Assembly: GCA_014377485.1 (NCBI GenBank)
Contig: JACMPM010000009.1
Coordinates: forward strand, 1 to 64,000
Source of the DNA: Bacteriovorax sp.
GTDB lineage: Bacteria > Bdellovibrionota > Bacteriovoracia > Bacteriovoracales > Bacteriovoracaceae
Reading direction: 5' to 3'
DNA: 64,000 nt
In this document: piece after piece, positions 1 to 64,000 of the stretch
How positions within the stretch are numbered: the first letter of the stretch is position 1
Layout of the letters: every line of letters starts with the position of its first letter
The notes under the pieces: generated by a model
What the model saw: the letters and a program-made list of their open reading frames with translations, nothing else
Databases searched by the model: none
Told to the model about the DNA's origin: nothing
Translations under genes and position numbers: made by a program

Positions 1-2
1 AA

Positions 3-923
3 ACAAATATTGATAAAATCGATGCAATCCTAAATTCTATGTATGCACTAAAAAATGGTGTTGCAACAGCCAACAATACTAGTGTTAGCAACCCAACGAT
101 TGAGAAAACTATACTTAAAGATAAGCCCTTTAATGTGAACGATGTTAAGAATCAAGAGATAGATCTCAAAGCAAATGGCGGTCCTGGAAGTCTTCCATGT
201 ATTACAGGTGCCAATCCGGATAATTGTCCAAGTTTTAGTAAAAAATTAAGTTCTCTGGCAGATGTAAAATCTATGCCTGATTTTGTTCAAGCTCAAATTG
301 GAAGTATTTCAAAACTTACTGATGGAATCAATGGAAAAAGCAAGATTTCAGCTTCAACACTTGATCAAGCTCAGGCTTTAGCCGGTCAGCAAAATGCCTT
401 AAGACTTGAATTAAAAAAACAACAAAAGTCTCTCCAAGAAAAATTAAAAGCTAGTGGAAGTAAAGTCGATCTGGCCCGTGAAAGCGATAAACTTGAAGCG
501 AGTATGAAAGCTGCTGTTCAAAAAGAACTTGATTCTAGAAAAACAACTGCTGGAGCAATGCTCGCTAGCTTTGGAGGAAGTTCTTCAGGATCGGGATCCG
601 CAAACGCAATAGCAACTGATGCAACTAAAAATGCAAAGGCTAATATAAACGGTCTTGGGTCCGGTGGTATTATTGCCATTCCTGCAGCAACTGCTTTCAA
701 TCCGAAACTTGATAAAGATGCAGACCTAGAAGCTAAGCTTGCGGCAGATAAACAAGCTGCAGATGAAGCATCTGCAGCAGCCGCGAAAGCAACGACTACG
801 GCTTCAATGGATGATTACGTCCTGAAAAATGATATTACCCAAGATAAGGATTCATCAATTTTTGATTTGATTTCGAATCGATATCAAAAGTCTTACGATA
901 AATTATTTAAACGAATAAAATAG
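3..923 (+). CDS. Secreted or surface coiled-coil protein, 5' end outside window
   Basis: The frame is open from base 3 and carries on upstream, so the Met at 39 is probably internal and the gene is cut by the window edge. The visible part is about 307 residues of low-complexity, Ala/Lys/Asp-rich sequence. A two-cysteine segment (PCITGANPDNCPSF, near residues 65-80 of the visible part) is followed by a long predicted coiled coil rich in Lys, Gln and Leu, a Ser/Gly/Ala linker, a second Ala/Asp helix and a Tyr/Lys-rich tail. I do not recognise a family. It ends 22 nt from the convergent phosphoesterase gene. Export is a guess from composition, because the N-terminus is missing. Confidence 0.75.
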   Translation, partial: TNIDKIDAILNSMYALKNGVATANNTSVSNPTIEKTILKDKPFNVNDVKNQEIDLKANGGPGSLPCITGANPDNCPSFSKKLSSLADVKSMPDFVQAQIGSISKLTDGINGKSKISASTLDQAQALAGQQNALRLELKKQQKSLQEKLKASGSKVDLARESDKLEASMKAAVQKELDSRKTTAGAMLASFGGSSSGSGSANAIATDATKNAKANINGLGSGGIIAIPAATAFNPKLDKDADLEAKLAADKQAADEASAAAAKATTTASMDDYVLKNDITQDKDSSIFDLISNRYQKSYDKLFKRIK

Positions 924-945
924 AATATAGAGATGTCGTTCGGAA

Positions 946-1764
946 TTATTTATTCCAAACGTCATCGATTATTGGTGCGCTTACGTCATTCTTATTTAAA
1001 GAACCTAGTCTTAAACCATCTTCATAAGTTCTTAATAAAGAGTAAAAGTTATTAGGTCGTGCACTCTTACTTCCTGGCGCTATATTTGCCCCATACAGAA
1101 GAGTGTAGATTTGATTATTAAGTGAAGTTCCTTCATCAAATGTAACAACCACTAAAAGATCTTTTGGAAATTTTGGCGAGTGCAATATTGAATCAAACGC
1201 TTGTTTAAACCATTTGTCCCCAATGGCAACTCCTGTGTCATGTCCGTCGTTTTTTAGGTTCGGAATATACATTGAAAAATCTTTAAGTTTTCCGGCATTA
1301 AAATCTGTGAAAAATTCTTTTCCTTCTACAATTTTCGCACATCGAGCTGGATCTTTTTGAACATTCACGAAGCTCATGAATGGAACGTGTTTTCTTGCAT
1401 AGTCACCAGATGTTTTTCCGGTAAAACAATTACCTGGATAATCTTCAGCATAAACTTTCCAGTCTTTTTTTGCTTCTTCTAATAGATCTCCAAGATGTCT
1501 GTCATTGATATCGATAGGTTTGTCGTTAACAATATTAAAAGTAGAACCTGCAATCATGGCAATATAATTGCCTTGAGAGGGATGTGTTGCAGCTTTAAAA
1601 TTTGTAAGCAGGGCACCTTCTTTTGTAAGGCTTGAAAAAAATGGCTGCTTAAGCGCATTCAAATATTCAGTATTTTCAAAGACAATAACTAAGACTTTAT
1701 TAAAGTTTTGAGCTTGAACTGAAAGCGATATTGTTCCAAGTAAAAGTACAAGAAATTTTTTCAT
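946..1764 (-). CDS. Exported phosphoesterase (acid phosphatase / phospholipase C superfamily)
   Basis: A 272-residue protein with a clear signal peptide (MKKFLVLLLGTISLSVQAQ). It carries the metal-binding pattern of the phosphoesterase family (PF04185: acid phosphatases and phospholipase C): FEN at residues 29-31, HPSQGNY at 61-67, the NDGHD-containing segment at 169-176 with D183, and TFDEG at 208-212. It is shorter than classic phospholipase C and closer to compact AcpA-type phosphatases. It should hydrolyse phosphomonoesters or phosphodiesters in the periplasm or outside the cell; the substrate cannot be told. The start Met-Lys-Lys is natural, although no good Shine-Dalgarno precedes it. 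Confidence 0.88.
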   Translation of the reverse strand: MKKFLVLLLGTISLSVQAQNFNKVLVIVFENTEYLNALKQPFFSSLTKEGALLTNFKAATHPSQGNYIAMIAGSTFNIVNDKPIDINDRHLGDLLEEAKKDWKVYAEDYPGNCFTGKTSGDYARKHVPFMSFVNVQKDPARCAKIVEGKEFFTDFNAGKLKDFSMYIPNLKNDGHDTGVAIGDKWFKQAFDSILHSPKFPKDLLVVVTFDEGTSLNNQIYTLLYGANIAPGSKSARPNNFYSLLRTYEDGLRLGSLNKNDVSAPIIDDVWNK

Positions 1765-1932
1765 CCAAAGCCGTCCAATGTTAAAGTCTTTTTGACAGCA
1801 CTAGAATCCTAATTTCTTGAAACTTTGACAAGCTTGAACTTGTTACGCATTTGTTACAATGTGCTGAAATGAAATGTAAGATTTGTCTAAGTTCCTTTAA
1901 TTGTTATTGGTATCCAAAATGATCAAATTGAC

Positions 1933-1938
1933 TAAAAT
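1933..1938 (+). promoter_or_regulatory. Candidate -10 box, leaderless start
   Basis: TAAAAT lies six nt before the ATG at 1945 and there is no Shine-Dalgarno. This spacing would place the transcription start at or within 1-2 nt of the start codon. No convincing -35 is seen at 16-18 nt. Confidence 0.35.
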
Positions 1939-1944
1939 AATTAA

Positions 1945-3168
1945 ATGAAAATTATTACCCCATTCATTTTACTTTTCTTAACCCTTCTTATTAGCTGTGC
2001 CACTAGCGAGAACCCACTTATGACTAAAAACAAGATTCGCAAAATTATTCTTTTTGTCCCTGGCTACTACGGCTCTACATTAGTAGAAAAAAAATCTTCC
2101 AAAGTTCGTTGGGCACGTGTTAGTAATTTTTTCTTCAGTCAGCAAGGAATAGCAACCACTGTTCCTGGAACAAATATTATTGCCTCCGAAGAACTAATAC
2201 CTACCGAAGTACTAAAACATGTAACGGTTATTCCTTACCTCTTAAAAATTGATTCATACGGAAAAACGTTGGCAATGTTGGAAGAATTCGCGAGTCAGCA
2301 TCAGATGACTGTTGAAACTGCGCCATATGATTGGCGAGATGATTTTGGCAGTAGTTTGAAGCTTATAGATAAGAAAATCAAAAGTCTCAAACTCAATTCA
2401 AATGATGAACTATACGTCGTCTCACATAGTACTGGTTCACTTCTCATGGCCTACTATCTTCGTTATGGGGCTCAAGATGTAGATGGAGTTGTTGAAGAAA
2501 ATTGGGAAGGTCTTAAGTATATTAAAAAAGCAGTTTTAGCCGCAGCCCCATTTCATGGATTGATGGTTTTGTTAAGAGATACGGAGCACGGAACAATTAA
2601 AGTTTTTAACCATGAGTTACTATCAGCTCGGGACTATTCTAGTTTTAAATCGTCATATATGTTTCTTCCCCCTAAGGGCGAAGATTTCGGCTATAAATCA
2701 GCCGATCAGAAAGAAATATTACTCAATCTGCACGATGCAAAGACTTGGGAAAAAAATAATTGGGGTCTATTTAAATTTATTAAAGACTCTGAAAAAGAAG
2801 CTGCAAGAAAATTTATAGAGACTTATATGTCTCGCTCTCAAAAATTTCATGACTTACTACGTGCTCCTATAAAAAACTATCCTGATAATAAATTCTCACT
2901 TCTTTATACATGGGGCGCAGAACATAAAACTGTGCAAAAAGGATTTGTAAGTGATGCAAAGAAAGGAAATTCCGGCAAAGAAATCGATTTTACTTTATCT
3001 GAGAGCGAAGTTGAAGGCGATGGAACAGTAACTTCAGAATCAGGAAAACCATTAAATTATTTCAAAAGTTTGAACCTCGAATTGCATCCTACAAATTTTT
3101 CTCATCTGGATGTAATTGCATCCAAAGAGAATCAAAAAATCATTCAAGAATTTATTTTAAAAAAATAA
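1945..3168 (+). CDS. Lipoprotein lipase/acyltransferase of the LCAT family
   Basis: A 407-residue lipoprotein with lipobox LLISC (Cys18). The alpha/beta-hydrolase elements of the lecithin:cholesterol acyltransferase / phospholipase family are in order: oxyanion region VPGYYGST (38-45), YDWRDD (128-133), the nucleophile elbow SHSTG (Ser162), GDGTV (acid Asp359) and a late His387 (SHLDV). It is likely an outer-membrane-anchored lipid hydrolase or acyltransferase, and Ala at +2 after the Cys fits outer-membrane sorting. It is divergent from the phosphoesterase upstream. Together they suggest lipid or phosphate-ester degradation at the cell surface, which is inference. No Shine-Dalgarno is present, and the -10-like TAAAAT sits close to the ATG. 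Confidence 0.85.
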   Translation: MKIITPFILLFLTLLISCATSENPLMTKNKIRKIILFVPGYYGSTLVEKKSSKVRWARVSNFFFSQQGIATTVPGTNIIASEELIPTEVLKHVTVIPYLLKIDSYGKTLAMLEEFASQHQMTVETAPYDWRDDFGSSLKLIDKKIKSLKLNSNDELYVVSHSTGSLLMAYYLRYGAQDVDGVVEENWEGLKYIKKAVLAAAPFHGLMVLLRDTEHGTIKVFNHELLSARDYSSFKSSYMFLPPKGEDFGYKSADQKEILLNLHDAKTWEKNNWGLFKFIKDSEKEAARKFIETYMSRSQKFHDLLRAPIKNYPDNKFSLLYTWGAEHKTVQKGFVSDAKKGNSGKEIDFTLSESEVEGDGTVTSESGKPLNYFKSLNLELHPTNFSHLDVIASKENQKIIQEFILKK

Positions 3169-3275
3169 GCCTGAAGATTTTCGCGTTTCCTTCACGCCTA
3201 AAATAATTTAAGCATGAGCCAGATCGATTTGTTTTTCTGCTCTACAGATTGTTGATCCGGAGGAGTGAAAAAAGC

Positions 3276-3467
3276 TTAAATAGCCATTTCCACTAAATGA
3301 GGGACCGGGGTAAGCATGAGGTCTCTAATGACTAAATAAGTAGATGCATTTTTAGCTTTTAGCTTTCCAATAAACTGTTGAGTGATTTTCCTTGTGAGCG
3401 AGAGCTCGCCTCTGGGATTGCTTTCTTTAATCAGAATGTTTTTAATGGCCAGGATGATGGGATTTGC
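3276..3467 (-). pseudogene. Open antisense reading frame without a start, possible gene remnant
   Basis: On the minus strand, 63 codons are open directly after an in-frame TAA, with no ATG/GTG/TTG near the 5' end. The translation (NPRGELSLTRKITQ near the start; LVEMAI at the end) has protein-like composition, including a basic, amphipathic middle. I do not recognise the family. It lies beside a decayed HxlR gene in the only long gene-free stretch (3169-3488), so I read it as a possible 3' fragment of a lost gene. The evidence is only an open frame and composition; chance is possible. Confidence 0.25.
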
Positions 3468-3488
3468 CCTTTAAGAGAGCTATTGACC

Positions 3489-3768
3489 CGATTAGGCGGC
3501 AAGTAGAGTGTTTTACTCAATCTTAACATTATCTAAGATGCCTGAGCGGCGTGGACACTTTTCAGAAATCAAGAGGAGCATTCCTGGTATCTCGCAGAGA
3601 ATGCTTACAGCCACACTACGCAATTTAGAGCGCTATGGAATATTACAACGTGAAATATTTGCTAAATTAGATCCGATGAAAGAAATTGGTGTATGGATTG
3701 TAGGCAATTGGTCCACTATTCGTTCTTCAAGAACAGAATTTGATAATCGACTTCGACTTGGTAAATAA
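3489..3768 (+). pseudogene. Decayed HxlR-family transcriptional regulator
   Basis: From the codon at 3489 the translation reads RLGGK-stop-SVLL. That is the conserved HxlR start RLGGKWSVLL with the Trp codon TGG changed to TAG at 3504-3506. The homology then jumps to the +1 frame near 3515-3525 and continues from a GTG at 3508 as FSEIKRSIPGISQRMLTATL and LRNLERYGILQRE, the winged-helix core. After REIFAK about 17 residues of the family (the VEYSLTPLG segment) are missing, and the C-terminal helix resumes as MKEIGVWIVGNW and FDNRL. A nonsense change, a frameshift and an internal deletion together make a functional regulator unlikely. The 86-codon frame at 3508-3768 should not be annotated as intact. 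Confidence 0.8.
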
Positions 3769-3808
3769 ATTCGAGCAAGCTTTAAAAAAGAGTTAATATT
3801 TAACGACT

Positions 3809-4282
3809 ATGATTGATAAAAAAATAATTCTCGAAAAATTAATTGAAAACTTACGTAAAGAACTCAGTGAAGTTGAAAGTGCTGCCAAATCAACGAGAGA
3901 TTTGGTTACATCGGATGATTTAAAATCTGAAGGAAAGTACGATACTCGTGCCATAGAGGCTTCTTACCTGGCAAGCGCTCAACTAAAAAGAGTCGATGAA
4001 ATAAAAACTGACATTCAAATGCTAGAAGAGACCGAGCTTGTAAGTGCAAATAAACTTCAGATGGGGTCTTTAGCCCTTATCGAACACAAGGGAAATGAAA
4101 GATATTATTTTTTAACTTCTACCTCTGGAGGCACAATGCTGACAGTAGACGGAAATACCATATTGGTTATTTCGGTATTTTCTCCCTTGGGGAACGAAGC
4201 TTTAGGCTTGAAGGCAGGGGAGAGTTTTGAAGTAGAAACGCCCAAAGAAATGAGAACTTATAAAATCATAAGTGTGCACTAG
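3809..4282 (+). CDS. GreA/GreB-like transcription factor
   Basis: At 157 residues this is GreA size. The N-terminal half is a coiled coil with the conserved tip-and-return region SDDLKSEGKYDTRAIEASYL (residues 33-52), which is the position of the acidic tip that enters the RNA polymerase secondary channel in Gre factors. The C-terminal half is the FKBP-like Gre domain ending in SPLGNEALGLKAGESFEV. It probably binds RNA polymerase, and whether it stimulates cleavage of backtracked RNA is uncertain because the N-terminus is divergent. It converges, 1 nt apart, with the solute-binding-protein gene. No Shine-Dalgarno is visible before ATG 3809; TAATAT lies 9 nt upstream. Confidence 0.8.
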   Translation: MIDKKIILEKLIENLRKELSEVESAAKSTRDLVTSDDLKSEGKYDTRAIEASYLASAQLKRVDEIKTDIQMLEETELVSANKLQMGSLALIEHKGNERYYFLTSTSGGTMLTVDGNTILVISVFSPLGNEALGLKAGESFEVETPKEMRTYKIISVH

Positions 4283-4283
4283 C

Positions 4284-5030
4284 TTACTTATAATCTAATA
4301 TATTTTTTAATGACTGATCCTTTTTAATATTGTCTAGAAGTCCATTGATTTCACTGACTGAAATCGGAGAGCCCTCTCTTATTAGAACCGTGTGATGATA
4401 CATCTGATCCATTTTGTTAGATACCAAAAGATTTTTTTTTGCTTCGGAGTTTTTCTTTAAATAAATATCGAGATATTCCTTTGTTACTATGGCCAGATCG
4501 GATCTTCCTTCTAATACCGCCACAATATTACCTTCGTGAGAATTGGTTAATTCAATATTCCATTTTTTTAGAGTCAAAGGATCTGTTAAGAAATTTGCAA
4601 ATCCATAATGGTAACCAAGAATTCCACGGATAGTTTTGTTTTTAAGATCATTAAAATAAGTTTGATTTTTATTATCCAAAATTTTAGTAATAAAAACTTC
4701 TCCACCAACTAAAAAAACTTTCGAAGCCTGCACCGGATATTTTAACCATCCCCATTGAATATTTTCAAAAAAAATAATGTCGTAGTATTTATTCTTCATA
4801 TCGTCATAGCGACGATTAGAAGAAGTTTCGATCAATTCAAAAGAATACTTTTTTTGAGTTTCATTTAGATGTTTGGAGAGTTTAACCAATACGCCATTTG
4901 GTTTTCCAGAAACCCAGGTTACAAATGGAGGGAATTCGTAGGCTCCGATTTTAACAACTGTAGCAAAAGCATAAGATGTGAAAAGGATAAAAAGACAAGA
5001 AAATCTTAAAATGTTTTTTTTAATCATCAT
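4284..5030 (-). CDS. Periplasmic solute-binding protein, family 3 type
   Basis: A 248-residue protein with signal peptide (MMIKKNILRFSCLFILFTSYAFA), then a bilobal type-3 solute-binding fold: VVKIGAYEFPPFV at the start of lobe 1, NGVLVKLSKHL, and EGRSDLAIVTKEYLDIYL in the return to lobe 1. It overlaps the end of the upstream histidine kinase by 11 nt (ATGATGATTAA contains both the start and the kinase stop), so the two are translationally coupled. No permease or ATPase genes are nearby, so it more likely senses a ligand for the kinase, as BvgS-type periplasmic domains do, than feeds a transporter. That link is inferred. The second ATG (5027) is an equally possible start. Confidence 0.8.
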   Translation of the reverse strand: MMIKKNILRFSCLFILFTSYAFATVVKIGAYEFPPFVTWVSGKPNGVLVKLSKHLNETQKKYSFELIETSSNRRYDDMKNKYYDIIFFENIQWGWLKYPVQASKVFLVGGEVFITKILDNKNQTYFNDLKNKTIRGILGYHYGFANFLTDPLTLKKWNIELTNSHEGNIVAVLEGRSDLAIVTKEYLDIYLKKNSEAKKNLLVSNKMDQMYHHTVLIREGSPISVSEINGLLDNIKKDQSLKNILDYK

Positions 5031-6495
5031 AATCGCGTTGGTCTCTTGGTCTCTTGGTTGAATTTGAAAGCAGAATTACAAATTGAGTATTTTTAGAGGA
5101 AGTGTTGTAATAAAAATCGCCACCTTGGCGAAATATAATACCATGACTAATGCTCAAGCCTAGACCTGTTCCTTTTCCTAATTCTTTAGTTGTAAAAAAA
5201 GGATTCATAATTTTATCTAGAATATTTTCGTTGATACCTAAACCGCTATCAGTAATAGTTATACGCGTACTTTGCTCTTCATTTACAAAATTTATCAATA
5301 TCCATTTCTCATCAAGAAATTCTACGGCATCAATTGAATTATTGATGAGATTGATTAAGACCTGACCAAGCTTAGTCAAGTTTGCAAAAACCATATCGCC
5401 ATTCGTAAAATTAAATTTTAGTGCAATTTTTTTTTCATTTGCGCGAAAAGAGCAAAGACCTGTGAGATCTTCGACGAAAGTTTCAATCTTGAATAACTCG
5501 GCCGGATCATTAGCACCATCTCTGGAAAAAGCATTTAAACCTTTAATAATTTTTGCAATACGCACGCTAGTCTCATGAATTTTTTCAGCCTTGTGCACTA
5601 GTTCAGTTGAATTAAGTTTTTGAAGTGACAATTTTAAAAGAGTTGAATGACCTTGAATAATAGTTAAAGGATTATTAATTTCATGAGCGATGGCACCTGC
5701 CATTTCACCAAGAGACGCTAGACGACTTGCCTGGAAGCTTTTCAATTGTTCCTGATCGCGTTCTTTTGTTCGTTTATCAACCAACTCTTCCAGTTGAGTG
5801 TTTTGCTCAAGAAGCTTGTGATCTCTTTCTTGAATGGCCAATAAGGTATCGTTAAACGCCTTGGTAACTACATTGAGTTCTCCAGCATAATCAGTTTTGA
5901 ATTTAATACTATAATTACCGTGACCAACATTTCTGGCACCCCTGGCAATTTCAAATAATGGAGATGTTAACCAACGACGAATAAGGTAAGTCATTCCACT
6001 GGCAACCGCTATTCCCATGCTTACAGTGATAATGAAAATGATTCCTTTTAGGTTCCTAAAAGCATTTGAAAACTGAACGGTAGAATAATAAACTTCAATC
6101 GTTCCTAAGTTGCGACCTCTGTAACTAATCGTGTCGGAAAGAATATCAACTTCGTCTTGCTTGACTAGTTCTCTTAGAGTTTGTTCTTGATAATTTTTGC
6201 TGATCGCCTGGTATTGATGAAGTTGGTCAGCACTTATAATTCTGACTGCAATAATAGTATCTATTTTTTCATCTAAAAAAGAATTTAGTACTTCTTGAAT
6301 ATAGACTTCGTCATAATTCCATAAGGGCAAAACAACCGCTTGTTTGGCTATAACGAGTGCTTGAGCTTTTTCGTGTTGAAGATGGCTGTTTACCAGGCGT
6401 TCGATAAGAGTATAGGTTAAAATTGCAACTAAGCCGACGCCAATCATGGTGGCTGCAAAGGTGGCTATAGCTGTAAGAGTAGATAATTTTTTCAT
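5020..6495 (-). CDS. Membrane sensor histidine kinase, orphan
   Basis: A 491-residue protein with TM1 (residues about 8-30), a roughly 120-residue periplasmic sensor, TM2 (about 151-172), HAMP (LTSPLFEIARGARNVGHGN onwards), a coiled-coil signalling helix, a HisKA dimerisation helix with phospho-acceptor His in GAIAHEINNP, and a HATPase domain with N box (LINNSIDAVE), G1 (ITDSGLGI) and G2 (GTGLGLS). The next gene in the operon is a solute-binding protein and no response regulator is nearby. The ATG at 6495 has no Shine-Dalgarno. The sequence just before it is one arm of an 18-bp perfect palindrome, so start access or promoter occupancy may be regulated. Confidence 0.92.
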   Translation of the reverse strand: MKKLSTLTAIATFAATMIGVGLVAILTYTLIERLVNSHLQHEKAQALVIAKQAVVLPLWNYDEVYIQEVLNSFLDEKIDTIIAVRIISADQLHQYQAISKNYQEQTLRELVKQDEVDILSDTISYRGRNLGTIEVYYSTVQFSNAFRNLKGIIFIITVSMGIAVASGMTYLIRRWLTSPLFEIARGARNVGHGNYSIKFKTDYAGELNVVTKAFNDTLLAIQERDHKLLEQNTQLEELVDKRTKERDQEQLKSFQASRLASLGEMAGAIAHEINNPLTIIQGHSTLLKLSLQKLNSTELVHKAEKIHETSVRIAKIIKGLNAFSRDGANDPAELFKIETFVEDLTGLCSFRANEKKIALKFNFTNGDMVFANLTKLGQVLINLINNSIDAVEFLDEKWILINFVNEEQSTRITITDSGLGINENILDKIMNPFFTTKELGKGTGLGLSISHGIIFRQGGDFYYNTSSKNTQFVILLSNSTKRPRDQRDYDD

Positions 6496-6498
6496 CGA

Positions 6499-6536
6499 GT
6501 AGTAAATATTCTATCAGTTGATAGAATATTTACTAC
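6499..6536. promoter_or_regulatory. 18-bp perfect palindrome directly before the histidine kinase start
   Basis: Arms GTAGTAAATATTCTATCA (6499-6516) and its perfect complement (6519-6536) are separated by 2 nt. The palindrome ends 3 nt before the kinase ATG and contains a possible minus-strand -10 (TAGAAT). It could be an operator for a dimeric repressor, a hairpin hiding the start codon, or the terminator of the upstream gene. It has no GC-rich core and no clean T run, so I favour an operator. Confidence 0.6.
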
Positions 6537-6564
6537 GTATAAATGAATTTATTTTAAGTCGTAC

Positions 6565-7008
6565 TTATTTAGTAGATTCTGGTTTGTCTTCAAACATTTT
6601 AGCATAAATGATCTTTCCGTCAGCGATACAAACTTTTTCAAAAACATATAATTTTCTATTCAATTGGTTGATTAAAAAATTAAAATCTGGATTCTCGGCT
6701 TCAATTATAGCCTTTCCCTGTATGAGTGGACGATTAAATCCCAATACAATATTAATTGTAGGTTGAATCAGAACTTCACGGTTATCAAAATTTACTTCCA
6801 TATCCTGAAATGAAAGACCGTAAGCATCTTTATCATAAACAATCACTTCGCCAGTTTTAAGTTTAACTTTCACTTTGCTATCGGTCGGCGCCGGTAAAAC
6901 TCTATAAAGCACACAAGATTTCTCAGCATCAAATCCTTTGACTACTGAAGCCTGCACTTTAGAAGTAATAAGTGTAGCTAGTAAACTTAATAGCAATGCT
7001 GTTTTCAT
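6565..7008 (-). CDS. Exported protein of unknown function
   Basis: A 147-residue protein with a signal peptide ending near residue 20 (MKTALLLSLLATLITSKVQA) and a small beta-rich domain with two Cys (C32 and one near residue 127, VCIADGK) that could form a disulfide. I do not recognise the family. It is on the same strand as the kinase and 70 nt upstream of it, separated by the large palindrome. A weak GAG 7 nt before the ATG is the only ribosome-binding signal. It could be a periplasmic partner of the kinase system, but position is the only evidence. Confidence 0.7.
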   Translation of the reverse strand: MKTALLLSLLATLITSKVQASVVKGFDAEKSCVLYRVLPAPTDSKVKVKLKTGEVIVYDKDAYGLSFQDMEVNFDNREVLIQPTINIVLGFNRPLIQGKAIIEAENPDFNFLINQLNRKLYVFEKVCIADGKIIYAKMFEDKPESTK

Positions 7009-7121
7009 TTATTTTCTCGTGTTCAAGGTGGAGTTAATAACTATATGTTAGCAGTTGCCAAAATACCTACAAGCCTAATTGCCTAGGGTAGGTAAAACTT
7101 ACATGGCACATCTAAGATTAG

Positions 7122-7298
7122 TTATAGTTCTTGCTTGGTATTGAACATAAAGAATGGATCACTCGTTATGATTTCGCTGTCGATTTGAATATAGGGATTG
7201 TCTTGCTTAGGGTACGGATTTGTTTCTTTTGAATTCTCGGAAGAAGATTCTTTATCTTTATTATTTCCATTTTTGGAGTCTCTGTTTATTTCATTCAT
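7122..7298 (-). CDS. Small hydrophilic protein, 58 residues
   Basis: ATG at 7298 is preceded by AAGGA with 7-nt spacing, a good Shine-Dalgarno. The product is Asn/Lys/Ser/Glu-rich at the N-terminus (MNEINRDSKNGNNKDKESSS) and then has a more ordered, acidic C-terminal part (IQIDSEIITSDPFFMFN). No signal peptide and no known family. The frame on the opposite strand in the same place (7198-7392) lacks a good ribosome-binding site and has a low-complexity Ser/Phe/Leu translation, so I take it as the shadow. The gene stands alone between the exported protein and the lipoprotein. Confidence 0.55.
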   Translation of the reverse strand: MNEINRDSKNGNNKDKESSSENSKETNPYPKQDNPYIQIDSEIITSDPFFMFNTKQEL

Positions 7299-7468
7299 AG
7301 TTTTTTCCTTTGTTTCTAATATGATTTTATCTATGACTTTATTGTCATTGTTAACAACAACCAGAGAGCAAGTAAAATGCCATTACATATGAGCTTTAAA
7401 TTACATGAAAAAATAATTTATTTTATAAATTCAGAAATTTATTAAGACAAAAAAGTACAAAAATGAAA

Positions 7469-7497
7469 GTGACCTTCAGGAAATTTCCGGACATAAT
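7469..7497 (+). promoter_or_regulatory. Promoter giving a leaderless start
   Basis: GTGACC (7469-7474), 17 nt, CATAAT (7492-7497), then only 6 nt to the ATG at 7504. The predicted transcription start falls on or next to the ATG, and no Shine-Dalgarno is present. Confidence 0.5.
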
Positions 7498-7503
7498 TTT
7501 ATT

Positions 7504-7881
7504 ATGAAAATATCTAGGGTGAAAAAACTATTTAGTATCTTCTTCATTTGTTCAATCATAGGATCTTGTGCTTCCCACAGTAGACCTACTTTATATCCGA
7601 ACGAGGTTTTGAAACAACGTGGCCCCATAATCGCTAGGGCCGATATTGATCAATGCTTAAGAGAAGCCGATGTTTATTTCAACACTCCTGAAGGTAAACG
7701 AGTTGCCAACGGGGCTGAATCAACGACTTCAGTTGGCAGCTCTATTGGCTTTGGTACAGGCGGAGTCGGACTAGGTGTAGGAATTGGTAGTGGAAACAGA
7801 GTCAGTGGCATAGATGTTAAGCGAGGTTATGTAAACCAATGCTTAGTAAATAAAGGCTACCAAGTACTTGCTTGGGATTAA
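7504..7881 (+). CDS. Small lipoprotein with glycine-zipper region
   Basis: A 125-residue protein with lipobox IIGSC (Cys22). Residues about 75-98 are a Gly/Ser/Val stretch (VGSSIGFGTGGVGLGVGIGS), like the glycine-zipper segments of outer-membrane-associated lipoproteins. Three further Cys include C60 and one in CLVNKGYQVLAWD at the C-terminus, so a disulfide is possible. The GYQVLAW ending resembles small Gly-zipper lipoproteins of the OsmB/YmgG kind, but I cannot assign a function. Its stop overlaps the stop of the convergent transglycosylase gene. The start is likely leaderless. Confidence 0.75.
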   Translation: MKISRVKKLFSIFFICSIIGSCASHSRPTLYPNEVLKQRGPIIARADIDQCLREADVYFNTPEGKRVANGAESTTSVGSSIGFGTGGVGLGVGIGSGNRVSGIDVKRGYVNQCLVNKGYQVLAWD

Positions 7882-8540
7882 TTGGATTGAGCGACCTGAG
7901 TATTGAGGTCAGTTGAAGTGGCAAGCATCTTCATGCGTATTTCTAGCTTATGCAAATATTCACTTTTATATTTATGAGTGTTTGAATGATAACGTGCGTA
8001 CCAGCGACGGTCCTTTTTTTCATATCTCTTTTTAATAATATTTAAAATTTCGGCCATCTTCATCAAAGCATACTCTTGATCACATTTAATTTTTTCTTTT
8101 ATCATTATCGGCTTTTTCATACGAAGAAATTCTTTATTCCAAACATCAACATTGATTTGAGCAACAGAAAGATCGCCGGTGCTTGAGACTTTGTCGGCCT
8201 TAAAATCACTTTCAGTATCAATGATTGCTACAATAATCTGTGGTTCAACTTTATACTTTTTGATTGCCAGTGAAATTTGTGAAGCTACGGTATCGCGTTC
8301 CTCTTCATCTAACTCTGGTTGAACAATCGCGATCATATTAGCAATGACAAAGGCTTCATTCGGATATGGTTTTCTGTCGAAATTTTCGAACTTGGGAGGA
8401 AGACTGCTCTTAATTTTTTTACTGATTCTTTTATGCTCTTTTCTTGGAACAGTCTTTACACTTGAACAACTCTGAAGAAATAATACCGTAAGCAAAATGT
8501 TTGCCATATGGGTAAGTTTTTTAGTTGATAAGTTAATCAT
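7878..8540 (-). CDS. Lipoprotein lytic transglycosylase-like protein (SLT fold)
   Basis: A 220-residue protein with lipobox VLFLQSC (Cys25) after a hydrophobic segment. Residues about 85-205 follow the lysozyme-like SLT domain: IIVAIIDTESDF with catalytic Glu110, then GDLSVAQINVDVW in place of the usual GAxGLMQ, helix ALMKMAEILNIIKKRY, and a closing RWYARYHSNTHKYKSEYLHKLE. It should cleave the glycan strands of peptidoglycan from the outer membrane side. The SLT sequence is divergent (no canonical GLMQ), so substrate or activity may differ. TATAAT ends six nt before the ATG and there is no Shine-Dalgarno, which predicts a leaderless message. Confidence 0.78.
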   Translation of the reverse strand: MINLSTKKLTHMANILLTVLFLQSCSSVKTVPRKEHKRISKKIKSSLPPKFENFDRKPYPNEAFVIANMIAIVQPELDEEERDTVASQISLAIKKYKVEPQIIVAIIDTESDFKADKVSSTGDLSVAQINVDVWNKEFLRMKKPIMIKEKIKCDQEYALMKMAEILNIIKKRYEKKDRRWYARYHSNTHKYKSEYLHKLEIRMKMLATSTDLNTQVAQSN

Positions 8541-8546
8541 TGATGA

Positions 8547-8552
8547 ATTATA
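8547..8552 (-). promoter_or_regulatory. -10 box TATAAT, leaderless start of the transglycosylase
   Basis: A perfect minus-strand TATAAT sits 6 nt from the ATG at 8540. The -35 at 17-18 nt is weak. The stretch 8553-8770 between the divergent genes holds no other gene that I can support. Confidence 0.45.
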
Positions 8553-8770
8553 AACTATTACTGCCTCTACAGATCATGCTGTATCCTTTTTACATGGTAT
8601 GTGTTTGATTTAAGTGGTAAGTCATTGAAGAGAGTAAAAGATATGAATAATTTTATTTTATTTAAGGATTTTTCTGCCGATTAAAAATAGGCTCAAATTT
8701 GACCATTAATATTGCCTATCACAGCTAAGCACTTGACCATTTTAAAGAGCTAAAAGGAATAACCCCCATT

Positions 8771-9379
8771 ATGAATAAAGAATACCCTCCAGCTTGTGAT
8801 CAAAACAAAGATCCCATCCTGTCTGTTTTAAAAGAAATCATTACTGATGAGAATATTAGAGTTTTGGAAATTGGTACTGGAAGTGCTCAGCATGCGGTTT
8901 TTTTCGCTAAGAATTTAAAAGATATTGTCTGGACTACTTCAGATGTTGCTTCAGAGCACACTAGAATTAGATCTGTTTTAGATGAAGCCAAACTCCCAAA
9001 CCTCAGAGGTCCTCTTGCCTTTGAAATTGGGAAGGACGATTTTCCAAAATATAATTACGATATTGTTTTTACTGCAAACACCTTTCACATCATGAATTGG
9101 AAAAAATGTAAAAATCTAATGAAAATATTAGGTAATCGCTTGCGAGAAGGATCTCAAGTCATTATTTATGGGCCATTTAATTATGATGGTAAATTTACAT
9201 CTGAAAGCAATGCCTTATTTGATCAGTGGTTAAAAGATCAAGACCCGCAAAAAGGAATTCGCACATTTGAAGATATAAATAAAAACATGACTAAAAATGG
9301 TTTTGTTCTTTTTAAAGACTATGAAATGCCTGCCAATAATAGAATGCTTGTTTTTACCAGGCTTGAGTTTATGAAGTAA
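8771..9379 (+). CDS. DUF938-family SAM-dependent methyltransferase
   Basis: A 202-residue Rossmann methyltransferase. It starts with the family signature YPPACDQNKDPIL, then motif I VLEIGTGSAQHA, the acidic residue in WTTSDV, and VFTANTFHIMNW around the substrate side, followed by YGPFNYDGKFTSESN. These match the DUF938 family, whose substrate is not generally known. The length is typical. AAGGA lies 12 nt before the ATG, rather far for a Shine-Dalgarno. It is followed by the ABC-F gene after 47 nt, which has its own promoter, so the two are probably separate units. Confidence 0.88.
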   Translation: MNKEYPPACDQNKDPILSVLKEIITDENIRVLEIGTGSAQHAVFFAKNLKDIVWTTSDVASEHTRIRSVLDEAKLPNLRGPLAFEIGKDDFPKYNYDIVFTANTFHIMNWKKCKNLMKILGNRLREGSQVIIYGPFNYDGKFTSESNALFDQWLKDQDPQKGIRTFEDINKNMTKNGFVLFKDYEMPANNRMLVFTRLEFMK

Positions 9380-9392
9380 ACACCTTTCTCAA

Positions 9393-9421
9393 TTGCCGTA
9401 AGCTGTATTTCCCTCTATAAT
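9393..9421 (+). promoter_or_regulatory. Promoter with leaderless start for the ABC-F gene
   Basis: TTGCCG (9393-9398), 17-nt spacer, perfect TATAAT (9416-9421), then 5 nt to the ATG at 9427. No Shine-Dalgarno exists in these 5 nt, so the mRNA probably begins at the start codon. Confidence 0.6.
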
Positions 9422-9426
9422 TCGGC

Positions 9427-11034
9427 ATGAGCATATTATGTAATTTAAAAAATATTTCGTTGAATTTCGGATTAAAAACCGTTTTCAAAAAGGCCCAATT
9501 AACAGTTAACGTTGGCGATCGCATTGGACTTTTGGGATTGAATGGAAAAGGGAAGTCGACTCTTTTTAAAATCCTAAATGATGAAGTTGTTCCGGATCAT
9601 ACCACTCCGCCTTTTGAATTTCACAAAGCTCGTGGTGACGATAATCTTCGTTTCTCTCTTTTTTATGTTCCTCAAGAATTGCCACTTGATGGAAATGAAA
9701 ACTTATCAATCAATGATTATTTCTTTGTTTTTTACCCTGAATTAAAAGTTATGTTTGAACAGGACTTGGAAAAATTCGAGCAACATCATGGTTGGGAGTT
9801 AATTCAAAACTACGAATCTTTCTTAAAATATTTCAATCTTCTCGATCTTGATAAAATAGTTTCTGAATTAAGCGGAGGGGAGCAAAAAAAGATTCTTCTT
9901 AGTTTGGGTCTTTCAAGTATCGCCAATCTAATTTTATGGGATGAACCTACAAACCATTTAGATATTGAAACAATCAGACTTTTTGAAGATGAACTTAGTT
10001 CAACTACCAAAGCATTTATGCTCATTACCCATGACCGTTATTTGCTGTCAAAATTAACAAAAAGAATTCTCCATATCCAAAATGGTGTGATTGAAAGCTT
10101 TGCGGGTTCATACACTGATTATCTGCAGTTTTTAGAAGAGTCAGAGCATTCTAAAATGAAGTTGCTTGAAAAGCTTAAGAATAACCTGGAGCGTGAGCAA
10201 GCGTGGATGAGACAGGGGGTAAAGGCACGTAGAACACGAAGTAAAAAGCGAGTTGAAGATTTCAATGAACTTAAAGATAAAGTTACAACGATTAAATCTG
10301 AAGCTAAGAGAAACCTCGATCTTAATCTTTCAAAGTCAAATCGCCAAACAAAAGTTTTAGCTTCGTTTACCGATATGAGTTTTTCTTATCCTGGTACCGA
10401 TAAATCTCTCTTTGATAATATTTCGGGAGAAATCCAAAAAGGAAACAAGATCGGCCTGCTTGGTAATAACGGAGTCGGTAAAACAACCCTTTTAAAACTA
10501 ATATTAGAAGAACTTCAGCCTGTAAAAGGAAAAATTAAAACGGCAGATGGCTTGAAGGCTCAATATTTTTCTCAAAAAAGAGATGAGCTTGAGGTCAACA
10601 GCACTCCCTATCAGGTGCTTGGTGATGGATCAGATTTCGTTGATCTTCCGGATGGATCTAAAAAACATGTATTCTCATATTTCGAAAGTTTCCTTTTTCA
10701 CCGCGATGATATTCATCGCCCGCTAAAAACTTTTTCTGGTGGTGAAAAAAGCAGGTTGCAACTTGCCTTGAATTTAACAAGGGTAGGTGACATTCTTATT
10801 TTCGATGAACCTACCAACGATCTCGATTTAGAGACCATTCAAATCCTCGAAGAGAAACTTGGTGCCTTCCAAGGTGCAGTTATCTTAATTAGCCATGATA
10901 GAACTTTCCTTAGTACTGTTACGAATAAAGTATGGTTGCTTGAAGACGGTAAGCTTCAGAATTTTGAGGGTGGATATGAACAGGTTTCACCTTATCTAGA
11001 GGCACTTGAAATGGAACGTGACTTAAAAAAATAA
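9427..11034 (+). CDS. ABC-F family ATPase (Uup-like)
   Basis: A 535-residue protein with two ABC ATPase domains and no membrane segments. Domain 1: Walker A GLNGKGKS (37-44), signature LSGGEQKK, Walker B LILWDEPTNHLD. A charged linker rich in Lys, Glu and Arg (KMKLLEKLKNNLEREQAW and RRTRSKKR) follows. Domain 2: GNNGVGKT, FSGGEKSRL, ILIFDEPTNDLD. ABC-F proteins act on the ribosome E site, and the Uup branch has also been linked to DNA. The ordering fits Uup-like better than EttA because the first-domain Arm insertion is short and there is little C-terminal extension. The gene is probably transcribed from its own leaderless promoter. Confidence 0.9.
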   Translation: MSILCNLKNISLNFGLKTVFKKAQLTVNVGDRIGLLGLNGKGKSTLFKILNDEVVPDHTTPPFEFHKARGDDNLRFSLFYVPQELPLDGNENLSINDYFFVFYPELKVMFEQDLEKFEQHHGWELIQNYESFLKYFNLLDLDKIVSELSGGEQKKILLSLGLSSIANLILWDEPTNHLDIETIRLFEDELSSTTKAFMLITHDRYLLSKLTKRILHIQNGVIESFAGSYTDYLQFLEESEHSKMKLLEKLKNNLEREQAWMRQGVKARRTRSKKRVEDFNELKDKVTTIKSEAKRNLDLNLSKSNRQTKVLASFTDMSFSYPGTDKSLFDNISGEIQKGNKIGLLGNNGVGKTTLLKLILEELQPVKGKIKTADGLKAQYFSQKRDELEVNSTPYQVLGDGSDFVDLPDGSKKHVFSYFESFLFHRDDIHRPLKTFSGGEKSRLQLALNLTRVGDILIFDEPTNDLDLETIQILEEKLGAFQGAVILISHDRTFLSTVTNKVWLLEDGKLQNFEGGYEQVSPYLEALEMERDLKK

Positions 11035-11047
11035 TCTTGGTGTCTGC

Positions 11048-11335
11048 TTACATGCACATAGGTTTTTTATTAAACTTTTTATTGAAAAACATATCAAGGG
11101 ATTCGTGGTGATCTTTGAGAATTGCTTCTTTGAAATCATCAGGATGTATTTCTAAAATTTCTGAAAGTTTAGAAATTGATTTCAAAGGCACTCCGCATGT
11201 TGCCTCCTCTATATTCGCTATCAAATAATCACTTTTTAAACCTAAGAGGGATGATAGTTCAGCCTGCGAATAGCATTTGTGGTGTTCGGTTCTCTTTGTC
11301 TTAACCAGGGAGGCGATATTATTAAATGTTTTCAT
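11048..11335 (-). CDS. HTH (XRE-like) regulator, copy 1 of a paralogous pair
   Basis: A 95-residue protein with an XRE-like helix-turn-helix: CYSQAELSSLLGLKSDYLIANIEE (residues 21-44) is the helix 2-turn-helix 3 region, and PLKSISKLSEILEIHPDDF the following helices. It aligns without gaps over all 95 residues with the product at 18990-19277 (about 57 identical positions counted by eye). AGGA lies 9 nt before the ATG. Both copies sit on the minus strand, facing the end of a plus-strand gene. Small size and a single DNA-binding domain suggest a repressor or accessory regulator; the target is unknown. Confidence 0.8.
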   Translation of the reverse strand: MKTFNNIASLVKTKRTEHHKCYSQAELSSLLGLKSDYLIANIEEATCGVPLKSISKLSEILEIHPDDFKEAILKDHHESLDMFFNKKFNKKPMCM

Positions 11336-11457
11336 GATTTTTTATCCTTAAAATACTTCATTTTATTTTTTCAGCTTACTTTTGATCATTTATTAAGATT
11401 TAAAAAGTTGTTTTTTATTCAAGATTAAATCAAGGACATCTCAAGGGGATTAGTAGG

Positions 11458-11495
11458 TGTAATCAATAATATTTAGTTATGTATTATTGATTACA
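11458..11495. promoter_or_regulatory. 13-bp perfect inverted repeat upstream of cysteine desulfurase-thiI
   Basis: TGTAATCAATAAT (11458-11470) and its exact complement ATTATTGATTACA (11483-11495) are separated by 12 nt. A -10-like TATTAT (11482-11487) overlaps the right arm, so binding of a dimeric regulator would cover the promoter. The AT-rich arms and 12-nt gap suit a protein operator better than a terminator. Confidence 0.55.
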
Positions 11496-11520
11496 ACAGA
11501 GGGCTGATTGGAGTAATATA

Positions 11521-12663
11521 TTGATAATGAATTACTTTGATCATGCCGCTACTACATTTATCTATCCAGAAGTCTTAGATTTACTTAATAAATCTTTTAA
11601 AGACGATTATGCTAATCCCAACTCCCAACATTTGTTTGGAGCGAATCTCTTAAAGAAAATTGATGCGGCGAGATCCTATTTTTTAGAAGCCTTGAAAGCA
11701 AACAAAGACGATATGTTTGTGTTTACTTCTTCCGCGACTGAATCCAATAATACGGTCGTGAGAGGATTAGATTTTAAGGAAGGAGATGTCATTTATTATT
11801 CAAAAGCTGATCATCCGAGCTTAGTAGAACCAATCGAAAAAATGGCTATTCTTAAAAAACTTAAACTTAAAATGATTCCTTTCAATAAGAACGGATTTAT
11901 AAATATAGAAGAATTTAAAAAGTGTTTAGAAGAAGATATAAAATTAGTCGCTTTAACTCATGTTAATAATCAAAGTGGAGTTATTAACGATATTGGTTTT
12001 CTCTCGAAACTTGTTAAAGAAAATACTTCAGCTCATGTTCATATAGATGCAGCCCAATCATTTTCCAAAATTACTTTTGATGTTTTTGATAATATCGATT
12101 CTGTAAGTATTACATCTCATAAAGTCGGTGGTCCAAAAGGAATTGCCGGACTTTTTTTAAAGAAAAATCATAAAGTGAGTCCACTGTTAATGGGGGGAGG
12201 ACAAGAGGGGGGATTTAGATCTAGTACTCAAGCCTATCCCTTAATAATTGCATTTGAAGCAGCCTCAAAAATTTCTTTTTCTAAATGCGACGAGTCCATT
12301 TTAAGACTTTGTAAAATAAGAGAAATCGTTGAAGGATTTTTAACAAATCTCATTCCACAAATTAAATTCCCATTTGAGAATACGTCTCCTTATATCTTAA
12401 CTTTTATACTGCCTGGAATATCCTCTGATGTTATCTTGAGACATCTCGAATCACGCAGTTTTTGTCTTTCATCTACTTCGGCTTGTTCTTCGAAAATAAA
12501 GGGGTTTAATCCTACATTAGCGGCGTTAAATATTCCTGAAATATTTCATAAAAATGTGTTACGTTTATCTTTTAGTCACGATACATGTATTGATTCAGTC
12601 AATCTTTTATTGGAAGCTTTTGGTGAAGTCTGGAATGACTTAAAGTTTTTAACAAAAAAATAA
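11521..12663 (+). CDS. Cysteine desulfurase, NifS/IscS family
   Basis: About 380 residues of PLP-dependent fold-type I desulfurase: YFDHAATT at the N-terminus, SSATESNN (cofactor phosphate region), HIDAAQ, the Schiff-base lysine in SHKVGGPKG (Lys201, numbering from TTG) and the persulfide Cys322 in SSTSACSS. It supplies persulfide sulfur, here most likely to the adjacent ThiI. A TTG at 11521 lies 7 nt after GGAG, while the ATG at 11527 lies 13 nt away, so the TTG start is favoured; the protein makes sense from either. The ThiI gene starts 1 nt after its stop. It is comparable to the NifZ-ThiI pair of Bacillus. Confidence 0.9.
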   Translation: MIMNYFDHAATTFIYPEVLDLLNKSFKDDYANPNSQHLFGANLLKKIDAARSYFLEALKANKDDMFVFTSSATESNNTVVRGLDFKEGDVIYYSKADHPSLVEPIEKMAILKKLKLKMIPFNKNGFINIEEFKKCLEEDIKLVALTHVNNQSGVINDIGFLSKLVKENTSAHVHIDAAQSFSKITFDVFDNIDSVSITSHKVGGPKGIAGLFLKKNHKVSPLLMGGGQEGGFRSSTQAYPLIIAFEAASKISFSKCDESILRLCKIREIVEGFLTNLIPQIKFPFENTSPYILTFILPGISSDVILRHLESRSFCLSSTSACSSKIKGFNPTLAALNIPEIFHKNVLRLSFSHDTCIDSVNLLLEAFGEVWNDLKFLTKK

Positions 12664-12664
12664 T

Positions 12665-13891
12665 ATGTATAATAATTTTGCTATTTCTGTTGATGAGTTA
12701 TGGCTTAAAGGCCGAAACCGACACCTTTATTTAAAGGTAGCCTTGGGACATATCAACGCCATTCTAAAGAGTTATCATAACGATAATTTTTCTCAAAAAA
12801 TATTATCGCAACGAATTTTTTTTACTTCAAATACTCCTTTTACAGAGGAACTTATAGAAGCAGTCTTAAAGGTTCCGGGGCTGGCAGCTGTTTCCCCGTG
12901 CAGGATTATTAATCGAAGCGAAGGACAAGATTTAGAAAATATTTATGAAGAAGTTTTAAAAGAAGTTAGTTTTTTTAAATCAGAAAGTAAGACATTTAGA
13001 GCTACCGTAAGAAAAAATGATAAAAGTATTTTAATGACTTCACCTGAAATAGCTAGAGAAATCGGTCATAGAATATTAGTTGCTTATCCATTATCAAAGG
13101 TGAATATCAACACTCCTGAAATCGTTGTTGATGTGCGAATTCTAGATTCGGGAGTTTCTATATCTTCTACCACTAAAAAAGGTATAGGAGGACTTCCATG
13201 GGGAAGTACTGGAAGTGCAGTAACAATGCTCTCTGGGGGATTTGATTCTCCAGTGGCCAGTTACATGATGATGAAAAGAGGAATCAGACAAAGTTTTGTT
13301 TTCTTTTATGCTTATCCATTTGTAGGTGCCGAAGTTCTGGATAAAATTAAAACCCTTTCTTCTCTATTGGCCAAGTATCAAAAACAGTCACACCTATACA
13401 TTGTCCCTTTTGGGAATGTTCAAAATCTCATTGCTAAAAATTGCAAAGAAGAATATCGAACGATGTTTTTTAGACGGTTCATGGTTGAAATAACTAATAT
13501 GCTTTGTGACCGGATAAATGCAGAGGCCATCATTACGGGTGACTCTGTAGGGCAAGTAGCAAGTCAAACAGTTGGGAATTTATTTTTAATAGATAAATCA
13601 TCAAGACGTTTGATAATGAGACCTTTGATAGGTTTTAATAAACAAGAGGTCATAGATTTAAGTGAAGTTATTGGTACTCATAAAGTATCTATTCTTCCTC
13701 ATGATGATGCCTGTTCATTATTCGCTTCTAAAAATCCAATTATAAAACCAAGTCATGATTATTGGAATAACTGGAATCCAGATATTGATTTAACGAATGA
13801 ACTAAATAAAGCCCTGGATGGAGTTGAAATTTATTCGATTAATCTAAAAGGCGAATTGTACAAAAAAGATTTTTTCTCGTTTGATTCATAA
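12665..13891 (+). CDS. thiI: tRNA 4-thiouridine synthetase ThiI, without rhodanese domain
   Basis: A 408-residue protein with an N-terminal ferredoxin-like/THUMP region, then an ATP PP-loop SGGFDSP (190-196) and the conserved DDACSLF near the C-terminal side. It adenylates U8 of tRNA and installs sulfur to make 4-thiouridine. The rhodanese domain found in the E. coli enzyme is absent, as in Bacillus ThiI, where a dedicated desulfurase encoded next door gives sulfur directly. The neighbouring desulfurase fits this. There is no separate Shine-Dalgarno, and the ATG comes 1 nt after the upstream stop, so translation is probably coupled. Confidence 0.93.
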   Translation: MYNNFAISVDELWLKGRNRHLYLKVALGHINAILKSYHNDNFSQKILSQRIFFTSNTPFTEELIEAVLKVPGLAAVSPCRIINRSEGQDLENIYEEVLKEVSFFKSESKTFRATVRKNDKSILMTSPEIAREIGHRILVAYPLSKVNINTPEIVVDVRILDSGVSISSTTKKGIGGLPWGSTGSAVTMLSGGFDSPVASYMMMKRGIRQSFVFFYAYPFVGAEVLDKIKTLSSLLAKYQKQSHLYIVPFGNVQNLIAKNCKEEYRTMFFRRFMVEITNMLCDRINAEAIITGDSVGQVASQTVGNLFLIDKSSRRLIMRPLIGFNKQEVIDLSEVIGTHKVSILPHDDACSLFASKNPIIKPSHDYWNNWNPDIDLTNELNKALDGVEIYSINLKGELYKKDFFSFDS

Positions 13892-13943
13892 ATCCGAAAA
13901 TTCCTAAGTCGAAGTTAATAAAGAGAAAGTAAAGTAACGTTTC

Positions 13944-14888
13944 TTAAAGTTTTCTTACCCAAGTTCTCAAAAGTGAACGTCGGATGTTTCCTTTTTTGTC
14001 CGCTTTTTTTTCGTTAATCGAAATTGAGTCCATAGAATCAACGAAGCATTTTCTGTCATGAAGAATTTTACTATCATTAGCAATTAAAATTTCACCTTCT
14101 TGAAGGCGATAAATTAATTGAAAACAAGACATGTTAAGAGTGGCGTCCAAAGCATCCAGAGCACGAACCTGATCTTGGTTTAATGGTTTGTTTGCCCGTA
14201 AGTGAGCAGACTCCATATAGACTCTTAGATGGCGAAATTGGGCATCTCCTGAAGCGTCGATAGTAATGATCGGAGCTTCATATAGTTCTCTGGAAATCCC
14301 TCTGTATTCCCACGTGAATTTATCCATCAGCATTTCAAGTTCTTTAGGTGCATTTTCTTTGAGATACTCATAAACTGCTTGGGCATTAACAATAATATTT
14401 TCACCTCCAATCATTGCAGGGGCCACGCATCCTACGAGCAAGTATTGATAGTTTTCAGGAATATTAACGTTGTCGGTATGGATGGCGCCCGTTTCGTGAG
14501 TTTGGTGATATCGAGCCCCATCTTTAATTCTTCTTAAAGGATCTCTATCGAAAATATGAATCAAGTGCCGGCCATCTTCATTTTGTACAATTGTTTCACC
14601 AAGAATTTTAGAGATGATCCATTGAAGAGTTTCAATTTCGTAATAGTTCAATCCATGAATTGGTTTTAGTACAACAAATTTTTGACCTTCATCAACTTCG
14701 CGCTGTATTTTTTTTATTTCTTTTATTAATGACGTAAGAGAAGTGGTCTCAATTGTTACTTGGTCTATGAATTCATGTTTTCCAATTTTTGCAGTATATG
14801 CTTTTACTTCTTCGGCAGCTTCATTACTAAAAGAATAAAAGATTTTAAATTTATCAATCGAATTAATATCCCACATAATTTTAGACAT
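13944..14888 (-). CDS. TauD/TfdA-family Fe(II)/2-oxoglutarate dioxygenase
   Basis: A 314-residue protein. The iron facial triad is visible: HTD in GAIHTDN (His137, Asp139) and distal His277 in ILHDRKCF, with the 2-oxoglutarate-binding Arg in the closing RSLLRTWVRK. The N-terminal about 70 residues are extra and unassigned. Members hydroxylate small molecules such as taurine or amino-acid derivatives; the substrate cannot be told. GGAG lies about 8 nt before the ATG. It converges with thiI and diverges from the HPF gene. Its codon use looks like that of its neighbours. Confidence 0.85.
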   Translation of the reverse strand: MSKIMWDINSIDKFKIFYSFSNEAAEEVKAYTAKIGKHEFIDQVTIETTSLTSLIKEIKKIQREVDEGQKFVVLKPIHGLNYYEIETLQWIISKILGETIVQNEDGRHLIHIFDRDPLRRIKDGARYHQTHETGAIHTDNVNIPENYQYLLVGCVAPAMIGGENIIVNAQAVYEYLKENAPKELEMLMDKFTWEYRGISRELYEAPIITIDASGDAQFRHLRVYMESAHLRANKPLNQDQVRALDALDATLNMSCFQLIYRLQEGEILIANDSKILHDRKCFVDSMDSISINEKKADKKGNIRRSLLRTWVRKL

Positions 14889-15032
14889 TATTTTTCTCCA
14901 GAATTATTTTTGAATAATAATGATATTAATTCATTATTTTAATTGAGCACTGATGCAAGTCATGTTTTCTTTAAATGAGAGGATTATACTTTTTTATACA
15001 GGATTGATAACAAATCTAAAAAAAGGAATTAT

Positions 15033-15350
15033 ATGAAAGTATCAAGCGCGTTTTTGCATTTTGAACATACTCCGGCCCTCGATGAAAAAATTAAAGAAGC
15101 TTCTGGAAAACTGTCAAAATTTTTCAATGATAACGGAACTGTGAAGTGGTCTTGTTATGTGAAAAATGGCGATCATTTCGCTGAAGCCAATTACATGGCA
15201 GCTCATTGTGAATATCATGCCACAGCATACTCGGATAATATGTATGAGAGTATTGATATGGCATTAAATAAAATTGAAAAACAAGCAACTAAGCAAAAAG
15301 AAAAGTTCAACAAAGTTCATCGAGGAAAGTTAAGAATGATGGCTTTTTAG
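15033..15350 (+). CDS. Ribosome hibernation factor, HPF/RaiA family (short form)
   Basis: A 105-residue protein with the beta-alpha-beta-beta-beta-alpha pattern of the HPF/RaiA domain: an N-terminal strand, LDEKIKEASGKLSKFF, three strands around SCYVKNGDHFAEANY, then DNMYESIDMALNKIEKQATK, the hallmark second helix. It lacks the C-terminal dimerisation domain of long HPF. It should bind the decoding region of idle 30S subunits in stationary or starved cells. AAGGA is 5 nt before the ATG. Monocistronic: a macrodomain gene with its own GAGG follows after 112 nt. Confidence 0.87.
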   Translation: MKVSSAFLHFEHTPALDEKIKEASGKLSKFFNDNGTVKWSCYVKNGDHFAEANYMAAHCEYHATAYSDNMYESIDMALNKIEKQATKQKEKFNKVHRGKLRMMAF

Positions 15351-15462
15351 TCAAAAAAGAGATTTCACCTGATATAAAGATTCTAATTTTCCAACATAGG
15401 TCATGTTTTTACAAATGACATAATGAGATCATAACAGCTTAAAAGTTTAAAAAGAGGTTTGT

Positions 15463-15969
15463 ATGATTAAGGAAGTTGAAGGGGATATCTTTTTCACAAA
15501 GGCGCATGCCCTTGCCCACGGAATTGCAATTAATGATGATTTCAAGCATGGTTTGGCTGCTCAATTAAAAGAGCAATGGCCTGCTCTATATAAAGATTTT
15601 AGACATTTTTGTAAAACAGCTTCACCCAAAGAAGGTGATGTTTGGGCATGGAAAGGGGCAAATACACCTGTCATCTTTAGTCTTTTTACCCAGGCAGAGG
15701 CTTCTCATGAAGGTGGCCATCCTCCCAAAGCATCAATTCAAAATCTCAATCACGCTTTAAAAAATTTGGTAAAAGAGTTGGATGCTCAAGGAATTTCATC
15801 TGTCGCGGTTACTAAAATTTCGACTGGTGTTGGTGGACTTGATTGGAAAGATGTGAAAGGCGTAATTGAAAAAGACTTAGCTCATTTTGAAGGAAAAGTT
15901 TTTCTCTATTCAAGTTATAAACAAAAAATTACAGCTTCTGAAGAAAATTGCTGTGGTATGTGCAATTAA
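15463..15969 (+). CDS. Macrodomain protein (ADP-ribose binding/hydrolase)
   Basis: A 168-residue single macrodomain: MIKEVEGDIFFTKAHALAHGI, GLAAQLKEQWP, a Trp/Lys-rich strand, then the conserved phosphate loop STGVGGLDWKDVKGVIEKDL (residues about 122-141). This resembles the ALC1/Poa1p-like branch that removes ADP-ribose from proteins or hydrolyses ADP-ribose 1''-phosphate. The C-terminal ENCCGMCN adds three Cys near the end, an unusual tail that could bind a metal. GAGG is 6 nt before the ATG. The QueD-like gene starts 2 nt after its stop, so the two are probably cotranscribed. Confidence 0.87.
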   Translation: MIKEVEGDIFFTKAHALAHGIAINDDFKHGLAAQLKEQWPALYKDFRHFCKTASPKEGDVWAWKGANTPVIFSLFTQAEASHEGGHPPKASIQNLNHALKNLVKELDAQGISSVAVTKISTGVGGLDWKDVKGVIEKDLAHFEGKVFLYSSYKQKITASEENCCGMCN

Positions 15970-15971
15970 CT

Positions 15972-16436
15972 ATGCAATCGGCTGTTAGAAAAATTCACTT
16001 TTGTTATGGTCATCGTGTAATGAATCACGAAAGCAAATGCGCATCTCTTCACGGGCACAATGGAGTTTTGTGGATACATGTTACACCTTTGGGCGATCTC
16101 GATTCAATAGGACGAATTATAGACTTCTCTGTTGTGAAATCAGTTGTTGGAAGTTGGGTACTTGAAAATTGGGATCACACGATGATTATTTTCAAAGACG
16201 ATTTTAAAACTTTAGAACTTTTATCCAAAGCGCCTTCCACAAAGGCGCTTTTTATTTTAGATAAAAATCCTACTGCTGAGAATTTAGCTCATTATCTTCT
16301 TTGGAATGTTTGCCCTGAACTACTTAAGGGCAGAGGTATAATTGTTCACAAAATAGTTTTTTGGGAAACTGAAAATTGTTATGTTGAACAAACTCTTGAT
16401 CCAACTTTAAAAGAAGTCGTCGAGCTTTATCGTTAA
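15972..16436 (+). CDS. 6-pyruvoyl-tetrahydropterin synthase / QueD-family protein
   Basis: A 154-residue protein from ATG 15972, 2 nt after the macrodomain stop; an upstream TTG in frame (15948) adds eight unlikely residues. Zn-binding histidines lie in HFCYGHRV and LHGHN, followed by IGRIIDFSVVK, WDHTMI, PTAENLAHYL and the closing Glu in WETENCYVE, all QueD/PTPS landmarks. It likely makes 6-carboxy-5,6,7,8-tetrahydropterin for queuosine or a related pterin. No other queuosine genes are in the window, so the exact product is not certain. Confidence 0.87.
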   Translation: MQSAVRKIHFCYGHRVMNHESKCASLHGHNGVLWIHVTPLGDLDSIGRIIDFSVVKSVVGSWVLENWDHTMIIFKDDFKTLELLSKAPSTKALFILDKNPTAENLAHYLLWNVCPELLKGRGIIVHKIVFWETENCYVEQTLDPTLKEVVELYR

Positions 16437-16456
16437 CTAAAAATACTTAGATAACC

Positions 16457-16470
16457 CTGATCGTAATCAG
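16457..16470 (+). promoter_or_regulatory. FNR/DNR-type palindrome upstream of hemN
   Basis: CTGAT-CGTA-ATCAG, matching the FNR/CRP-family half-sites TTGAT-N4-ATCAA except for the outermost symmetric pair. Its centre (16463.5) is 41.5 nt upstream of the predicted transcription start at 16505, the classic class II activator position. The two genes it would control (oxygen-independent HemN and NnrS) are typical FNR/NNR targets. Confidence 0.65.
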
Positions 16471-16492
16471 TTTTTTTCAAGTATTTTCAGAG

Positions 16493-16498
16493 CATACT
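16493..16498 (+). promoter_or_regulatory. -10 box of the hemN promoter, leaderless start
   Basis: CATACT, 6 nt before the ATG at 16505. There is no usable -35, as expected of an activator-dependent promoter, and no Shine-Dalgarno. Confidence 0.5.
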
Positions 16499-16504
16499 CA
16501 ACTA

Positions 16505-17848
16505 ATGAAGACAATGATCGAACTAATACAAAAATACAATCGCCCTGGACCTCGCTATACGAGTTATCCACCTGTTCCTTTTTGGAATAACGCTCCTAAT
16601 GAAAAAGAATGGATTTCTCATATCAAAAATATTTATCAAGAAGATGTTGGCATTGATCTTTATGTCCATGTTCCTTTTTGCGAGAGTCTTTGTTACTACT
16701 GCGGTTGCAGCCGGACAATTACCAAAAACCACGATGTCGAAGATTTCTACTTGGCAGCTCTATTGAAAGAGTGGGGACTATATAATGAAAAATTAGGTTT
16801 TACTTTGAAAATTAATTCGCTTCATTTCGGTGGTGGGACACCTACTTTTTTATCTCCAAAGAATTTAGAAAAATTAATAGAGACCTTACTTCAAAACAAA
16901 TCCAATTCTTTTATCGGATCAATCGAAATTGACCCACGTACTTGTAATGATGAACATCTGGAGGTTCTTTCTCGCTGTGACATCACGAGAATTTCGTTGG
17001 GAATACAAGATTTTGATCCAGTAGTGCAAAAGGCAATCAATCGCGATCAATCACCTGAAATGGTTTGGGCCTTGGTCGAAAAACTACACAACTATAAAAT
17101 GTCCTCTATTAATTTCGATCTTATCTATGGACTACCAAAGCAGTCACCTAACTCTATTTCAAACACCATTGAACTTGTGGCCAAGATGAAGCCTGATTTG
17201 ATTGCTTTTTACAGTTATGCTCACTTGCCGGAAAGAATAAAAAATCAGCGTTTAATTGATGAGAGCGAGCTGCCTTCTCCGGATCTAAAAAGAGAACTTT
17301 ATGAGTTAGGAAAAAAATTACTTATTGAAAATGGTTATGTAGATGTTGGAATGGATCACTTTGCACTACCTACAAGCTTTCTTTATCAGGCCATGATGCA
17401 AAAAAAATTACATCGGAATTTTATGGGATACGTTGATAAAAAATCACCAATTTTATTAGGACTAGGCCCAACTTCAATATCAGATTCTTCCATGAGTTTT
17501 GTTCAAAACATCAAAGATGTAAAAAACTACCAACAAAAAGTTAAGGGCGGCGTGCTTCCGTTAGCAATTGGACATACACATAATAAAAATGATTTGCTTA
17601 TTCAAGAAATTATTTTAGAGATGATGTGTCATAATGAAATTGGAGTCAACAATATAGAAAGTCTTCCTTATTGGAAGGAAATAGAAACGGAACTCCGTGC
17701 TTTTCAAAGTGATGGAATTGTAGAAATAAAAAATAATCAAATTCGAATTACTCAACTAGGGAAAGGGTTTGTCCGCAATGTGGCGATGAGTTTTGATTAC
17801 CATCTACGCGAACAAACCATTAAAGTTAAATTTAGCCAAACTATTTAA
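16505..17848 (+). CDS. hemN: Oxygen-independent coproporphyrinogen III oxidase
   Basis: A 447-residue radical-SAM enzyme. It opens with YNRPGPRYTSYP, the HemN-specific start, followed by the cluster motif HVPFCESLCYYCGC (Cys59, Cys63, Cys66, then Cys68), GGGTPTFL, and the HemN C-terminal region after a conserved IALGIQDF-like segment. It decarboxylates coproporphyrinogen III to protoporphyrinogen IX without oxygen. NnrS follows after 12 nt. An FNR-type box sits upstream, so low-oxygen or NO control is likely. The start is probably leaderless. Confidence 0.95.
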   Translation: MKTMIELIQKYNRPGPRYTSYPPVPFWNNAPNEKEWISHIKNIYQEDVGIDLYVHVPFCESLCYYCGCSRTITKNHDVEDFYLAALLKEWGLYNEKLGFTLKINSLHFGGGTPTFLSPKNLEKLIETLLQNKSNSFIGSIEIDPRTCNDEHLEVLSRCDITRISLGIQDFDPVVQKAINRDQSPEMVWALVEKLHNYKMSSINFDLIYGLPKQSPNSISNTIELVAKMKPDLIAFYSYAHLPERIKNQRLIDESELPSPDLKRELYELGKKLLIENGYVDVGMDHFALPTSFLYQAMMQKKLHRNFMGYVDKKSPILLGLGPTSISDSSMSFVQNIKDVKNYQQKVKGGVLPLAIGHTHNKNDLLIQEIILEMMCHNEIGVNNIESLPYWKEIETELRAFQSDGIVEIKNNQIRITQLGKGFVRNVAMSFDYHLREQTIKVKFSQTI

Positions 17849-17860
17849 AGTGAATTATTT

Positions 17861-18988
17861 ATGTTAAAACCATTTTCCTTATCTGCCATAAAAGAACCTT
17901 ACAGAATCTTTTTTCCTTTTGGAATTCTCTATCTATTGTGGGGAACATTGTTATGGCTTCCTCAAATTTGGAATGCCGGAACCTACCCCGTACTCGCTCA
18001 TCGCTATCTAATGTTAAACGGTTTCACCGCTACTTTCATTGCAGGGTTCCTCATGACTGCCGTTCCAAAATTTTCCCAAACTCAAACGGCACATTTTAAA
18101 GAAGTTTTTTTATTTTTTACTATCACTGTACTTGGCTTAATTTGTGCATTTTTGGACTATGAAAAAATTTCCTACGCTGCTTCTGCCTTACAAGCAGGAA
18201 TTATTCTTTTTTTCCTATCAAGAAGAGTAATGAAAAGAAAAGTGAATCCTCCTTATTCTTTTGTCTTTATTTTTGTTGGACTCCTTCTTTGGATTATATC
18301 CGCTCTCATGGGAATTCTCACTCAAAGTGAGGCATTCAAAAATTTGCATTATGAAGGATCCATTGCGGCCATCATTCTTGGAGTAGGAAGTCGTTTGGTT
18401 CCTGGTATTTTGGGGCATGTTGAAATTGTCCAATCACAAAGAGCACACTATGAAACAGATAAACCATTTTTACTTACAGTTCCTTTTTATTTTTATGCCA
18501 TGATTTTTTTCTTTGTGATGAGCTATTTTTTAATTGGCCCTATAGGTATTGCTATCAGAGCCTTTATAGTCGTATTCGTTGGTCTTTTTTTCTGGAAGCT
18601 CTATCAACTACCGAAAGAAAAAACGACACTATCATGGAGTATTTGGATGTCCTGCTGGCTTATTCTTGCAAGCTTTCTTCTTAAGGTATTTTGGCAAGAT
18701 GGAGTCATTCATGCCAGTCACGCATTTTTCTTCAGTGGGATTGTTCAGCTTACTTTGCTTATTGCCACAAGAGTCCTTCAGTCCCACGGCCCAAAAGATA
18801 AGAAACTTGAGAATTTAAAAATTCTTTATGTCGTTACAATATTAATTATTTTTGCGGGGGTTACTAGAGTTAGTGCTTTTATTATGCCTGAAAATTACTT
18901 AAGGCATCTTGGGTATAGTTCAATCATTCTTTCAATTGCGGTTCTTCTTTGGGCACAACGCTACCTGCGTTACATTAAGGATTTGTAG
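17861..18988 (+). CDS. nnrS: NnrS-family membrane protein
   Basis: A 375-residue polytopic membrane protein with about 12 predicted helices. It begins EPYRIFFPFGILYLLWG and continues YPVLAHRYLMLNGFTATFIAGFLMTAVPKF, the NnrS signature with conserved His residues (LAHRYL; GHVEIV; ASHAFF) suited to haem or copper binding. NnrS proteins protect against nitrosative stress. It follows hemN by 12 nt, a functional link through haem and a shared FNR/NNR-type promoter. It converges with HTH copy 2 (1 nt between stops). Confidence 0.9.
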   Translation: MLKPFSLSAIKEPYRIFFPFGILYLLWGTLLWLPQIWNAGTYPVLAHRYLMLNGFTATFIAGFLMTAVPKFSQTQTAHFKEVFLFFTITVLGLICAFLDYEKISYAASALQAGIILFFLSRRVMKRKVNPPYSFVFIFVGLLLWIISALMGILTQSEAFKNLHYEGSIAAIILGVGSRLVPGILGHVEIVQSQRAHYETDKPFLLTVPFYFYAMIFFFVMSYFLIGPIGIAIRAFIVVFVGLFFWKLYQLPKEKTTLSWSIWMSCWLILASFLLKVFWQDGVIHASHAFFFSGIVQLTLLIATRVLQSHGPKDKKLENLKILYVVTILIIFAGVTRVSAFIMPENYLRHLGYSSIILSIAVLLWAQRYLRYIKDL

Positions 18989-18989
18989 C

Positions 18990-19277
18990 TCACATATAGA
19001 TTATTCTTTCTTGAAAAGTGGTGCTGAAAAAATTGTCTAGTGATTCTTCATGATCTTTCAAGACTGCTTCAATAAAATCATCAGGATCTATATTCAAAAC
19101 TTTAGATAATTTAGGCATGACTTCTAGTGGAACATCACATTCAGCTTCTTCAATGTGCGCAATTAATTTTTCACATTTATAGCCAAGTAGATTTGCTAGT
19201 TCTAATTGGGAATAACATTCTGGATGTTGAATTCTTTTTGTCTTTACGAGAGTTGCAATATTGTTAAATCTTCTCAT
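18990..19277 (-). CDS. HTH (XRE-like) regulator, copy 2 of a paralogous pair
   Basis: A 95-residue protein, gap-free paralogue of the product at 11048-11335: shared FNNIA-LVKTKR, CYSQ-EL--LLG, LIA-IEEA, PDDF-EA-LKDH-ESLD-FF. The recognition helix differs (YKCEKLIAH against LKSDYLIAN), suggesting related but not identical operators. GGA lies 10 nt before the ATG. Upstream (19366-19422) are a distant 10-bp repeat pair ATCAAGACAA / TTGTCTTGAT and TTGATT-GAAT-AATCAA (19386-19401), possible self-binding sites. Confidence 0.8.
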   Translation of the reverse strand: MRRFNNIATLVKTKRIQHPECYSQLELANLLGYKCEKLIAHIEEAECDVPLEVMPKLSKVLNIDPDDFIEAVLKDHEESLDNFFSTTFQERIIYM

Positions 19278-19365
19278 GATTTTTTTCCAGCGTTTAGCTT
19301 AATTACTCTCTTATAATTGTGAATAAGTTTTTTGGAATTAGTAGTTGATTTTTGATAAAGAAATT

Positions 19366-19422
19366 ATCAAGACAAGCTTAAGATCTTGATTGAATAATCA
19401 ACCTTCTTTTCATTGTCTTGAT
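19366..19422. promoter_or_regulatory. Inverted repeats upstream of HTH copy 2
   Basis: ATCAAGACAA (19366-19375) pairs with TTGTCTTGAT (19413-19422). Between them lie a second TCTTGAT and the short palindrome TTGATT-GAAT-AATCAA (19386-19401). These could be operators for the HTH protein. The rest of the 222-nt gap (19278-19499) holds no gene I can see. Confidence 0.35.
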
Positions 19423-19499
19423 ATTAGTTTTAAGGAATTCTCATAGCTTAATAGACAAATACTCTTTTTCTTATCTAAATTTTTTTATTTAAAAAATTT

Positions 19500-20351
19500 T
19501 CATTTAATAAATTCATATTGGATGTTTTGCCCGGTTTTAACAAATCCAACTTTCTGATAAATAGAATTTGAAGTTGGATTTGCGAGGTCAGTAAACAAAA
19601 TGGCAAATTTTTTACCATTATTCATAATTTTTTCAGACAAAAGGGCAACGATACAACTTGCATATCCATGTCCTCGAAGTAAAGTGGGCGTATACACTAG
19701 AGAGATAGTTCCACCGTTTAAAGTTGAACGGGTATTGGCGGCCATCGAGACAATATCATTATTTTTATCTTTAAGCAGGAATAGACTATTGTTATCGAGA
19801 TTGCGATTCATAATACTTTCAATATTGTCATCTACTATTGGATTATCAGGAAAACAATCAACTAAAAAACCTTTAATGTTTTGTCGTAAAATATTTTTAT
19901 GCTCTTCGGTTGCCAGAATTAACTCGCCAGAAATTGTTTTGGGAAAAACAACTTTAAAACATTCATAAATTCCAAGATGAATATTAATTTTAAAATTTAA
20001 TTTTTTTATTTTTGTCCATTGATCCTTAAAATATGTCGCTGAGACTTCTTCTCCAACCACGGCCGCTAATTCATCATTGTTACTTACTAAGTCCTGAACA
20101 AGTAAATCTAAGTTGACCTTAGACATCTCAGTTACAATTAATGGTTTATCGCTATTTGATCTTAGAGCACAGGCAACGACTTTTTTATTTTCTATCAATG
20201 AATAAAAAAGAGGTTCTGTTGGTTCAATCTTTTTATTTTGAATTCCATAAGCAAGACCAAGTATCAAATTATAAACACTTTCTTTTTTTAAAAGTAGCTC
20301 TTCGTTATAACTTAGGAATTCGTCGACATTTTGGTGCTTTAATATTTTCAT
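19500..20351 (-). CDS. GNAT-family N-acetyltransferase
   Basis: A 283-residue protein from ATG 20351; a TTG just before it is less likely. The C-terminal about 120 residues are a GNAT domain: DIVSMAANTRS (strand 4), then the acetyl-CoA pyrophosphate loop LLRGHGYASCIVALLSEKI, and ANPTSNSIYQKVGFVKTGQ. The N-terminal half is a degenerate second GNAT-like half, as in the family of two-domain putative acetyltransferases that act on small molecules. Substrate unknown. It ends 221 nt from HTH copy 2, and tRNA-Arg lies just upstream on the same strand. Confidence 0.82.
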   Translation of the reverse strand: MKILKHQNVDEFLSYNEELLLKKESVYNLILGLAYGIQNKKIEPTEPLFYSLIENKKVVACALRSNSDKPLIVTEMSKVNLDLLVQDLVSNNDELAAVVGEEVSATYFKDQWTKIKKLNFKINIHLGIYECFKVVFPKTISGELILATEEHKNILRQNIKGFLVDCFPDNPIVDDNIESIMNRNLDNNSLFLLKDKNNDIVSMAANTRSTLNGGTISLVYTPTLLRGHGYASCIVALLSEKIMNNGKKFAILFTDLANPTSNSIYQKVGFVKTGQNIQYEFIK

Positions 20352-20422
20352 CAAAGTAATGCTCGCAGGATTTATATAGTGGAGTGTAATTATTTTTTCT
20401 TTAGATGAGTAATAACTGAAAA

Positions 20423-20499
20423 TGGCGGATTCGGTAGGAGTCGAACCTACGACCTACCCCTTAGAAGGGGGTTGCTCTATCCAACTGAGCTACGAATCC
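20423..20499 (-). tRNA. tRNA-Arg (anticodon UCU)
   Basis: 77 nt including an encoded CCA (plus-strand TGG at 20423-20425). The cloverleaf is complete: acceptor GGATTCG/CGAATCC, D arm GCTC-GAGC, anticodon stem ACCCC/GGGGT with loop CTTCTAA (anticodon TCT, reading AGA/AGG), a 5-nt variable loop, and T arm GTAGG-TTCGACT-CCTAC. The discriminator base is G. No integrase or repeated 3' end is seen near it. Confidence 0.97.
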
Positions 20500-20636
20500 G
20501 TTTAGAATATTGGTGAAGAGAAAATTAATGGTTTAGTGACTTAATGTCAAGCGAAAGATTACCTTTTACGCACTCTAAGTCCCTAGAATTTTAAATAAAT
20601 CTATGCTGATTAAAGCAGTAGGCATAGACTATACCT

Positions 20637-21950
20637 ATGGTAGATCAAAAGATAAAAAGCTTTTATTCCAATGAAGAACTGATTACTCATATCAAGAGCG
20701 GCTTGCCGACTCTTTTTCATTCTTCTCAAACTTCTACCGTAATTCCTTTTGAAAATATTAAAGGACTTTTGAATCCTCAAACTATTTTGGGAAATCTTTC
20801 AACCATTGAAGGGCATCTTGAATTCACATCAAACAATGATCTTTTCGTAAGTGGTTTTGTGACTTGGAAAGAGGCTAAGGATTTTTGCCGAAGTCATGGT
20901 CGAGAGATTATGACTTCGCCTACTGAAGAGCTGGCCGGAGTTCTGGCGGGGATTGCTACAAGTTGCACAGGCGAGAGATCATTTGGATTTAAAAACTTAA
21001 GGTCACAAATTGTTGAGCTTCATTACTTAGATTACAAAGGTAATGAGAATAAATTATCCGCAGATAAAAAATTACTTTTGCCTTTTGACCTAACAAATTA
21101 TCATAATGATTTTGCTCCCTATTTGAATTTTAAAAACGCACCTTATCCAAGACTTTTGGTCGAAACAGACTTGATGACTGGTACTGAAGGGCAATTGGGA
21201 ATCATTACTTCCGCTGTATTGAAAACGATTCTCTATGAAGAAGAAACATATCTCTTTATTCTGCTTCCGAAGTGGGAAGAGAACTTCGAACCCCATTTAG
21301 AAATTTTTCATGCCGTTCAAGCTTTTAGGAATGAGATTCGAGCCTGTGAATTTATTGATTCAAATTCGCTTTCTTATTTGCCGGCAGAAAAAAATCCAGG
21401 AAAAAATCAGGATATTGTTTTTTTAGAAGTTAGGAAAAGTAATTTTGATACAGTTCATGAAAATCTACTGGCGAAATTAAAGTTAACAAATGAAGAAAAT
21501 ATTTTTGAAATGGCCTCTGGTAAATGCCGCGATCTTCGAGTGAGTGTTCCGCGTGCTATTTTTGAAGTTAATAGTCGCATGGGTGTTAGCAAGAAGGGAA
21601 CAGATGTCCAGGTATCTGCTCTAAAGTTTAGAGATCTACTTACTTTTTATAGAAGTTACACAAATCGTGGCGTTGATTATAATCTTTTTGGTCATTTTGG
21701 CGATGCACATTTGCATTTTAATTTTATGCCTACTCCAGATAAAAATGATTTTTGTAATCATGAATTAGAACGTCTTTATAATAAAGTTTTTGAATGGCAT
21801 GGCTCTCCTTTTGCTGAACATGGAATTGGATTATTAAAGAAAAAATTTATTGCTCCATTTTTTACTGAACATCAAAAAGTTGTTTTCCGCGCTCTTAAAA
21901 AAGAATTTGATCCTAGAGGACAATTTTTCCCCGAGGGATTCATGTCATGA
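20637..21950 (+). CDS. FAD-binding oxidoreductase (GlcD/D-lactate dehydrogenase type)
   Basis: A 437-residue protein of the VAO/PCMH flavoprotein family. The N-terminal PP-type FAD domain has SPTEELAGVLAGIATSCTGERSFGFKN and TEGQLGIIT. The C-terminal FAD-linked oxidase domain has the conserved GHFGDAHLHFNF and the closing AEHGIGLLKKK. These match D-2-hydroxyacid dehydrogenases (D-lactate, glycolate). The usual DPxxxxNPGK ending appears as FDPRGQFFPEG. Electron acceptor and substrate are unknown. It overlaps rsgA by 4 nt, so they share an operon. TAGACT lies 6 nt before the ATG without a Shine-Dalgarno. Confidence 0.85.
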   Translation: MVDQKIKSFYSNEELITHIKSGLPTLFHSSQTSTVIPFENIKGLLNPQTILGNLSTIEGHLEFTSNNDLFVSGFVTWKEAKDFCRSHGREIMTSPTEELAGVLAGIATSCTGERSFGFKNLRSQIVELHYLDYKGNENKLSADKKLLLPFDLTNYHNDFAPYLNFKNAPYPRLLVETDLMTGTEGQLGIITSAVLKTILYEEETYLFILLPKWEENFEPHLEIFHAVQAFRNEIRACEFIDSNSLSYLPAEKNPGKNQDIVFLEVRKSNFDTVHENLLAKLKLTNEENIFEMASGKCRDLRVSVPRAIFEVNSRMGVSKKGTDVQVSALKFRDLLTFYRSYTNRGVDYNLFGHFGDAHLHFNFMPTPDKNDFCNHELERLYNKVFEWHGSPFAEHGIGLLKKKFIAPFFTEHQKVVFRALKKEFDPRGQFFPEGFMS

Positions 21951-22891
21951 AAGTCTTGGCACGTGTTTTTAAATCCGCCAAACGAGAGTTTGATTGTAAA
22001 ATCGAAGAGACCGGTCAGATGATTGTCGCCACCGCTTTGGGAAATCTTCTTAAAGGGGATGAGAATACTATTGTCGTCGGCGATTATGTCGTGATTGATA
22101 ACAACACTATTGTCGAAGTTCTTCCCCGCACAAATGAAATGTACCGCTTGATTATTCGCGAGCAAAAAAAGAAAGTTACAGCTTCTAATTGTGATTTATT
22201 GGTTATCGTAAGCTCTGTTTCAAAGCCAGAATATAAACGAGGAATAGTTGATCGCTTTTTAGTGCGCGCCCACCAATGGGGCATTCGGCCTTTAATGGTC
22301 TTTAATAAAATGGATGAATACGATTCTAATATTCTCGATATTCAATTTGAATTTGATCGAATGAATAATTTGGGTATCGAATGCTTTGAAGTTTCGGCAG
22401 TTGAAAATAATTACAAGCCTCGTTTTTTGAAATTAGGTATTGAAGATTTAAAATCTAGACTTCATCAAAAAACATCTATTTTTTTAGGGCAATCTGGAGT
22501 GGGAAAGAGCAAGCTCATTAGCCAAGTGTCCGAGGGCAAAATAAATTTACTTTCTAATGAAGTAGGAAGAGTTGGAAAGGGAAAACACACTACTACTTGG
22601 AGTGAGATTGTTGACTGTGAAAGTATGTCTTTAATTGATTCGCCGGGTATCAGGTCATTTGGAGTTGAAGACTTATTACAAGAAGACTTAATAACGTACT
22701 TTCCGGACCTCGAAGAGGGAGCTGTGAAGTGTAAGTTCTCGAATTGTGATCACCTGGAAGATTCAAAAGGTTGTTATTTCTATACTCTTGATCCAGGTAC
22801 ACGTGAAACCCAACTGCTTATGTCCAGACTTGATTCATTTTGTCGGATGAAAGAAGAAATTTCCGAAACGCCAAGTTATCTTAAAAAATAG
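21947..22891 (+). CDS. rsgA: Small ribosomal subunit biogenesis GTPase RsgA
   Basis: A 314-residue circularly permuted GTPase with an N-terminal OB fold, then G4 FNKMDEYD, G5 FEVSAVEN, G1 GQSGVGKS, the switch GKGKHTTT and G3 LIDSPGIRSFG. The C-terminal zinc knuckle is CKFSNCDHLEDSKGC, as in RsgA/YjeQ. It helps mature the 30S decoding centre. It is coupled to the preceding oxidoreductase through an ATGA overlap. Confidence 0.95.
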   Translation: MKVLARVFKSAKREFDCKIEETGQMIVATALGNLLKGDENTIVVGDYVVIDNNTIVEVLPRTNEMYRLIIREQKKKVTASNCDLLVIVSSVSKPEYKRGIVDRFLVRAHQWGIRPLMVFNKMDEYDSNILDIQFEFDRMNNLGIECFEVSAVENNYKPRFLKLGIEDLKSRLHQKTSIFLGQSGVGKSKLISQVSEGKINLLSNEVGRVGKGKHTTTWSEIVDCESMSLIDSPGIRSFGVEDLLQEDLITYFPDLEEGAVKCKFSNCDHLEDSKGCYFYTLDPGTRETQLLMSRLDSFCRMKEEISETPSYLKK

Positions 22892-22949
22892 TCAAAAATA
22901 AATTTAGTTATCCGAGAAGTAACTTAAGTATAAACTCGGGAGATAGACC

Positions 22950-23411
22950 ATGTCTGAATTTAAAGTACTCGATTTCAACAAGAAAAAAGCAGATACCATT
23001 GAACAAAAAAGAAGAGCATTCAACCGAATTGTTTTTCAAAATTTCTTGGGTGCTTATTCTGTTATCGACGATAACGGGAGCATTTATCCTGTGACTTTAG
23101 TCGACATAGCTGGGGACGGTTGTTCATTTCAAGTTCCTTGGAACCCATTAAAAGATAAAAAATTAGAACAAGATTTCGAAGTGCAAATGCGAATGTATTT
23201 TACTAACGCTTCATACATTCCAGTTATAATGAAAGTGCGTCACGCAAAAGAAGTCATTGCAAGGGACGGAACAACTCATATTCAGTATGGTTGCGAGTTT
23301 GATAAGAGTGTAGGTTCATTTGAAGCTATGCAAAGCTTCATAGACTTCATTTATAAATTTGCAGAACATTCTGCAATAGATAAGGGCGATACCAAAGTTT
23401 ATTTCAAATAA
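22950..23411 (+). CDS. PilZ-domain protein, probable cyclic-di-GMP binder
   Basis: A 153-residue protein. The N-terminal motif RAFNR (RxxxR, residues about 23-27) and the later DIAGDG (canonical D/N-x-S-x-x-G with Ser replaced by Ala) sit at the spacing of a PilZ beta barrel, followed by strands MRMYF, MKVRHAKEV and YGCEF, and a C-terminal amphipathic helix. PilZ proteins are diguanylate effectors; the Ser-to-Ala change could lower affinity. GGGAG lies 7 nt before the ATG. Stand-alone, with no cyclase or phosphodiesterase nearby. Confidence 0.72.
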   Translation: MSEFKVLDFNKKKADTIEQKRRAFNRIVFQNFLGAYSVIDDNGSIYPVTLVDIAGDGCSFQVPWNPLKDKKLEQDFEVQMRMYFTNASYIPVIMKVRHAKEVIARDGTTHIQYGCEFDKSVGSFEAMQSFIDFIYKFAEHSAIDKGDTKVYFK

Positions 23412-23428
23412 CTATTCTTTTATGGTAG

Positions 23429-23458
23429 CTTTGTACTCTAGTTTTCTGGAGTACAAAG
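23429..23458 (+). promoter_or_regulatory. Hairpin overlapping the Shine-Dalgarno of the next gene
   Basis: CTTTGTACTC (23429-23438) and GAGTACAAAG (23449-23458) form a perfect 10-bp stem with a 10-nt loop. The ribosome-binding GGAG (23448-23451) lies at the loop/stem border and the ATG follows 4 nt after the stem. No T run follows, so a terminator is unlikely; start-site sequestration is plausible. Confidence 0.45.
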
Positions 23459-23461
23459 ACT

Positions 23462-24667
23462 ATGAAATTGGCCATTATCGGCTCAGGCCCACTTGCTATT
23501 TTATGCGCCCAGTATTTTGATCAAATTGGAGCAGAAGTTACACTTTTTCAAAAAAATGCTTTGGGTGGAAACTTGCGTTTTCTTCTCGATCATTTTCCTG
23601 AAATGGAAGTCAGCTATCAAAATCAAATTAAAACGATTAAATCTTTATGGGATGAAAACATAACTCCTGTCATTACTGCTCTTGAAGAAAAAAATCTCAC
23701 CAAGGCCGGTGAAGTTCTGCGCGTACACAAACGTTTTCTTCATCCTTCAGAAACTGTTTCTAATAAATCGCGATTGCATGATTTATTTAGAGTGATCTAT
23801 TCAGTAAATCCAAAAGAAGCTATTTTAAAGCAACTTGAAGAAAATCCAGATATGTTCAAACAATTAGGCGAACAAGTGATGAATTCACTTCATTTGCCAG
23901 TTGAGAGTTTTGAAGATTTTGATATTGTGATTGAGGCTAGAGGTTGGGGCCGGCCGACTTGTGGTATGGGACCTTCAAACGCTATGGCATTGAATGAAAA
24001 TAATATAAAAGATTCAGCTGCTCTTTTTTATGAAAAAGATATTTTTTTAAAATTAACTTTTGAAGGAAAAAAGCATTTAGTTTTAGTTGGGCATAACGAG
24101 ACTGCCATTCTCACGTTGTTAAAATGCAAAGAGTGGATATTTTCAAACCCCACACATTCACTTTCTTGGGTTACACATTTACCTGTAAGTGAAAAATTAG
24201 ATAATAACTGGCTCAATATTGAATTGGAAAAATTACTTCATTATTCACAATCTCTTTTTGATAAAGAAAAAATAGAATTTGAAAAGAAGATGCATGACTG
24301 GCGCGATTTAGAAGATTACGTAAAAGTTAAAATTCCTAAACCAATTGAACCAGAAGCCAAGTTGAAAGTTTTCCAAGGCTATGATGTCACTTCTGTAGAT
24401 CGCCTGTTGGACCGTGATGGCGTATTTGCAACTATTGAAACACCTGACTTTAGAGATTATGCAAAGACTCCCAACGACCTAAAAACGCTTCCAGCTGAAG
24501 CTATTTTAATTGCCTGCGGAGTAGAGCTTGAGGATTCAGTGGCCAAAGGTCTACAAGTAAATGAACCAGGTTTTTATCGCCTGGAAGCTAGTAACCTTAC
24601 CTTGGGCCTTGAGCAAATTAAATTGATTGAAGAAAAATTATTAGCATACTTCTCGAGGGCCAGATGA
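23462..24667 (+). CDS. FAD/NAD(P)-binding Rossmann-fold oxidoreductase, unassigned
   Basis: A 401-residue protein. It starts with a dinucleotide-binding motif LAIIGSGPLAILCAQYFDQIGAEVTLF (GxGxxA and terminal acidic-like position), has a second Rossmann-like site HLVLVGHNETAILTLL, and AEAILIACGVE near the C-terminus, the usual third ATG-type motif of flavin disulfide-reductase-like proteins. I see no redox-active CxxxxC. It could be a flavoprotein monooxygenase or a nucleotide-binding relative. It overlaps the following lipoprotein gene by 4 nt. Confidence 0.68.
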   Translation: MKLAIIGSGPLAILCAQYFDQIGAEVTLFQKNALGGNLRFLLDHFPEMEVSYQNQIKTIKSLWDENITPVITALEEKNLTKAGEVLRVHKRFLHPSETVSNKSRLHDLFRVIYSVNPKEAILKQLEENPDMFKQLGEQVMNSLHLPVESFEDFDIVIEARGWGRPTCGMGPSNAMALNENNIKDSAALFYEKDIFLKLTFEGKKHLVLVGHNETAILTLLKCKEWIFSNPTHSLSWVTHLPVSEKLDNNWLNIELEKLLHYSQSLFDKEKIEFEKKMHDWRDLEDYVKVKIPKPIEPEAKLKVFQGYDVTSVDRLLDRDGVFATIETPDFRDYAKTPNDLKTLPAEAILIACGVELEDSVAKGLQVNEPGFYRLEASNLTLGLEQIKLIEEKLLAYFSRAR

Positions 24668-25425
24668 GAAATTTCATTAGCCTATTTTTGTTATTGGTAA
24701 CATCTGTAAGTCTCATTTCTAGTTGCGCCAATTTAAATAACTCCAATATGCAGTCGAGAACAGTTGAAGACTATTATGTAACGACCGGAGTTGAAAAATA
24801 TTTTTTAACTGATATACCCAGCTGGGCCAACTTTGATCAAAAAGCCAGTTGCTATCGAACGACTACTATTCGTTATTTTGATATCGAAGCTCTAATGAAA
24901 AGTTATGGTTTATCATATAATCAATCTCTTCAAGTTCAGTCCACCTTCAATGAAGAATTTACGCAATTTAAAAAATCAGATAAAAAACATCTAACCACTC
25001 TTAAAGAAGAAGAGCTGCTTTTTTACAAAGTAAGTGAAAAAGTCTCTAGCAAAATTATTTTCTTTGATCCACCAACATACAAACGAGTTAACCTCATTTG
25101 GCTTGATGAAGTTTTGGGTGATCCAAAAAAAGAAAATAAATTAAAAAACTTTTTAAACTCAAGCTCTATGGATTTGGGTGTTCCAGTTCTCGTTAGTTTT
25201 TGTCTAACAAGAGATGAAGTTGAAACCCAATTTCCTGACTTCAGTCCAAAGATGATTACTGCTGAACTCTTTTCTGTTTATGACAGCAAGGGAATCAGAA
25301 CTCCTGGATTTAAAATTGACTTAGGTCAATTTTTTAAGCCAGATCAAAAACTTTATTTTTATTCACAAAAAGATGTAGTTCCAACTGATGAAGTTAAAGG
25401 AACTTATAAATTATTAAACTATTAA
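24664..25425 (+). CDS. Lipoprotein of unknown function
   Basis: A 253-residue protein with lipobox LISSC (Cys21) and Ala at +2, so probably at the outer membrane. The mature part is alpha/beta, with two Cys (SCYRTTTIRYF and VSFCLTRDE). No family recognised. It overlaps the flavoprotein gene through ATGA and is followed 9 nt later by the cyclophilin gene, so the three genes form one operon. Confidence 0.75.
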   Translation: MRNFISLFLLLVTSVSLISSCANLNNSNMQSRTVEDYYVTTGVEKYFLTDIPSWANFDQKASCYRTTTIRYFDIEALMKSYGLSYNQSLQVQSTFNEEFTQFKKSDKKHLTTLKEEELLFYKVSEKVSSKIIFFDPPTYKRVNLIWLDEVLGDPKKENKLKNFLNSSSMDLGVPVLVSFCLTRDEVETQFPDFSPKMITAELFSVYDSKGIRTPGFKIDLGQFFKPDQKLYFYSQKDVVPTDEVKGTYKLLNY

Positions 25426-25434
25426 GGAGATTTT

Positions 25435-25962
25435 ATGTTTGGAACTAAAAAAAGCGATTACAAAGAAAATGTCGATCGATTAACTGCTGTTTTCAAGACG
25501 AATGCAGGCGAATTCGAAGTAGAATTATATGCCAAAGAATGTCCTGAGACAGTTTGGAATTTTGTTAACCTTGCAGAGGGAAGACAAGAGACTAAGAAAT
25601 CAGGTCCTTTTTACGATGGACTTATTTTCCACCGTGTAATTGAAAATTTTATGATCCAAGGTGGATGCCCTGAAGGATCTGGAAGAGGTGGCCCTGGTTA
25701 TAAATTCCAAGATGAATTTAATTCTTCTCTTCGTCATACTGAGGCTGGAATTTTATCTATGGCCAATGCTGGTCCCGAAACAAATGGTTCACAATTTTTC
25801 ATCACACTTGCACCAACTCCGCATTTAGATAATAGACATACTGTTTTTGGAAAAGTCACAAAAGGCATGGATGTAGTATCTAAAATTGGAAAAGCTCCAA
25901 CTGGAAATGGCGATCGCCCAGTTAAAGACATAGTTATAGAAAAGCTTACAATTCTTAGATAA
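25435..25962 (+). CDS. Peptidyl-prolyl cis-trans isomerase, cyclophilin type
   Basis: A 175-residue protein with no signal peptide, so probably cytoplasmic. The cyclophilin core is complete: [15 protein letters not shown] (catalytic Arg of FHR, and the FMIQGG loop), [31 protein letters not shown] (active-site Gln and Phe), and [11 protein letters not shown]. It accelerates proline isomerisation in folding proteins. Strong AAGGAG 6 nt before the ATG. A 17-bp hairpin after the stop probably terminates the operon. Confidence 0.95.
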
Positions 25963-25989
25963 TCCTCTAACTATTTAAATTTTATAAAC

Positions 25990-26027
25990 AAAATACTTTA
26001 GTTTGACAGTTCAAACTAAAGTATTTT
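25990..26027 (+). terminator. 17-bp hairpin after the cyclophilin gene
   Basis: Arms 25990-26006 and 26011-26027 are perfectly complementary (AAAATACTTTAGTTTGA and its complement) with a CAGT loop and a TTTT-ATATA end. Position and tail fit an intrinsic terminator, but the AT-rich stem could also be an operator for the porin-like gene that starts 38 nt later. Confidence 0.6.
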
Positions 26028-26065
26028 ATATAAAACAATATGGTTTAACTAATCGAGGAGATTTA

Positions 26066-27127
26066 ATGAAGATACTAAATACGGCCGTATTAGCAATGGC
26101 AATATTCTCAGCAAGCGCTATCGCTGGTGAGCACACAATAAATGCCGTTGGCAAAACGGGGTGGATTTACCGAAATAACGACACAGCTGGTGTTGCGAAT
26201 TCTAGCTCATTCAACATGGACTATCTGAGAACTACTTTTGCTGGAGTCGTTTCACCATCTGTAAAATATTTTTTAACCGTTGATCTTCTTGGTACAACTG
26301 GGAGCGATGTTGTAGATGGAACTTCAACATTAATTGATGAAGCATTTGTTACAAAAACTTTTTCAACCGCAACCTCTTTTTCAGTTGGTAAAAAAGCAGT
26401 TCTAATTGGTGGCAGAGAATACGATTACCTGAATTTTGATCGTTACTCTCTCTCTGGATTTTATAATGCTACTCCGACCAATCAAGTCGGATTAACTGTT
26501 TCTCAAGAATTTGCAGGAAATACTTTCATCGCTCAATATTTCAATGGAAATAAAGAGAATGGTCAGACCAATACAAATGCACAGTCGAAATTTGGTTATT
26601 CAGCAGGATGGTATGGAAATATTCTAGACGGATTAATTAAGCCAATTGTAGCTTACACTGTTGTACCTAAAGCAGCACTTTCAAATACTACTACTGGAGC
26701 AGGAACTCGCGTAAATAAAGGCAATGATGCTTTCATGGCAGCTGGGATACAGTTCAATCTTCCAATGGGGTTAACGATAGAAGCAGATTATGATATGTTA
26801 ATAGAAAAAGATGCAACCGGAGCTACGACAGCAAAGAAAGATCTCAAGACAACTTCGATGGTAGGTTTAATCAGATATGCGACAGAAAGATTCGCCCCAT
26901 TTGTAAAGTTTATCTCTGATACCAGCAAACTTGAGTCTACTAAAACTAGATCACGTTTGGCTTATGATCTTGGATTTGAATTCAAAGAATCTAAAGACGA
27001 TATGCTTAGATATCACGTTGTTTATTCAGGGTCTTCAGTGAAAACCGGAATTAACACAACAACAGTTAAAACATCTCCTTCATCTATCTTGATTGGTTTG
27101 AAGTTTGATGCAGCTATCTTAAAATAA
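26066..27127 (+). CDS. Outer-membrane porin-like beta-barrel protein
   Basis: 353 residues from ATG 26066, which has GAGGAG 6 nt upstream; an upstream in-frame start at 26003 would run through the terminator and is rejected. Signal peptide MKILNTAVLAMAIFSASAIA, then repeated short alternating strands (FLTVDLLG, LNFDRYSLSGFYN, VGLIRYATERF, DMLRYHVVYSG) and a terminal strand ILIGLKFDAAILK, typical of 14- to 18-strand porins of the phosphate/polyanion type. Substrate unknown. It converges with recJ. Confidence 0.82.
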   Translation: MKILNTAVLAMAIFSASAIAGEHTINAVGKTGWIYRNNDTAGVANSSSFNMDYLRTTFAGVVSPSVKYFLTVDLLGTTGSDVVDGTSTLIDEAFVTKTFSTATSFSVGKKAVLIGGREYDYLNFDRYSLSGFYNATPTNQVGLTVSQEFAGNTFIAQYFNGNKENGQTNTNAQSKFGYSAGWYGNILDGLIKPIVAYTVVPKAALSNTTTGAGTRVNKGNDAFMAAGIQFNLPMGLTIEADYDMLIEKDATGATTAKKDLKTTSMVGLIRYATERFAPFVKFISDTSKLESTKTRSRLAYDLGFEFKESKDDMLRYHVVYSGSSVKTGINTTTVKTSPSSILIGLKFDAAILK

Positions 27128-27145
27128 TTTCAAAAAACTGATCGT

Positions 27146-28846
27146 TTAGAATTCACCGAAGTCTAGGCGGTCAATCATTAATTGAATAGATTCATTTCCA
27201 TTAAAACGATTAAGACCCAAGGTAAAATAAACAGATAGATCTTCGCGCTTTATATTTTGAGTCGTGAAAATTTCTTCCGGGCCCCGGGCTTCATATTTTC
27301 CAATATAGTTAAAACTGATCCCTTTTAACTTTGTCTTTTGATGAGAGAAATTCCATCTAACATGGGCTTCTTTCATAATATCAAATGAATCTAAGTGAAC
27401 ACCTTTAATTTTGAACATTGGTTTTTCATTTCCCATTCCAAAAGGTTCTAGAAGATCCAAATCACGCATAAGTTGAGGATTTATTTCACCGGCCTCGATT
27501 TCTAAATCGTAAAATTCCATACGAGTACGTTCTATTGCCGGAATTTCTTTGAGAAGATTGTTCATATTCGTAATGAATTCTCTCAAATTTTCTTTTTTCA
27601 TCGACAGGCCGGCAGCAGCTTTGTGCCCACCAAACTTGATAAAAAGATGTTCATTCTTTTTTAAGAGATTGAACATGTCGAGTGTGCCTGCACTTCTGCA
27701 AGAGGCCTTGATCACTCCCGGGTGTTCCGAATCAGTGAAAATAATTGCAGGGGCCTTAAAAGTATCAACCATTTTCGAAGCCACAATTCCAATAACACCT
27801 TCATGCCAGTGAGGTTGATAGACTATCGTAATAAGATGTTCAAGATTTTGCCCGAGGCTTCTTCGTTCACGCAATACTTGTTCGCGAGCTTCTTTAGAGA
27901 CTTCACTTTGAATAAATTTTCTTTCATTATTACAACTGACTAAATGATCGTAACACTCGCGGGCGCGCTCCGGAGTGCTCGCAATTAAAAGTTGCAAAGC
28001 CAATTCTGGATGATCGAGACGGCCTTTAGAATTTATGAGTGGTCCAATATGAAAAGCTAATTTCTCGGACGGAATCGTTTTTGCTTTTAATTCGTCGGCC
28101 GTAAAAAAAGCACGAAGACCTGGGTACTGAGTTTCTTTTAAAAGTTTAAGGCCATGGCGAACCAGTTTTAAATTAACCGGACTTAAGTGGGCCAGGTCAC
28201 AGATTGTTCCGATTGCAACAAATTGGAGAAGGGGATAAAGAGTGGGAAGAATTTTTCCACTCAGGGCCAGATCTGCTCGAATTTGAACTGCCAAAGCAAA
28301 AGCTACAGCAACCCCAGCAAGAGTTTTCAAATCTCCAACACTATCTTCATCGCGACGATTGGGATTAATCACTGCGAAGGCATCTGGCATAGTTTCGCGG
28401 GCATCTTTGTGATGATCAGTGATAATTAAATCCAACCCTTTGGTTCGGGCCAGGTCTGCTGCTTCGTTGTTTGTGATCCCACAATCGACAGTAATTAAAA
28501 CTCTAATATCTTTTTCTACAGCTTCTTCTATTGATGAAAGATGCAGACCGTAACCTTCAATAAAGCGAGAGGGCTGAACTATATCTATTTCCACATCTAG
28601 CATTTTAAAAAAATGAAAAAGGAGGGCGCAGGAAGTTGTCCCATCAACATCATAGTCTCCATAAACCCCAATTTTTTGCTTGAGATGAATCGCTTCTATA
28701 ATTCTTTTAGAAGCTACATCTAAATCTTTGAGTTTTGTAAGCTCGGGTAGGGATTTTAAATCCCAAGATAAAAATTGTTCGATTTTTTTTTGATCAAAGC
28801 CCTTTTTATCAAAGAGTCTCTGAATAATTGGATGAAGTTGTTGCAT
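27146..28846 (-). CDS. recJ: Single-stranded-DNA exonuclease RecJ
   Basis: A 566-residue protein of the usual RecJ size. DHH phosphoesterase core: IGVYGDYDVDGTTSCALL (metal-binding GDYDVDG), VLITVDCGITNNEA, LIITDHHKD (DHH) and AVINPNRRDED; then the DHHA1 domain with HWHEGVIGIVASKMV, SCRSAGTLD and FGGHKAAAGL, and an OB-like C-terminal domain. It degrades 5' ends of ssDNA in repair and recombination. A hairpin and an extended -10 (TGTTATGAA) lie right against the ATG, so the message may be leaderless. Confidence 0.95.
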   Translation of the reverse strand: MQQLHPIIQRLFDKKGFDQKKIEQFLSWDLKSLPELTKLKDLDVASKRIIEAIHLKQKIGVYGDYDVDGTTSCALLFHFFKMLDVEIDIVQPSRFIEGYGLHLSSIEEAVEKDIRVLITVDCGITNNEAADLARTKGLDLIITDHHKDARETMPDAFAVINPNRRDEDSVGDLKTLAGVAVAFALAVQIRADLALSGKILPTLYPLLQFVAIGTICDLAHLSPVNLKLVRHGLKLLKETQYPGLRAFFTADELKAKTIPSEKLAFHIGPLINSKGRLDHPELALQLLIASTPERARECYDHLVSCNNERKFIQSEVSKEAREQVLRERRSLGQNLEHLITIVYQPHWHEGVIGIVASKMVDTFKAPAIIFTDSEHPGVIKASCRSAGTLDMFNLLKKNEHLFIKFGGHKAAAGLSMKKENLREFITNMNNLLKEIPAIERTRMEFYDLEIEAGEINPQLMRDLDLLEPFGMGNEKPMFKIKGVHLDSFDIMKEAHVRWNFSHQKTKLKGISFNYIGKYEARGPEEIFTTQNIKREDLSVYFTLGLNRFNGNESIQLMIDRLDFGEF

Positions 28847-28847
28847 A

Positions 28848-28877
28848 CCTATTCATAACATTTCTGTCATGAATAGG
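28848..28877. promoter_or_regulatory. 9-bp hairpin against the recJ start
   Basis: CCTATTCAT (28848-28856) pairs with ATGAATAGG (28869-28877), loop 12 nt. On the minus strand it contains the extended -10 TGTTATGAA that ends 5 nt before ATG 28846. It may be an operator, a hairpin, or a weak terminator of the zinc-ribbon gene. Confidence 0.35.
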
Positions 28878-28882
28878 CACTA

Positions 28883-29131
28883 TTACCAGAGTACTGTAAG
28901 ACCTTTTATGAGATCTTCTTCGTGAATCTCATGGCCCTGAGCGAAAAGTTGTTCATATTCTTTCTGTGATTTGGAGTGAATCTTTGAGAAGTAGTTGACA
29001 GGCAAGAATGATTTTTTACATTTCCCGCATTTCTGAACTTCTTGAGCCGATTCCATTATGTAACCACAACAGTGGCACTTTTTAATCAGAAGTTTGGTAC
29101 AAGTATCTTTGTTAGTTAATTCTACCTTCAT
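28883..29131 (-). CDS. Small zinc-ribbon protein
   Basis: An 82-residue protein. A Cys4 zinc ribbon is clear: CHCCGYIMES followed by CGKCKKSF (CxxC...CxxC, residues about 19-39). The C-terminal half is helical and acidic (GHEIHEEDLIKGLTVLW). Good AGGA 7 nt before the ATG. It lies upstream of recJ on the same strand with a 36-nt gap. No family assigned; it may bind nucleic acid or a protein partner. Confidence 0.7.
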   Translation of the reverse strand: MKVELTNKDTCTKLLIKKCHCCGYIMESAQEVQKCGKCKKSFLPVNYFSKIHSKSQKEYEQLFAQGHEIHEEDLIKGLTVLW

Positions 29132-29320
29132 GATAAATCCTATTCATTGAAGTGGCTTCCGTGACCTTTGTTATTCTTAATAGCTAAATAATCCTTTGTT
29201 TAGCTAGCTTCTTAAGCTCTTCGAAGTTTTAAAAAATAATCTTAGAAAAAAGGAATATTTTTCCTCTTTTGCAGTATTAGTTGATGAGTGCGAGCGGGTA
29301 TTAAGTGTGAAAATTGATGA

Positions 29321-29360
29321 AAAAAAGGGACACTTTTGAGTGTCCCTTTTCTTATTTTTT
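29321..29360. terminator. Bidirectional-looking intrinsic terminator
   Basis: AAAAGGGACACT (29323-29334), loop TTTG, AGTGTCCCTTTT (29339-29350), with an A run before and a T-rich run after. It ends the minus-strand coiled-coil gene, whose stop is at 29362. The remainder of 29132-29320 holds only a small 8-bp inverted repeat (29181-29206). Confidence 0.85.
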
Positions 29361-29361
29361 A

Positions 29362-30507
29362 TTAAGCAGAAATAATTGTATTAAATGGCAACTGTTGTCT
29401 CTGTATTTGTTGTTGCGGTAGAGCCTGCTTAGGTTGTTGAGTTGCTGCAGGAGCTTGATTAAAATCATAACCTCTTATCAATTCTGGAGTTTGGTTAAAA
29501 GAGAAACCAAAATCAGACGTGTGTGAAATTTGCTGACGATTCATACTTGGCATAATCGAGTATGGGTTTGAGTAATCTGACCAAGGAGATGATTGACTAT
29601 GAATTCCTACTTCTGATCCTAATAAATCAATATTGTCACTTAACCCAAAGTATCTTCCAGAGTTTGAAAAAATTGATGGGCTATACTGGTTCATTTGCGG
29701 CATCATGTTGGTTTGCATTTGCGAGAGCATGTTCATCATTTGAACTTGCATCTGCATCTGGTTTTGCATTTGAGCAGAAAACATCGTAGTCATTTGCGAC
29801 ATAAGGGCCATCAACTCGGAGTTTTGTGATTTTGCCTCTAGAGCTTGAGATTTTTTAACTGGAGCTTTGTCTTCTTCTTTCTCAGTGTCTTTATCAACTT
29901 TAACATCTACTTTTGCAATTTCTTGTTTTTTTACTTCAGCCTTCGGTTCTGCAGCAACAGTAAGTTTTAATTTTAATTCATCATTTTCTTTTTTAAGACC
30001 ATCAACTCTTTTTAAAACTTCTTCTTTATCATCTAATAATTTTTTAATGTCAGCTTCAAGTTTTTCACCCTTAGATTCTGATTTACAAACTACAACTTCA
30101 ACGGCTACTTTATTTTGATTGAGAATTTTGACGTCTTTAACTTCAGAATTTTTAATATCATTTTTCAATTTATCTACATCAGCTTTTTGCTCAACAATAA
30201 GTTTAGTTAAGGCATCGATTTTTTCTTCTGTTTTATTGTTTTTTAAGAGTTCGATCTCTTTAGCTTTTTGATCAAGTAGAATTTCTTTATTTTTAAGATC
30301 AACTTCAAGTTGAGCAAGTTTATCTTTTAGATCTTTCATCTCTTTAGATGTTACTGCCTTTTTTACGACAACCTTTTTTGCCGGAGTTGCTGCACTCGCA
30401 GGCATTCTACCAGCTGATTGTTGTAGGTTAATTATAAGGTCCGGTGACATTGATTGTATTGATAAGAGTGAAGCTACAGTGCAGAAAATAAGTTTATTTG
30501 CTTTCAT
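29362..30507 (-). CDS. Exported coiled-coil protein with Met/Gln-rich segment
   Basis: A 381-residue protein with a signal peptide-like N-terminus (MKANKLIFCTVASLLSIQSM). Residues about 55-215 are Lys/Glu/Leu heptads with strong coiled-coil character. Residues about 230-280 are almost only Met, Gln, Ser and Asn (for example MQNQMQMQVQMMNMLSQMQ), which is very unusual. The last 100 residues are Ser/Pro/Gln/aromatic-rich, ending in Gln-rich repeats. No family recognised. Such Met/Gln stretches can bind Cu(I)/Ag(I) or form aggregating, adhesive segments. Strong GGGGGA 8 nt before the ATG and a strong terminator behind it. Confidence 0.8.
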   Translation of the reverse strand: MKANKLIFCTVASLLSIQSMSPDLIINLQQSAGRMPASAATPAKKVVVKKAVTSKEMKDLKDKLAQLEVDLKNKEILLDQKAKEIELLKNNKTEEKIDALTKLIVEQKADVDKLKNDIKNSEVKDVKILNQNKVAVEVVVCKSESKGEKLEADIKKLLDDKEEVLKRVDGLKKENDELKLKLTVAAEPKAEVKKQEIAKVDVKVDKDTEKEEDKAPVKKSQALEAKSQNSELMALMSQMTTMFSAQMQNQMQMQVQMMNMLSQMQTNMMPQMNQYSPSIFSNSGRYFGLSDNIDLLGSEVGIHSQSSPWSDYSNPYSIMPSMNRQQISHTSDFGFSFNQTPELIRGYDFNQAPAATQQPKQALPQQQIQRQQLPFNTIISA

Positions 30508-30611
30508 TATTGATCCCCCTGGAAGTTAGATATAGCTATCTATTACAAGAGGTGTGCCAAAAACTATGTGATTGAGATATCAGGAAAACACTAATACAAG
30601 TTGAAAATCAA

Positions 30612-30658
30612 TGTCTAAAGTTTCAACAGATAAATTTTACCTGTCGAAACTTTAGACA
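30612..30658 (-). terminator. 18-bp hairpin after the small exported coiled-coil gene
   Basis: TGTCTAAAGTTTCAACAG (30612-30629) pairs with CTGTCGAAACTTTAGACA (30641-30658) with one G:U-type mismatch and an 11-nt loop. It lies 6 nt past the minus-strand stop (30665), so it probably terminates that gene. The outer half TGTCTAAA recurs as a full palindrome at 39413-39429. Confidence 0.55.
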
Positions 30659-30664
30659 GTTTAA

Positions 30665-31039
30665 TTAATTTTTTACAGAATCAATGGACTTAAGAGTTTG
30701 GTTCATTGATTGCTCAAGTTGACGAGCAAGCGCAAGTTCTTGTTTAAAACGGATTTGTTCCATTTTTCTTTCAATCATGATTTTGTTTCGTTCTTCAAGA
30801 CGTTCTCTATACATTTTCATCTTTTCAGATTGAGTAATTTTTCTAACTGCTTTTCTTGGTGCTGCAACACTAACTTCTTTTACAGCGACTGTTTTAACTT
30901 CTTCTTTTACTTTGTATTGTCCTTCGATATCCATAGTTGGAGATTGAATTGCTTCATCAGCTAAAGTTAGGTCATCAGAATTAGTTTCAGCTTTTACATT
31001 AAAAGCCAGTAATAAGCTTAAGAGCATTAAATATTTCAT
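30665..31039 (-). CDS. Small exported coiled-coil protein
   Basis: A 124-residue protein with signal peptide (MKYLMLLSLLLAFNVKA), then an acidic linker and a basic, charged C-terminal coiled coil (KMKMYRERLEERNKIMIERK, residues about 73-92) reaching the end. No family recognised. It carries a very good GGAGG Shine-Dalgarno 6 nt before the ATG, so it is probably well expressed. It lies between the Met/Gln-rich protein and isocitrate dehydrogenase on the same strand with its own hairpin downstream. Confidence 0.75.
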   Translation of the reverse strand: MKYLMLLSLLLAFNVKAETNSDDLTLADEAIQSPTMDIEGQYKVKEEVKTVAVKEVSVAAPRKAVRKITQSEKMKMYRERLEERNKIMIERKMEQIRFKQELALARQLEQSMNQTLKSIDSVKN

Positions 31040-31104
31040 TGTTCCTCCCCAGAGATTTATAGCTGTATTTAGAATGGGGGAGATAAGACGTCTAGGAGGT
31101 GTGT

Positions 31105-31150
31105 AAAAAAGACAGGCCCATCATTATATATATTATAAAGATGGGCCTGT
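31105..31150 (-). terminator. Intrinsic terminator of isocitrate dehydrogenase
   Basis: Minus-strand hairpin with arms GATGGGCCTGT/ACAGGCCCATC (31140-31150 and 31112-31122), followed by CTTTTTT. A long 17-nt AT loop separates the arms. Classic terminator form. Confidence 0.85.
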
Positions 31151-31157
31151 TTAGATA

Positions 31158-32384
31158 TTAGAGCTTTAGTGCAATTCGAAGATTTGAATCCAGCGCATCG
31201 AGAAATTTTTCAGTTGTTAAATATTGTTCGGTTGTTACTTTCTCACCGTAAATACAAACAGCTAAGTCTTTTGTCATTTTTCCAGACTCAACAGTTGCTA
31301 CACAAACTTTTTCAAGTGTTTCACAAAAGTGTATCAATTCAGGATTATTATCTAGCTTCCCTCTGTGACCTAAACCACGTGTCCAGGCAAAGATAGAAGC
31401 GATAGGATTGGTTGAAGTTGGCTTTCCTTGTTGGTGCATTCTGAAGTGGCGAGTAACAGTTCCGTGGGCAGCCTCAGCTTCCATCGTCTTACCATCTGGA
31501 GTGATTAGAACTGAAGTCATTAAACCTAATGAACCAAAACCTTGAGCAACAGTATCAGATTGAACGTCTCCGTCGTAGTTTTTACAGGCCCAGATAAAAT
31601 CGCCGTTCCATTTTAGGGCACTGGCAACCATATCATCTATTAATCTGTGCTCGTATGTGATTCCAAGAGATTCAAATTTTTTCTTATAATCATTTTCATA
31701 AATATTTTGAAAGATATCTTTAAAGCGACCATCGTATTTTTTTAAAATTGTATTTTTTGAAGAGAAATAAAGTGGCCATTTTTTTGTAAGAGCCATGTTG
31801 AAACACGAGTGAGCAAATCCCATGATTGATTCATCAGTGTTGTACATAGCTAGAGCGACACCGTCACCTTTAAATGTATAAACTTCTTTTGAAATCTTTT
31901 CTCCATTAACGCCTTCAAAAGTTAGGGTTAATTTTCCCGGACCTTTCGTAACGAAATCTGTCGCTTTGTATTGATCTCCGAATGCGTGACGACCAATCAT
32001 TATGGGCTTTGTCCAGTTTGGAACCAAGCGCGGAACGTTTTTACAGATGATAGGCTCTCTAAAAACTGTACCATCTAAAATATTTCTAATTGTCCCGTTA
32101 GGAGACTTCCACATTTCTTTTAATTTAAATTCAGTAACACGAGCTTCATCAGGAGTGATAGTCGCGCATTTAATACCGACATTATATTTTTTTATGGCCT
32201 CTGCGGCATCAACAGTAACTTGATCGTTAGTTTCATCTCTGTGTTCCATGCTTAAGTCATAATACTTAATATCAACATCGAGATAAGGGAGAATGAGTTT
32301 ATCCTTGATAAATTTCCAGATGATTCTGGTCATTTCATCACCGTCTAGCTCAACCACTGGGTTGGCAACTTTAATTTTTTTCAT
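31158..32384 (-). CDS. icd: NADP-dependent isocitrate dehydrogenase (dimeric, type II)
   Basis: 408 residues from the ATG at 32384, chosen because AAAGGA is 8 nt upstream; the in-frame ATG at 32390 is only 2 nt from it. It is the homodimeric, eukaryote-like NADP form: [73 protein letters not shown], and [11 protein letters not shown] near the C-terminus with the NADP-binding site. It makes 2-oxoglutarate and NADPH in the TCA cycle. It is different from the shorter E. coli-type enzyme family. Confidence 0.96.
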
Positions 32385-32466
32385 ACGCATATTCCTTTAG
32401 TTATAGTTTTATCAGAATCATAAGTGAGAGATTAGTTATTAGTCGATATGCAGTGCCGATATCTGC

Positions 32467-32868
32467 TTAAGAATTCTTCAAAAGAGTGAAATATTTCTTA
32501 GCCCTTTCAATGATCGGTTGAAAGTTTGACGTCTTAACGATAAATTCGTTTGCTCCCTTGAAGATCTTATCGCAAATCTCTTCGTTATCATTATTTTGAG
32601 ATATAAATAAAATAGGGAGGTCTGTTTTGGTCTTATTGGTTCTAACCAGTAAAATGATTTCCTCGGCTGACATGTCGAACATGTCTTCATGCATGATCAA
32701 GAGACAATAGTCCTTATAAGTTTCCAAGACGTGTAATAAATGAAAGCCACCCGAAGCAAACTCTACATTATAGCCTTGAAGCCTTAAGCGACTGGCCAGA
32801 GTATTTCTAAATTGGACATTTTCATCAACAATGAGAATTTTAAAATCTTTTTCTTCGTATGCATGCAT
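32467..32868 (-). CDS. Receiver-domain protein lacking the phospho-acceptor Asp
   Basis: A 133-residue single receiver domain. The acidic pair (VDEN, Asp15-Glu16), the Ser/Thr switch (LFIS, Ser90) and the Lys (IVKTS, Lys112) are present, but the position of the phosphorylated Asp, in the alignment of LLIMHEDMFDMSAEE with LVLLDLMMPDMSG, is His60. It cannot be phosphorylated in the normal way, so it may be a constitutive or protein-protein adaptor. It starts 5 nt after the stop of the huge exported protein, on the same strand, and the ATG has no Shine-Dalgarno, so translation is probably coupled. Confidence 0.82.
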   Translation of the reverse strand: MHAYEEKDFKILIVDENVQFRNTLASRLRLQGYNVEFASGGFHLLHVLETYKDYCLLIMHEDMFDMSAEEIILLVRTNKTKTDLPILFISQNNDNEEICDKIFKGANEFIVKTSNFQPIIERAKKYFTLLKNS

Positions 32869-32873
32869 AATGC

Positions 32874-35800
32874 TTAATCGTATTTTTTTACTGCCACCTT
32901 TACTAATTTTCCGGCTTCATCTTTATATTTTTTTTCTTCTTCTTTAGACAATGTTATGCCCTTAAATTTTGGAAGAAGTATATTATCTCTAATATAGGCT
33001 TCCGCTATTTTTCCATCCGGTGTCGTTCTCACGTTTTCCCAGTTAAGAGAATTGCTTCCATAGAGTGCTTTTGCCATTAAACGAGTGAACCCACCCATAT
33101 CGTTAATTTGATTTTGCACACTTGATTTTATAATTTGATCACCAAAGTTAGGGGAGTTGACGAGCATGCTAATAACTCTATCTTTAACAGAGTCTTTTGC
33201 GGCTACCATTAAAGGTGAGCTCATACTTGCTTGATCCATTAAGACAGGTTTTAGTATTTTTTCCATGACCATGTCTTTAATTACCTTTCCTTCTTTACTT
33301 AAAAAAATCTTATCGAAATTTTCTTTGTTTAAAAGAAATGCTCTTAAATCTTTAGGAAGATCTGATTCAGACATTTTATCGAAAGCGCCTTTTACTTCTG
33401 AGTGCACCATTGATTTAATGAACTGATCGAGAGCTCCATTATTATAGAGGCCGTCGATGAGAGCTTTTCTTGAAGCAGGATTACTGGCTACATCTTTTAA
33501 GTCTGTTGAAAGCATTTTAATAATATCATCTAAATTGCGTTTGGCATTCTCTGGAGAGTATTCAATATATTGTGAAATCATTATAGATAAAGGTTTTAAA
33601 ATAGAATCGGCATTGGCCTGTAGTTTCTGACTAAAAGGTGAAGACGGCATTAATCCACCTAAACATGGAATAAAATTAGCAAATTCATTTTTGATCATAA
33701 TTGTAGCAGCGTCTTTTTCTTCAGAACTCATCCAGGTATTAACTGTACTCGAGACGAAACTAAGACCGCGTCGCTCAAGTCCATCTGTACAGAAGGTAAG
33801 TTTATCCAGCAGACCATCTTCCATTTTAATTTTTTTCAAATCATCCAGACACTCATTGTATTTATTTAAAATTAGATCCAGATTCTTTTTTTGATCGTTA
33901 TAAGTACTTAAGCCTAGTACTGACTTCATTAATGAGTTAAGTTTTAAGTCGCCTAATGTGCGTGCAAATTCCAGGGCGAATTGTTTTGTACATTCGTCCA
34001 ATTCCTTCGAAACTTCTTCAGCAGGGGATGGCTTGTCGACACAGGCAACAAAATTATTTTCAACCGGTTTTAGCTTGGTAGGGGTACTATCAGCATTTAA
34101 CTGATCTTTTATTTGCTTTTTTTCATACGAGAGAACAATTGATTTGGTGGCACCTTTAGTCAAGTCAGCAACGCAATCATTTAATTTAGCGTCGGAAGGA
34201 TTAGTTCCAATACAGCTACTAAATTTTTGATTAACCAGTGTATTTATCAAAACTTCAGTTTCAGCAGGGCTTACTTTTCCAGCTGCGTTCGAGCGGATTT
34301 GAGAAGATGCCATTGTTACTGCAACATTTTTCTTTAATTCACCGGAACAGCTATCTAGTTTTGCGTCTGTTGGAATGGTTCCAATACAATTCATAAATTT
34401 TTGTTCAACATAAGTTTTTACCAATTGATCAGCATCGGCTTCACTCATCTTATTTTCAATGGCCTTAGATCGAACTGATTCTTTAGCCACTTGAAGAGCT
34501 ACGTTACGTGTAAGTTTATTTGAACAAACACTTGTTTGGGCCCCCAGGTCACGAGCGTCAGAAATATTTGCGGGAAGTTGTTTTTCAAGGCAACTTGCCA
34601 GCTCTTTCAAAGATGATTGAGTAAGTTCTTTTTTAATTTTTAAATCAGAAGGAATGGCTTTATCTAGTTTTACAGCGGCAATATTCTGAGAAAAGTTCAG
34701 AATCGTTTTTCTTAAGCATCCTTCACCTTGTTTTGGGGTTTGATCATTGCTCCAGCACTCATCAAGAAGCTGTTTACCTTCATTTCCAAGTTTTAATGCA
34801 ACAGAATGATCGGACTTAAAAGAATCATTTGCTGTCTGTGCCAGCGTTTTCACTACGACTTTATAAGTTATGTCATTGGTAATTGAGGTTTCACACTTAG
34901 ACGTGTCAAGCATCCCGTCTTTTCGAATATTATTTTTCTTCTGATCTTCAATACACTCTTTAAAACTTTGAACTTTCTCAATAGTTAATTTGGCCAATTC
35001 TGCTTTTGAAAAATTGGCTTTAATTGAAGCATTTGTATTAAGTTTGTCCTGAACCAATTGCATACCGGTGGTTTTAACCAAGCGATCGATACAATCCATG
35101 AATTGTTCGCTCAAACCTGTATTGGAATTTTTATCTGTTCCCACTTTTTGTGTACAAAGAGTAAAGTCCGGCCAAACGGCATTTTTTACAGACTTTGCAA
35201 CAGCAAGTGAAGAAGAAGCTCCAGAAATAGTTTTTGATAATTTTAAATCTGTAACTTTCAGAACACCGGAACGCATCGCTTGGAGTGCACATGCTTTTAC
35301 ATCACTTGCTCCACCAGCAGTTTTTTTAATACATTCTTTATAAAGATCGGCCTGGTTAGCATTGAAGCTTGCGCGTAGATTTTCAGGCAATGCAGAATTT
35401 AGGCTTGCTCTTGAGAGTTCATATACCAGACCAATTCCTGCACTTGGAACCAAGCTGGTTGTAAGGGCGTCCATGCAATGACTGGCATCGTATTGTGAGT
35501 TTTTTGATTTACCGATACAAGATTGAAAAGGAGCTAGGATTTTATTCACCCATAGTTCTCGTCGAGAGGGATCTTTAACACCTTCAGTGCTTAAAATTTT
35601 ATCGGCTACGCCTCCAATTAATTTGTTTCCGAGATGTTCGTAAAATCGAATTAATTTGGCGTCACTAAAATCATTTCCAATAATATTATTTTTTCCTTCG
35701 GTCACTACTTTATCAACGAAGGCATCAAGTTCGCCAGGCTTTGGAAAATAGCTGGAAAGATCCTTACTATAAGTAGCAATTTTTTTTCTAACTTCAACTG

Positions 35801-35975
35801 CCACATCTGTATTGATAAAATCGCCCAAGGTCACTGTAACTTTTGATTTTATAGTTTGTGTTGAACTAGAAGCTCTTTCATAAGTAGTTGGTGTTATGAG
35901 TGCAATACTATCCAACTCACCAGCTTTTAGAGCAGGCATAGCCAATAATAAATATAATGTAAGTAATCTTTTCAT
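32874..35975 (-). CDS. Giant exported protein with about ten two-cysteine repeats
   Basis: A 1033-residue protein with signal peptide (MKRLLTLYLLLAMPALKA). The mature part is mostly helical, and between about residues 150 and 720 it repeats a unit of about 45-85 residues with two cysteines: Cys-(about 12-24)-Cys-Xn-basic/hydrophobic helix. Two successive copies are almost the same (CIGTIPTDAKLDSC and CIGTNPSDAKLNDC). The Cys pairs probably form disulfide-closed hairpins outside the cytoplasm. The C-terminal 300 residues are helical without Cys. I know no such family. AGGA is 8 nt before the ATG. The receiver-like gene follows 5 nt later. Confidence 0.88.
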   Translation of the reverse strand: MKRLLTLYLLLAMPALKAGELDSIALITPTTYERASSSTQTIKSKVTVTLGDFINTDVAVEVRKKIATYSKDLSSYFPKPGELDAFVDKVVTEGKNNIIGNDFSDAKLIRFYEHLGNKLIGGVADKILSTEGVKDPSRRELWVNKILAPFQSCIGKSKNSQYDASHCMDALTTSLVPSAGIGLVYELSRASLNSALPENLRASFNANQADLYKECIKKTAGGASDVKACALQAMRSGVLKVTDLKLSKTISGASSSLAVAKSVKNAVWPDFTLCTQKVGTDKNSNTGLSEQFMDCIDRLVKTTGMQLVQDKLNTNASIKANFSKAELAKLTIEKVQSFKECIEDQKKNNIRKDGMLDTSKCETSITNDITYKVVVKTLAQTANDSFKSDHSVALKLGNEGKQLLDECWSNDQTPKQGEGCLRKTILNFSQNIAAVKLDKAIPSDLKIKKELTQSSLKELASCLEKQLPANISDARDLGAQTSVCSNKLTRNVALQVAKESVRSKAIENKMSEADADQLVKTYVEQKFMNCIGTIPTDAKLDSCSGELKKNVAVTMASSQIRSNAAGKVSPAETEVLINTLVNQKFSSCIGTNPSDAKLNDCVADLTKGATKSIVLSYEKKQIKDQLNADSTPTKLKPVENNFVACVDKPSPAEEVSKELDECTKQFALEFARTLGDLKLNSLMKSVLGLSTYNDQKKNLDLILNKYNECLDDLKKIKMEDGLLDKLTFCTDGLERRGLSFVSSTVNTWMSSEEKDAATIMIKNEFANFIPCLGGLMPSSPFSQKLQANADSILKPLSIMISQYIEYSPENAKRNLDDIIKMLSTDLKDVASNPASRKALIDGLYNNGALDQFIKSMVHSEVKGAFDKMSESDLPKDLRAFLLNKENFDKIFLSKEGKVIKDMVMEKILKPVLMDQASMSSPLMVAAKDSVKDRVISMLVNSPNFGDQIIKSSVQNQINDMGGFTRLMAKALYGSNSLNWENVRTTPDGKIAEAYIRDNILLPKFKGITLSKEEEKKYKDEAGKLVKVAVKKYD

Positions 35976-36096
35976 GGGACATTCCTAAAATAGGTACTCT
36001 GTGGTTTAACGGCATTTCTCTGGCACAGCTTTAAACAAAATGAAGTGGGGTCAAAAGGTGACTAAATGTCTTGCATGAAAATGAAAAGACTTACAA

Positions 36097-36124
36097 TTGA
36101 GTAAAATAGTCGACTAAATAAAAT
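36097..36124 (+). promoter_or_regulatory. Candidate promoter of the Gly/Tyr-rich lipoprotein
   Basis: TTGAGT (36097-36102), 16 nt, TAAAAT (36119-36124), leaving a leader of about 55 nt with a good GAGGAG before ATG 36187. The match is moderate. Confidence 0.4.
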
Positions 36125-36186
36125 ATCAATGCTACATAACGGAAAATAGACGCGTTAACACTACGACAACAAATGAGGAGACAAAA

Positions 36187-37047
36187 ATGCGAATCAACAT
36201 CAAGACATTAGTTAAAATTACTTTGCTTGCTACACTACTTTCACTTGCTAGCTGCGGCGGCGGCGGCGGCGGTGGTTCAACTTCTACTTACGGAGCAACT
36301 TCTTCTCCAAGCATTCTTGCTTCAGAATTCGTTGCTGCTTTAAACACTAACGATGGAACTTATTCAACAGCAGTTCAATTGTACACAAACGAAACACTTC
36401 GTTCAGCTCAACCTGGACAAGAAAAATGGTTTGTTATTTGGGATGCAAAATATTCTGAATATAAAGCTGTTAGCTTAAACTACGTTCGTACAATTGTTTA
36501 TTACGATTATTACTCAAACAACCAAGCAGTAGCTTCAGAGTTTAGATCAATTGAAAGAAGTGATATTCTTTCTGGTCGTTATAATGGTGATACATACGGT
36601 AACGACTACGAAGTTGTTGATTACCATTCATCAACTGGTTACTACGAAGGAAGAAATTCTGGATACCTATATGAAGATGAAGCAGGTTCATCAGACGTAA
36701 GCTTACTTGCTAAAGAACAAGAAAAAATGAAGTTCTTCGAAAAAGCAGCAAAAGTTTCTTTTGCGTATAACGTAAGCATCGAAACTTCTATGTCTATGGT
36801 TACTCTTGGATCAAAAATTGAAAAAATGCTTTCACACGGTAACGGTGAATTAACTGCTAATGACCAAACAGCTCTTTTGGGCGACCTTAAAACTCTTACT
36901 GGTGTAAGTGTTGAAGAAATCCAAGCTACTGCTGGTAACTCTGCAGCTAAAGCTGACGTTCTTGCAAAAATTGCTGCTAAAATCGGAACAAGCGCACAAA
37001 ATCTTGAGCAAAAATTTCTTCCAGAAGTTTTTGGTACCACTCTTTAA
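36187..37047 (+). CDS. Lipoprotein with Gly7 linker and Tyr-rich region
   Basis: A 286-residue protein with lipobox SLASC followed directly by seven Gly encoded by a GGC/GGT run (36255-36275), then Ser/Thr and a Tyr/Ser/Asn-rich stretch of strands (YDYYSNN, RYNGDTYGNDYEVVDYHSS, GYYEGRNSGYLYEDE). The C-terminal third is helical and Ala/Glu/Lys-rich. It may be a surface lipoprotein with a flexible tether. No family recognised. Strong GAGGAG Shine-Dalgarno and a strong terminator suggest an abundant product, and it may be separate from the secreted cluster that follows. Confidence 0.8.
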   Translation: MRINIKTLVKITLLATLLSLASCGGGGGGGSTSTYGATSSPSILASEFVAALNTNDGTYSTAVQLYTNETLRSAQPGQEKWFVIWDAKYSEYKAVSLNYVRTIVYYDYYSNNQAVASEFRSIERSDILSGRYNGDTYGNDYEVVDYHSSTGYYEGRNSGYLYEDEAGSSDVSLLAKEQEKMKFFEKAAKVSFAYNVSIETSMSMVTLGSKIEKMLSHGNGELTANDQTALLGDLKTLTGVSVEEIQATAGNSAAKADVLAKIAAKIGTSAQNLEQKFLPEVFGTTL

Positions 37048-37075
37048 TTATATCTGAAATTTAGCTTATATGAAG

Positions 37076-37106
37076 AAGGGCCGCTTAATTGCGGCCCTTT
37101 TTTATT
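37076..37106 (+). terminator. Intrinsic terminator after the Gly/Tyr-rich lipoprotein
   Basis: AAGGGCCGC (37076-37084), loop TTAATT, GCGGCCCTT (37091-37099), then TTTTTATT. Confidence 0.92.
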
Positions 37107-37215
37107 CCGTAGACAGGAGCCGAAGCGGAAAAGAGCACTGTAAAAATTACTTGCTCACTTTTCATAGCTTCTTTCTCTAAGTATGTTCCTCTCAAAGAAT
37201 TTAATAGGGAAATAT

Positions 37216-38409
37216 ATGCTTAAAGTTGCTGCTTTTTTGTTCATGTGTCTGATTGCTTTTGAATCTAATGCCTTTCTTGTAACAACCTATAATACTAATA
37301 AATTGAATTATAATCTCCCGACTAGAATTTTAGTGGCCGGAGCAGGAGATGACCTCGGAACTCAATTTCAACAAGTCGCTCGCGGAAAAGCTCTTAAGTA
37401 CAGTCAACAATTTCCCAATGAGCAAATTGTTTTAATCGCAGCGAATGAACCTGATGTTGATGATAAAGTTGTTCTAAAAAATTGGGGATTCAATTTTCAA
37501 CTCGAAAATAAGTCAACTTTTAATGGAGATACTCTTTTAGATGAAGCCGTAAAATTTAATCAAATAGCTTCAATAGATATTTTTAGCCACAGTTCAGCCC
37601 AACATGGAATTCACCTTGATGGCAGAGCTCACCGTTTAACTTTAAATACAAAAAAAATTGAAAGGCTAAAAGGACACTTTACTAAAGATGCTTACACCAT
37701 TTTACACGGATGCAATGCTGGATTTAACCTTGCACCTTTTTTGTCAAGCGCTTGGGAAATTCCTGTAGCGGGTGCAATGACTTCAACTAACTTTCAAAAG
37801 CTCCACAATGATGGAAACTTCTATTTAACAGAAGAAGGATTTTTTCCAAATACTGACTGGGCAACAGAAAATAATAAGAGTTTTAATGAATCGGTAAATT
37901 GTAATACTGGAATGTGTTTGAGATTGAAGCCAGATAATAATCCATATACAGGATTTTGGGGAGAGTACGCAGACGGTGGTCTTCCTTTCTACAAATTTTT
38001 CTGTGTAAAGAATTCGCTTGAGATTTGTAAGAGAGTCATGGCGAAATCCCTTTTAAGTTTTATCGGAAATAATAACCTCAAAGTAAATTCAACACTTGCA
38101 GAATATAAAAATTCACTTTTTGATTTTTTATGCCCTGTGAGCGCTAAGCGCGATTTGAGAAAAGAATGTGAAGAAAATTTAGAAAGCGCTTTGGTTACAG
38201 GTGACCTCACTTACAATCCATTTACACGTAATCAAGTAGAGTGTGATTTTAAATCATGTGCTGCTGAAATCAAATGCAAAGGTGTTCTTCTAACGGGGAT
38301 CGATAAGCCTGGAACATGTCAGCTAGTTAACAAATTTGAAGGCAAAGCCACTACTATCGTTAGAGAGTATAAGGCTTACTTAGAAGGTTTTAAAAATTTA
38401 AATAATTAA
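37216..38409 (+). CDS. Exported DUF4347 / clan-CD (caspase-like) candidate protease
   Basis: 397 residues from ATG 37216 (AGGGA 5 nt upstream; the earlier in-frame ATG at 37183 lacks a ribosome site). Signal peptide MLKVAAFLFMCLIAFESNA. A Rossmann-like strand-helix order leads to IDIFSHSSAQHGIHLDG (His125) and then AYTILHGCNAGFNLAPFLSS (Cys166), the His/Cys pair and GCN signature of DUF4347-type domains, which resemble caspase/gingipain/CHAT folds. The C-terminal 200 residues have ten Cys and no known domain. Protease activity is inferred, not proven. It heads a run of four secreted-protein genes. Confidence 0.68.
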   Translation: MLKVAAFLFMCLIAFESNAFLVTTYNTNKLNYNLPTRILVAGAGDDLGTQFQQVARGKALKYSQQFPNEQIVLIAANEPDVDDKVVLKNWGFNFQLENKSTFNGDTLLDEAVKFNQIASIDIFSHSSAQHGIHLDGRAHRLTLNTKKIERLKGHFTKDAYTILHGCNAGFNLAPFLSSAWEIPVAGAMTSTNFQKLHNDGNFYLTEEGFFPNTDWATENNKSFNESVNCNTGMCLRLKPDNNPYTGFWGEYADGGLPFYKFFCVKNSLEICKRVMAKSLLSFIGNNNLKVNSTLAEYKNSLFDFLCPVSAKRDLRKECEENLESALVTGDLTYNPFTRNQVECDFKSCAAEIKCKGVLLTGIDKPGTCQLVNKFEGKATTIVREYKAYLEGFKNLNN

Positions 38410-38426
38410 CGGACTGTGAGTTCTAA

Positions 38427-39383
38427 ATGAAAATGAAACTTATTTTTTCTGCTTTATTAGCTCTAACCAATCAGAGTGCTCAATCTTCTGAAACGGATGG
38501 CTTTACTAATAGATATAAACCTCTTCAAGATAGCTCTTCGATTATCAACTCTAGAGCTAATCAATATGTTCAAAAGTCTCTTGGCGTATTAAATGGCAAT
38601 AGTATTGAGTGTGTTGAAAAAGATCTCTATAAAGAACTTCGGTTATATTTTGCCAATCATATGAACGGACAACTGGTAAAAGATATTCTTAATAACAATG
38701 AATTACCCAAACGTAAAATTACACTTGATAAATCAGTTTATAGAGACTGGACCCCCTGGGACGGTTTAGGAATGGGCTTAACATTTATTCAAAGATCAGG
38801 AATCACTATTTCTCCTATCATTCATTTTGGAAATGAAATCATTGGAGCAGATAAGTTTGAACATTTTTTTGGGCAAGGGTTTGCTTATTTCACAGAAAAT
38901 TATTTAAAAGAAAAAGGATTAGTCAAAACGGTTAAGACTGGAATTTTTAAAGAGAAGATTTTTTTAGGTGGAAATAAAATAGGCAATGGCGTTTTTAGCT
39001 ACGGCGATCTTTCAGCAAACTTCAATGGGATGAGGTTTTGGAACCATATACTTCAGCAAAATGATGATGTTTTGGGAGCTGAACATAATTTAGGTCCTTA
39101 TATTTCTTGTGAAAACAATAAGTGGGTTCAAGTTAAAGAGATTGATTTTAGAGATTATATGGATTCATCAATGGACGAGTCGATTAATTGTTCAAAATTC
39201 CCTGCCAAGCGCACTGCTGATCGTTTTACGAACCAAGTCCAGAGACTGGGAATGACATGTCCTGTCGATCCTAAAAAACTTGATGAAATGGTGGTCAAGT
39301 ATGGGACCGTTTCTAAATGGATTATTAATAAAGATGGAACTGGAGTTATAAATTACTTTGGTGAATTCAAGAACAAAAATTAA
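38427..39383 (+). CDS. Exported protein of unknown function
   Basis: A 318-residue protein with signal peptide (MKMKLIFSALLALTNQSAQS). It has a conserved-looking core with GADKFEHFFGQGFAYFTE (residues about 141-158) and GNGVFSYGDLSANFNGMRFW, a His-containing, aromatic, possibly membrane-associated or metal-binding domain, and a few Cys. I do not recognise the family. It begins 17 nt after the DUF4347-like gene and is the second gene of the secreted cluster. Confidence 0.75.
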   Translation: MKMKLIFSALLALTNQSAQSSETDGFTNRYKPLQDSSSIINSRANQYVQKSLGVLNGNSIECVEKDLYKELRLYFANHMNGQLVKDILNNNELPKRKITLDKSVYRDWTPWDGLGMGLTFIQRSGITISPIIHFGNEIIGADKFEHFFGQGFAYFTENYLKEKGLVKTVKTGIFKEKIFLGGNKIGNGVFSYGDLSANFNGMRFWNHILQQNDDVLGAEHNLGPYISCENNKWVQVKEIDFRDYMDSSMDESINCSKFPAKRTADRFTNQVQRLGMTCPVDPKKLDEMVVKYGTVSKWIINKDGTGVINYFGEFKNKN

Positions 39384-39412
39384 TTATCGAATCTGGATTA
39401 GAGTTGGGCAGC

Positions 39413-39429
39413 TGTCTAAACTTTAGACA
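39413..39429. promoter_or_regulatory. 17-nt palindrome with TGTCTAAA arms
   Basis: TGTCTAAA-C-TTTAGACA, in the 127-nt gap between two secreted-protein genes. The arms equal the outer arms of the hairpin at 30612-30658. It may be a regulator site or a terminator. No T run follows. Confidence 0.4.
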
Positions 39430-39510
39430 CTACTCCTAATTCTATTTATCAGTATTCATAAGGGTCTCATAGCTTCAAGCATTTGGAGCGATTCTTGCTA
39501 TTAAAGGCCC

Positions 39511-42500
39511 ATGAAGACATTATTTACAACAATTTTATTGTTCTCTATTACCATTTTTGCTCACGCTGGTGAGTCTTTTATTCCTTTGCAAAAAGGAGTG
39601 AGGATGGCCAGTGATGATCTTTTATACGGTGATAATGTTTTATCATCTAGAGAAGCTCAAGACTTGAGTGATTCCAAACTAATTGATCTCTCAACATTGC
39701 AGCCTAAATCTAATGAGATTTGGTCGCCAGAGAAATCAATTCTTAATGACCAGGAAGCTATAGCCTTACAAGAAAATGAAACGCTAACATTTGAGGGTTC
39801 ATTGACCTCAAATACGGGCTTGTATCGTTTTAATGCAATTCCACAAAATGGCTCTAAGATTTATACCATTCACCTTGATAAGACTCTTCATACCTTATTG
39901 CTGAGAAAAAATATTTTGAGAAAGCTGGGTTATAAAATTCCTGCTATAAAGTATTTAAAGAAAGTTTCAATTCAATTTAATACAGTTGAAGAACGCGAAC
40001 AGTTTTTGAAAAAAGATATTCCTGAGAACACTTTAGGAGCAGCTGAACGTTGGGTGAAAAAAGTTAATGAATTAACTTTGGATCTCTATGACCTTGCGGT
40101 GACTGAACCTTCTGAAAATGACTTTTACAACATTGCAATGGGTGTTCCTACTCAAACTATAAATAGCAGAACACTACGATCACTTTTAATTCCTTATTCA
40201 ATTCTAGATTTATACGAAAGTATTAATAAGTTTAGCTGGGTTGACGGTAAGGTTGATAATCGTGCAGCTGTACTTGCCCATTTTACGGGGAATGATTTTG
40301 CCACAACAATAGAAGACGCCCAGTGGATGATAAGAAAATTTAATTTATTGTCTCGAGATGAAATTAAAGAGGCAGTTGACCATTCTTATTTTCCTCAGGA
40401 AATAAGCTCGGTTGTTTTAGAGAAAGTAATTTCGAGAAGAAATTCTTTAAACAGGTTGTTCTTGGAAAAAGCTCCAGACCTGAAGGTTAACCAAAAAATT
40501 ACCATCGGCGAAAGTGTAAAAGAAGGTAAAGTTATTCAGAAAGATTATCCTGGGTATGCTTCTCGTTTTGCTTATGGCGATGCAGAATCTCCATTTGAGC
40601 AATTGCGCTTTTACCTGTATTCAAAAATTCAAAGTAATGCAATTGATAATCTTATTTCAAAGTTTAACAAATATTTAGTGGGATACGATCTTGCAAAAAC
40701 TCGTTCGAAGTTTTTTCAAAAGCAATTTGAAGATGGGCTTAATCACTTTATTCAGACTGGTGAAATAAATCCGATTGGAGTTACAACTTGGACAAGTCCA
40801 ATGTTTAACGCTCAATTGATTTTTTCCCGTGATATTATTTTAGGAAATTACCTCGGAACAGATAACCTTGTTCAATTGGCCGATACTTTTGGAGCGAGTG
40901 TAGACCTCGGTGTTTATCTAGGCGTTGAAGGCTTAGGAAATAATCTCGCTGGAAGTGTTAAAGCAAGTACGGCAATCGTCAGAACATTTTCACACGTTAA
41001 ACCTGTTAAGAATTTAAAGCAGAGTTTAAAAGAACCTTATAAAAATATGTTCGTAAGTCTTTTAAAGAATTCTCTTAAAGAAAGATATTTTTCACTCTCT
41101 GAATTAAAACATTCAACTGAATCTAATGATGAAAAAGCTAAAAAAGTACAAGGTCTTTTAAAAGAAATTGATCTTTATCTTGATACAGGTGAGTCACTTA
41201 TCATGACTGATCGTCTTATGCCATCAACAGAAGTTAAATTAAATTTTACCACTGGACTCATAGGAGCAGGTGTAGGTGTTGGAGCAGGGGTAACAACTAT
41301 TAAACGCATCCATATTTATAAGAAGAGTCCAAAAATTCTTCAGATTTATGACGACAGTGGATTTGTCACAGATATAAATGTTAGTTTTCAAGTCAGTGAG
41401 TATATTCCATTACTAAAAATAACCGGTAAGTTTGATCGCGGACATTATAATATCAAATCATATATGGTTAACCTGTCATCTGATTTAGATGAAAATCCAA
41501 ATCTTTATACAAACTCACTTGGTGTATACAACGTACTTAAAAATAAAGATTTCGAAATTCTAAACAGTGCCGCAGCACCCGTAAAGTTGGATGCAAACTT
41601 TAAAGATCGCTCTGTTGGATTCTCGCTATTGTTTTGGAAAATGAAGGCTATAAAAGGAAAAACGTATTACGATCTGGTTACAAAAGATGGAATCAGCGGA
41701 AGTTATTTCAGCTTGAATAAAGATTTTATAAGCGGAATTAATGTTGAAGCCTTGTCAAAGCAAATGGCGAACTATTATTTATCAGAACAGACTAAAGGTG
41801 ATGTTTCGCTTACAGTCGAAGGCGATATTAATCCGGGAGACAGCTTTTTTGGTCGCTCTCTTACTAAATCAACTCGCTTTGAAGCCTCTTTAAATGCTGA
41901 GAAAAAATTTGAACGCAAGTTTCTCTCTTTATCGGATTCAAAACAAGGTTGGGCATTATCTCCTAATAAATTGATAAAAATGATGACGAAGGTAAATGAA
42001 AAATTTCAAACAACTCTTTTTGATACTGCTCAAATTGATTTTGAGAAATTAAGACTTTTTAAAATCGGATATCACGTCAATCTTTACGATAGAGGAATTG
42101 AACGTCTCAATGCCATTAAGGTTTCAGACATCGATACAATTGAAGCAAGATATAAAGCAGAACGAGCATGCCCTCAAGACGAAGGTAGCTCCAACTCAGC
42201 TGCATGTGGTGATCTAAGCACGATTAAGTGGAATCTAAAAAAATGTCAAAAAACTAAAAATGAAGAAGACCTTGCTTCTTGTGATGTGGAGCTGATTGAC
42301 GATCTATTGAATTATTTAACTTTCAGTGATTTCAAACAAATCATAGGTGTCGAAAATCTATATGTATACGGAACAATGGATGGATTTAGACAACACTCAG
42401 AAATTTTAAACGATACAATTTTTTCTAATACCGTTGGTAAAATTGGAAGCCGTGAGTGGAATGGTCCGCTTGATATTGTCCGCGAGCTTCTAGGTCTTTC

Positions 42501-42543
42501 TGGTGGCGAGTTCTCTGGTAGCTGGATGAGGGAGTCTATATGA
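39511..42543 (+). CDS. Large exported protein of unknown function
   Basis: A 1010-residue protein with signal peptide (MKTLFTTILLFSITIFAHAG). The N-terminal 400 residues are mixed alpha/beta. A Gly/Val stretch follows (GLIGAGVGVGAGVTTIKRI, residues about 582-600), then beta-rich sequence that could form part of a barrel or a wall-associated fold. Five Cys cluster near residues 885-930. No family recognised. Its last four bases overlap the start of the subtilisin gene (ATGA), so it is made together with that protease and may be its substrate, chaperone or secretion partner. AAAGG lies only 3 nt before the ATG. Confidence 0.8.
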   Translation: MKTLFTTILLFSITIFAHAGESFIPLQKGVRMASDDLLYGDNVLSSREAQDLSDSKLIDLSTLQPKSNEIWSPEKSILNDQEAIALQENETLTFEGSLTSNTGLYRFNAIPQNGSKIYTIHLDKTLHTLLLRKNILRKLGYKIPAIKYLKKVSIQFNTVEEREQFLKKDIPENTLGAAERWVKKVNELTLDLYDLAVTEPSENDFYNIAMGVPTQTINSRTLRSLLIPYSILDLYESINKFSWVDGKVDNRAAVLAHFTGNDFATTIEDAQWMIRKFNLLSRDEIKEAVDHSYFPQEISSVVLEKVISRRNSLNRLFLEKAPDLKVNQKITIGESVKEGKVIQKDYPGYASRFAYGDAESPFEQLRFYLYSKIQSNAIDNLISKFNKYLVGYDLAKTRSKFFQKQFEDGLNHFIQTGEINPIGVTTWTSPMFNAQLIFSRDIILGNYLGTDNLVQLADTFGASVDLGVYLGVEGLGNNLAGSVKASTAIVRTFSHVKPVKNLKQSLKEPYKNMFVSLLKNSLKERYFSLSELKHSTESNDEKAKKVQGLLKEIDLYLDTGESLIMTDRLMPSTEVKLNFTTGLIGAGVGVGAGVTTIKRIHIYKKSPKILQIYDDSGFVTDINVSFQVSEYIPLLKITGKFDRGHYNIKSYMVNLSSDLDENPNLYTNSLGVYNVLKNKDFEILNSAAAPVKLDANFKDRSVGFSLLFWKMKAIKGKTYYDLVTKDGISGSYFSLNKDFISGINVEALSKQMANYYLSEQTKGDVSLTVEGDINPGDSFFGRSLTKSTRFEASLNAEKKFERKFLSLSDSKQGWALSPNKLIKMMTKVNEKFQTTLFDTAQIDFEKLRLFKIGYHVNLYDRGIERLNAIKVSDIDTIEARYKAERACPQDEGSSNSAACGDLSTIKWNLKKCQKTKNEEDLASCDVELIDDLLNYLTFSDFKQIIGVENLYVYGTMDGFRQHSEILNDTIFSNTVGKIGSREWNGPLDIVRELLGLSGGEFSGSWMRESI

Positions 42544-45407
42544 GATTAACATTATTATTGAGTTTAGTTTCATTGACAACAATCGCTTTGGGGGCAGACA
42601 ACTTAGTTATAACTGACCCTTTATTTAGCAAGCAGTGGGCATTAAAAAATAATGGCCAGGTAATTCTAAAAAACATTTCTGACCTTGAAAGAGTCCGAGT
42701 GGAAGGAATTGCCGGCAATGATATTAATTGGATTGATACAAGTGGAGTTGCCACAACTAAAAAAGAGTTGATCGTAGCAGTTCTTGATAGTGGTATGGAT
42801 ATCAATCATCCGGATTTGGTGGGACGAGTTTGGTACAATGAGAAATTATGTGCTAATGCACCCAATGCTAAAATTCTGGCCTGTAATGGATTCAACTTTT
42901 TGGATGGCAATAATAATGTAGCCGATGATGTCGGACATGGAACTCACGTTGCGGGTGTTATCTCTGCCAATAGAAATAGTATTGGTATCGCTGGAGCAGC
43001 AGATGCTCGAATAAAAATAATGCCGATAAAAGTATTAAATTCTCAAGTTAGCGGTTTCGTTTACAACGGAAAACTTATTACCGATGTCATCGCAGACGCC
43101 ATGGTCTTTGCTATAAAAAATGGAGCAGAAGTTATCAACTTGAGTCTGGGCTGGCCTAAGCTAATTGATACTGCAAAAATTCGTCAAGCCTTTCAAATGG
43201 CAGAAGACCAGAATGTAATTGTTATTGCAGCTTCTGGAAATAATAATAAAGACCTTCCAACTTTTCCATGTGCCTATGAAAATGTTGTCTGTGTTGGTGC
43301 AATCGATAATAGAGGAGAACTGACAGATTTTTCTAACCATGGATCAAAAGTTGATCTGGTTGCTCCAGGTGAATACATCATAAGCACTATTCCACGAAAC
43401 CTGGAATCGAGAGTGCTTCGTATCTCAAATTATGAAGTGAAGCGTGGATCAAGCCAGGCAGCTCCTTACGTAACTGCAGCAGTGGCCACTCTTAAACTTT
43501 TAAATCCAGGATTAAGCAACGATAAAGTGAGATCCCTACTTTTTAAGAGCACGAGACCACTTGCAAAATCTAAAAATAATCGTTTTGTTAAATTCGGCGC
43601 ACTGGATATGAAAAAACTTTTGAGTCTGGCTCAAGCACCAGAAGAAACAGCTTTTTTAAATCCGCAAATTAAAGCGATCACTGAAATTAAGTATCGTTTA
43701 GCTGACAGACATTTTAATTTTAATCTTCCTCTGAAAAATCTTTCGGACTTGGACTATAACGGAATTGTATGTGTTAATAGTTCAACTGATGCAATCTCCC
43801 TTGATCAAAATTGTTTTGAAGTCAAAGATCTCAAGGCTCATACAACATCTATTCTATCTATCAATGGGAACTTGATTGATCTTTCAAAAGATTCACATAT
43901 TAAGTTTACGGTGCAAGTGGATCAAAATCTATTTCAGACAAGTTTGGTTTTTAGCCGTGATTTAAATGGCGACGGCGAATTAAAAGCGGAAGTTATTACA
44001 GGTGGAAATTTTGATGATATGGGTATCATTACACCAGACAGAAAAATATCTAAAATGATACGAGTGATTGATAAGTTTCACCGTTTAAATTACCCGGAAT
44101 ATTTTTACCTGGAAAAATCCAAGCAAACTCCCACAACGACAGTTGCATCGCTTTTGACCAACGAAAATGGGCATTATGTTGTTAAAAATATTACCTTACC
44201 TTTAGTCAATCGGGTGCTTTCAATTCACCGTCAGGATTTAAATCTCGATGGAGTAGTCGATACATTTATTTATGCTCTTTCTGCTAAAAAAGATGAGTTG
44301 CTATTTTTTAACTTGGATAAAAACTTAAATCCTCTTTTTGGAAAATATTCAAAATGGTCTATGACACTTTCAACATTTGAAGGACTTCCAATTGATGGAG
44401 GAGCTGAAAAGTTTGAGTGGTTTAAATTAAATCATCCGCAGTTGGGATCAATTCTTGTTCCTTCTATTTATAAGTCTTATGCCATGCCAGAAGCTGATAA
44501 CTCGAAAAACATTTTAGATAGAGTTACTACTGCTGATAATCACCAGTACTATTTAAATCCAAAGCTTCAATCGACTGACGATACAATGAGAATTGAATTG
44601 AGAGTAATCGACAGTATCGCTGCGATGAAAAAAATGAGAACTGATTTTCATTTGTATTCAGATCAAACCTTATCGCTGTTAAAACCATTTCCTCAAACAA
44701 ATGAGCAGTCGAGCAAAGGTGAGATTCATTCTCTGGCGACTTTGGATAATGGAGATCAAAAATCTTATCTTGAATTAACATTAAGTGCAGATGGTATCCA
44801 AACCAAATCTCTTACAAATTCAACGGGATTAGAAAATGCTTTAATTTATCCAGTTGTGAATTCAGCAGATGGAAAAGTGACTAGCGAATCAATCTTAACT
44901 TCACTGCTTAACCGCTCTGGAGCTGAGTTCTTGCTGAAAAATGATACGGGAGTTTTAGCTCCATTGGTCTTACGACAGGATTGGGAAAATCCGATTATCG
45001 GATTAATTGGTGGATTCGATAATAATGGTGAGAAGAATTATCTGGTAGAAAACCGTTCTACGATAAGTTTTCTTACAACAAAGGGCGTGCGCTCCGACCT
45101 ACCGGTTTACAGAGATTCAAGTTTTCCTGGCCAAAACTTTTCTGAAACCCTTATGCCTATTCTCTCAGAAGGCCGGCCTGGCGTTTTTATCAACTCGACT
45201 TTGATCTATGGTGAACGTCTTTACAGCATGATAGGAACAGACGAAGGCCTGATCAGACCGCTCCGATTAAGCATTGGAATTCCTCAAGGATGTGTGCCGC
45301 TAAATCCAGAGGCTCTCGAGGAGAAATCCAATTATAATTACACCTTTTTGTGCGTTGATCAAAACAAGCAAACGTTTCTGAAATTTCTTCCAATGCTCTC
45401 GCATTAG
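42540..45407 (+). CDS. Secreted subtilisin-family (S8) serine protease
   Basis: A 955-residue protein with signal peptide (MRLTLLLSLVSLTTIALGA). Full S8 catalytic triad: Asp83 in AVLDSGMDINHPDL, His133 in DDVGHGTHVAGV, Ser305 in GSSQAAPYVTAA (Ser where most have Thr before the nucleophile), and oxyanion Asn234 in AASGNNN. The catalytic domain ends near residue 370. The remaining about 580 residues are beta-rich, with Asp/Asn/Gly motifs (FSRDLNGDGELKAE, RQDLNLDGVVD) like calcium-binding or propeller repeats. No obvious propeptide lies between the signal and the domain. It is coupled to the preceding gene and ends at a strong terminator. Confidence 0.93.
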   Translation: MRLTLLLSLVSLTTIALGADNLVITDPLFSKQWALKNNGQVILKNISDLERVRVEGIAGNDINWIDTSGVATTKKELIVAVLDSGMDINHPDLVGRVWYNEKLCANAPNAKILACNGFNFLDGNNNVADDVGHGTHVAGVISANRNSIGIAGAADARIKIMPIKVLNSQVSGFVYNGKLITDVIADAMVFAIKNGAEVINLSLGWPKLIDTAKIRQAFQMAEDQNVIVIAASGNNNKDLPTFPCAYENVVCVGAIDNRGELTDFSNHGSKVDLVAPGEYIISTIPRNLESRVLRISNYEVKRGSSQAAPYVTAAVATLKLLNPGLSNDKVRSLLFKSTRPLAKSKNNRFVKFGALDMKKLLSLAQAPEETAFLNPQIKAITEIKYRLADRHFNFNLPLKNLSDLDYNGIVCVNSSTDAISLDQNCFEVKDLKAHTTSILSINGNLIDLSKDSHIKFTVQVDQNLFQTSLVFSRDLNGDGELKAEVITGGNFDDMGIITPDRKISKMIRVIDKFHRLNYPEYFYLEKSKQTPTTTVASLLTNENGHYVVKNITLPLVNRVLSIHRQDLNLDGVVDTFIYALSAKKDELLFFNLDKNLNPLFGKYSKWSMTLSTFEGLPIDGGAEKFEWFKLNHPQLGSILVPSIYKSYAMPEADNSKNILDRVTTADNHQYYLNPKLQSTDDTMRIELRVIDSIAAMKKMRTDFHLYSDQTLSLLKPFPQTNEQSSKGEIHSLATLDNGDQKSYLELTLSADGIQTKSLTNSTGLENALIYPVVNSADGKVTSESILTSLLNRSGAEFLLKNDTGVLAPLVLRQDWENPIIGLIGGFDNNGEKNYLVENRSTISFLTTKGVRSDLPVYRDSSFPGQNFSETLMPILSEGRPGVFINSTLIYGERLYSMIGTDEGLIRPLRLSIGIPQGCVPLNPEALEEKSNYNYTFLCVDQNKQTFLKFLPMLSH

Positions 45408-45441
45408 TGTTATCTTCCCGTGATGAAAACTTGAATTACTC

Positions 45442-45477
45442 GTCCTGTCCCATTGTGGGACAGGACCTAATTTTTAT
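45442..45477 (+). terminator. Hairpin between the subtilisin gene and rpsF-rpsR
   Basis: GTCCTGTCCCA (45442-45452), loop TTG, TGGGACAGGAC (45456-45466), then CTAATTTTTATT. A good intrinsic terminator. Because it also lies in the leader of the S6/S18 gene, a role in autoregulation cannot be ruled out. Confidence 0.8.
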
Positions 45478-45494
45478 TAGTCCAGGGGGATATT

Positions 45495-46136
45495 ATGATT
45501 TATGAGTTGTCCGTAGTGACAAAGCCAGAGCTAGGAGCAGAAGCTCACGCACAGATCGCAGAGATCGTTAAAGACACATTAAAAGGATTCGAAGGAGAAC
45601 TTTTAATTGCTGACGATTGGGGAAAACTTCACTTAGCACAACCGTATGCTAACGGTTCAAAACACGGTCATTTCCATTACTTTATGTTCAAGTCAAACAC
45701 TCAAGCTAACACTGAGTTGACAAGAAGATTTGGTATCAATGAAGGCGTAATGCGTTCAATGGTTTTTGTTATCGGCGTAGACGCTGAGAAAGAAGAACTA
45801 GCTAAAAACTTCAAATCACCATTTTCAAAAACTCGTAACGGATCTGTTCTTGATAACAAGAGAGAAGACGACGAAGAAGGTTTCGAAGATATGGAAGACG
45901 ATAGAAGAAAATTTGCTAAGAGAAAATCGTGCTGGTTTACAGCTAAGAAAATCAAAGCAGATTGGAAAGATCCTCAAACTTGGAACTGGTTAGTAAGTGA
46001 ATTTGGAAAAATTTCACCTGCTAGAGTTTCAGGAATATCAATGAAACACCAAAGATTTTCTAACTCAGCTATTAAGCATGCAAGAAATCTTGGTATTTCA
46101 AGTTATCTTTCTAACCAAACAGCTGGAAGAGCTTAG
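45495..46136 (+). CDS. rpsF-rpsR: Natural fusion of ribosomal proteins bS6 and bS18
   Basis: 213 residues in one unbroken frame. Residues 1 to about 97 are bS6 (MIYELSVVTKPEL, HLAQPYANGSKHGHFHYFMF, ELTRRFGINEGVMRSMVFVI). A charged linker (DNKREDDEEGFEDMEDDRR) follows. Residues about 137-213 are bS18 (KRKSCWFTAKKIKADWKDPQ, LVSEFGKISPARVSGISMKH, AIKHARNLGISSYLS). S6 and S18 are separate proteins that form a heterodimer on the 30S platform; here they are covalently joined. It heads the S6/S18 - DUF2232 - rplI operon. GGGGG is 5 nt before the ATG. No stop, frameshift site or internal start is evident. Confidence 0.93.
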   Translation: MIYELSVVTKPELGAEAHAQIAEIVKDTLKGFEGELLIADDWGKLHLAQPYANGSKHGHFHYFMFKSNTQANTELTRRFGINEGVMRSMVFVIGVDAEKEELAKNFKSPFSKTRNGSVLDNKREDDEEGFEDMEDDRRKFAKRKSCWFTAKKIKADWKDPQTWNWLVSEFGKISPARVSGISMKHQRFSNSAIKHARNLGISSYLSNQTAGRA

Positions 46137-46143
46137 TTAAAGT

Positions 46144-47157
46144 ATGACAACACCAGAAGTTCAAACCAACAAAGTTTTTGATCAGCGAGCGTCCTTCGGG
46201 AAGCTGATGTTCCTTGCTGTCATCTCTGTTGCTCTATGCTCTTTTGGGCCACTTTCTGTGTTTGCACCGGTTCCATTGATCCTGGCTTTTCTTCTTTATG
46301 GACGATTAACAACATTGTTCATCGGTGGAATTTGTACCAGCGCTCTTTGGTTTGTTTCAGTAAAATATGCCATCCCTCTTGTGATCGCAGGAATGTATTT
46401 AACTGCATTTTTGTATGCCCTCTTGATTGCGGAAGTGATTCTTAGAAATATCAATCCTGTTAAGGGATTAATTTACGCTGGAATTATTTTAGTAACACTC
46501 GTTGGTGGATCGTTGATTGCTTACAATCAACTAGGCAAGGTTTCAGTGAAAGCAGAACTTAATACTTCTGTAGTTAAGCTGATGGCGATGGTAAAAGAAC
46601 AGAATAAGAATAATGAAGCCCTCAATTCAAACGGTGAAGAGGCTCGAATCTTTCAAGATTTCATTTCCAAGCCAGAAGAGCTTGCGAATGAAATTTACAG
46701 TTTCTTGCCGGCGATCATTTTTGTTATTGCCTTTTTTGGTTTATGGATCAGTCTATATATGACTCTTCGTAACTCTGTTATTTGGCGATTCAAGCATCCT
46801 TATTCCTTCAGCTTAAAAGATCTGATTAATTTCAGAGCTCCTGATTTCTTCGTATGGCCATTGATAATATCTCTGGTTTGCGTAGTAGGTGCAGACTACG
46901 GTCTTCCTAAAGCATCTGCTGTCATCGGTACAAATCTTCTTTACAGTTTGGGCGTGTTTTACTTATTTCAAGGATTCGGTGTCTACAATGCTTTTTTAAA
47001 GTATTTAAAGATTGGCGGATTTTTGAAGACTATGTTTGTGGTTTTCACTTTAGTGATGGCCTTCAAATTTTTAGCGATACTAGGAATGTTTGATTTATGG
47101 TTTGATTTTAGAAAATTTTTAACGAACAAAAAAAAGGACGAAGGAGATATATTATGA
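46144..47157 (+). CDS. DUF2232-type polytopic membrane protein
   Basis: A 337-residue protein with about eight predicted helices; hydrophobic N-terminal half (KLMFLAVISVALCSFGPLSV), a soluble central segment (about 135-180) and a hydrophobic C-terminal half with FQGFGVYNAFLKYLKIGGF, the conserved DUF2232/YybS ending. These proteins often sit between rpsR and rplI, as here, and their function is unknown. It starts 7 nt after the fusion gene and overlaps rplI by 4 nt. Confidence 0.85.
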   Translation: MTTPEVQTNKVFDQRASFGKLMFLAVISVALCSFGPLSVFAPVPLILAFLLYGRLTTLFIGGICTSALWFVSVKYAIPLVIAGMYLTAFLYALLIAEVILRNINPVKGLIYAGIILVTLVGGSLIAYNQLGKVSVKAELNTSVVKLMAMVKEQNKNNEALNSNGEEARIFQDFISKPEELANEIYSFLPAIIFVIAFFGLWISLYMTLRNSVIWRFKHPYSFSLKDLINFRAPDFFVWPLIISLVCVVGADYGLPKASAVIGTNLLYSLGVFYLFQGFGVYNAFLKYLKIGGFLKTMFVVFTLVMAFKFLAILGMFDLWFDFRKFLTNKKKDEGDIL

Positions 47158-47768
47158 AAGTTATTTTAACTGAAAAAGTTCCATCTGTTGGAAACATCGG
47201 TGAAATCGTTAACGTATCAGCGGGTCACGCTAGAAACTATCTAGTGCCAAATGGCCTTGCAATGGTTGCTGACGATTCAAACAAAAACCTATTAGCCGCT
47301 CAACAAAAAAGTCTTGCGAAAAAAATCCAAGCTCAAAAAGATGCAGCTAATGAATTAAAAACAAAAATCGAAGGTATGACTATCGAACTTATTAAAAAAG
47401 TTGGAGCGTCAGGAAAGCTTTTCGGTACTGTAACTAACGCTGAACTTTCAAAAGAACTTGAAGTGCGCGGAGTTGAAGTAGAAAGAAGATTAATTCACCT
47501 TGAAGCGCCGATTAAAGGTCTTGGAATTTTCAATGCAAAAGCGAAAATTTTCCAAGATGTAGAAGCGACTTTCAAAGTTCGTGTTTCAATTGATCCTAAA
47601 CAAGCTGAAGAGCTAAAAAGAAATCAAGAAGAAGCTCTAAAAAATGCTGAAGCTAGAAAGAAAGCTGCTGCTGAAGCAAAAGCTAACGGAACAGCTGATG
47701 TTGTTGTTGCTGAATTGACTGAAGAACAAAGACTAAAAGCTGAAGTAGATAAGCTTTTAAGATCTTAA
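47154..47768 (+). CDS. rplI: Ribosomal protein bL9 with C-terminal extension
   Basis: A 204-residue protein (usual bL9 about 148). N-terminal domain MKVILTEKVPSVGNIGEIVNVSAGHARNYL is diagnostic, followed by the long connecting helix and the C-terminal domain (ASGKLFGTVTNAELSKEL, RRLIHLEAPIKGLG). The last about 50 residues are an extra Ala/Glu/Lys-rich helix. It bridges neighbouring ribosomes and affects frame maintenance. It overlaps the DUF2232 gene by 4 nt. A 12-bp hairpin lies between it and dnaB. Confidence 0.96.
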   Translation: MKVILTEKVPSVGNIGEIVNVSAGHARNYLVPNGLAMVADDSNKNLLAAQQKSLAKKIQAQKDAANELKTKIEGMTIELIKKVGASGKLFGTVTNAELSKELEVRGVEVERRLIHLEAPIKGLGIFNAKAKIFQDVEATFKVRVSIDPKQAEELKRNQEEALKNAEARKKAAAEAKANGTADVVVAELTEEQRLKAEVDKLLRS

Positions 47769-47799
47769 TTTTTACGATTTCAAAGTTATAAGTAATTAT

Positions 47800-47827
47800 A
47801 TGAGGACCTCTTTTTAGAGGTCCTCAT
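47800..47827 (+). promoter_or_regulatory. 12-bp hairpin between rplI and dnaB
   Basis: ATGAGGACCTCT (47800-47811), TTTT loop, AGAGGTCCTCAT (47816-47827). No T run follows (TGTATATAGG), so it is an RNA-processing or attenuating element rather than a full terminator. The dnaB ATG is 17 nt further on. Confidence 0.5.
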
Positions 47828-47844
47828 TGTATATAGGATCAAAT

Positions 47845-49194
47845 ATGGCCAGTAACAATAATCAAGTTAATGAACTTCCTCACGACCTATTGGCTGAGAA
47901 AGCAATGGTTGGTTCTTTGATTATCGACGGTTCGGTGTTTGATGAAATATCAAATTTAAAAATCACCTATGAACATTTTTACGATCCTCGTTACGGAATG
48001 ATTTATGATGTAATTGCCGATCTTTCTCTCGCAAATCGCGCGATCGATTACGTTACTGTTTGTTCAAAACTCCAAGAGAAAGGAAAACTTGAAGAAATTG
48101 GCGGACAATCCTTCGTCCTAAGTTTAGTTGAAGACCAGGCTTCGTCGGCCAATGTGTACGACTACGCTAAAATTGTAAAAGATAAATCTTCAATGCGAGA
48201 AATTATCCGGACTGCCATGAGAGTCGTGCAGATGGGAATGTCTTACTCAGGAGACGCAGACGATTTTATTCAAGAAGTAGAATCGAGTTTCTTCAAACTT
48301 ACCAACGACGCTAAAACGGGCTCGATGGTTAAGCTTAATGCTACTTTAAAACAAAACTTAAAAGAATTAGAAGATACTTCCAGATTGATGGGAGAGATTG
48401 CAGGTCTCTCGACCGGTTATCCTCGTTTAGACGAACTTTTACTTGGAATGCAACCTGGACAGCTTATTGTTCTTGCAGCTCGTCCTGCCATGGGGAAAAC
48501 CTCTCTGGCGTTGAATGTGGCCGTTAGTGCATGCATTCAATCAGGTCTTCCAGTCGTTATTTTTTCTCTCGAGATGTTAGCGACGGAATTATCGATGAGA
48601 CTTCTTACGGGACGAGCGAAGGTAGATTCAAAAAGAGTCCGTAAGAAAGCTTTCCTCGATACCGATCTTCGAAGTATTGCGAAAGCAACTCAGGAACTTT
48701 CAGCTTTGCCGATTTATATAAACGATTCAGGGAACACGACAATTCTAGATATTCAAAGTCAGAGTCGTAAAATTAAAGCAGATCAAGGCCTGGGTTTAAT
48801 CGTCATTGACTACTTGCAGTTGATGGGATCAACCAGTAAAAATATTCAACGTGAGCAGCAGATTGCGGAAATTTCCCGAGGTCTTAAGACAATGGCCAAA
48901 GAACTCGGCTGTCCGGTCATTGCTCTTTCACAGCTTAACCGTGGAGTTGAGTCTCGACCTAACAAACGTCCCTCTACTGCCGATCTTCGAGAGTCTGGTG
49001 CAATTGAGCAGGATGCGGATATCGTAATGTTCGTTTACCGCGATGAAGTTTATTACCCAGACACAAAAGAGCCGGGAATAGCGGAAATTATCGTTGGTAA
49101 AAATAGAGCTGGAGAAATAGGTACGGCTAAGCTTGCTTGGGTTGGTGCTTATACTAGCTTTGAAAATCTAGCTGCTCATCGTGACGGACCGTAA
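47845..49194 (+). CDS. dnaB: Replicative DNA helicase DnaB
   Basis: 449 residues from ATG 47845, which has AGGA 8 nt upstream; an in-frame TTG at 47827 inside the hairpin is rejected. N-terminal domain (LPHDLLAEKAMVGSLIIDGS), then a RecA-type ATPase: Walker A AARPAMGKTSLAL, VVIFSLEM, Walker B LIVIDYLQLM, and the DnaB-specific LRESGAIEQDADIVMFVYRD. It unwinds DNA at the fork. The next gene (pabB-like) starts inside its last codons. Confidence 0.97.
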   Translation: MASNNNQVNELPHDLLAEKAMVGSLIIDGSVFDEISNLKITYEHFYDPRYGMIYDVIADLSLANRAIDYVTVCSKLQEKGKLEEIGGQSFVLSLVEDQASSANVYDYAKIVKDKSSMREIIRTAMRVVQMGMSYSGDADDFIQEVESSFFKLTNDAKTGSMVKLNATLKQNLKELEDTSRLMGEIAGLSTGYPRLDELLLGMQPGQLIVLAARPAMGKTSLALNVAVSACIQSGLPVVIFSLEMLATELSMRLLTGRAKVDSKRVRKKAFLDTDLRSIAKATQELSALPIYINDSGNTTILDIQSQSRKIKADQGLGLIVIDYLQLMGSTSKNIQREQQIAEISRGLKTMAKELGCPVIALSQLNRGVESRPNKRPSTADLRESGAIEQDADIVMFVYRDEVYYPDTKEPGIAEIIVGKNRAGEIGTAKLAWVGAYTSFENLAAHRDGP

Positions 49195-50350
49195 TCTTTT
49201 CTCAGTCATTCCTTACAAAGATCAATTGATTAAATTGGCCGGAGCCAATAAAGCAATAGCCTATTATCGCCATCACGCCGTTGATTTGTTAACAGGGAGT
49301 AGTTTTTTATATGACTTCAATAATTGGATTGAAGAGAATCAACTAATTCTTCTGAATACGAACTTTGATAATCCTAGAGTCATTCATTTGTTCTATGAAT
49401 TGGGTTTTTTAATTGAAAAAGAATTTCATCTTTTAAGTGTCGATACCATGTTGGTGATTGATATTGAGTTTAACTCTTTTCAAGAAATACTTCCTGCTGA
49501 CTTTAGCAAAATACACCTGGATTTAATAAATTCACCCGACCTTGATGATTATAAAAAATCATTTGAAGTTGGCTACCAGGAATTGTTAAAAGGGAATTGT
49601 TATCAATTCAATCTCACATATCCATATCTTTTTTCTTTTGAAAAAGGTTTACGGGCAGAGGATTTTATTTTTTCACTTTGGAGGGATAAAACATCATGGG
49701 GAGCCTATGGTTCTGCCACTTATATACCATTTTTTAAAAAATTATTTTTAAGTAATTCTCCAGAGTGTTTATTTCAGTTTAAAGAAAAAACTCTTTCTGC
49801 AATGCCAATAAAAGGAACGCTGAAACGGTTAGATACCGAGGACTGGAGGCCAATTTGGAAGTGTTTGGTGAATGATAAAAAAAGCCAGGCTGAGCTTTAT
49901 ATGATTAGTGATCTTCTTCGCAATGATCTTTCACGTATAGAATTTCCACGCGCTCAAATTGTGAAAAAGAAATTTCCTAAATTAGTTCCGGGACTTCTTC
50001 ATCAGTGTTCACAGATAGATGTTGAATTAAGTGCATCAGTAAATTTGTGGAGAGTGATTGAAAAAATATTTCCAGGTGGAAGTATTACTGGAGCGCCAAA
50101 AAAAAGAGCTATGAGATTAATAAACGAGCTCGAAAAACGTGAGCGCGGCTTCTATTGTGGCTCAACCATAATTCTATTTAAAGAAATGAAGAGCGCTTCT
50201 ATTAATATAAGATCGAGTGTCGTGGATTTTGAAAACTATTCTTTGCTCTATCAAGCAGGTGGAGGCATTACCTTGTTAAGTGATGTCGATGATGAATATA
50301 AAGAGATGACTTACAAACGCGATAGCTTTATTCACACTCTAACTCTATAA
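49181..50350 (+). CDS. PabB/TrpE-family chorismate-binding enzyme (PabB-like)
   Basis: A 389-residue protein starting at GTG 49181, 14 nt inside dnaB, with no nearer ATG. The chorismate-binding C-terminal domain is clear: QELLKGNCYQFNLTYPYLF, MPIKGTLKR (the PIAGT-like motif of TrpE/PabB), MISDLLRNDLSRI, FPGGSITGAPKKRAMRLINELE (the SITGAPK hallmark) and FYCGSTI. The N-terminal domain is shortened, which fits aminodeoxychorismate synthase component I (folate route). No PabA or PabC is next to it. Coupling to dnaB is positional. Confidence 0.85.
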   Translation: MTDRNLFSVIPYKDQLIKLAGANKAIAYYRHHAVDLLTGSSFLYDFNNWIEENQLILLNTNFDNPRVIHLFYELGFLIEKEFHLLSVDTMLVIDIEFNSFQEILPADFSKIHLDLINSPDLDDYKKSFEVGYQELLKGNCYQFNLTYPYLFSFEKGLRAEDFIFSLWRDKTSWGAYGSATYIPFFKKLFLSNSPECLFQFKEKTLSAMPIKGTLKRLDTEDWRPIWKCLVNDKKSQAELYMISDLLRNDLSRIEFPRAQIVKKKFPKLVPGLLHQCSQIDVELSASVNLWRVIEKIFPGGSITGAPKKRAMRLINELEKRERGFYCGSTIILFKEMKSASINIRSSVVDFENYSLLYQAGGGITLLSDVDDEYKEMTYKRDSFIHTLTL

Positions 50351-50404
50351 AATTACTCGAATTCTAATAAAATCTTACATTTGGATCATAATGAACAACA
50401 ATGT

Positions 50405-50434
50405 TTGACATGCAATTCTATGAATAGATATGAT
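50405..50434 (+). promoter_or_regulatory. Strong sigma-70-type promoter
   Basis: Perfect TTGACA (50405-50410), 18 nt, TATGAT (50429-50434). It predicts transcription from about 50441 and a leader of about 108 nt before the small acidic gene. Confidence 0.7.
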
Positions 50435-50444
50435 TTTTTTGCGT

Positions 50445-50523
50445 CATAGTAATTGACTATTTAGCCAAGAAAACATCTTGGAACTTTTCGTTGAAGGATC
50501 GACGAAATTTCGGGATCGGCTAA
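50445..50523 (+). promoter_or_regulatory. Structured 5' leader (candidate cis-regulatory RNA)
   Basis: Within the leader lie nested complementary arms: ATAGT/ACTAT (50446-50460), TTAGCC/GGCTAA (50461-50466 with 50518-50523) enclosing CCAAGA/TCTTGG (50465-50470 with 50476-50481), and TTTCGT/ACGAAA (50486-50491 with 50502-50507), with the palindrome CGAAATTTCG at 50503-50512. The outer pair shares two bases with CCAAGA, so alternative folds are possible. Confidence 0.4.
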
Positions 50524-50548
50524 ATTGAAGAAGACAAAGGAGTGTTGA

Positions 50549-50746
50549 ATGGAAGCTTTGGGGTTACAAGATGTATCTGAACCAACTGCAGAAACAGTAG
50601 TTTCTTTAGGGGCCCTTGCAGAATTAACTGGTTTTCCAGTTGATTACATTAAAAGAGAACTTCTTCTGGATGGCGAAATCGAAGAAGAAATGACAATTGA
50701 AGAATTAAGAAAGAAAGTTTTAGCTTATCTTGATTCAAGCTTCTAA
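50549..50746 (+). CDS. Small acidic protein of unknown function
   Basis: A 65-residue protein with strong AAAGGAG Shine-Dalgarno 7 nt before the ATG. Two segments look like helix-turn-helix halves: VSLGALAELTGFPVDYIKRE (residues about 19-38) and EEMTIEELRKKVLAYLDSSF (46-65). It is acidic overall (pI low). No family recognised. It has its own strong promoter, structured leader and terminator, so it is an isolated, probably abundant, transcription unit. Confidence 0.72.
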   Translation: MEALGLQDVSEPTAETVVSLGALAELTGFPVDYIKRELLLDGEIEEEMTIEELRKKVLAYLDSSF

Positions 50747-50802
50747 TTAGAATTTGAAAAACGAAACCTTTTGTCAGTAAGACTTTCGGTTTTTGTTAAT
50801 AA

Positions 50803-50836
50803 AAAGCCTAGCTTATGCTAGGCTTTCTTTTTTATT
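50803..50836 (+). terminator. Intrinsic terminator after the small acidic gene
   Basis: AAAGCCTAGC (50803-50812), loop TTAT, GCTAGGCTTT (50817-50826), then CTTTTTTATT. Confidence 0.93.
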
Positions 50837-51150
50837 CCCAGGATGGGATGTATGTCTGCGAGTGGCTGTAGCCGAAGCAGATCTAGGTTATTTTTACGAA
50901 TCCTATAATAAAAACCATCGACTATTCCCTTCTCGAACCCATTAATTCCGTCGAAGAATTTTTAAAATCAAATTTCAATGCTTCTGGCTCTAAATTAAAA
51001 AAATATTTCGATAAGTCTTTCCTGAATAGATCTTTCCGTGAACATGCGACACTTTCGCTTCCATTAAATTTTGTAAATGACGGTGAAATCAATCCAGAAT
51101 ACATTGGACCTGAAATCGCATTTATTTTTGAAGATGAGTATTTTTTAGTA

Positions 51151-51762
51151 ATGGATAAGCCTGCAAATATTTTTGTTCACCCTTTAATTTATGATGAAAA
51201 AAATAATTGCCTGAGTTTTTTACGGGCCCATAAACCGGCATATCTCAATGTAAATACAAAAAATTATGACCGCGGACTTTTGTATCGTTTGGATTTCGAA
51301 ACCTCAGGTGTTTTGGTCTATGTTAAAAAAGAAGAAGCTTATCAGTTTTTGCGCGAAAATTTTAAAACGATTGCAAAGAAAAAAACTTATCTTTGTTTGG
51401 TAGAAGGCGAGTGTAGTTTAGTGGGAGCTTTCACTCATTATTTTTCTTCGAAAGATATTAAAGGTAAACGTGTGATTGTTTCAGATAATCAATCTACTGG
51501 TGATAAAGGTGAATTGTCTTTGAAGGCCTTACATTACGATTTAAAAACAAATACCACTTTGATGGAAGTTGATCTGAAGACTGGACTCCGACACCAAGTA
51601 AGAGCTCAGTTGGCTTTCCTGGGGTTCCCACTTAGAGGAGACCTCTTTTATGGAGGAAAAGCAGGGAAGAGACTCTATCTCCATGCCCTAAATTATCAAT
51701 TAAAATTCAATAATAAGAACTTCTCTTTTGAAATTCCTCCCAAAAATTTTAATGGGTTATAG
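51151..51762 (+). CDS. RluA-family pseudouridine synthase; true start upstream and non-standard
   Basis: The frame from the first ATG (51151) gives 203 residues beginning MDKPANIFVHP, which is RluA motif I (normally preceded by IYEDEYLLVINKP), then YRLDFETSGVLVY with the catalytic Asp (LDxxTSG), KKTYLCLVEG and LRHQVRAQLAFLGFPLRGD. The same frame is open back to 50887 and clearly encodes the missing N-terminus: YSLLEPINSVEEFLKSNF, S4-like KKYFDKSFLNRSFREHA, FEDEYFLV. It contains no ATG, GTG or TTG. Either a rare start (ATT/ATA/ACG near 50890-50908) is used, or a frameshift or point mutation has hit the 5' end. It would isomerise uridine in rRNA or tRNA. Confidence 0.75.
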   Translation: MDKPANIFVHPLIYDEKNNCLSFLRAHKPAYLNVNTKNYDRGLLYRLDFETSGVLVYVKKEEAYQFLRENFKTIAKKKTYLCLVEGECSLVGAFTHYFSSKDIKGKRVIVSDNQSTGDKGELSLKALHYDLKTNTTLMEVDLKTGLRHQVRAQLAFLGFPLRGDLFYGGKAGKRLYLHALNYQLKFNNKNFSFEIPPKNFNGL

Positions 51763-51855
51763 CTAATTCCTGACTTTTTCAATAAAAAAATTCAAGATAC
51801 AACCAAGGATAACCGACAAGTTTGGTAGTCTTTTAACTCTACATTAGGATTATCG

Positions 51856-52806
51856 ATGTCTGAGATGCAATTGATTTTGAATGATAGTTTTTGGAAATTT
51901 TTGGTTTCACTAGAAGAACTCAAGGAGAAAAAAGATAAGACTCTTTTTTGTGCTTCACTAAATGTGGATGATGAAACTTTACAAGAGTTTCAAGAATTTT
52001 TGAATCGTTTTGATGTAATGTGCGAAAGTGATGATGCCTTTATTTATCCTTTAAAAGATAAGTGCAGAATCAAGATGGATTTCTCACTTTCAGAATGGCT
52101 GGCCTTACAAGCGAGTTTTCATAAAGATGATGATCAGAATAATTTTAAACATTATTATCAGAGAATCGTTCAAAATAAATTATCAGCCGCTCAAAAAGCT
52201 TTCGAACAGTTTAATCTCTATAGAAAACCTGCTGATGTATCAGTGAAATTAAGTGAAATCGAAAATTTAAAAAAGAAAATCGACTACGTGATTTGTTATA
52301 AAAAATCAATCACGATAGAATTTTTTAATAATAAAGAATGCGTGGTATTTCCTCATCGCCTCGTCTTTCTTGACGGCATCTTATGTGTTGTTGGCGAAAG
52401 CATAAATGATAAATCACTTGTGTTTTTTGGTGTCGAAGATATTAAAGATGTTAAGGATTTTGTTCATGAGTATGAACCGAATCTCAGCCAGATTGAAGTT
52501 AATGAATTTATTTGTCATTTGAGGTTAATTAACGGCAAAGAAGAGAGATTGATTTTAAAAATCTATAGTCAGTACGAAGCAGATCTACTTCCTAGTCATC
52601 ATTTTTTAGGGAATCCGTTTGTCACCTCAAATACTGAAGGTGAAATGATATGGGCCGCAACTATTGAAATGTGTGATGATCTTTTTCAATGGCTTTATAC
52701 TATGAAAGATAGGGCCGAAGTGCTTGACCCAGGACACGTAAGAAAAGAGTTTGCTCATTACTGTGAAATTAAAAATGAAAATTCTGGATTGAAGAAGGTT
52801 TCATAA
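51856..52806 (+). CDS. WYL-domain regulatory protein
   Basis: A 316-residue protein. The N-terminal 150 residues are helical and may contain a degenerate DNA-binding part; residues about 155-225 match a WYL domain (SITIEFFNNKECVVFPHRLV, FLDGILCVVGE, SLVFFGVEDIKDVKDF), and the C-terminal extension (LFQWLYTMKDRAEVLDPGHV) is the usual WCX ending. WYL domains bind nucleic acids or nucleotide ligands and regulate transcription. AGGA is 7 nt before the ATG. It stands alone between the pseudouridine synthase and the convergent alkB. Confidence 0.78.
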   Translation: MSEMQLILNDSFWKFLVSLEELKEKKDKTLFCASLNVDDETLQEFQEFLNRFDVMCESDDAFIYPLKDKCRIKMDFSLSEWLALQASFHKDDDQNNFKHYYQRIVQNKLSAAQKAFEQFNLYRKPADVSVKLSEIENLKKKIDYVICYKKSITIEFFNNKECVVFPHRLVFLDGILCVVGESINDKSLVFFGVEDIKDVKDFVHEYEPNLSQIEVNEFICHLRLINGKEERLILKIYSQYEADLLPSHHFLGNPFVTSNTEGEMIWAATIEMCDDLFQWLYTMKDRAEVLDPGHVRKEFAHYCEIKNENSGLKKVS

Positions 52807-52824
52807 GACATAAAACAGAAAGCG

Positions 52825-53424
52825 TTAATAAATATATCGATAGGTGAGATTTAATCTTGGCTCATTAATTTTTGTGCTTTTCGAAATTTTATGCAGCCAA
52901 AAATGCTGCAATTCTTCCTTCATTACTAATAAACTTTGATCTTTTAAATCAAAAAATTTAGTTGGAATTGATTTATCGTAACGATGCTTAAGGTGAAATT
53001 TTCTTGTCGCTCCAAAACTCAGTGAAGCAATAATGGGATTTTGCCCTAATTCCTTTTCATCATCAGAGTGATAAGACATATGATCATTTCCATCGCGATA
53101 GTAATTAACCAAAACAGAATTAAATTTTGTATTTAAGTCTATTTCTAATTGATCTCTGATTTTTTTTAAGACAGGAGTCCAGCCGGTAGACACCATTTTT
53201 ATTTTAGAATAGGTATGAGTTAGACCCATTTCACCATGCCAAGCTGTTAGTCTTGGAAGCGGGTGAGTTTTTCCAAACATAGTGATGGAGTCATTTCGCC
53301 AAATAATATCTTTAGTCACATCATCAATATTGCTAAGGATGTAATTTTCTTGATAAAGAAGAATACCATCATGATTGATAATTTCTCTTAATTCAGAAAC
53401 AGGCAGAAACAAAGACAAGTTCAT
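52825..53424 (-). CDS. AlkB-like Fe(II)/2-oxoglutarate dioxygenase
   Basis: A 199-residue protein of the compact ALKBH2/3-like type. Iron triad HSD (His119, Asp121) with distal His178, and the 2OG-binding Arg190 and Arg196 of PRLNLTYR. The nucleotide-flipping/recognition part is NYYRDGNDHMSYHSDDE and LSFGATRKF. It likely repairs alkylated bases (1-methyladenine, 3-methylcytosine) in DNA or RNA by oxidative demethylation. It starts within the last bases of the DAHP synthase gene (4-nt overlap), an unexpected operon partner. Confidence 0.9.
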   Translation of the reverse strand: MNLSLFLPVSELREIINHDGILLYQENYILSNIDDVTKDIIWRNDSITMFGKTHPLPRLTAWHGEMGLTHTYSKIKMVSTGWTPVLKKIRDQLEIDLNTKFNSVLVNYYRDGNDHMSYHSDDEKELGQNPIIASLSFGATRKFHLKHRYDKSIPTKFFDLKDQSLLVMKEELQHFWLHKISKSTKINEPRLNLTYRYIY

Positions 53425-54512
53425 TTTTTTGAACGCTCAAATAAATCAGTTTGCAATTTTACAGATTGATCGTGAATGGCATCAAAGATTTCTTTGATAA
53501 ATAATTCATCGAGTCCTAAACTTTTTCCTGCATCCATTCTCTCTTTCATTAATTGATCAAAGCGATTTCTTTGAAGGGCAGTAATCTTTTGCTCGATTTT
53601 TGCTTTGGCAATTTTTTCAACAACATCTTTTCTAAGTTTAAGTGTATGAAGAAGTTCATTATCCAATCGATCTATTTGATTACGAAGAACATTTAATTGA
53701 GCACCAAAATCAGCGTCACTACAGTATTCAGTTTTTAAAGAAAGCTGAGAGAGTATTGTTTTTAATCTATCGGGAGTCACTTGTTGAGCCGCATCTGACC
53801 AAGCGGTGTCAGGAGTCGGATGAGTTTCAATAATCAGTCCATCCATATTGAGGTCCATGGCCTTTTGACAAACTTTTTGAATCAGTTCGCGGTCTCCAGT
53901 GATATGGGAAGGATCACAGATTAATGGCAACTCAGGAAATTTTACTTTTAATTCCATTGGAATTCGCCATAGCGGGTCGTTTCTAAATTCTAATTTATCA
54001 GCTACTGAAAAACCTCTGTGTATTGCAATTATTTTGTTAATGCCGGCATTATTAATTCTTTCAATAGCACCAATCCATAACTGAAGATCAGCGTTGATAG
54101 GGTTCTTAATCATTACAGGAATATCAACACCCTTGAGGGCATCAGCAATTTCTTGAACAGAAAATGGATTAGCAGTAGTTCGTGCTCCAATCCACAAAAT
54201 ATCCACGCCATGCTTTAAGCAAAGCTCAACATGTTTGGCAGTTGCCACTTCAGTAGTAGTAAGGAGTCCAGTTTGTTTTTTGACTTCAGCTAACCAGGGA
54301 AGAGCAATTTCGCCAAGGCCTTCAAAATTATTCGGACGAGTACGAGGTTTCCATATTCCGGAACGAAAAATTTTTACCGCAGGAATGTTTTTAAAGGCGT
54401 GGGCAGTGGTGAGCATTTGTTCAATTGATTCTGCTGAACAAGGTCCTGCAATCACAAGCGGTTCACTGCTGTTAAAATTTGGAAGCCAAGAGCTGATTGA
54501 GTCTATTTTCAT
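53421..54512 (-). CDS. Bifunctional DAHP synthase (type I-beta) / chorismate mutase (AroQ)
   Basis: A 363-residue protein. Residues 1 to about 265 are DAHP synthase of the KDO8PS-like I-beta class: VIAGPCSAES, FRSGIWKPRTRPNNFEGLG, TEVATAKHVELC, GARTTANPFSVQE, MIKNPINADL and CDPSHITGDR. Residues about 275-355 form an AroQ chorismate mutase helix bundle (LRNQIDRLDNELLHTLKLRK, DVVEKIAKAK, LGLDELFIKEIFDAIHDQSV). This DAHPS-then-mutase order is known in Bacteroidetes and others. It starts aromatic amino-acid synthesis and can feed prephenate. AAGG 7 nt before the ATG. Confidence 0.93.
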   Translation of the reverse strand: MKIDSISSWLPNFNSSEPLVIAGPCSAESIEQMLTTAHAFKNIPAVKIFRSGIWKPRTRPNNFEGLGEIALPWLAEVKKQTGLLTTTEVATAKHVELCLKHGVDILWIGARTTANPFSVQEIADALKGVDIPVMIKNPINADLQLWIGAIERINNAGINKIIAIHRGFSVADKLEFRNDPLWRIPMELKVKFPELPLICDPSHITGDRELIQKVCQKAMDLNMDGLIIETHPTPDTAWSDAAQQVTPDRLKTILSQLSLKTEYCSDADFGAQLNVLRNQIDRLDNELLHTLKLRKDVVEKIAKAKIEQKITALQRNRFDQLMKERMDAGKSLGLDELFIKEIFDAIHDQSVKLQTDLFERSKK

Positions 54513-54594
54513 GGCTGTACCTTACTCCCTTTTTACGCTATTGTTAAGTGGCCTTTGATTGGACAGTAAAACACCGCTAAGCTAGGAAATTTAT

Positions 54595-55260
54595 ATGCAA
54601 ATGGTAGACAAAAAGATTGAAGATTATTGTATCGCTAAAAGTAATTTACCTTCAAAAGAGTGCGACCGCATAGAAGACTATACGCGCTCAAACGTCCATG
54701 GTTCGCAAATGTTGATAGGAAAAATGGAAGCTTCTTTTATAGGCTTTCTTCTTCGTTCTATTTCAGCCAAGAGAGTCTTGGAGTTGGGGACTTTCACTGG
54801 TTACTCGGCTTTAGCGATGGCAGAAAATATTCCAGAAGATGGTGAGATCTTTACAGTTGATATCAATGAAAGCACGGTTTCTCTTGCCCAAAAATTTTGG
54901 AACCAGTCAAAACATGGTCATAAAATTAAGAGTCTAATAGGAAATGGTTTAGATATTATTCCTACTCTAAAAGCGCCATTTGATTTTGTATTTATTGATG
55001 CCGATAAAAGAAATTACATAGATTATTTAAAACTGGCAGTTCCCATGCTTTCTCCTACCGGTATGATTGTGATTGATAATGTACTGTGGAGTGGAAAAGT
55101 TTTGCCAGACACTGAACTTGATATGAGTGAACACCGTGATCGCAATACTGAATTTATTCGTCTTGTGAATGATTATATTGCAGGTGAGCCGACTCTTTAT
55201 GGAACGCTACTTCCCATTAGAGATGGAATGTTTCTAGTTACAAAAAAAGCCACTTTTTAA
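54595..55260 (+). CDS. SAM-dependent O-methyltransferase (caffeoyl-CoA type)
   Basis: A 221-residue protein of the PF01596 family: VLELGTFTGYSALAMA (motif I), IFTVDINE, FDFVFIDADKRNYIDYL (metal-binding Asp), and MIVIDNVLWSGKVL. Such enzymes methylate catechol-like hydroxyls with a divalent metal; the substrate in this organism is unknown. AGGA is 7 nt before the ATG. Its stop codon lies inside the terminator hairpin that follows. Confidence 0.9.
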   Translation: MQMVDKKIEDYCIAKSNLPSKECDRIEDYTRSNVHGSQMLIGKMEASFIGFLLRSISAKRVLELGTFTGYSALAMAENIPEDGEIFTVDINESTVSLAQKFWNQSKHGHKIKSLIGNGLDIIPTLKAPFDFVFIDADKRNYIDYLKLAVPMLSPTGMIVIDNVLWSGKVLPDTELDMSEHRDRNTEFIRLVNDYIAGEPTLYGTLLPIRDGMFLVTKKATF

Positions 55261-55273
55261 AGTGGCTTTTTTT
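55243..55273. terminator. Bidirectional terminator
   Basis: AAAAAAGCCACTTT (55243-55256) and AAAGTGGCTTTTTTT (55259-55273) form a stem overlapping the methyltransferase stop codon. T and A runs lie at both ends, serving both converging genes. Confidence 0.88.
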
Positions 55274-55274
55274 A

Positions 55275-55964
55275 TTACATGACTTGATCTTCAAAATAGA
55301 GAGACTCGATTTTAAAAGTTGCGAGTTTTTGGCCGGGTTCACCACATAAACGACTTGGGCAACGTCCAGCTTGAGTAAAGATTGTGTATTCGTTATTTAA
55401 TTCTAACAGGCTGAAATTAAAAATTGATTTAGAATTAATTACATAATCAATATTGGCATCACTTACATCAGTCGGGACTATTTTAAAAATTTGATCAATC
55501 GCCGTGCTTCCATTTATCAAGTGCAGAGCATAGGCATCGTTCTTTGATCCAAAAAGTTTGTACTCTTCGTTACGCTCAACACCTTTTGAAATTTGATTTA
55601 GATAAATAATTTTTGGATTTGAAATAGTAATCCCTTCCAATACAACCACCCCGTTTTTTTCAAAATGCCCACTGTAGAGATCGCCCTTTAATTCAAATGG
55701 ATGAGCGATAAATTTATCCAGGTCAAAAGGGGCGGGAACAAAAGTCAGGAACTGTGTATCTTGAATTTTTGAAATTTGTTCTTTGATTTCCAGTGGAACA
55801 TCAAAAGTAAAAACCATTTGTTTGTTGTGAATTTTATGGAACATTGGCAAGTGATAAGCGTAGAGCGTTTCTTTACCAAAAATAACCATTCCATGAGTGG
55901 CTTCAATTGCCATAACTTGAAAGCTTGTAATAACCAGAACCAAAAATGTAAAAATGACCTTCAT
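55275..55964 (-). CDS. Exported protein of unknown function
   Basis: 229 residues from ATG 55964, which has GGAGG 5 nt upstream; the in-frame TTG at 55976 lies inside that ribosome site and is rejected. Signal peptide MKVIFTFLVLVITSFQVMA, then a beta-rich domain with VIFGKETLYAYHLPMFHKIHN and PFELKGDLYSGHFEK. Two Cys close to the C-terminus (CPSRLCGEPG) look like a metal- or disulfide-binding pair. No family recognised. It diverges from the LysR-type gene that follows. Confidence 0.75.
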   Translation of the reverse strand: MKVIFTFLVLVITSFQVMAIEATHGMVIFGKETLYAYHLPMFHKIHNKQMVFTFDVPLEIKEQISKIQDTQFLTFVPAPFDLDKFIAHPFELKGDLYSGHFEKNGVVVLEGITISNPKIIYLNQISKGVERNEEYKLFGSKNDAYALHLINGSTAIDQIFKIVPTDVSDANIDYVINSKSIFNFSLLELNNEYTIFTQAGRCPSRLCGEPGQKLATFKIESLYFEDQVM

Positions 55965-56012
55965 AAAACCCTCCAATTGATCGTTGGGTGAAATTAAACT
56001 GTGAAGTTATAT

Positions 56013-56041
56013 TTGTATAATTCATAATAATGATTTATACA
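56013..56041 (+). promoter_or_regulatory. Promoter of the LysR-type gene with very short leader
   Basis: TTGTAT (56013-56018), 17 nt, TATACA (56036-56041), then 9 nt to the ATG. No Shine-Dalgarno, so leaderless or nearly so. Confidence 0.45.
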
Positions 56042-56050
56042 TGATTTAGA

Positions 56051-56905
56051 ATGAGTTTAGTACACCCCAACTTAATAGCTTTCATGGCAGTCGTAGAACG
56101 CAAAACAGTTCAAGATGCTGCCAAAAAAATCGGACTCACCCAAACGGGTGTGACCCAAAGAATTCGCTCGCTTGAAAGAGAGCTGAATATTACTCTTTTT
56201 ATCCGTTCGCGAAAAGGAATGCAGTTAACTCCCGAAGGAGAGTCGCTTTTACGCTATTGCCAGAGTGTTGTGGAACTCGAGGGAAGATTGGGATTTGAAT
56301 CTTCTGAGCAGGAAGTTGCCTTACAAATCAGTGGACCTTCGAGCTTGATGCGGACGCGTGCAATTCCAAATTTAATTCCTGTCCTTAAAAAATTTCCTTT
56401 TTTACGAGTGCAATTTGATTTGCTCGATTTGCAATCGGCGATCCATAAATTAAAAAGTGGAGAATCTCAAATTATCATTGTTTCCAAAGAAAAGGTTGCA
56501 CTCGAAATGGATTCAAAAATCATTAAAGCAGAGAGATATATTTTAGTAGGTCCTTATATATGGAAAAAAAGGGGAATTAAAGACATTGTTAAAAATGAAG
56601 TGATTATTGATTTTGATAAAAACGATCAATATTCTTTTGATTTTTTAAAATCCCATGGCCTCTATGAACTGGCACTTAAATCGCGGCATTTTGTAAATAA
56701 CACTGATGGTTTGGCTTCGTTAATTAGTCTCGGAGCTGGTTATAGTGTGGTGGCTGAAGATATAGCTCTTCCTTTAATAGAAAATAAGGAATTATCTAAC
56801 CTGATGCCTGGAAAGTATTTAGAGCTGAAAGATATGTGTTTAGCATGGTATCCACGCCCCCAAATGCCTAATTATATGGCCGAAATTATTAAGTTCATCT
56901 GTTAA
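56051..56905 (+). CDS. LysR-family transcriptional regulator
   Basis: A 284-residue protein. N-terminal winged HTH (LIAFMAVVERKTVQDAAKKI, TQTGVTQRIRSLERELN, LFIRSRKGMQLTPEGESLL) followed by a two-lobe effector domain (EVALQISGPSSLMR onwards, IIIVSKEKVALEMDSK). The effector region is a little short and divergent, so the ligand is unclear. LysR regulators usually control the divergent gene; here that is the exported protein at 55275-55964, 86 nt away, and the shared region is AT-rich. Confidence 0.9.
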   Translation: MSLVHPNLIAFMAVVERKTVQDAAKKIGLTQTGVTQRIRSLERELNITLFIRSRKGMQLTPEGESLLRYCQSVVELEGRLGFESSEQEVALQISGPSSLMRTRAIPNLIPVLKKFPFLRVQFDLLDLQSAIHKLKSGESQIIIVSKEKVALEMDSKIIKAERYILVGPYIWKKRGIKDIVKNEVIIDFDKNDQYSFDFLKSHGLYELALKSRHFVNNTDGLASLISLGAGYSVVAEDIALPLIENKELSNLMPGKYLELKDMCLAWYPRPQMPNYMAEIIKFIC

Positions 56906-56980
56906 GATCTACAATTACACACAGCTTGGATTATTGATGAAATATGCTATAAGGTCACATGGAAATGATTAAGGATTTAT

Positions 56981-57706
56981 ATGAGTGACAAGAAGCCAAT
57001 CGCGCTAGAAGCCTATGAATTATTGGCAGAGTCTTTTGCGAGACTGGCTCCCAGTAGAGTTCAGAATGCCTATATAGAGCAACCTGCAATGAGAAAAGCA
57101 GTTGGTAATGTTCGAGGATTAAAAATTTTTGAAGTTGGATGTGGCCCTGGTATTTTAGCAGAATATCTAATTGATGAAGGCGCTAAAGTTGTGGGCTACG
57201 ACGTTAGTCCTAAAATGATTGAACTTGCGAAAAATCGCAATCCAAAAAATGCCACTTTTTTTGTTGCTGATGGCGCTCTTCCTCTACCACTTGGTGAAGA
57301 ACAAAATGGACAATTCGATATGGTGGTTTCTTCACTTGCTATCGATTATATAAAAGATTGGGCAACTCCCTTGTCAGAAGTTAGCCGTCTTTTAAAACCT
57401 AAAGGAAAATTTATTTTTACGATCCAACATCCGCTTGGATCTTGGAATTGGTATAAACCTACTTGTGCTTTTGGAGTTCAGTACGTGGAAGCAAGTTGGA
57501 AAGGATTTAACGAAGAACCAGTTATAATGCCTGATTATTATCGCTCGTTTGAAGAAGTTATTAATCCGTTAATTGCAGCAGGATTTAAAATTGTAAAAGT
57601 CGAAGACCTAAAACCAATTGATGCTCTTAGAACGCTGGATCCATTTAGTTTTGGAAAGTTTTCAAAACTGGCTTCTTTTATGTGTGTAATTGTAGAAAAA
57701 GAATAA
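56981..57706 (+). CDS. SAM-dependent class I methyltransferase
   Basis: A 241-residue protein with motif I KIFEVGCGPGILAEYLI, VVGYDVSPKMIELAK, and FDMVVSSLAIDYIKDW before a Leu/Lys helix, then the FIFTIQHPLGSWNWYKP segment. It belongs to the Methyltransf_11-type group and acts probably on a small molecule or lipid. AAGGA is 6 nt before the ATG. The next three genes follow closely (10 nt, 4-nt and 1-nt overlaps), so it heads an operon with an acetyltransferase and a peptidase. Confidence 0.87.
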   Translation: MSDKKPIALEAYELLAESFARLAPSRVQNAYIEQPAMRKAVGNVRGLKIFEVGCGPGILAEYLIDEGAKVVGYDVSPKMIELAKNRNPKNATFFVADGALPLPLGEEQNGQFDMVVSSLAIDYIKDWATPLSEVSRLLKPKGKFIFTIQHPLGSWNWYKPTCAFGVQYVEASWKGFNEEPVIMPDYYRSFEEVINPLIAAGFKIVKVEDLKPIDALRTLDPFSFGKFSKLASFMCVIVEKE

Positions 57707-57716
57707 GGAAATCGAT

Positions 57717-58181
57717 ATGGAACTGTATCCACTCTCAGCAGCAGAGTATGAATTTTGGAAAGAAAGAAGTGTACGAGAGTACAAGCTGGAAAATATGCGT
57801 GCGAATGGACTTACTGAAAAAGAAGCAGATGAAAAGGCCACTGCTGACTTTAATCGTTATCTTCCAGACGGAATGAAATCTATTGATCAACATATTTATA
57901 CAATAAAAGACAATGATGAGCTGGTAGGCTTTTTATGGTTTTGTGAAAGAGGCTCTGCCGATAATCGCAAGGCATATATATTAGATATTATCATTGAAGA
58001 ACATCAGCGTGGAAAAGGCTTTGGGAAAAAGGCAATGCTGTTACTGGAAGAAAAAGTGAAGGCCCTGGGCTTAAAACATATTGGTCTACATGTATTCGGT
58101 CACAATCAACGTGCGATTGGGCTTTATCAATCTCTTAATTATCAAACAACGAACTTAGTAATGGAAAAGGAATTAAAATGA
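57717..58181 (+). CDS. GNAT-family N-acetyltransferase
   Basis: A 154-residue protein. The GNAT core is complete: VGFLWFCERG (strand 3), ILDIIIEEHQRGKGFGKKAM (strand 4 and the acetyl-CoA loop RGKGFG), IGLHVFGHNQRAIGLYQSLNY. Similar proteins acetylate antibiotics, peptides or tRNA precursors. AAGGA is 8 nt before the ATG. The neighbouring methyltransferase and peptidase E-like gene suggest it may modify a peptide-like compound; this is inference. Confidence 0.88.
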   Translation: MELYPLSAAEYEFWKERSVREYKLENMRANGLTEKEADEKATADFNRYLPDGMKSIDQHIYTIKDNDELVGFLWFCERGSADNRKAYILDIIIEEHQRGKGFGKKAMLLLEEKVKALGLKHIGLHVFGHNQRAIGLYQSLNYQTTNLVMEKELK

Positions 58182-59032
58182 ATTTCAAAGAATATTTAGC
58201 AGATGCTTGGTCTACTCATGCAACAAATCCTAGAAAAGTTGCTGATGAATTTAAACAGAATTTTAATCTGATGGAGTCTGAAGAGGATGTCACAGCAATA
58301 ACTCGTTTAATTGTTCATGTTTGCGGAGAACATTTGGGCGAATGGATGAAGGGAATTGAGTTGCTTAGAAAGTTAAAAAACAATGCAACGATAAAAGACC
58401 CGAGTGAGATGAATCGTTACATGGCCATTTTAAACCTAGGGAACAATCCAAACACTTCGATTGATAATTTTTCTCCTTCTGATCAGGCTAGAATTTATGC
58501 AAGTACAGCTTCTGCTCTTTCCAATCTTGGTGGATTAAAGAACGCTGAAAAATTCATAAAATTATCTGCTGAAATTATAAGTACTCAATTGACGAAAGAA
58601 GATCCAGCCAATAAGGCCCTGGCAATGGCAAGTCATAGTGTTGCTTGTAATTTAGAAGAAAAAAAAGATCGAAATGAAAGCGATGCGGAATTAATGATTT
58701 TAGCTTCTAATACCAGTAGAAAGTTTTGGGAAATTGCTGGAACCTGGAAAGAAATAGAAAGAGCTGAATACCGTTTATCTCAAACTTATTTGCAGGCCGG
58801 TCTTTTAAACGAGTCATTACTCCACGCCCAAACTTGCCTCGAAATTAATTCTCAAAATAATAATGAACCACTTGAAATTTTCTTTGGTTATGAAGCTGTG
58901 GCCTTAGCTTCAAGAGCAATGAAAAATGATGCCGGCTATAATGATGCAGTTTTGAAAATGAAAATAGCTTTTTCAAACTTGAGTGCTGATGACCAATCAT
59001 GGTGCAAGGCCGAATTAGATAAGATTCAATAA
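58178..59032 (+). CDS. TPR-like helical-repeat protein of unknown function
   Basis: A 284-residue protein without signal peptide. It is all-helical with regularly spaced Leu/Ala and several tetratricopeptide-like pairs (ARIYASTASALSNLGGLKNA with AEKFIKLSAEII; YRLSQTYLQAGLLNESLLHA with QTCLEINSQNN). It probably binds a protein partner. Overlaps the acetyltransferase by 4 nt and the peptidase by 1 nt, so all are translated together. Confidence 0.72.
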   Translation: MNFKEYLADAWSTHATNPRKVADEFKQNFNLMESEEDVTAITRLIVHVCGEHLGEWMKGIELLRKLKNNATIKDPSEMNRYMAILNLGNNPNTSIDNFSPSDQARIYASTASALSNLGGLKNAEKFIKLSAEIISTQLTKEDPANKALAMASHSVACNLEEKKDRNESDAELMILASNTSRKFWEIAGTWKEIERAEYRLSQTYLQAGLLNESLLHAQTCLEINSQNNNEPLEIFFGYEAVALASRAMKNDAGYNDAVLKMKIAFSNLSADDQSWCKAELDKIQ

Positions 59033-59748
59033 TGAGCTCAACAACAACTAATGTAACCAGAAAAATATTGGCCATGGGAGGCGGTGGTTTTTCCATGGAG
59101 CCGGGAAATCTTATATTAGATAATTTCTTTTTCTCTATCGCCAAGAAGCAGAAACCTGAAGTTTGTTTCATTGGAACAGCAAGTGGCGATTCGCAAGGTT
59201 ATATTGATCGATTTTACGATTATATGAAAGACCATGATGTGACTCCAAGCCATCTGTCTTTATTCAAAGCTCCTGTAGGCTCGCTTCGAGATTTTGTGCT
59301 CTCAAAAGACGTTTTATATGTCGGAGGCGGTAATACTAGGAACCTAATGACCTTATGGAGGGAATGGGGATTGGATAAAATTATTATCGAAGCTTATAAT
59401 AGCGGAGTTGTGCTTGGAGGCCTTAGTGCCGGTGGATTATGCTGGTTTGAAGAAGGAGTGACTGATTCGATTCCAGGATCACTTACAAAACTATCTTGCA
59501 TGAATTTAATTGAAGGGTCTTTTTGTCCGCATTACGATGGTGAAATTGATAGACGACCTAGTTACCAAAAATTAATTCTTGAAGGTTTAAAGCCTGGTTA
59601 TGCATGTGATGATAGTGCGGCTGTTTATTTTGAGAATGAAAAATTTGTTGAAGCAGTAAGTTCTATTTCAACTGCCAACGCTTTTTTTGTAAAAGCAGAT
59701 GGCGGCAATATCCTTGAAGAAAAAATTCCAACACGTTTTTTAGGATAA
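59032..59748 (+). CDS. Peptidase E-like serine peptidase (family S51)
   Basis: A 238-residue protein with the S51 landmarks: MGGGGFSMEP at the start, VCFIGTASGDSQGYIDRFYD, LYVGGGNTRNLM, and the nucleophile elbow VLGGLSAGGLCWF with the catalytic Ser in SAGG, then a late His (CPHYDGE). Dipeptidase E-like enzymes hydrolyse Asp-X dipeptides, and relatives act on cyanophycin or toxic peptide adducts. It overlaps the TPR gene by 1 nt and ends the operon. No signal peptide, so cytoplasmic. 59749-59860 is convergent intergenic sequence with nothing else recognised. Confidence 0.86.
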   Translation: MSSTTTNVTRKILAMGGGGFSMEPGNLILDNFFFSIAKKQKPEVCFIGTASGDSQGYIDRFYDYMKDHDVTPSHLSLFKAPVGSLRDFVLSKDVLYVGGGNTRNLMTLWREWGLDKIIIEAYNSGVVLGGLSAGGLCWFEEGVTDSIPGSLTKLSCMNLIEGSFCPHYDGEIDRRPSYQKLILEGLKPGYACDDSAAVYFENEKFVEAVSSISTANAFFVKADGGNILEEKIPTRFLG

Positions 59749-59860
59749 AAAACGAAAAGCAGATACTGGAATTAATTTATCGATATAAAATTTTACGGCC
59801 CTCTCTATGTTCGTCACGTACATCATTAAGTGAGATAATTTTTTAAACATATCGAGCACT

Positions 59861-60427
59861 TTAAGGAACTTTGATGTTGATGTCGCTAAGTTTTTTAGCA
59901 TTGTAGTTTTTGTTCAACTTAGAAGCTGCATCAACTGCCTGAGGAGACATCTTGGCAATATCACCATACCATTTATTAACTTCTGCTTTGTGATTGATTA
60001 AGTAATAAAATGCATCAACAAAGGCGCCATTTAATTTTTCCAATGCTTTCGGATTTTTTAAACTATAAGACTTGCTAAGAACATTTACTAATTGGAAGTC
60101 TTTTTCTAATCCTAATGTCGAAATGACAGTTGCCTTTGCATTTTTTTCTGTAAGGGCTACATAGTTTGATTCCGTAGTAATAATTACATCTGCAAGTCCA
60201 TCAACCAAAGCCGTTTGTAGTTCCTTATCAGATGTCATGCTTTTTATTGAGGCATCAAAGCCATAGATTTTAAAAATTTCCGTTTTTTCTAATATTAAAC
60301 CTATTTGAGCACCAATTGCAGTTCCAAGGGCCGGATAGGCAAAATTAATTTTAATTGGTGTTTCTGTTTTGGTTGCGGCCATCGTAGAAGTGATAAATAG
60401 ACTGGCAATTAAAATAAAAATCTTCAT
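59861..60427 (-). CDS. Short NMT1/SBP-like exported protein, probable internal deletion
   Basis: A 188-residue protein with signal peptide (MKIFILIASLFITSTMAATK). The N-terminal part matches substrate-binding proteins of the NMT1/THI5-type (FAYPALGTAIGAQIGLILEK, FKIYGFDASIKSMTSD, ALVDGLADVIITTESNYVAL, ATVISTLG), but the middle of the usual about 300-residue fold (second lobe) is missing before KALEKLNGAFVDAFYYLINH and AEVNKWYGDIA. It may be a reduced ligand sensor or a decayed binder. AGGA 7 nt before the ATG. It follows the proline iminopeptidase by 8 nt; no permease is near. Confidence 0.65.
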   Translation of the reverse strand: MKIFILIASLFITSTMAATKTETPIKINFAYPALGTAIGAQIGLILEKTEIFKIYGFDASIKSMTSDKELQTALVDGLADVIITTESNYVALTEKNAKATVISTLGLEKDFQLVNVLSKSYSLKNPKALEKLNGAFVDAFYYLINHKAEVNKWYGDIAKMSPQAVDAASKLNKNYNAKKLSDINIKVP

Positions 60428-60435
60428 GTTTACTC

Positions 60436-61374
60436 CTAATAACTATCGGTTGCTTTAATTAATGCATCAGTGATGCCTTTTTCAGAAAGTGAATGTCCAG
60501 CATCAGCAATTAAATGAAATTCTGCTTCTGGAAAAGCCCGGTGCAGATCCCATGCAGATTCAGCAGGGCAAACGACATCGTAGCGTCCTTGAACAATTAC
60601 TGTTGGGATATGACGAATCTTACCCACATTATTTAAAAGGAAATTATCTTCGGTAAAGAATCCATTATTCATAAAATAATGACATTCAATACGGGCAAAT
60701 GCATCTGCAAATTCATCTTCTCCGAAACGGGCAACGATATCAGTGTCTGGAATAAGTTTTGAAGTAGAGCCTTCCCAGATAGACCAGGCTTTTGCTGCTT
60801 CCTTTCTGGTTTTATTATCATCGGAAGTTAGGCGTTTATAATAGGCTTCAACAAAATTATGGCGTTCTTCTTTCGGAATAGGTTTAACATATCCTTCCCA
60901 GGCATCAGGATATATTTTTGAACATCCTTCCTGGTAAAACCAATCAATTTCTTTTTTGCGCAATAAAAATATTCCACGCAAGAAAAGTTCAGTGCATGGA
61001 AGCGGGTGTTTGATCGCGTAAGCCAAGGCTAGAGTTGATCCCCAAGAACCACCAAATACGGCCCATCTATTAATTGATAAATGTGTGCGAAGTGTTTCGA
61101 TATCAGCGACTAAATCCCAAGTTGTGTTTTCTTTTAATTCTGCAAAAGGTGTGCTTTGTCCACAGCCTCTTTGATCCATGAGAATTATTCGCCATTTTTC
61201 TGGATTAAAATAACGGCGGTAATTAGGAATAATTCCTCCACCAGGACCACCATGTAAAAAGACGACTGGTTTGCCTTTTGAGTTTCCTACTTCTTCGAAA
61301 TAAATTGTATGAAGCTCAGAAACTTTGAGAAAGCCTGTACTATATGGTTCAATTTCAGGATACATTTCTTTCAT
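60436..61374 (-). CDS. pip: Proline iminopeptidase
   Basis: A 312-residue alpha/beta hydrolase of family S33: VVFLHGGPGGGIIPNYRRYF, ILMDQRGCGQSTP, the nucleophile GGSWGSTLALAYA (Ser110), the Asp in VQGRYDVVCP and the His in DAGHSLSEKG. It removes N-terminal proline from peptides. Signal peptide is absent. AAGGA lies 7 nt before the ATG. It precedes the short binding-protein gene on the same strand and diverges from the DNA polymerase II gene. Confidence 0.93.
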   Translation of the reverse strand: MKEMYPEIEPYSTGFLKVSELHTIYFEEVGNSKGKPVVFLHGGPGGGIIPNYRRYFNPEKWRIILMDQRGCGQSTPFAELKENTTWDLVADIETLRTHLSINRWAVFGGSWGSTLALAYAIKHPLPCTELFLRGIFLLRKKEIDWFYQEGCSKIYPDAWEGYVKPIPKEERHNFVEAYYKRLTSDDNKTRKEAAKAWSIWEGSTSKLIPDTDIVARFGEDEFADAFARIECHYFMNNGFFTEDNFLLNNVGKIRHIPTVIVQGRYDVVCPAESAWDLHRAFPEAEFHLIADAGHSLSEKGITDALIKATDSY

Positions 61375-61398
61375 ACAACATTCCTTGGGACTTTGGTA

Positions 61399-61427
61399 TT
61401 GGATTAGAAATTAGTGCATGTTATCCT
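61399..61427 (+). promoter_or_regulatory. Extended -10 promoter with leaderless start for DNA polymerase II
   Basis: TTGGAT (61399-61404), 17 nt, TGTTATCCT (TG extension with TATCCT, 61422-61427), then 7 nt to ATG 61435. No Shine-Dalgarno precedes that ATG. The alternative in-frame GTG at 61414 would lie within the promoter spacer. Confidence 0.55.
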
Positions 61428-61434
61428 AACTCAT

Positions 61435-63723
61435 ATGCATAAACAAATCGAAGGATTTATTTTATCCGGGCTAAGTAAGGATCAAGATGATCATCTGATT
61501 TTAAAACTCTACGGTCAATCAGATGCAGGCTCTTTTCTTGTCACTTTTAATCAATTTCAAAATTATTTTTTTGTCGAAAGCAAACAGTCAATTTCCATGA
61601 AAAACTTAGATGGAACTTGGGTCGAAAAAGTATTATGCCGCAATCAAGCGGAATTAAAAGCCAAAAAAAAGCAATTTGAGGACCTTGGGTTACGTACATT
61701 TGAAACGGATATTAGACCCCTTGAGCGCTACCTGATGGATCATGGGTTTTATGCACAGGTTAATATTACTGGCGAGGCTACAATTGTTAATGGAATCCTA
61801 ACTTTTCAAAATCCCATAATTGAGAAAGGTAATTATTATCCAAATTTTAAAATTATGTCTTTTGATATTGAAACTGGAAAAGATGGAAGACTTTATTCGC
61901 TGGCCTATTCTTTTAGATCACGTGACCTAACTGAAGACAAAGTTTTTATGTTAGGACCTGAAACGAGTACAGAAGAAGTTATTTTTTGTCCTACTGAAAA
62001 ACAAATCCTAGTTTCTTTTCAAGCCGCAACTAAGCGTCTTGATCCAGATATTTTTACCGGATGGAATGTGATTGGTTTTGATTTTCATTTTTTAGAAAAA
62101 AAATCCAAACAATTTAATTCTCCTCTTTATTTAGGCAGAGGTAACAGACCTCTGGATATGTTTCAAAACTCTCGTGGTGAATGGACAATGAATCTTGAAG
62201 GACGAGTCATTATCGATGGACCTTGGGCCTTGAAGACCAATTATTTTAATTTTGAAAGTTACAAATTAAATAATGTCGCTAAAGAAGTTTTGGGTGCAGG
62301 CAAAGATATTGATGAAGATGAAGTGCATGATAAATGGGATGAGATTGAACGTCGATTTCGCGAAGATAAATTAGCACTTGCCAGATATAATTTGATAGAC
62401 GCTCAATTGGTTTTAGATATTTTTGAAAAAACAAAACTGATAGATCTTCTTTTGAGCCGCTCGTTGATTTCAGGATTGCTTCTGGAAAGAGTCGGTGGAT
62501 CTACGGCTTCTTTTGATCATTTCTTTTTGCCGCAATTGCATGAATTCAGCTATGTCGCACCCAATGTTGCTGATGTTTCATATTCCAGACAGGCCAAAGG
62601 TGGATTTGTTTTAAATCCGCAAGTAGGAGTTCATGAAAATGTTTTAGTTATGGATTTTAAAAGTTTATATCCGACACTCATTGAAACTTTTTTAATAGAT
62701 CCTCTCTCTCTTGCCGAGCGATCGGTAAATCCACTTAAAACTCCGGAAGATTTTACTTTTTCTCGCGATCACCACATTCTTCCTGGAAAAATATCAGAAT
62801 TATTAGAGCGTCGGGCTAAGGCTAAAACAGAAAATAATATGAACCTCTCTCAGGCCATAAAAATCTTAATGAATAGTTTTTATGGCGTAATGGGCTCGAG
62901 CGGGTGTCGTTTTTATCAAGAAGATTTGCCAGATGCCATAACTGGGACGGGCCAGTGGCTTTTGAAGACTGTAATCAGTTTTTTAGAAGAATTAGGTTTT
63001 CAGGTTCTTTATGGAGATACAGACTCGATCTTTGTTCAATTGAAAACTTTTGAAGGTTATGAGGCTCAAGGAATTGGTTTAGTTAAAAAAGTAAACCAGT
63101 TTTTGTTTGAAAAACTTCAAAACGATTTTGCTGTCGTCTCTAAATTGGAAATTCAATACGATAAATTTTTCAAGAAATTAATCTTAACTTCCACTCGCGG
63201 TGAAGGTGGTGGTGCCAAAAAAAGATATGCAGGTTTGAAACTTTTGAAAACACCATCTGGAATTAAAGAAGAAATGGTTCTTACTGGAATGGAATATGTG
63301 CGTTCTGATTGGAGTGCCTTAGCCCGCAATTTTCAATTTGAATTGATTCGACGAGTTTTTTATGGCGAAAATCTGGAATCTTTTATTGATCAGACAGTTA
63401 AAGATCTGGAGGCAAAAAAACTTGATCACACTCTCGTCCTGAGTAAACGTCTGACTAAACCAATTGACGAGTATATCAAGAATATACCTCCTCACGCTAA
63501 AGCCGCTAAAATATTATTTGAGAAGAAAGGTATTTTAAAAAAACGCCCTCAATATGTGATGACTTTGAGAGGGGCAATTCCAATCGAGCTTCCTCATGAC
63601 GATATAGATTACGAGTATTATATCGATCGGCAGCTGGCTCCAATAGCCGATAGTATTCTTTCCTTGTTTGGACAAAGTTTTGAAAGTTTCCGAGGTCCAC
63701 AGCTCTCACTTTTCCAATTTTAA
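61435..63723 (+). CDS. polB: DNA polymerase II (family B)
   Basis: 762 residues from ATG 61435. Proofreading exonuclease: Exo I SFDIETG, Exo II WNVIGFDFHFLE, Exo III YNLIDAQLVLDIF. Polymerase: motif A VMDFKSLYPTLIETF, motif B KILMNSFYGVMGSSGCRFY, motif C YGDTDSIFV (two metal-binding Asp), and the KKRYAGL signature. These match E. coli Pol II, used in repair and restart of stalled forks. The size is close to the usual 780. An in-frame GTG at 61414 would add seven residues but disrupts the promoter arrangement. Confidence 0.95.
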   Translation: MHKQIEGFILSGLSKDQDDHLILKLYGQSDAGSFLVTFNQFQNYFFVESKQSISMKNLDGTWVEKVLCRNQAELKAKKKQFEDLGLRTFETDIRPLERYLMDHGFYAQVNITGEATIVNGILTFQNPIIEKGNYYPNFKIMSFDIETGKDGRLYSLAYSFRSRDLTEDKVFMLGPETSTEEVIFCPTEKQILVSFQAATKRLDPDIFTGWNVIGFDFHFLEKKSKQFNSPLYLGRGNRPLDMFQNSRGEWTMNLEGRVIIDGPWALKTNYFNFESYKLNNVAKEVLGAGKDIDEDEVHDKWDEIERRFREDKLALARYNLIDAQLVLDIFEKTKLIDLLLSRSLISGLLLERVGGSTASFDHFFLPQLHEFSYVAPNVADVSYSRQAKGGFVLNPQVGVHENVLVMDFKSLYPTLIETFLIDPLSLAERSVNPLKTPEDFTFSRDHHILPGKISELLERRAKAKTENNMNLSQAIKILMNSFYGVMGSSGCRFYQEDLPDAITGTGQWLLKTVISFLEELGFQVLYGDTDSIFVQLKTFEGYEAQGIGLVKKVNQFLFEKLQNDFAVVSKLEIQYDKFFKKLILTSTRGEGGGAKKRYAGLKLLKTPSGIKEEMVLTGMEYVRSDWSALARNFQFELIRRVFYGENLESFIDQTVKDLEAKKLDHTLVLSKRLTKPIDEYIKNIPPHAKAAKILFEKKGILKKRPQYVMTLRGAIPIELPHDDIDYEYYIDRQLAPIADSILSLFGQSFESFRGPQLSLFQF

Positions 63724-63747
63724 GTTTTAAATGTAAGAACTTTCCGT

Positions 63748-63753
63748 TAGCAT
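63748..63753 (+). promoter_or_regulatory. -10-like TAGCAT, leaderless start
   Basis: TAGCAT is 6 nt before the ATG at 63760, the same spacing as other leaderless candidates here. The -35 (TTTTAA at 17 nt) is poor. Confidence 0.35.
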
Positions 63754-63759
63754 AGTGTT

Positions 63760-64000
63760 ATGGATTCTATCCCTAAATTTTTCAAAGAAAGTATAATGAA
63801 CCTTTATAGGGGGGCCATTCTTTTTTATAATAAAAAAGGGACGACTCTCGCATCCTCTGCCAGTTTTTATGCATTGATAACAGTCGTTCCATTTGCTCTT
63901 TTAATGGTAAGGGGGATTGGTTATTTTCTTGGAAACCTTGATAAAACCCAAAAATATATTTTCCTGATTGGCTCTCAGTTTTTTCCAGATGTGGCCCCTC
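63760..64000 (+). CDS. YihY/BrkB-family membrane protein, 3' end outside window
   Basis: The visible 80 residues start MDSIPKFFKES and continue with GTTLASSASFYALITVVPFALLM (first TM segment with the ASFYALITVVPF signature of the YihY/UPF0761 family) and IFLIGSQFFPDVAP. The family has about six helices; function is not known for sure. The gene is cut at the window edge. No Shine-Dalgarno is visible before the ATG. It begins 36 nt after polB. Confidence 0.82.
   Translation, partial: MDSIPKFFKESIMNLYRGAILFYNKKGTTLASSASFYALITVVPFALLMVRGIGYFLGNLDKTQKYIFLIGSQFFPDVAP

Follow-up and report, generated by a model that had tools for sequence, protein, structure and literature searches.

Ribosomal proteins that interact nearly always have separate genes, and a fusion of two adjacent 30S proteins that is their sole copy throughout a bacterial class is unusual. 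Such a case is presented by positions 45495-46136 (forward strand) of a 64,000-nucleotide stretch of Bacteriovorax DNA, which is called the window in the following. One stop-free frame of 213 codons (213 aa) at this position contains bS6 and bS18, both of them complete. The locus raises the question whether the two are made and used as one polypeptide, and how such a protein came about. We consider it very probable that it encodes a single-protein fusion with normal S6 and S18 folds, which would be placed in the 30S subunit, would exert feedback on its own synthesis as a single chain and would have originated inside the Bacteriovoracia. This explanation as a whole builds on direct observations, namely the single frame, its uniqueness in the genome, class-wide conservation, selection on the linker, a covarying leader and the cysteine pattern of S18.

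Complete bS6 and bS18 in one reading frame

A preliminary description of this DNA had proposed that one 213-codon frame holds complete bS6 and bS18, and this was borne out by the translation and by Pfam matches. Ribosomal_S6 (PF01250) is found at residues 3-91 with 60.4 bits at a gathering cut-off of 27, covering positions 2-89 of the 90 profile positions, and Ribosomal_S18 (PF01084) at residues 151-201 (47.9 bits, cut-off 21). From NCBIfam, the S18 model TIGR00165 scores 49.3 bits, above its cut-off of 38.75, and the S6 model TIGR00166 gives a full-length match with 40.6 bits, slightly under the equivalog cut-off of 42.9. The fold and the gene context support S6.

An AlphaFold model was built from 46 fused sequences and has a mean pLDDT of 80.5. 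In a fold search with residues 1-118, its bS6 part aligned to solved S6 chains with Z 14.5 and an rmsd of 1.4-1.5 Å over 102-104 residues; for 8cgu_F, the S6 chain of a 30S structure, the values were Z 14.5 and 1.4 Å over 102 residues. As judged from the model, the first 110 residues or so adopt the S6 fold. The S18 half is modelled with less confidence (blocks of 51-86 pLDDT), and the assignment of the C-terminal half to S18 is based on its sequence. Residues 123-133, the acidic core of the linker, have pLDDT values below 50 and are predicted to be disordered.

The source genome (3.95 Mb, 98.85% complete) is a draft in 147 contigs. A profile search of the whole genome yielded a single match each for S6 and S18, in both cases the fusion ORF, and this ORF is the sole source of bS6 and bS18 in the genome. 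A functional bS18 encoded elsewhere, which had been named beforehand as an observation that would overturn the fusion, was therefore not found. The start codon is preceded by a strong Shine-Dalgarno sequence, AGGGGG, with a pairing energy of -9.4 kcal/mol. The gene order of fusion, DUF2232 gene and rplI (Table 1) is comparable to rpsF-priB-rpsR-rplI of E. coli, minus priB. In a scan for defence systems, the fusion protein gave no match.

Table 1. Features of the fusion locus in the window
Feature	Position	Strand	Details and evidence
leader RNA element, match of model R1	45425..45497	+	53.5 bits, sole match in genome
leader hairpin	45442..45466	+	10-bp stem 45442-45451/45457-45466, loop 45452-45456; covaries across class
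CC and Shine-Dalgarno	45482..45489	+	CC 45482-45483, then AGGGGG 45484-45489; CUC 45439-45441 could pair with it
rpsF-rpsR fusion gene	45495..46136	+	bS6 residues 1 to ~97, linker ~98-137, bS18 ~138-213; profile searches
bS6 domain	45495..45785	+	Pfam match; AlphaFold model aligned to solved S6 chains
charged linker, Asp/Glu-rich core DNKREDDEEGFEDMEDD	45786..45905	+	translation, pLDDT, dN/dS
bS18 domain, single Cys (Cys146), K194 and R197	45906..46133	+	Pfam match; alignments of fused homologues
DUF2232 membrane protein gene	46144..47157	+	7 bases past the stop of the fusion
rplI (bL9)	47154..47768	+	overlaps end of DUF2232 gene

Distribution of the fusion

The spread of the fusion, for which a genome search had been suggested from the outset, was determined in 129 genomes of the Bacteriovoracia, a predatory group made up of Bacteriovorax and its relatives. 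An S18 match is present in 118 of these genomes; the state was read from the open-frame columns. In 110 of the 118, a single frame of 203-252 codons encodes both S6 and S18. One further genome (G120) is fused with the gene cut by contig ends, one (G110) was assigned to neither state, and six genomes from five genera (G019, G058, G059, G060, G064 and G071) have separate S6 and S18 frames. In a recheck based on HMMs of our own, 140 loci were fused, including several from the same genome fetched twice, and they encode 91 distinct proteins. Fused genes are also present in isolate records (NZ_AUNE01000006.1, NZ_AUNJ01000465.1), the isolates including Bacteriovorax sp. BSW11_IV and DB6_IX, and the named records carry labels such as Bacteriovoracaceae, Halobacteriovoraceae and Bdellovibrionales.

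No S6-S18 fusion was seen among the listed matches outside the class. Elsewhere in the phylum, the S18 frames among these matches have at most 167 codons. In other phyla, with about 140 further bacterial genomes covered, none was seen among the best ~150 S18 matches listed, so that rarer fusions could be missed. The longest listed S18 frames from outside the class (G509, G374, G459, G443, G453 and G497) were inspected, and none is an S6 fusion. In a search of the openly accessible literature, no publication on such a fusion was found, and the PDB sequences listed as matches are separate S6 or S18 chains, none having both in one chain. Two known proteins with known roles are here joined covalently in one bacterial class, accompanied by a missing S18 metal site and by a divergent leader RNA.

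Two side observations were made in the survey. One fused genome (G074) has a second, separate S6-like gene of 189 aa (L230) on a 4.4-kb contig (C102), possibly a contamination. Seven genomes of the same phylum that are more than 90% complete (G174, G177, G277, G242, G227, G197 and G150) gave no S18 match at E <= 0.001, G174 being a single-contig assembly; S18 in these genomes is perhaps lacking or strongly diverged.

The linker and the translation product

Across the 91 distinct fused proteins, the linker measures 22-45 aa by our own script; its length always differs by whole codons, and the frame is never lost. The linker had been described as acidic and rich in Asp and Glu. This holds for the core DNKREDDEEGFEDMEDD, but the linker overall carries both signs, with a mean of 6.7 D/E and 7.9 K/R. 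In the genus of the window, the pooled dN/dS is about 0.14 for the linker, compared with 0.12 for the S6 domain and 0.065 for the S18 domain. Thus, the linker is read as protein and is under selection at the protein level.

Mean Shine-Dalgarno pairing energies were -10.0 kcal/mol for real starts, -3.4 kcal/mol for ATGs in the linker and -2.3 kcal/mol for background. An ATG is present in 47 of the 91 linkers, and any start codon combined with an SD-like 4-mer in only six. Since the linker is under selection and its internal ATGs lack ribosome-binding sites, one protein of about 24 kDa is the expected product, which would probably stay intact in the cell.

Three other readings of the product were weighed against this one. 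That the frame arose by a frameshift, by misassembly or from a pseudogene might be suspected in a draft of 147 contigs, and a frameshift or assembly error had been listed in the preliminary description as a finding that would refute the fusion. The same frame is shared by 110 of the 118 class genomes, isolates and near-complete assemblies among them, and by 91 distinct proteins. Frameshift and misassembly are rejected because the frame is conserved class-wide and the linker varies by whole codons; in addition, purifying selection and the lack of any other S6 or S18 copy in the genome argue against an artefact, whose probability we regard as negligible. Additional synthesis of free S18 from an ATG in the linker appears very improbable. 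In the window, the frame contains an ATG at 45891 that could serve for it, its SD-like pairing being weak (-5.5 kcal/mol), but such ATGs are missing in nearly half of the linkers, and their mean pairing lies near background; the anticipated objection of a separate S18 start is thus not sustained by the SD energies. Finally, the fused protein could be a precursor that is cut in the acidic linker to give ordinary S6 and S18, the fusion then setting only the ratio of synthesis. This is unlikely, though less so than internal initiation. It would agree with the predicted disorder of the linker core and with the presence of RimK and a RimB-like protein, which act on a free S6 tail in Pseudomonas (see below); the 22-45 aa linkers show no obvious conserved cleavage motif, and the Glu runs and the distribution of RimK described in the following speak against it.

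RimK and RimB in genomes with a fused S6

RimK adds Glu residues to the C-terminus of S6 in E. coli and Pseudomonas, and in Pseudomonas this tail is trimmed by RimB, which requires about 5-6 contiguous Glu (PMC11957791). The window genome encodes RimK (464 bits, cut-off 331), and a RimB-like retropepsin gene (PF05618) adjoins the RimK gene on contig C69 (locus L073, 1029-2403). The RimB-like motif also lies beside RimK in G004, G021, G038, G119 and G123. In the class survey of 129 genomes, RimK was above cut-off in 67 and undetected in several fused genomes. It was also undetected in five of the six genomes with separate genes, so that its presence does not depend on whether S6 ends freely.

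The longest Glu run in the fused linkers is 1-2 residues in 87 of 91 and at most 4. Cleavage of the fused linker by RimB was rejected in view of these short runs. The kept RimB/RimK pair is a loose end, because the C-terminus of S6 is not free in the fusion. RimK either acts on a different substrate here, as has been suggested for other bacteria (PMC11957791), or something frees the S6 tail.

A covarying leader RNA upstream of the fusion

The stem of the leader hairpin has seven consensus pairs, and 95.7% of its cells are paired. In 69 cells both sides are changed, compared with 20.6 in shuffles. The covariation score of 0.670 compares with 0.213 in shuffled alignments, and it drops sharply in controls with slid partners. 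The elements follow in the order hairpin, A/U spacer, CC and SD, with C in 34/38 and 38/38 sequences at the two positions. The SD and the CUC 5' of the hairpin can pair over 3 bp in 96.5% of cells and might form an H1-type helix; the columns are nearly invariant.

From the window alone, the hairpin followed by CCTAATTTTTATT could plausibly be the intrinsic terminator of the preceding gene. This reading was dropped, since relatives retain the covarying hairpin without the T run. The Rfam model RpsF_leader (RF02893) did not match the window leader at the gathering threshold, whereas the E. coli control scored 110 bits; ROSE_2 was the best weak Rfam match (17.9 bits vs 65) and was treated as chance. 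Judged by its layout, the fusion leader may represent a variant rpsF leader, and membership in RF02893 is not claimed. Our leader model also matches upstream of S6 in G071 and G064, where the genes are separate, so that the element may predate the fusion. In two other genera with separate genes (g21 and g22; L017 and L053), a different-looking hairpin is located at about the same position.

The E. coli rpsF leader has the same order of hairpin, AAU-rich stretch, CC and SD, and translation from it is repressed by the S6:S18 complex. K60 and R63 of S18 are expected to contact the two cytosines, and full repression requires both of these residues (PMC4647458). Their equivalents in the fusion, K194 and R197, are invariant in both alignments of fused homologues (A1 and A2). 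According to the preliminary description, the fusion must alter the S6:S18 autoregulation. We do not follow this claim: as the rpsF-like structured leader and the K60/R63 equivalents are kept, feedback of the known S6:S18 type, exerted by a single chain, is the simpler reading.

Absence of the S18 zinc motif and probable history of the fusion

The S18 part had been noted to contain a single Cys. This is correct, the residue being Cys146, and the window S18 lacks the zinc-type CX2C...CX2H motif, which is zinc-binding in the ribosomes of Mycoplasma pneumoniae and M. tuberculosis (PMC11791143). The motif is absent from every fused S18 examined; only its first Cys is left, mostly as SCWF[S/T/K]. 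E. coli S18 also has a single Cys at this place (RKFCRFTAEG). Among bS18 proteins in general a single Cys is nothing out of the ordinary, and it carries information only in comparison with the unfused members of the class. Four of the five unfused genera keep CX2C...CX2H (SCWFCAKK...GLCAKHQR), the exception being G071. Since separate genes with zinc-type S18 are also present in other classes of the phylum, this arrangement is probably the ancestral state. An association between fusion and loss of the zinc motif is suggestive and not proven, as there are few independent events.

On a RpoB-RpoC tree of 55 genomes, the fused genomes do not form one clade, and the fusion state needs three changes; constraining them to a single clade is not rejected (p-AU 0.114). 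In G019, G058, G059, G060 and G064, the S18 gene has a start codon of its own. In G071 (L057, minus strand, around 2800), a frame of the fused type is broken by a single in-frame TAA in the linker; fused relatives have EKDRR at this site, and the TAA stands in for its E. The S18 domain of G071 lacks a preceding ATG, GTG or TTG, and rpoB and rpoC of this genome contain no in-frame TAA. The break could be a sequencing error, a site of readthrough or recent.

These data allow for a different history, in which the fusion predates the diversification of the class and the separate genes are secondary splits. The three changes on the tree are in line with it, as is G071, which resembles a fused gene interrupted by one TAA and whose S18 has no start codon. 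One origin of the fusion stays compatible with the tree, however, the separate-gene lineages with zinc-type S18 look ancestral in view of the other classes of the phylum, and the remaining S18 genes start on their own. We regard repeated fission as rather unlikely, but clearly less so than a processed precursor. This alternative concerns the history and not the product and is otherwise compatible with our explanation. Under the preferred history, the fusion would have arisen within the Bacteriovoracia from separate neighbouring genes.

A model for the function of the fused protein

We propose that the fusion ORF is translated as one protein of about 24 kDa that stays intact. Its halves would fold as ordinary bS6 and bS18 and occupy adjacent sites on the 30S platform, like their counterparts in other bacteria. 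They would be bridged by a flexible charged linker that corresponds to the former C-terminal tail of S6 and the former N-terminal tail of S18. In other bacteria the heterodimer is formed before rRNA binding; here it would be pre-formed and obligately 1:1, with a presumable effect on assembly. When present in excess, the fusion protein probably binds the hairpin and the CC beside the Shine-Dalgarno sequence and thereby represses translation of its own mRNA. As a more far-reaching idea, the peptide tether might have replaced a metal- or tail-dependent stabilisation of S6-S18, with loss of the zinc site co-evolving, perhaps repeatedly, and the single chain both assembling and repressing itself via a divergent leader. 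We consider this possible, though on the whole doubtful.

The fusion is a natural experiment on whether assembly and regulation require ordered formation of the heterodimer, free termini (glutamylation of the S6 tail, the N-terminal tail of S18) and a zinc site in S18. It also opens a simple test, as a single purified protein should do what two proteins do in other bacteria.

Comparison with known systems

The human mitoribosome, too, has an additional physical connection at its S6-S18 interface, namely a single [2Fe-2S] cluster to which bS18m contributes three Cys and bS6m one (PMC11791143). The link in the fusion is a peptide linker instead, and its S18 has one of the three Cys. Zinc-type bacterial bS18 with CX2C...CX2H is carried by most unfused relatives in the class, whereas the fused S18 keeps the first Cys only. 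With RpsF_leader RF02893, the fusion leader shares the hairpin, the A/U stretch, CC and SD before rpsF as well as complementary bases 5' of the hairpin; it differs in being unmatched by the Rfam model and in its putative SD-pairing helix, whose consensus comprises no more than 3 bp and is nearly invariant.

A bS18 with an N-terminal domain of the RNA-binding type is also encoded in two genomes of other bacterial phyla (L231 in G509: RRM_1 1.8e-23, S18 1e-26; L232 in G374: RRM_1 6.8e-23, S18 3.1e-24). RRM and S6 belong to the same ferredoxin-like fold class. In these fusions, however, the partner is RRM_1, and both genomes have a separate S6 gene.

Another close system is the bS6-bS18 heterodimer of the 30S subunit in E. 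coli and T. thermophilus. In contrast to this pair, the fusion is one polypeptide, with no priB between its parts and neither a free S6 C-terminus nor a free S18 N-terminus. It shares with the pair both full proteins, the S6 fold predicted by the model, the equivalents of the RNA-contacting Lys and Arg of S18 and the operon neighbourhood with rplI.
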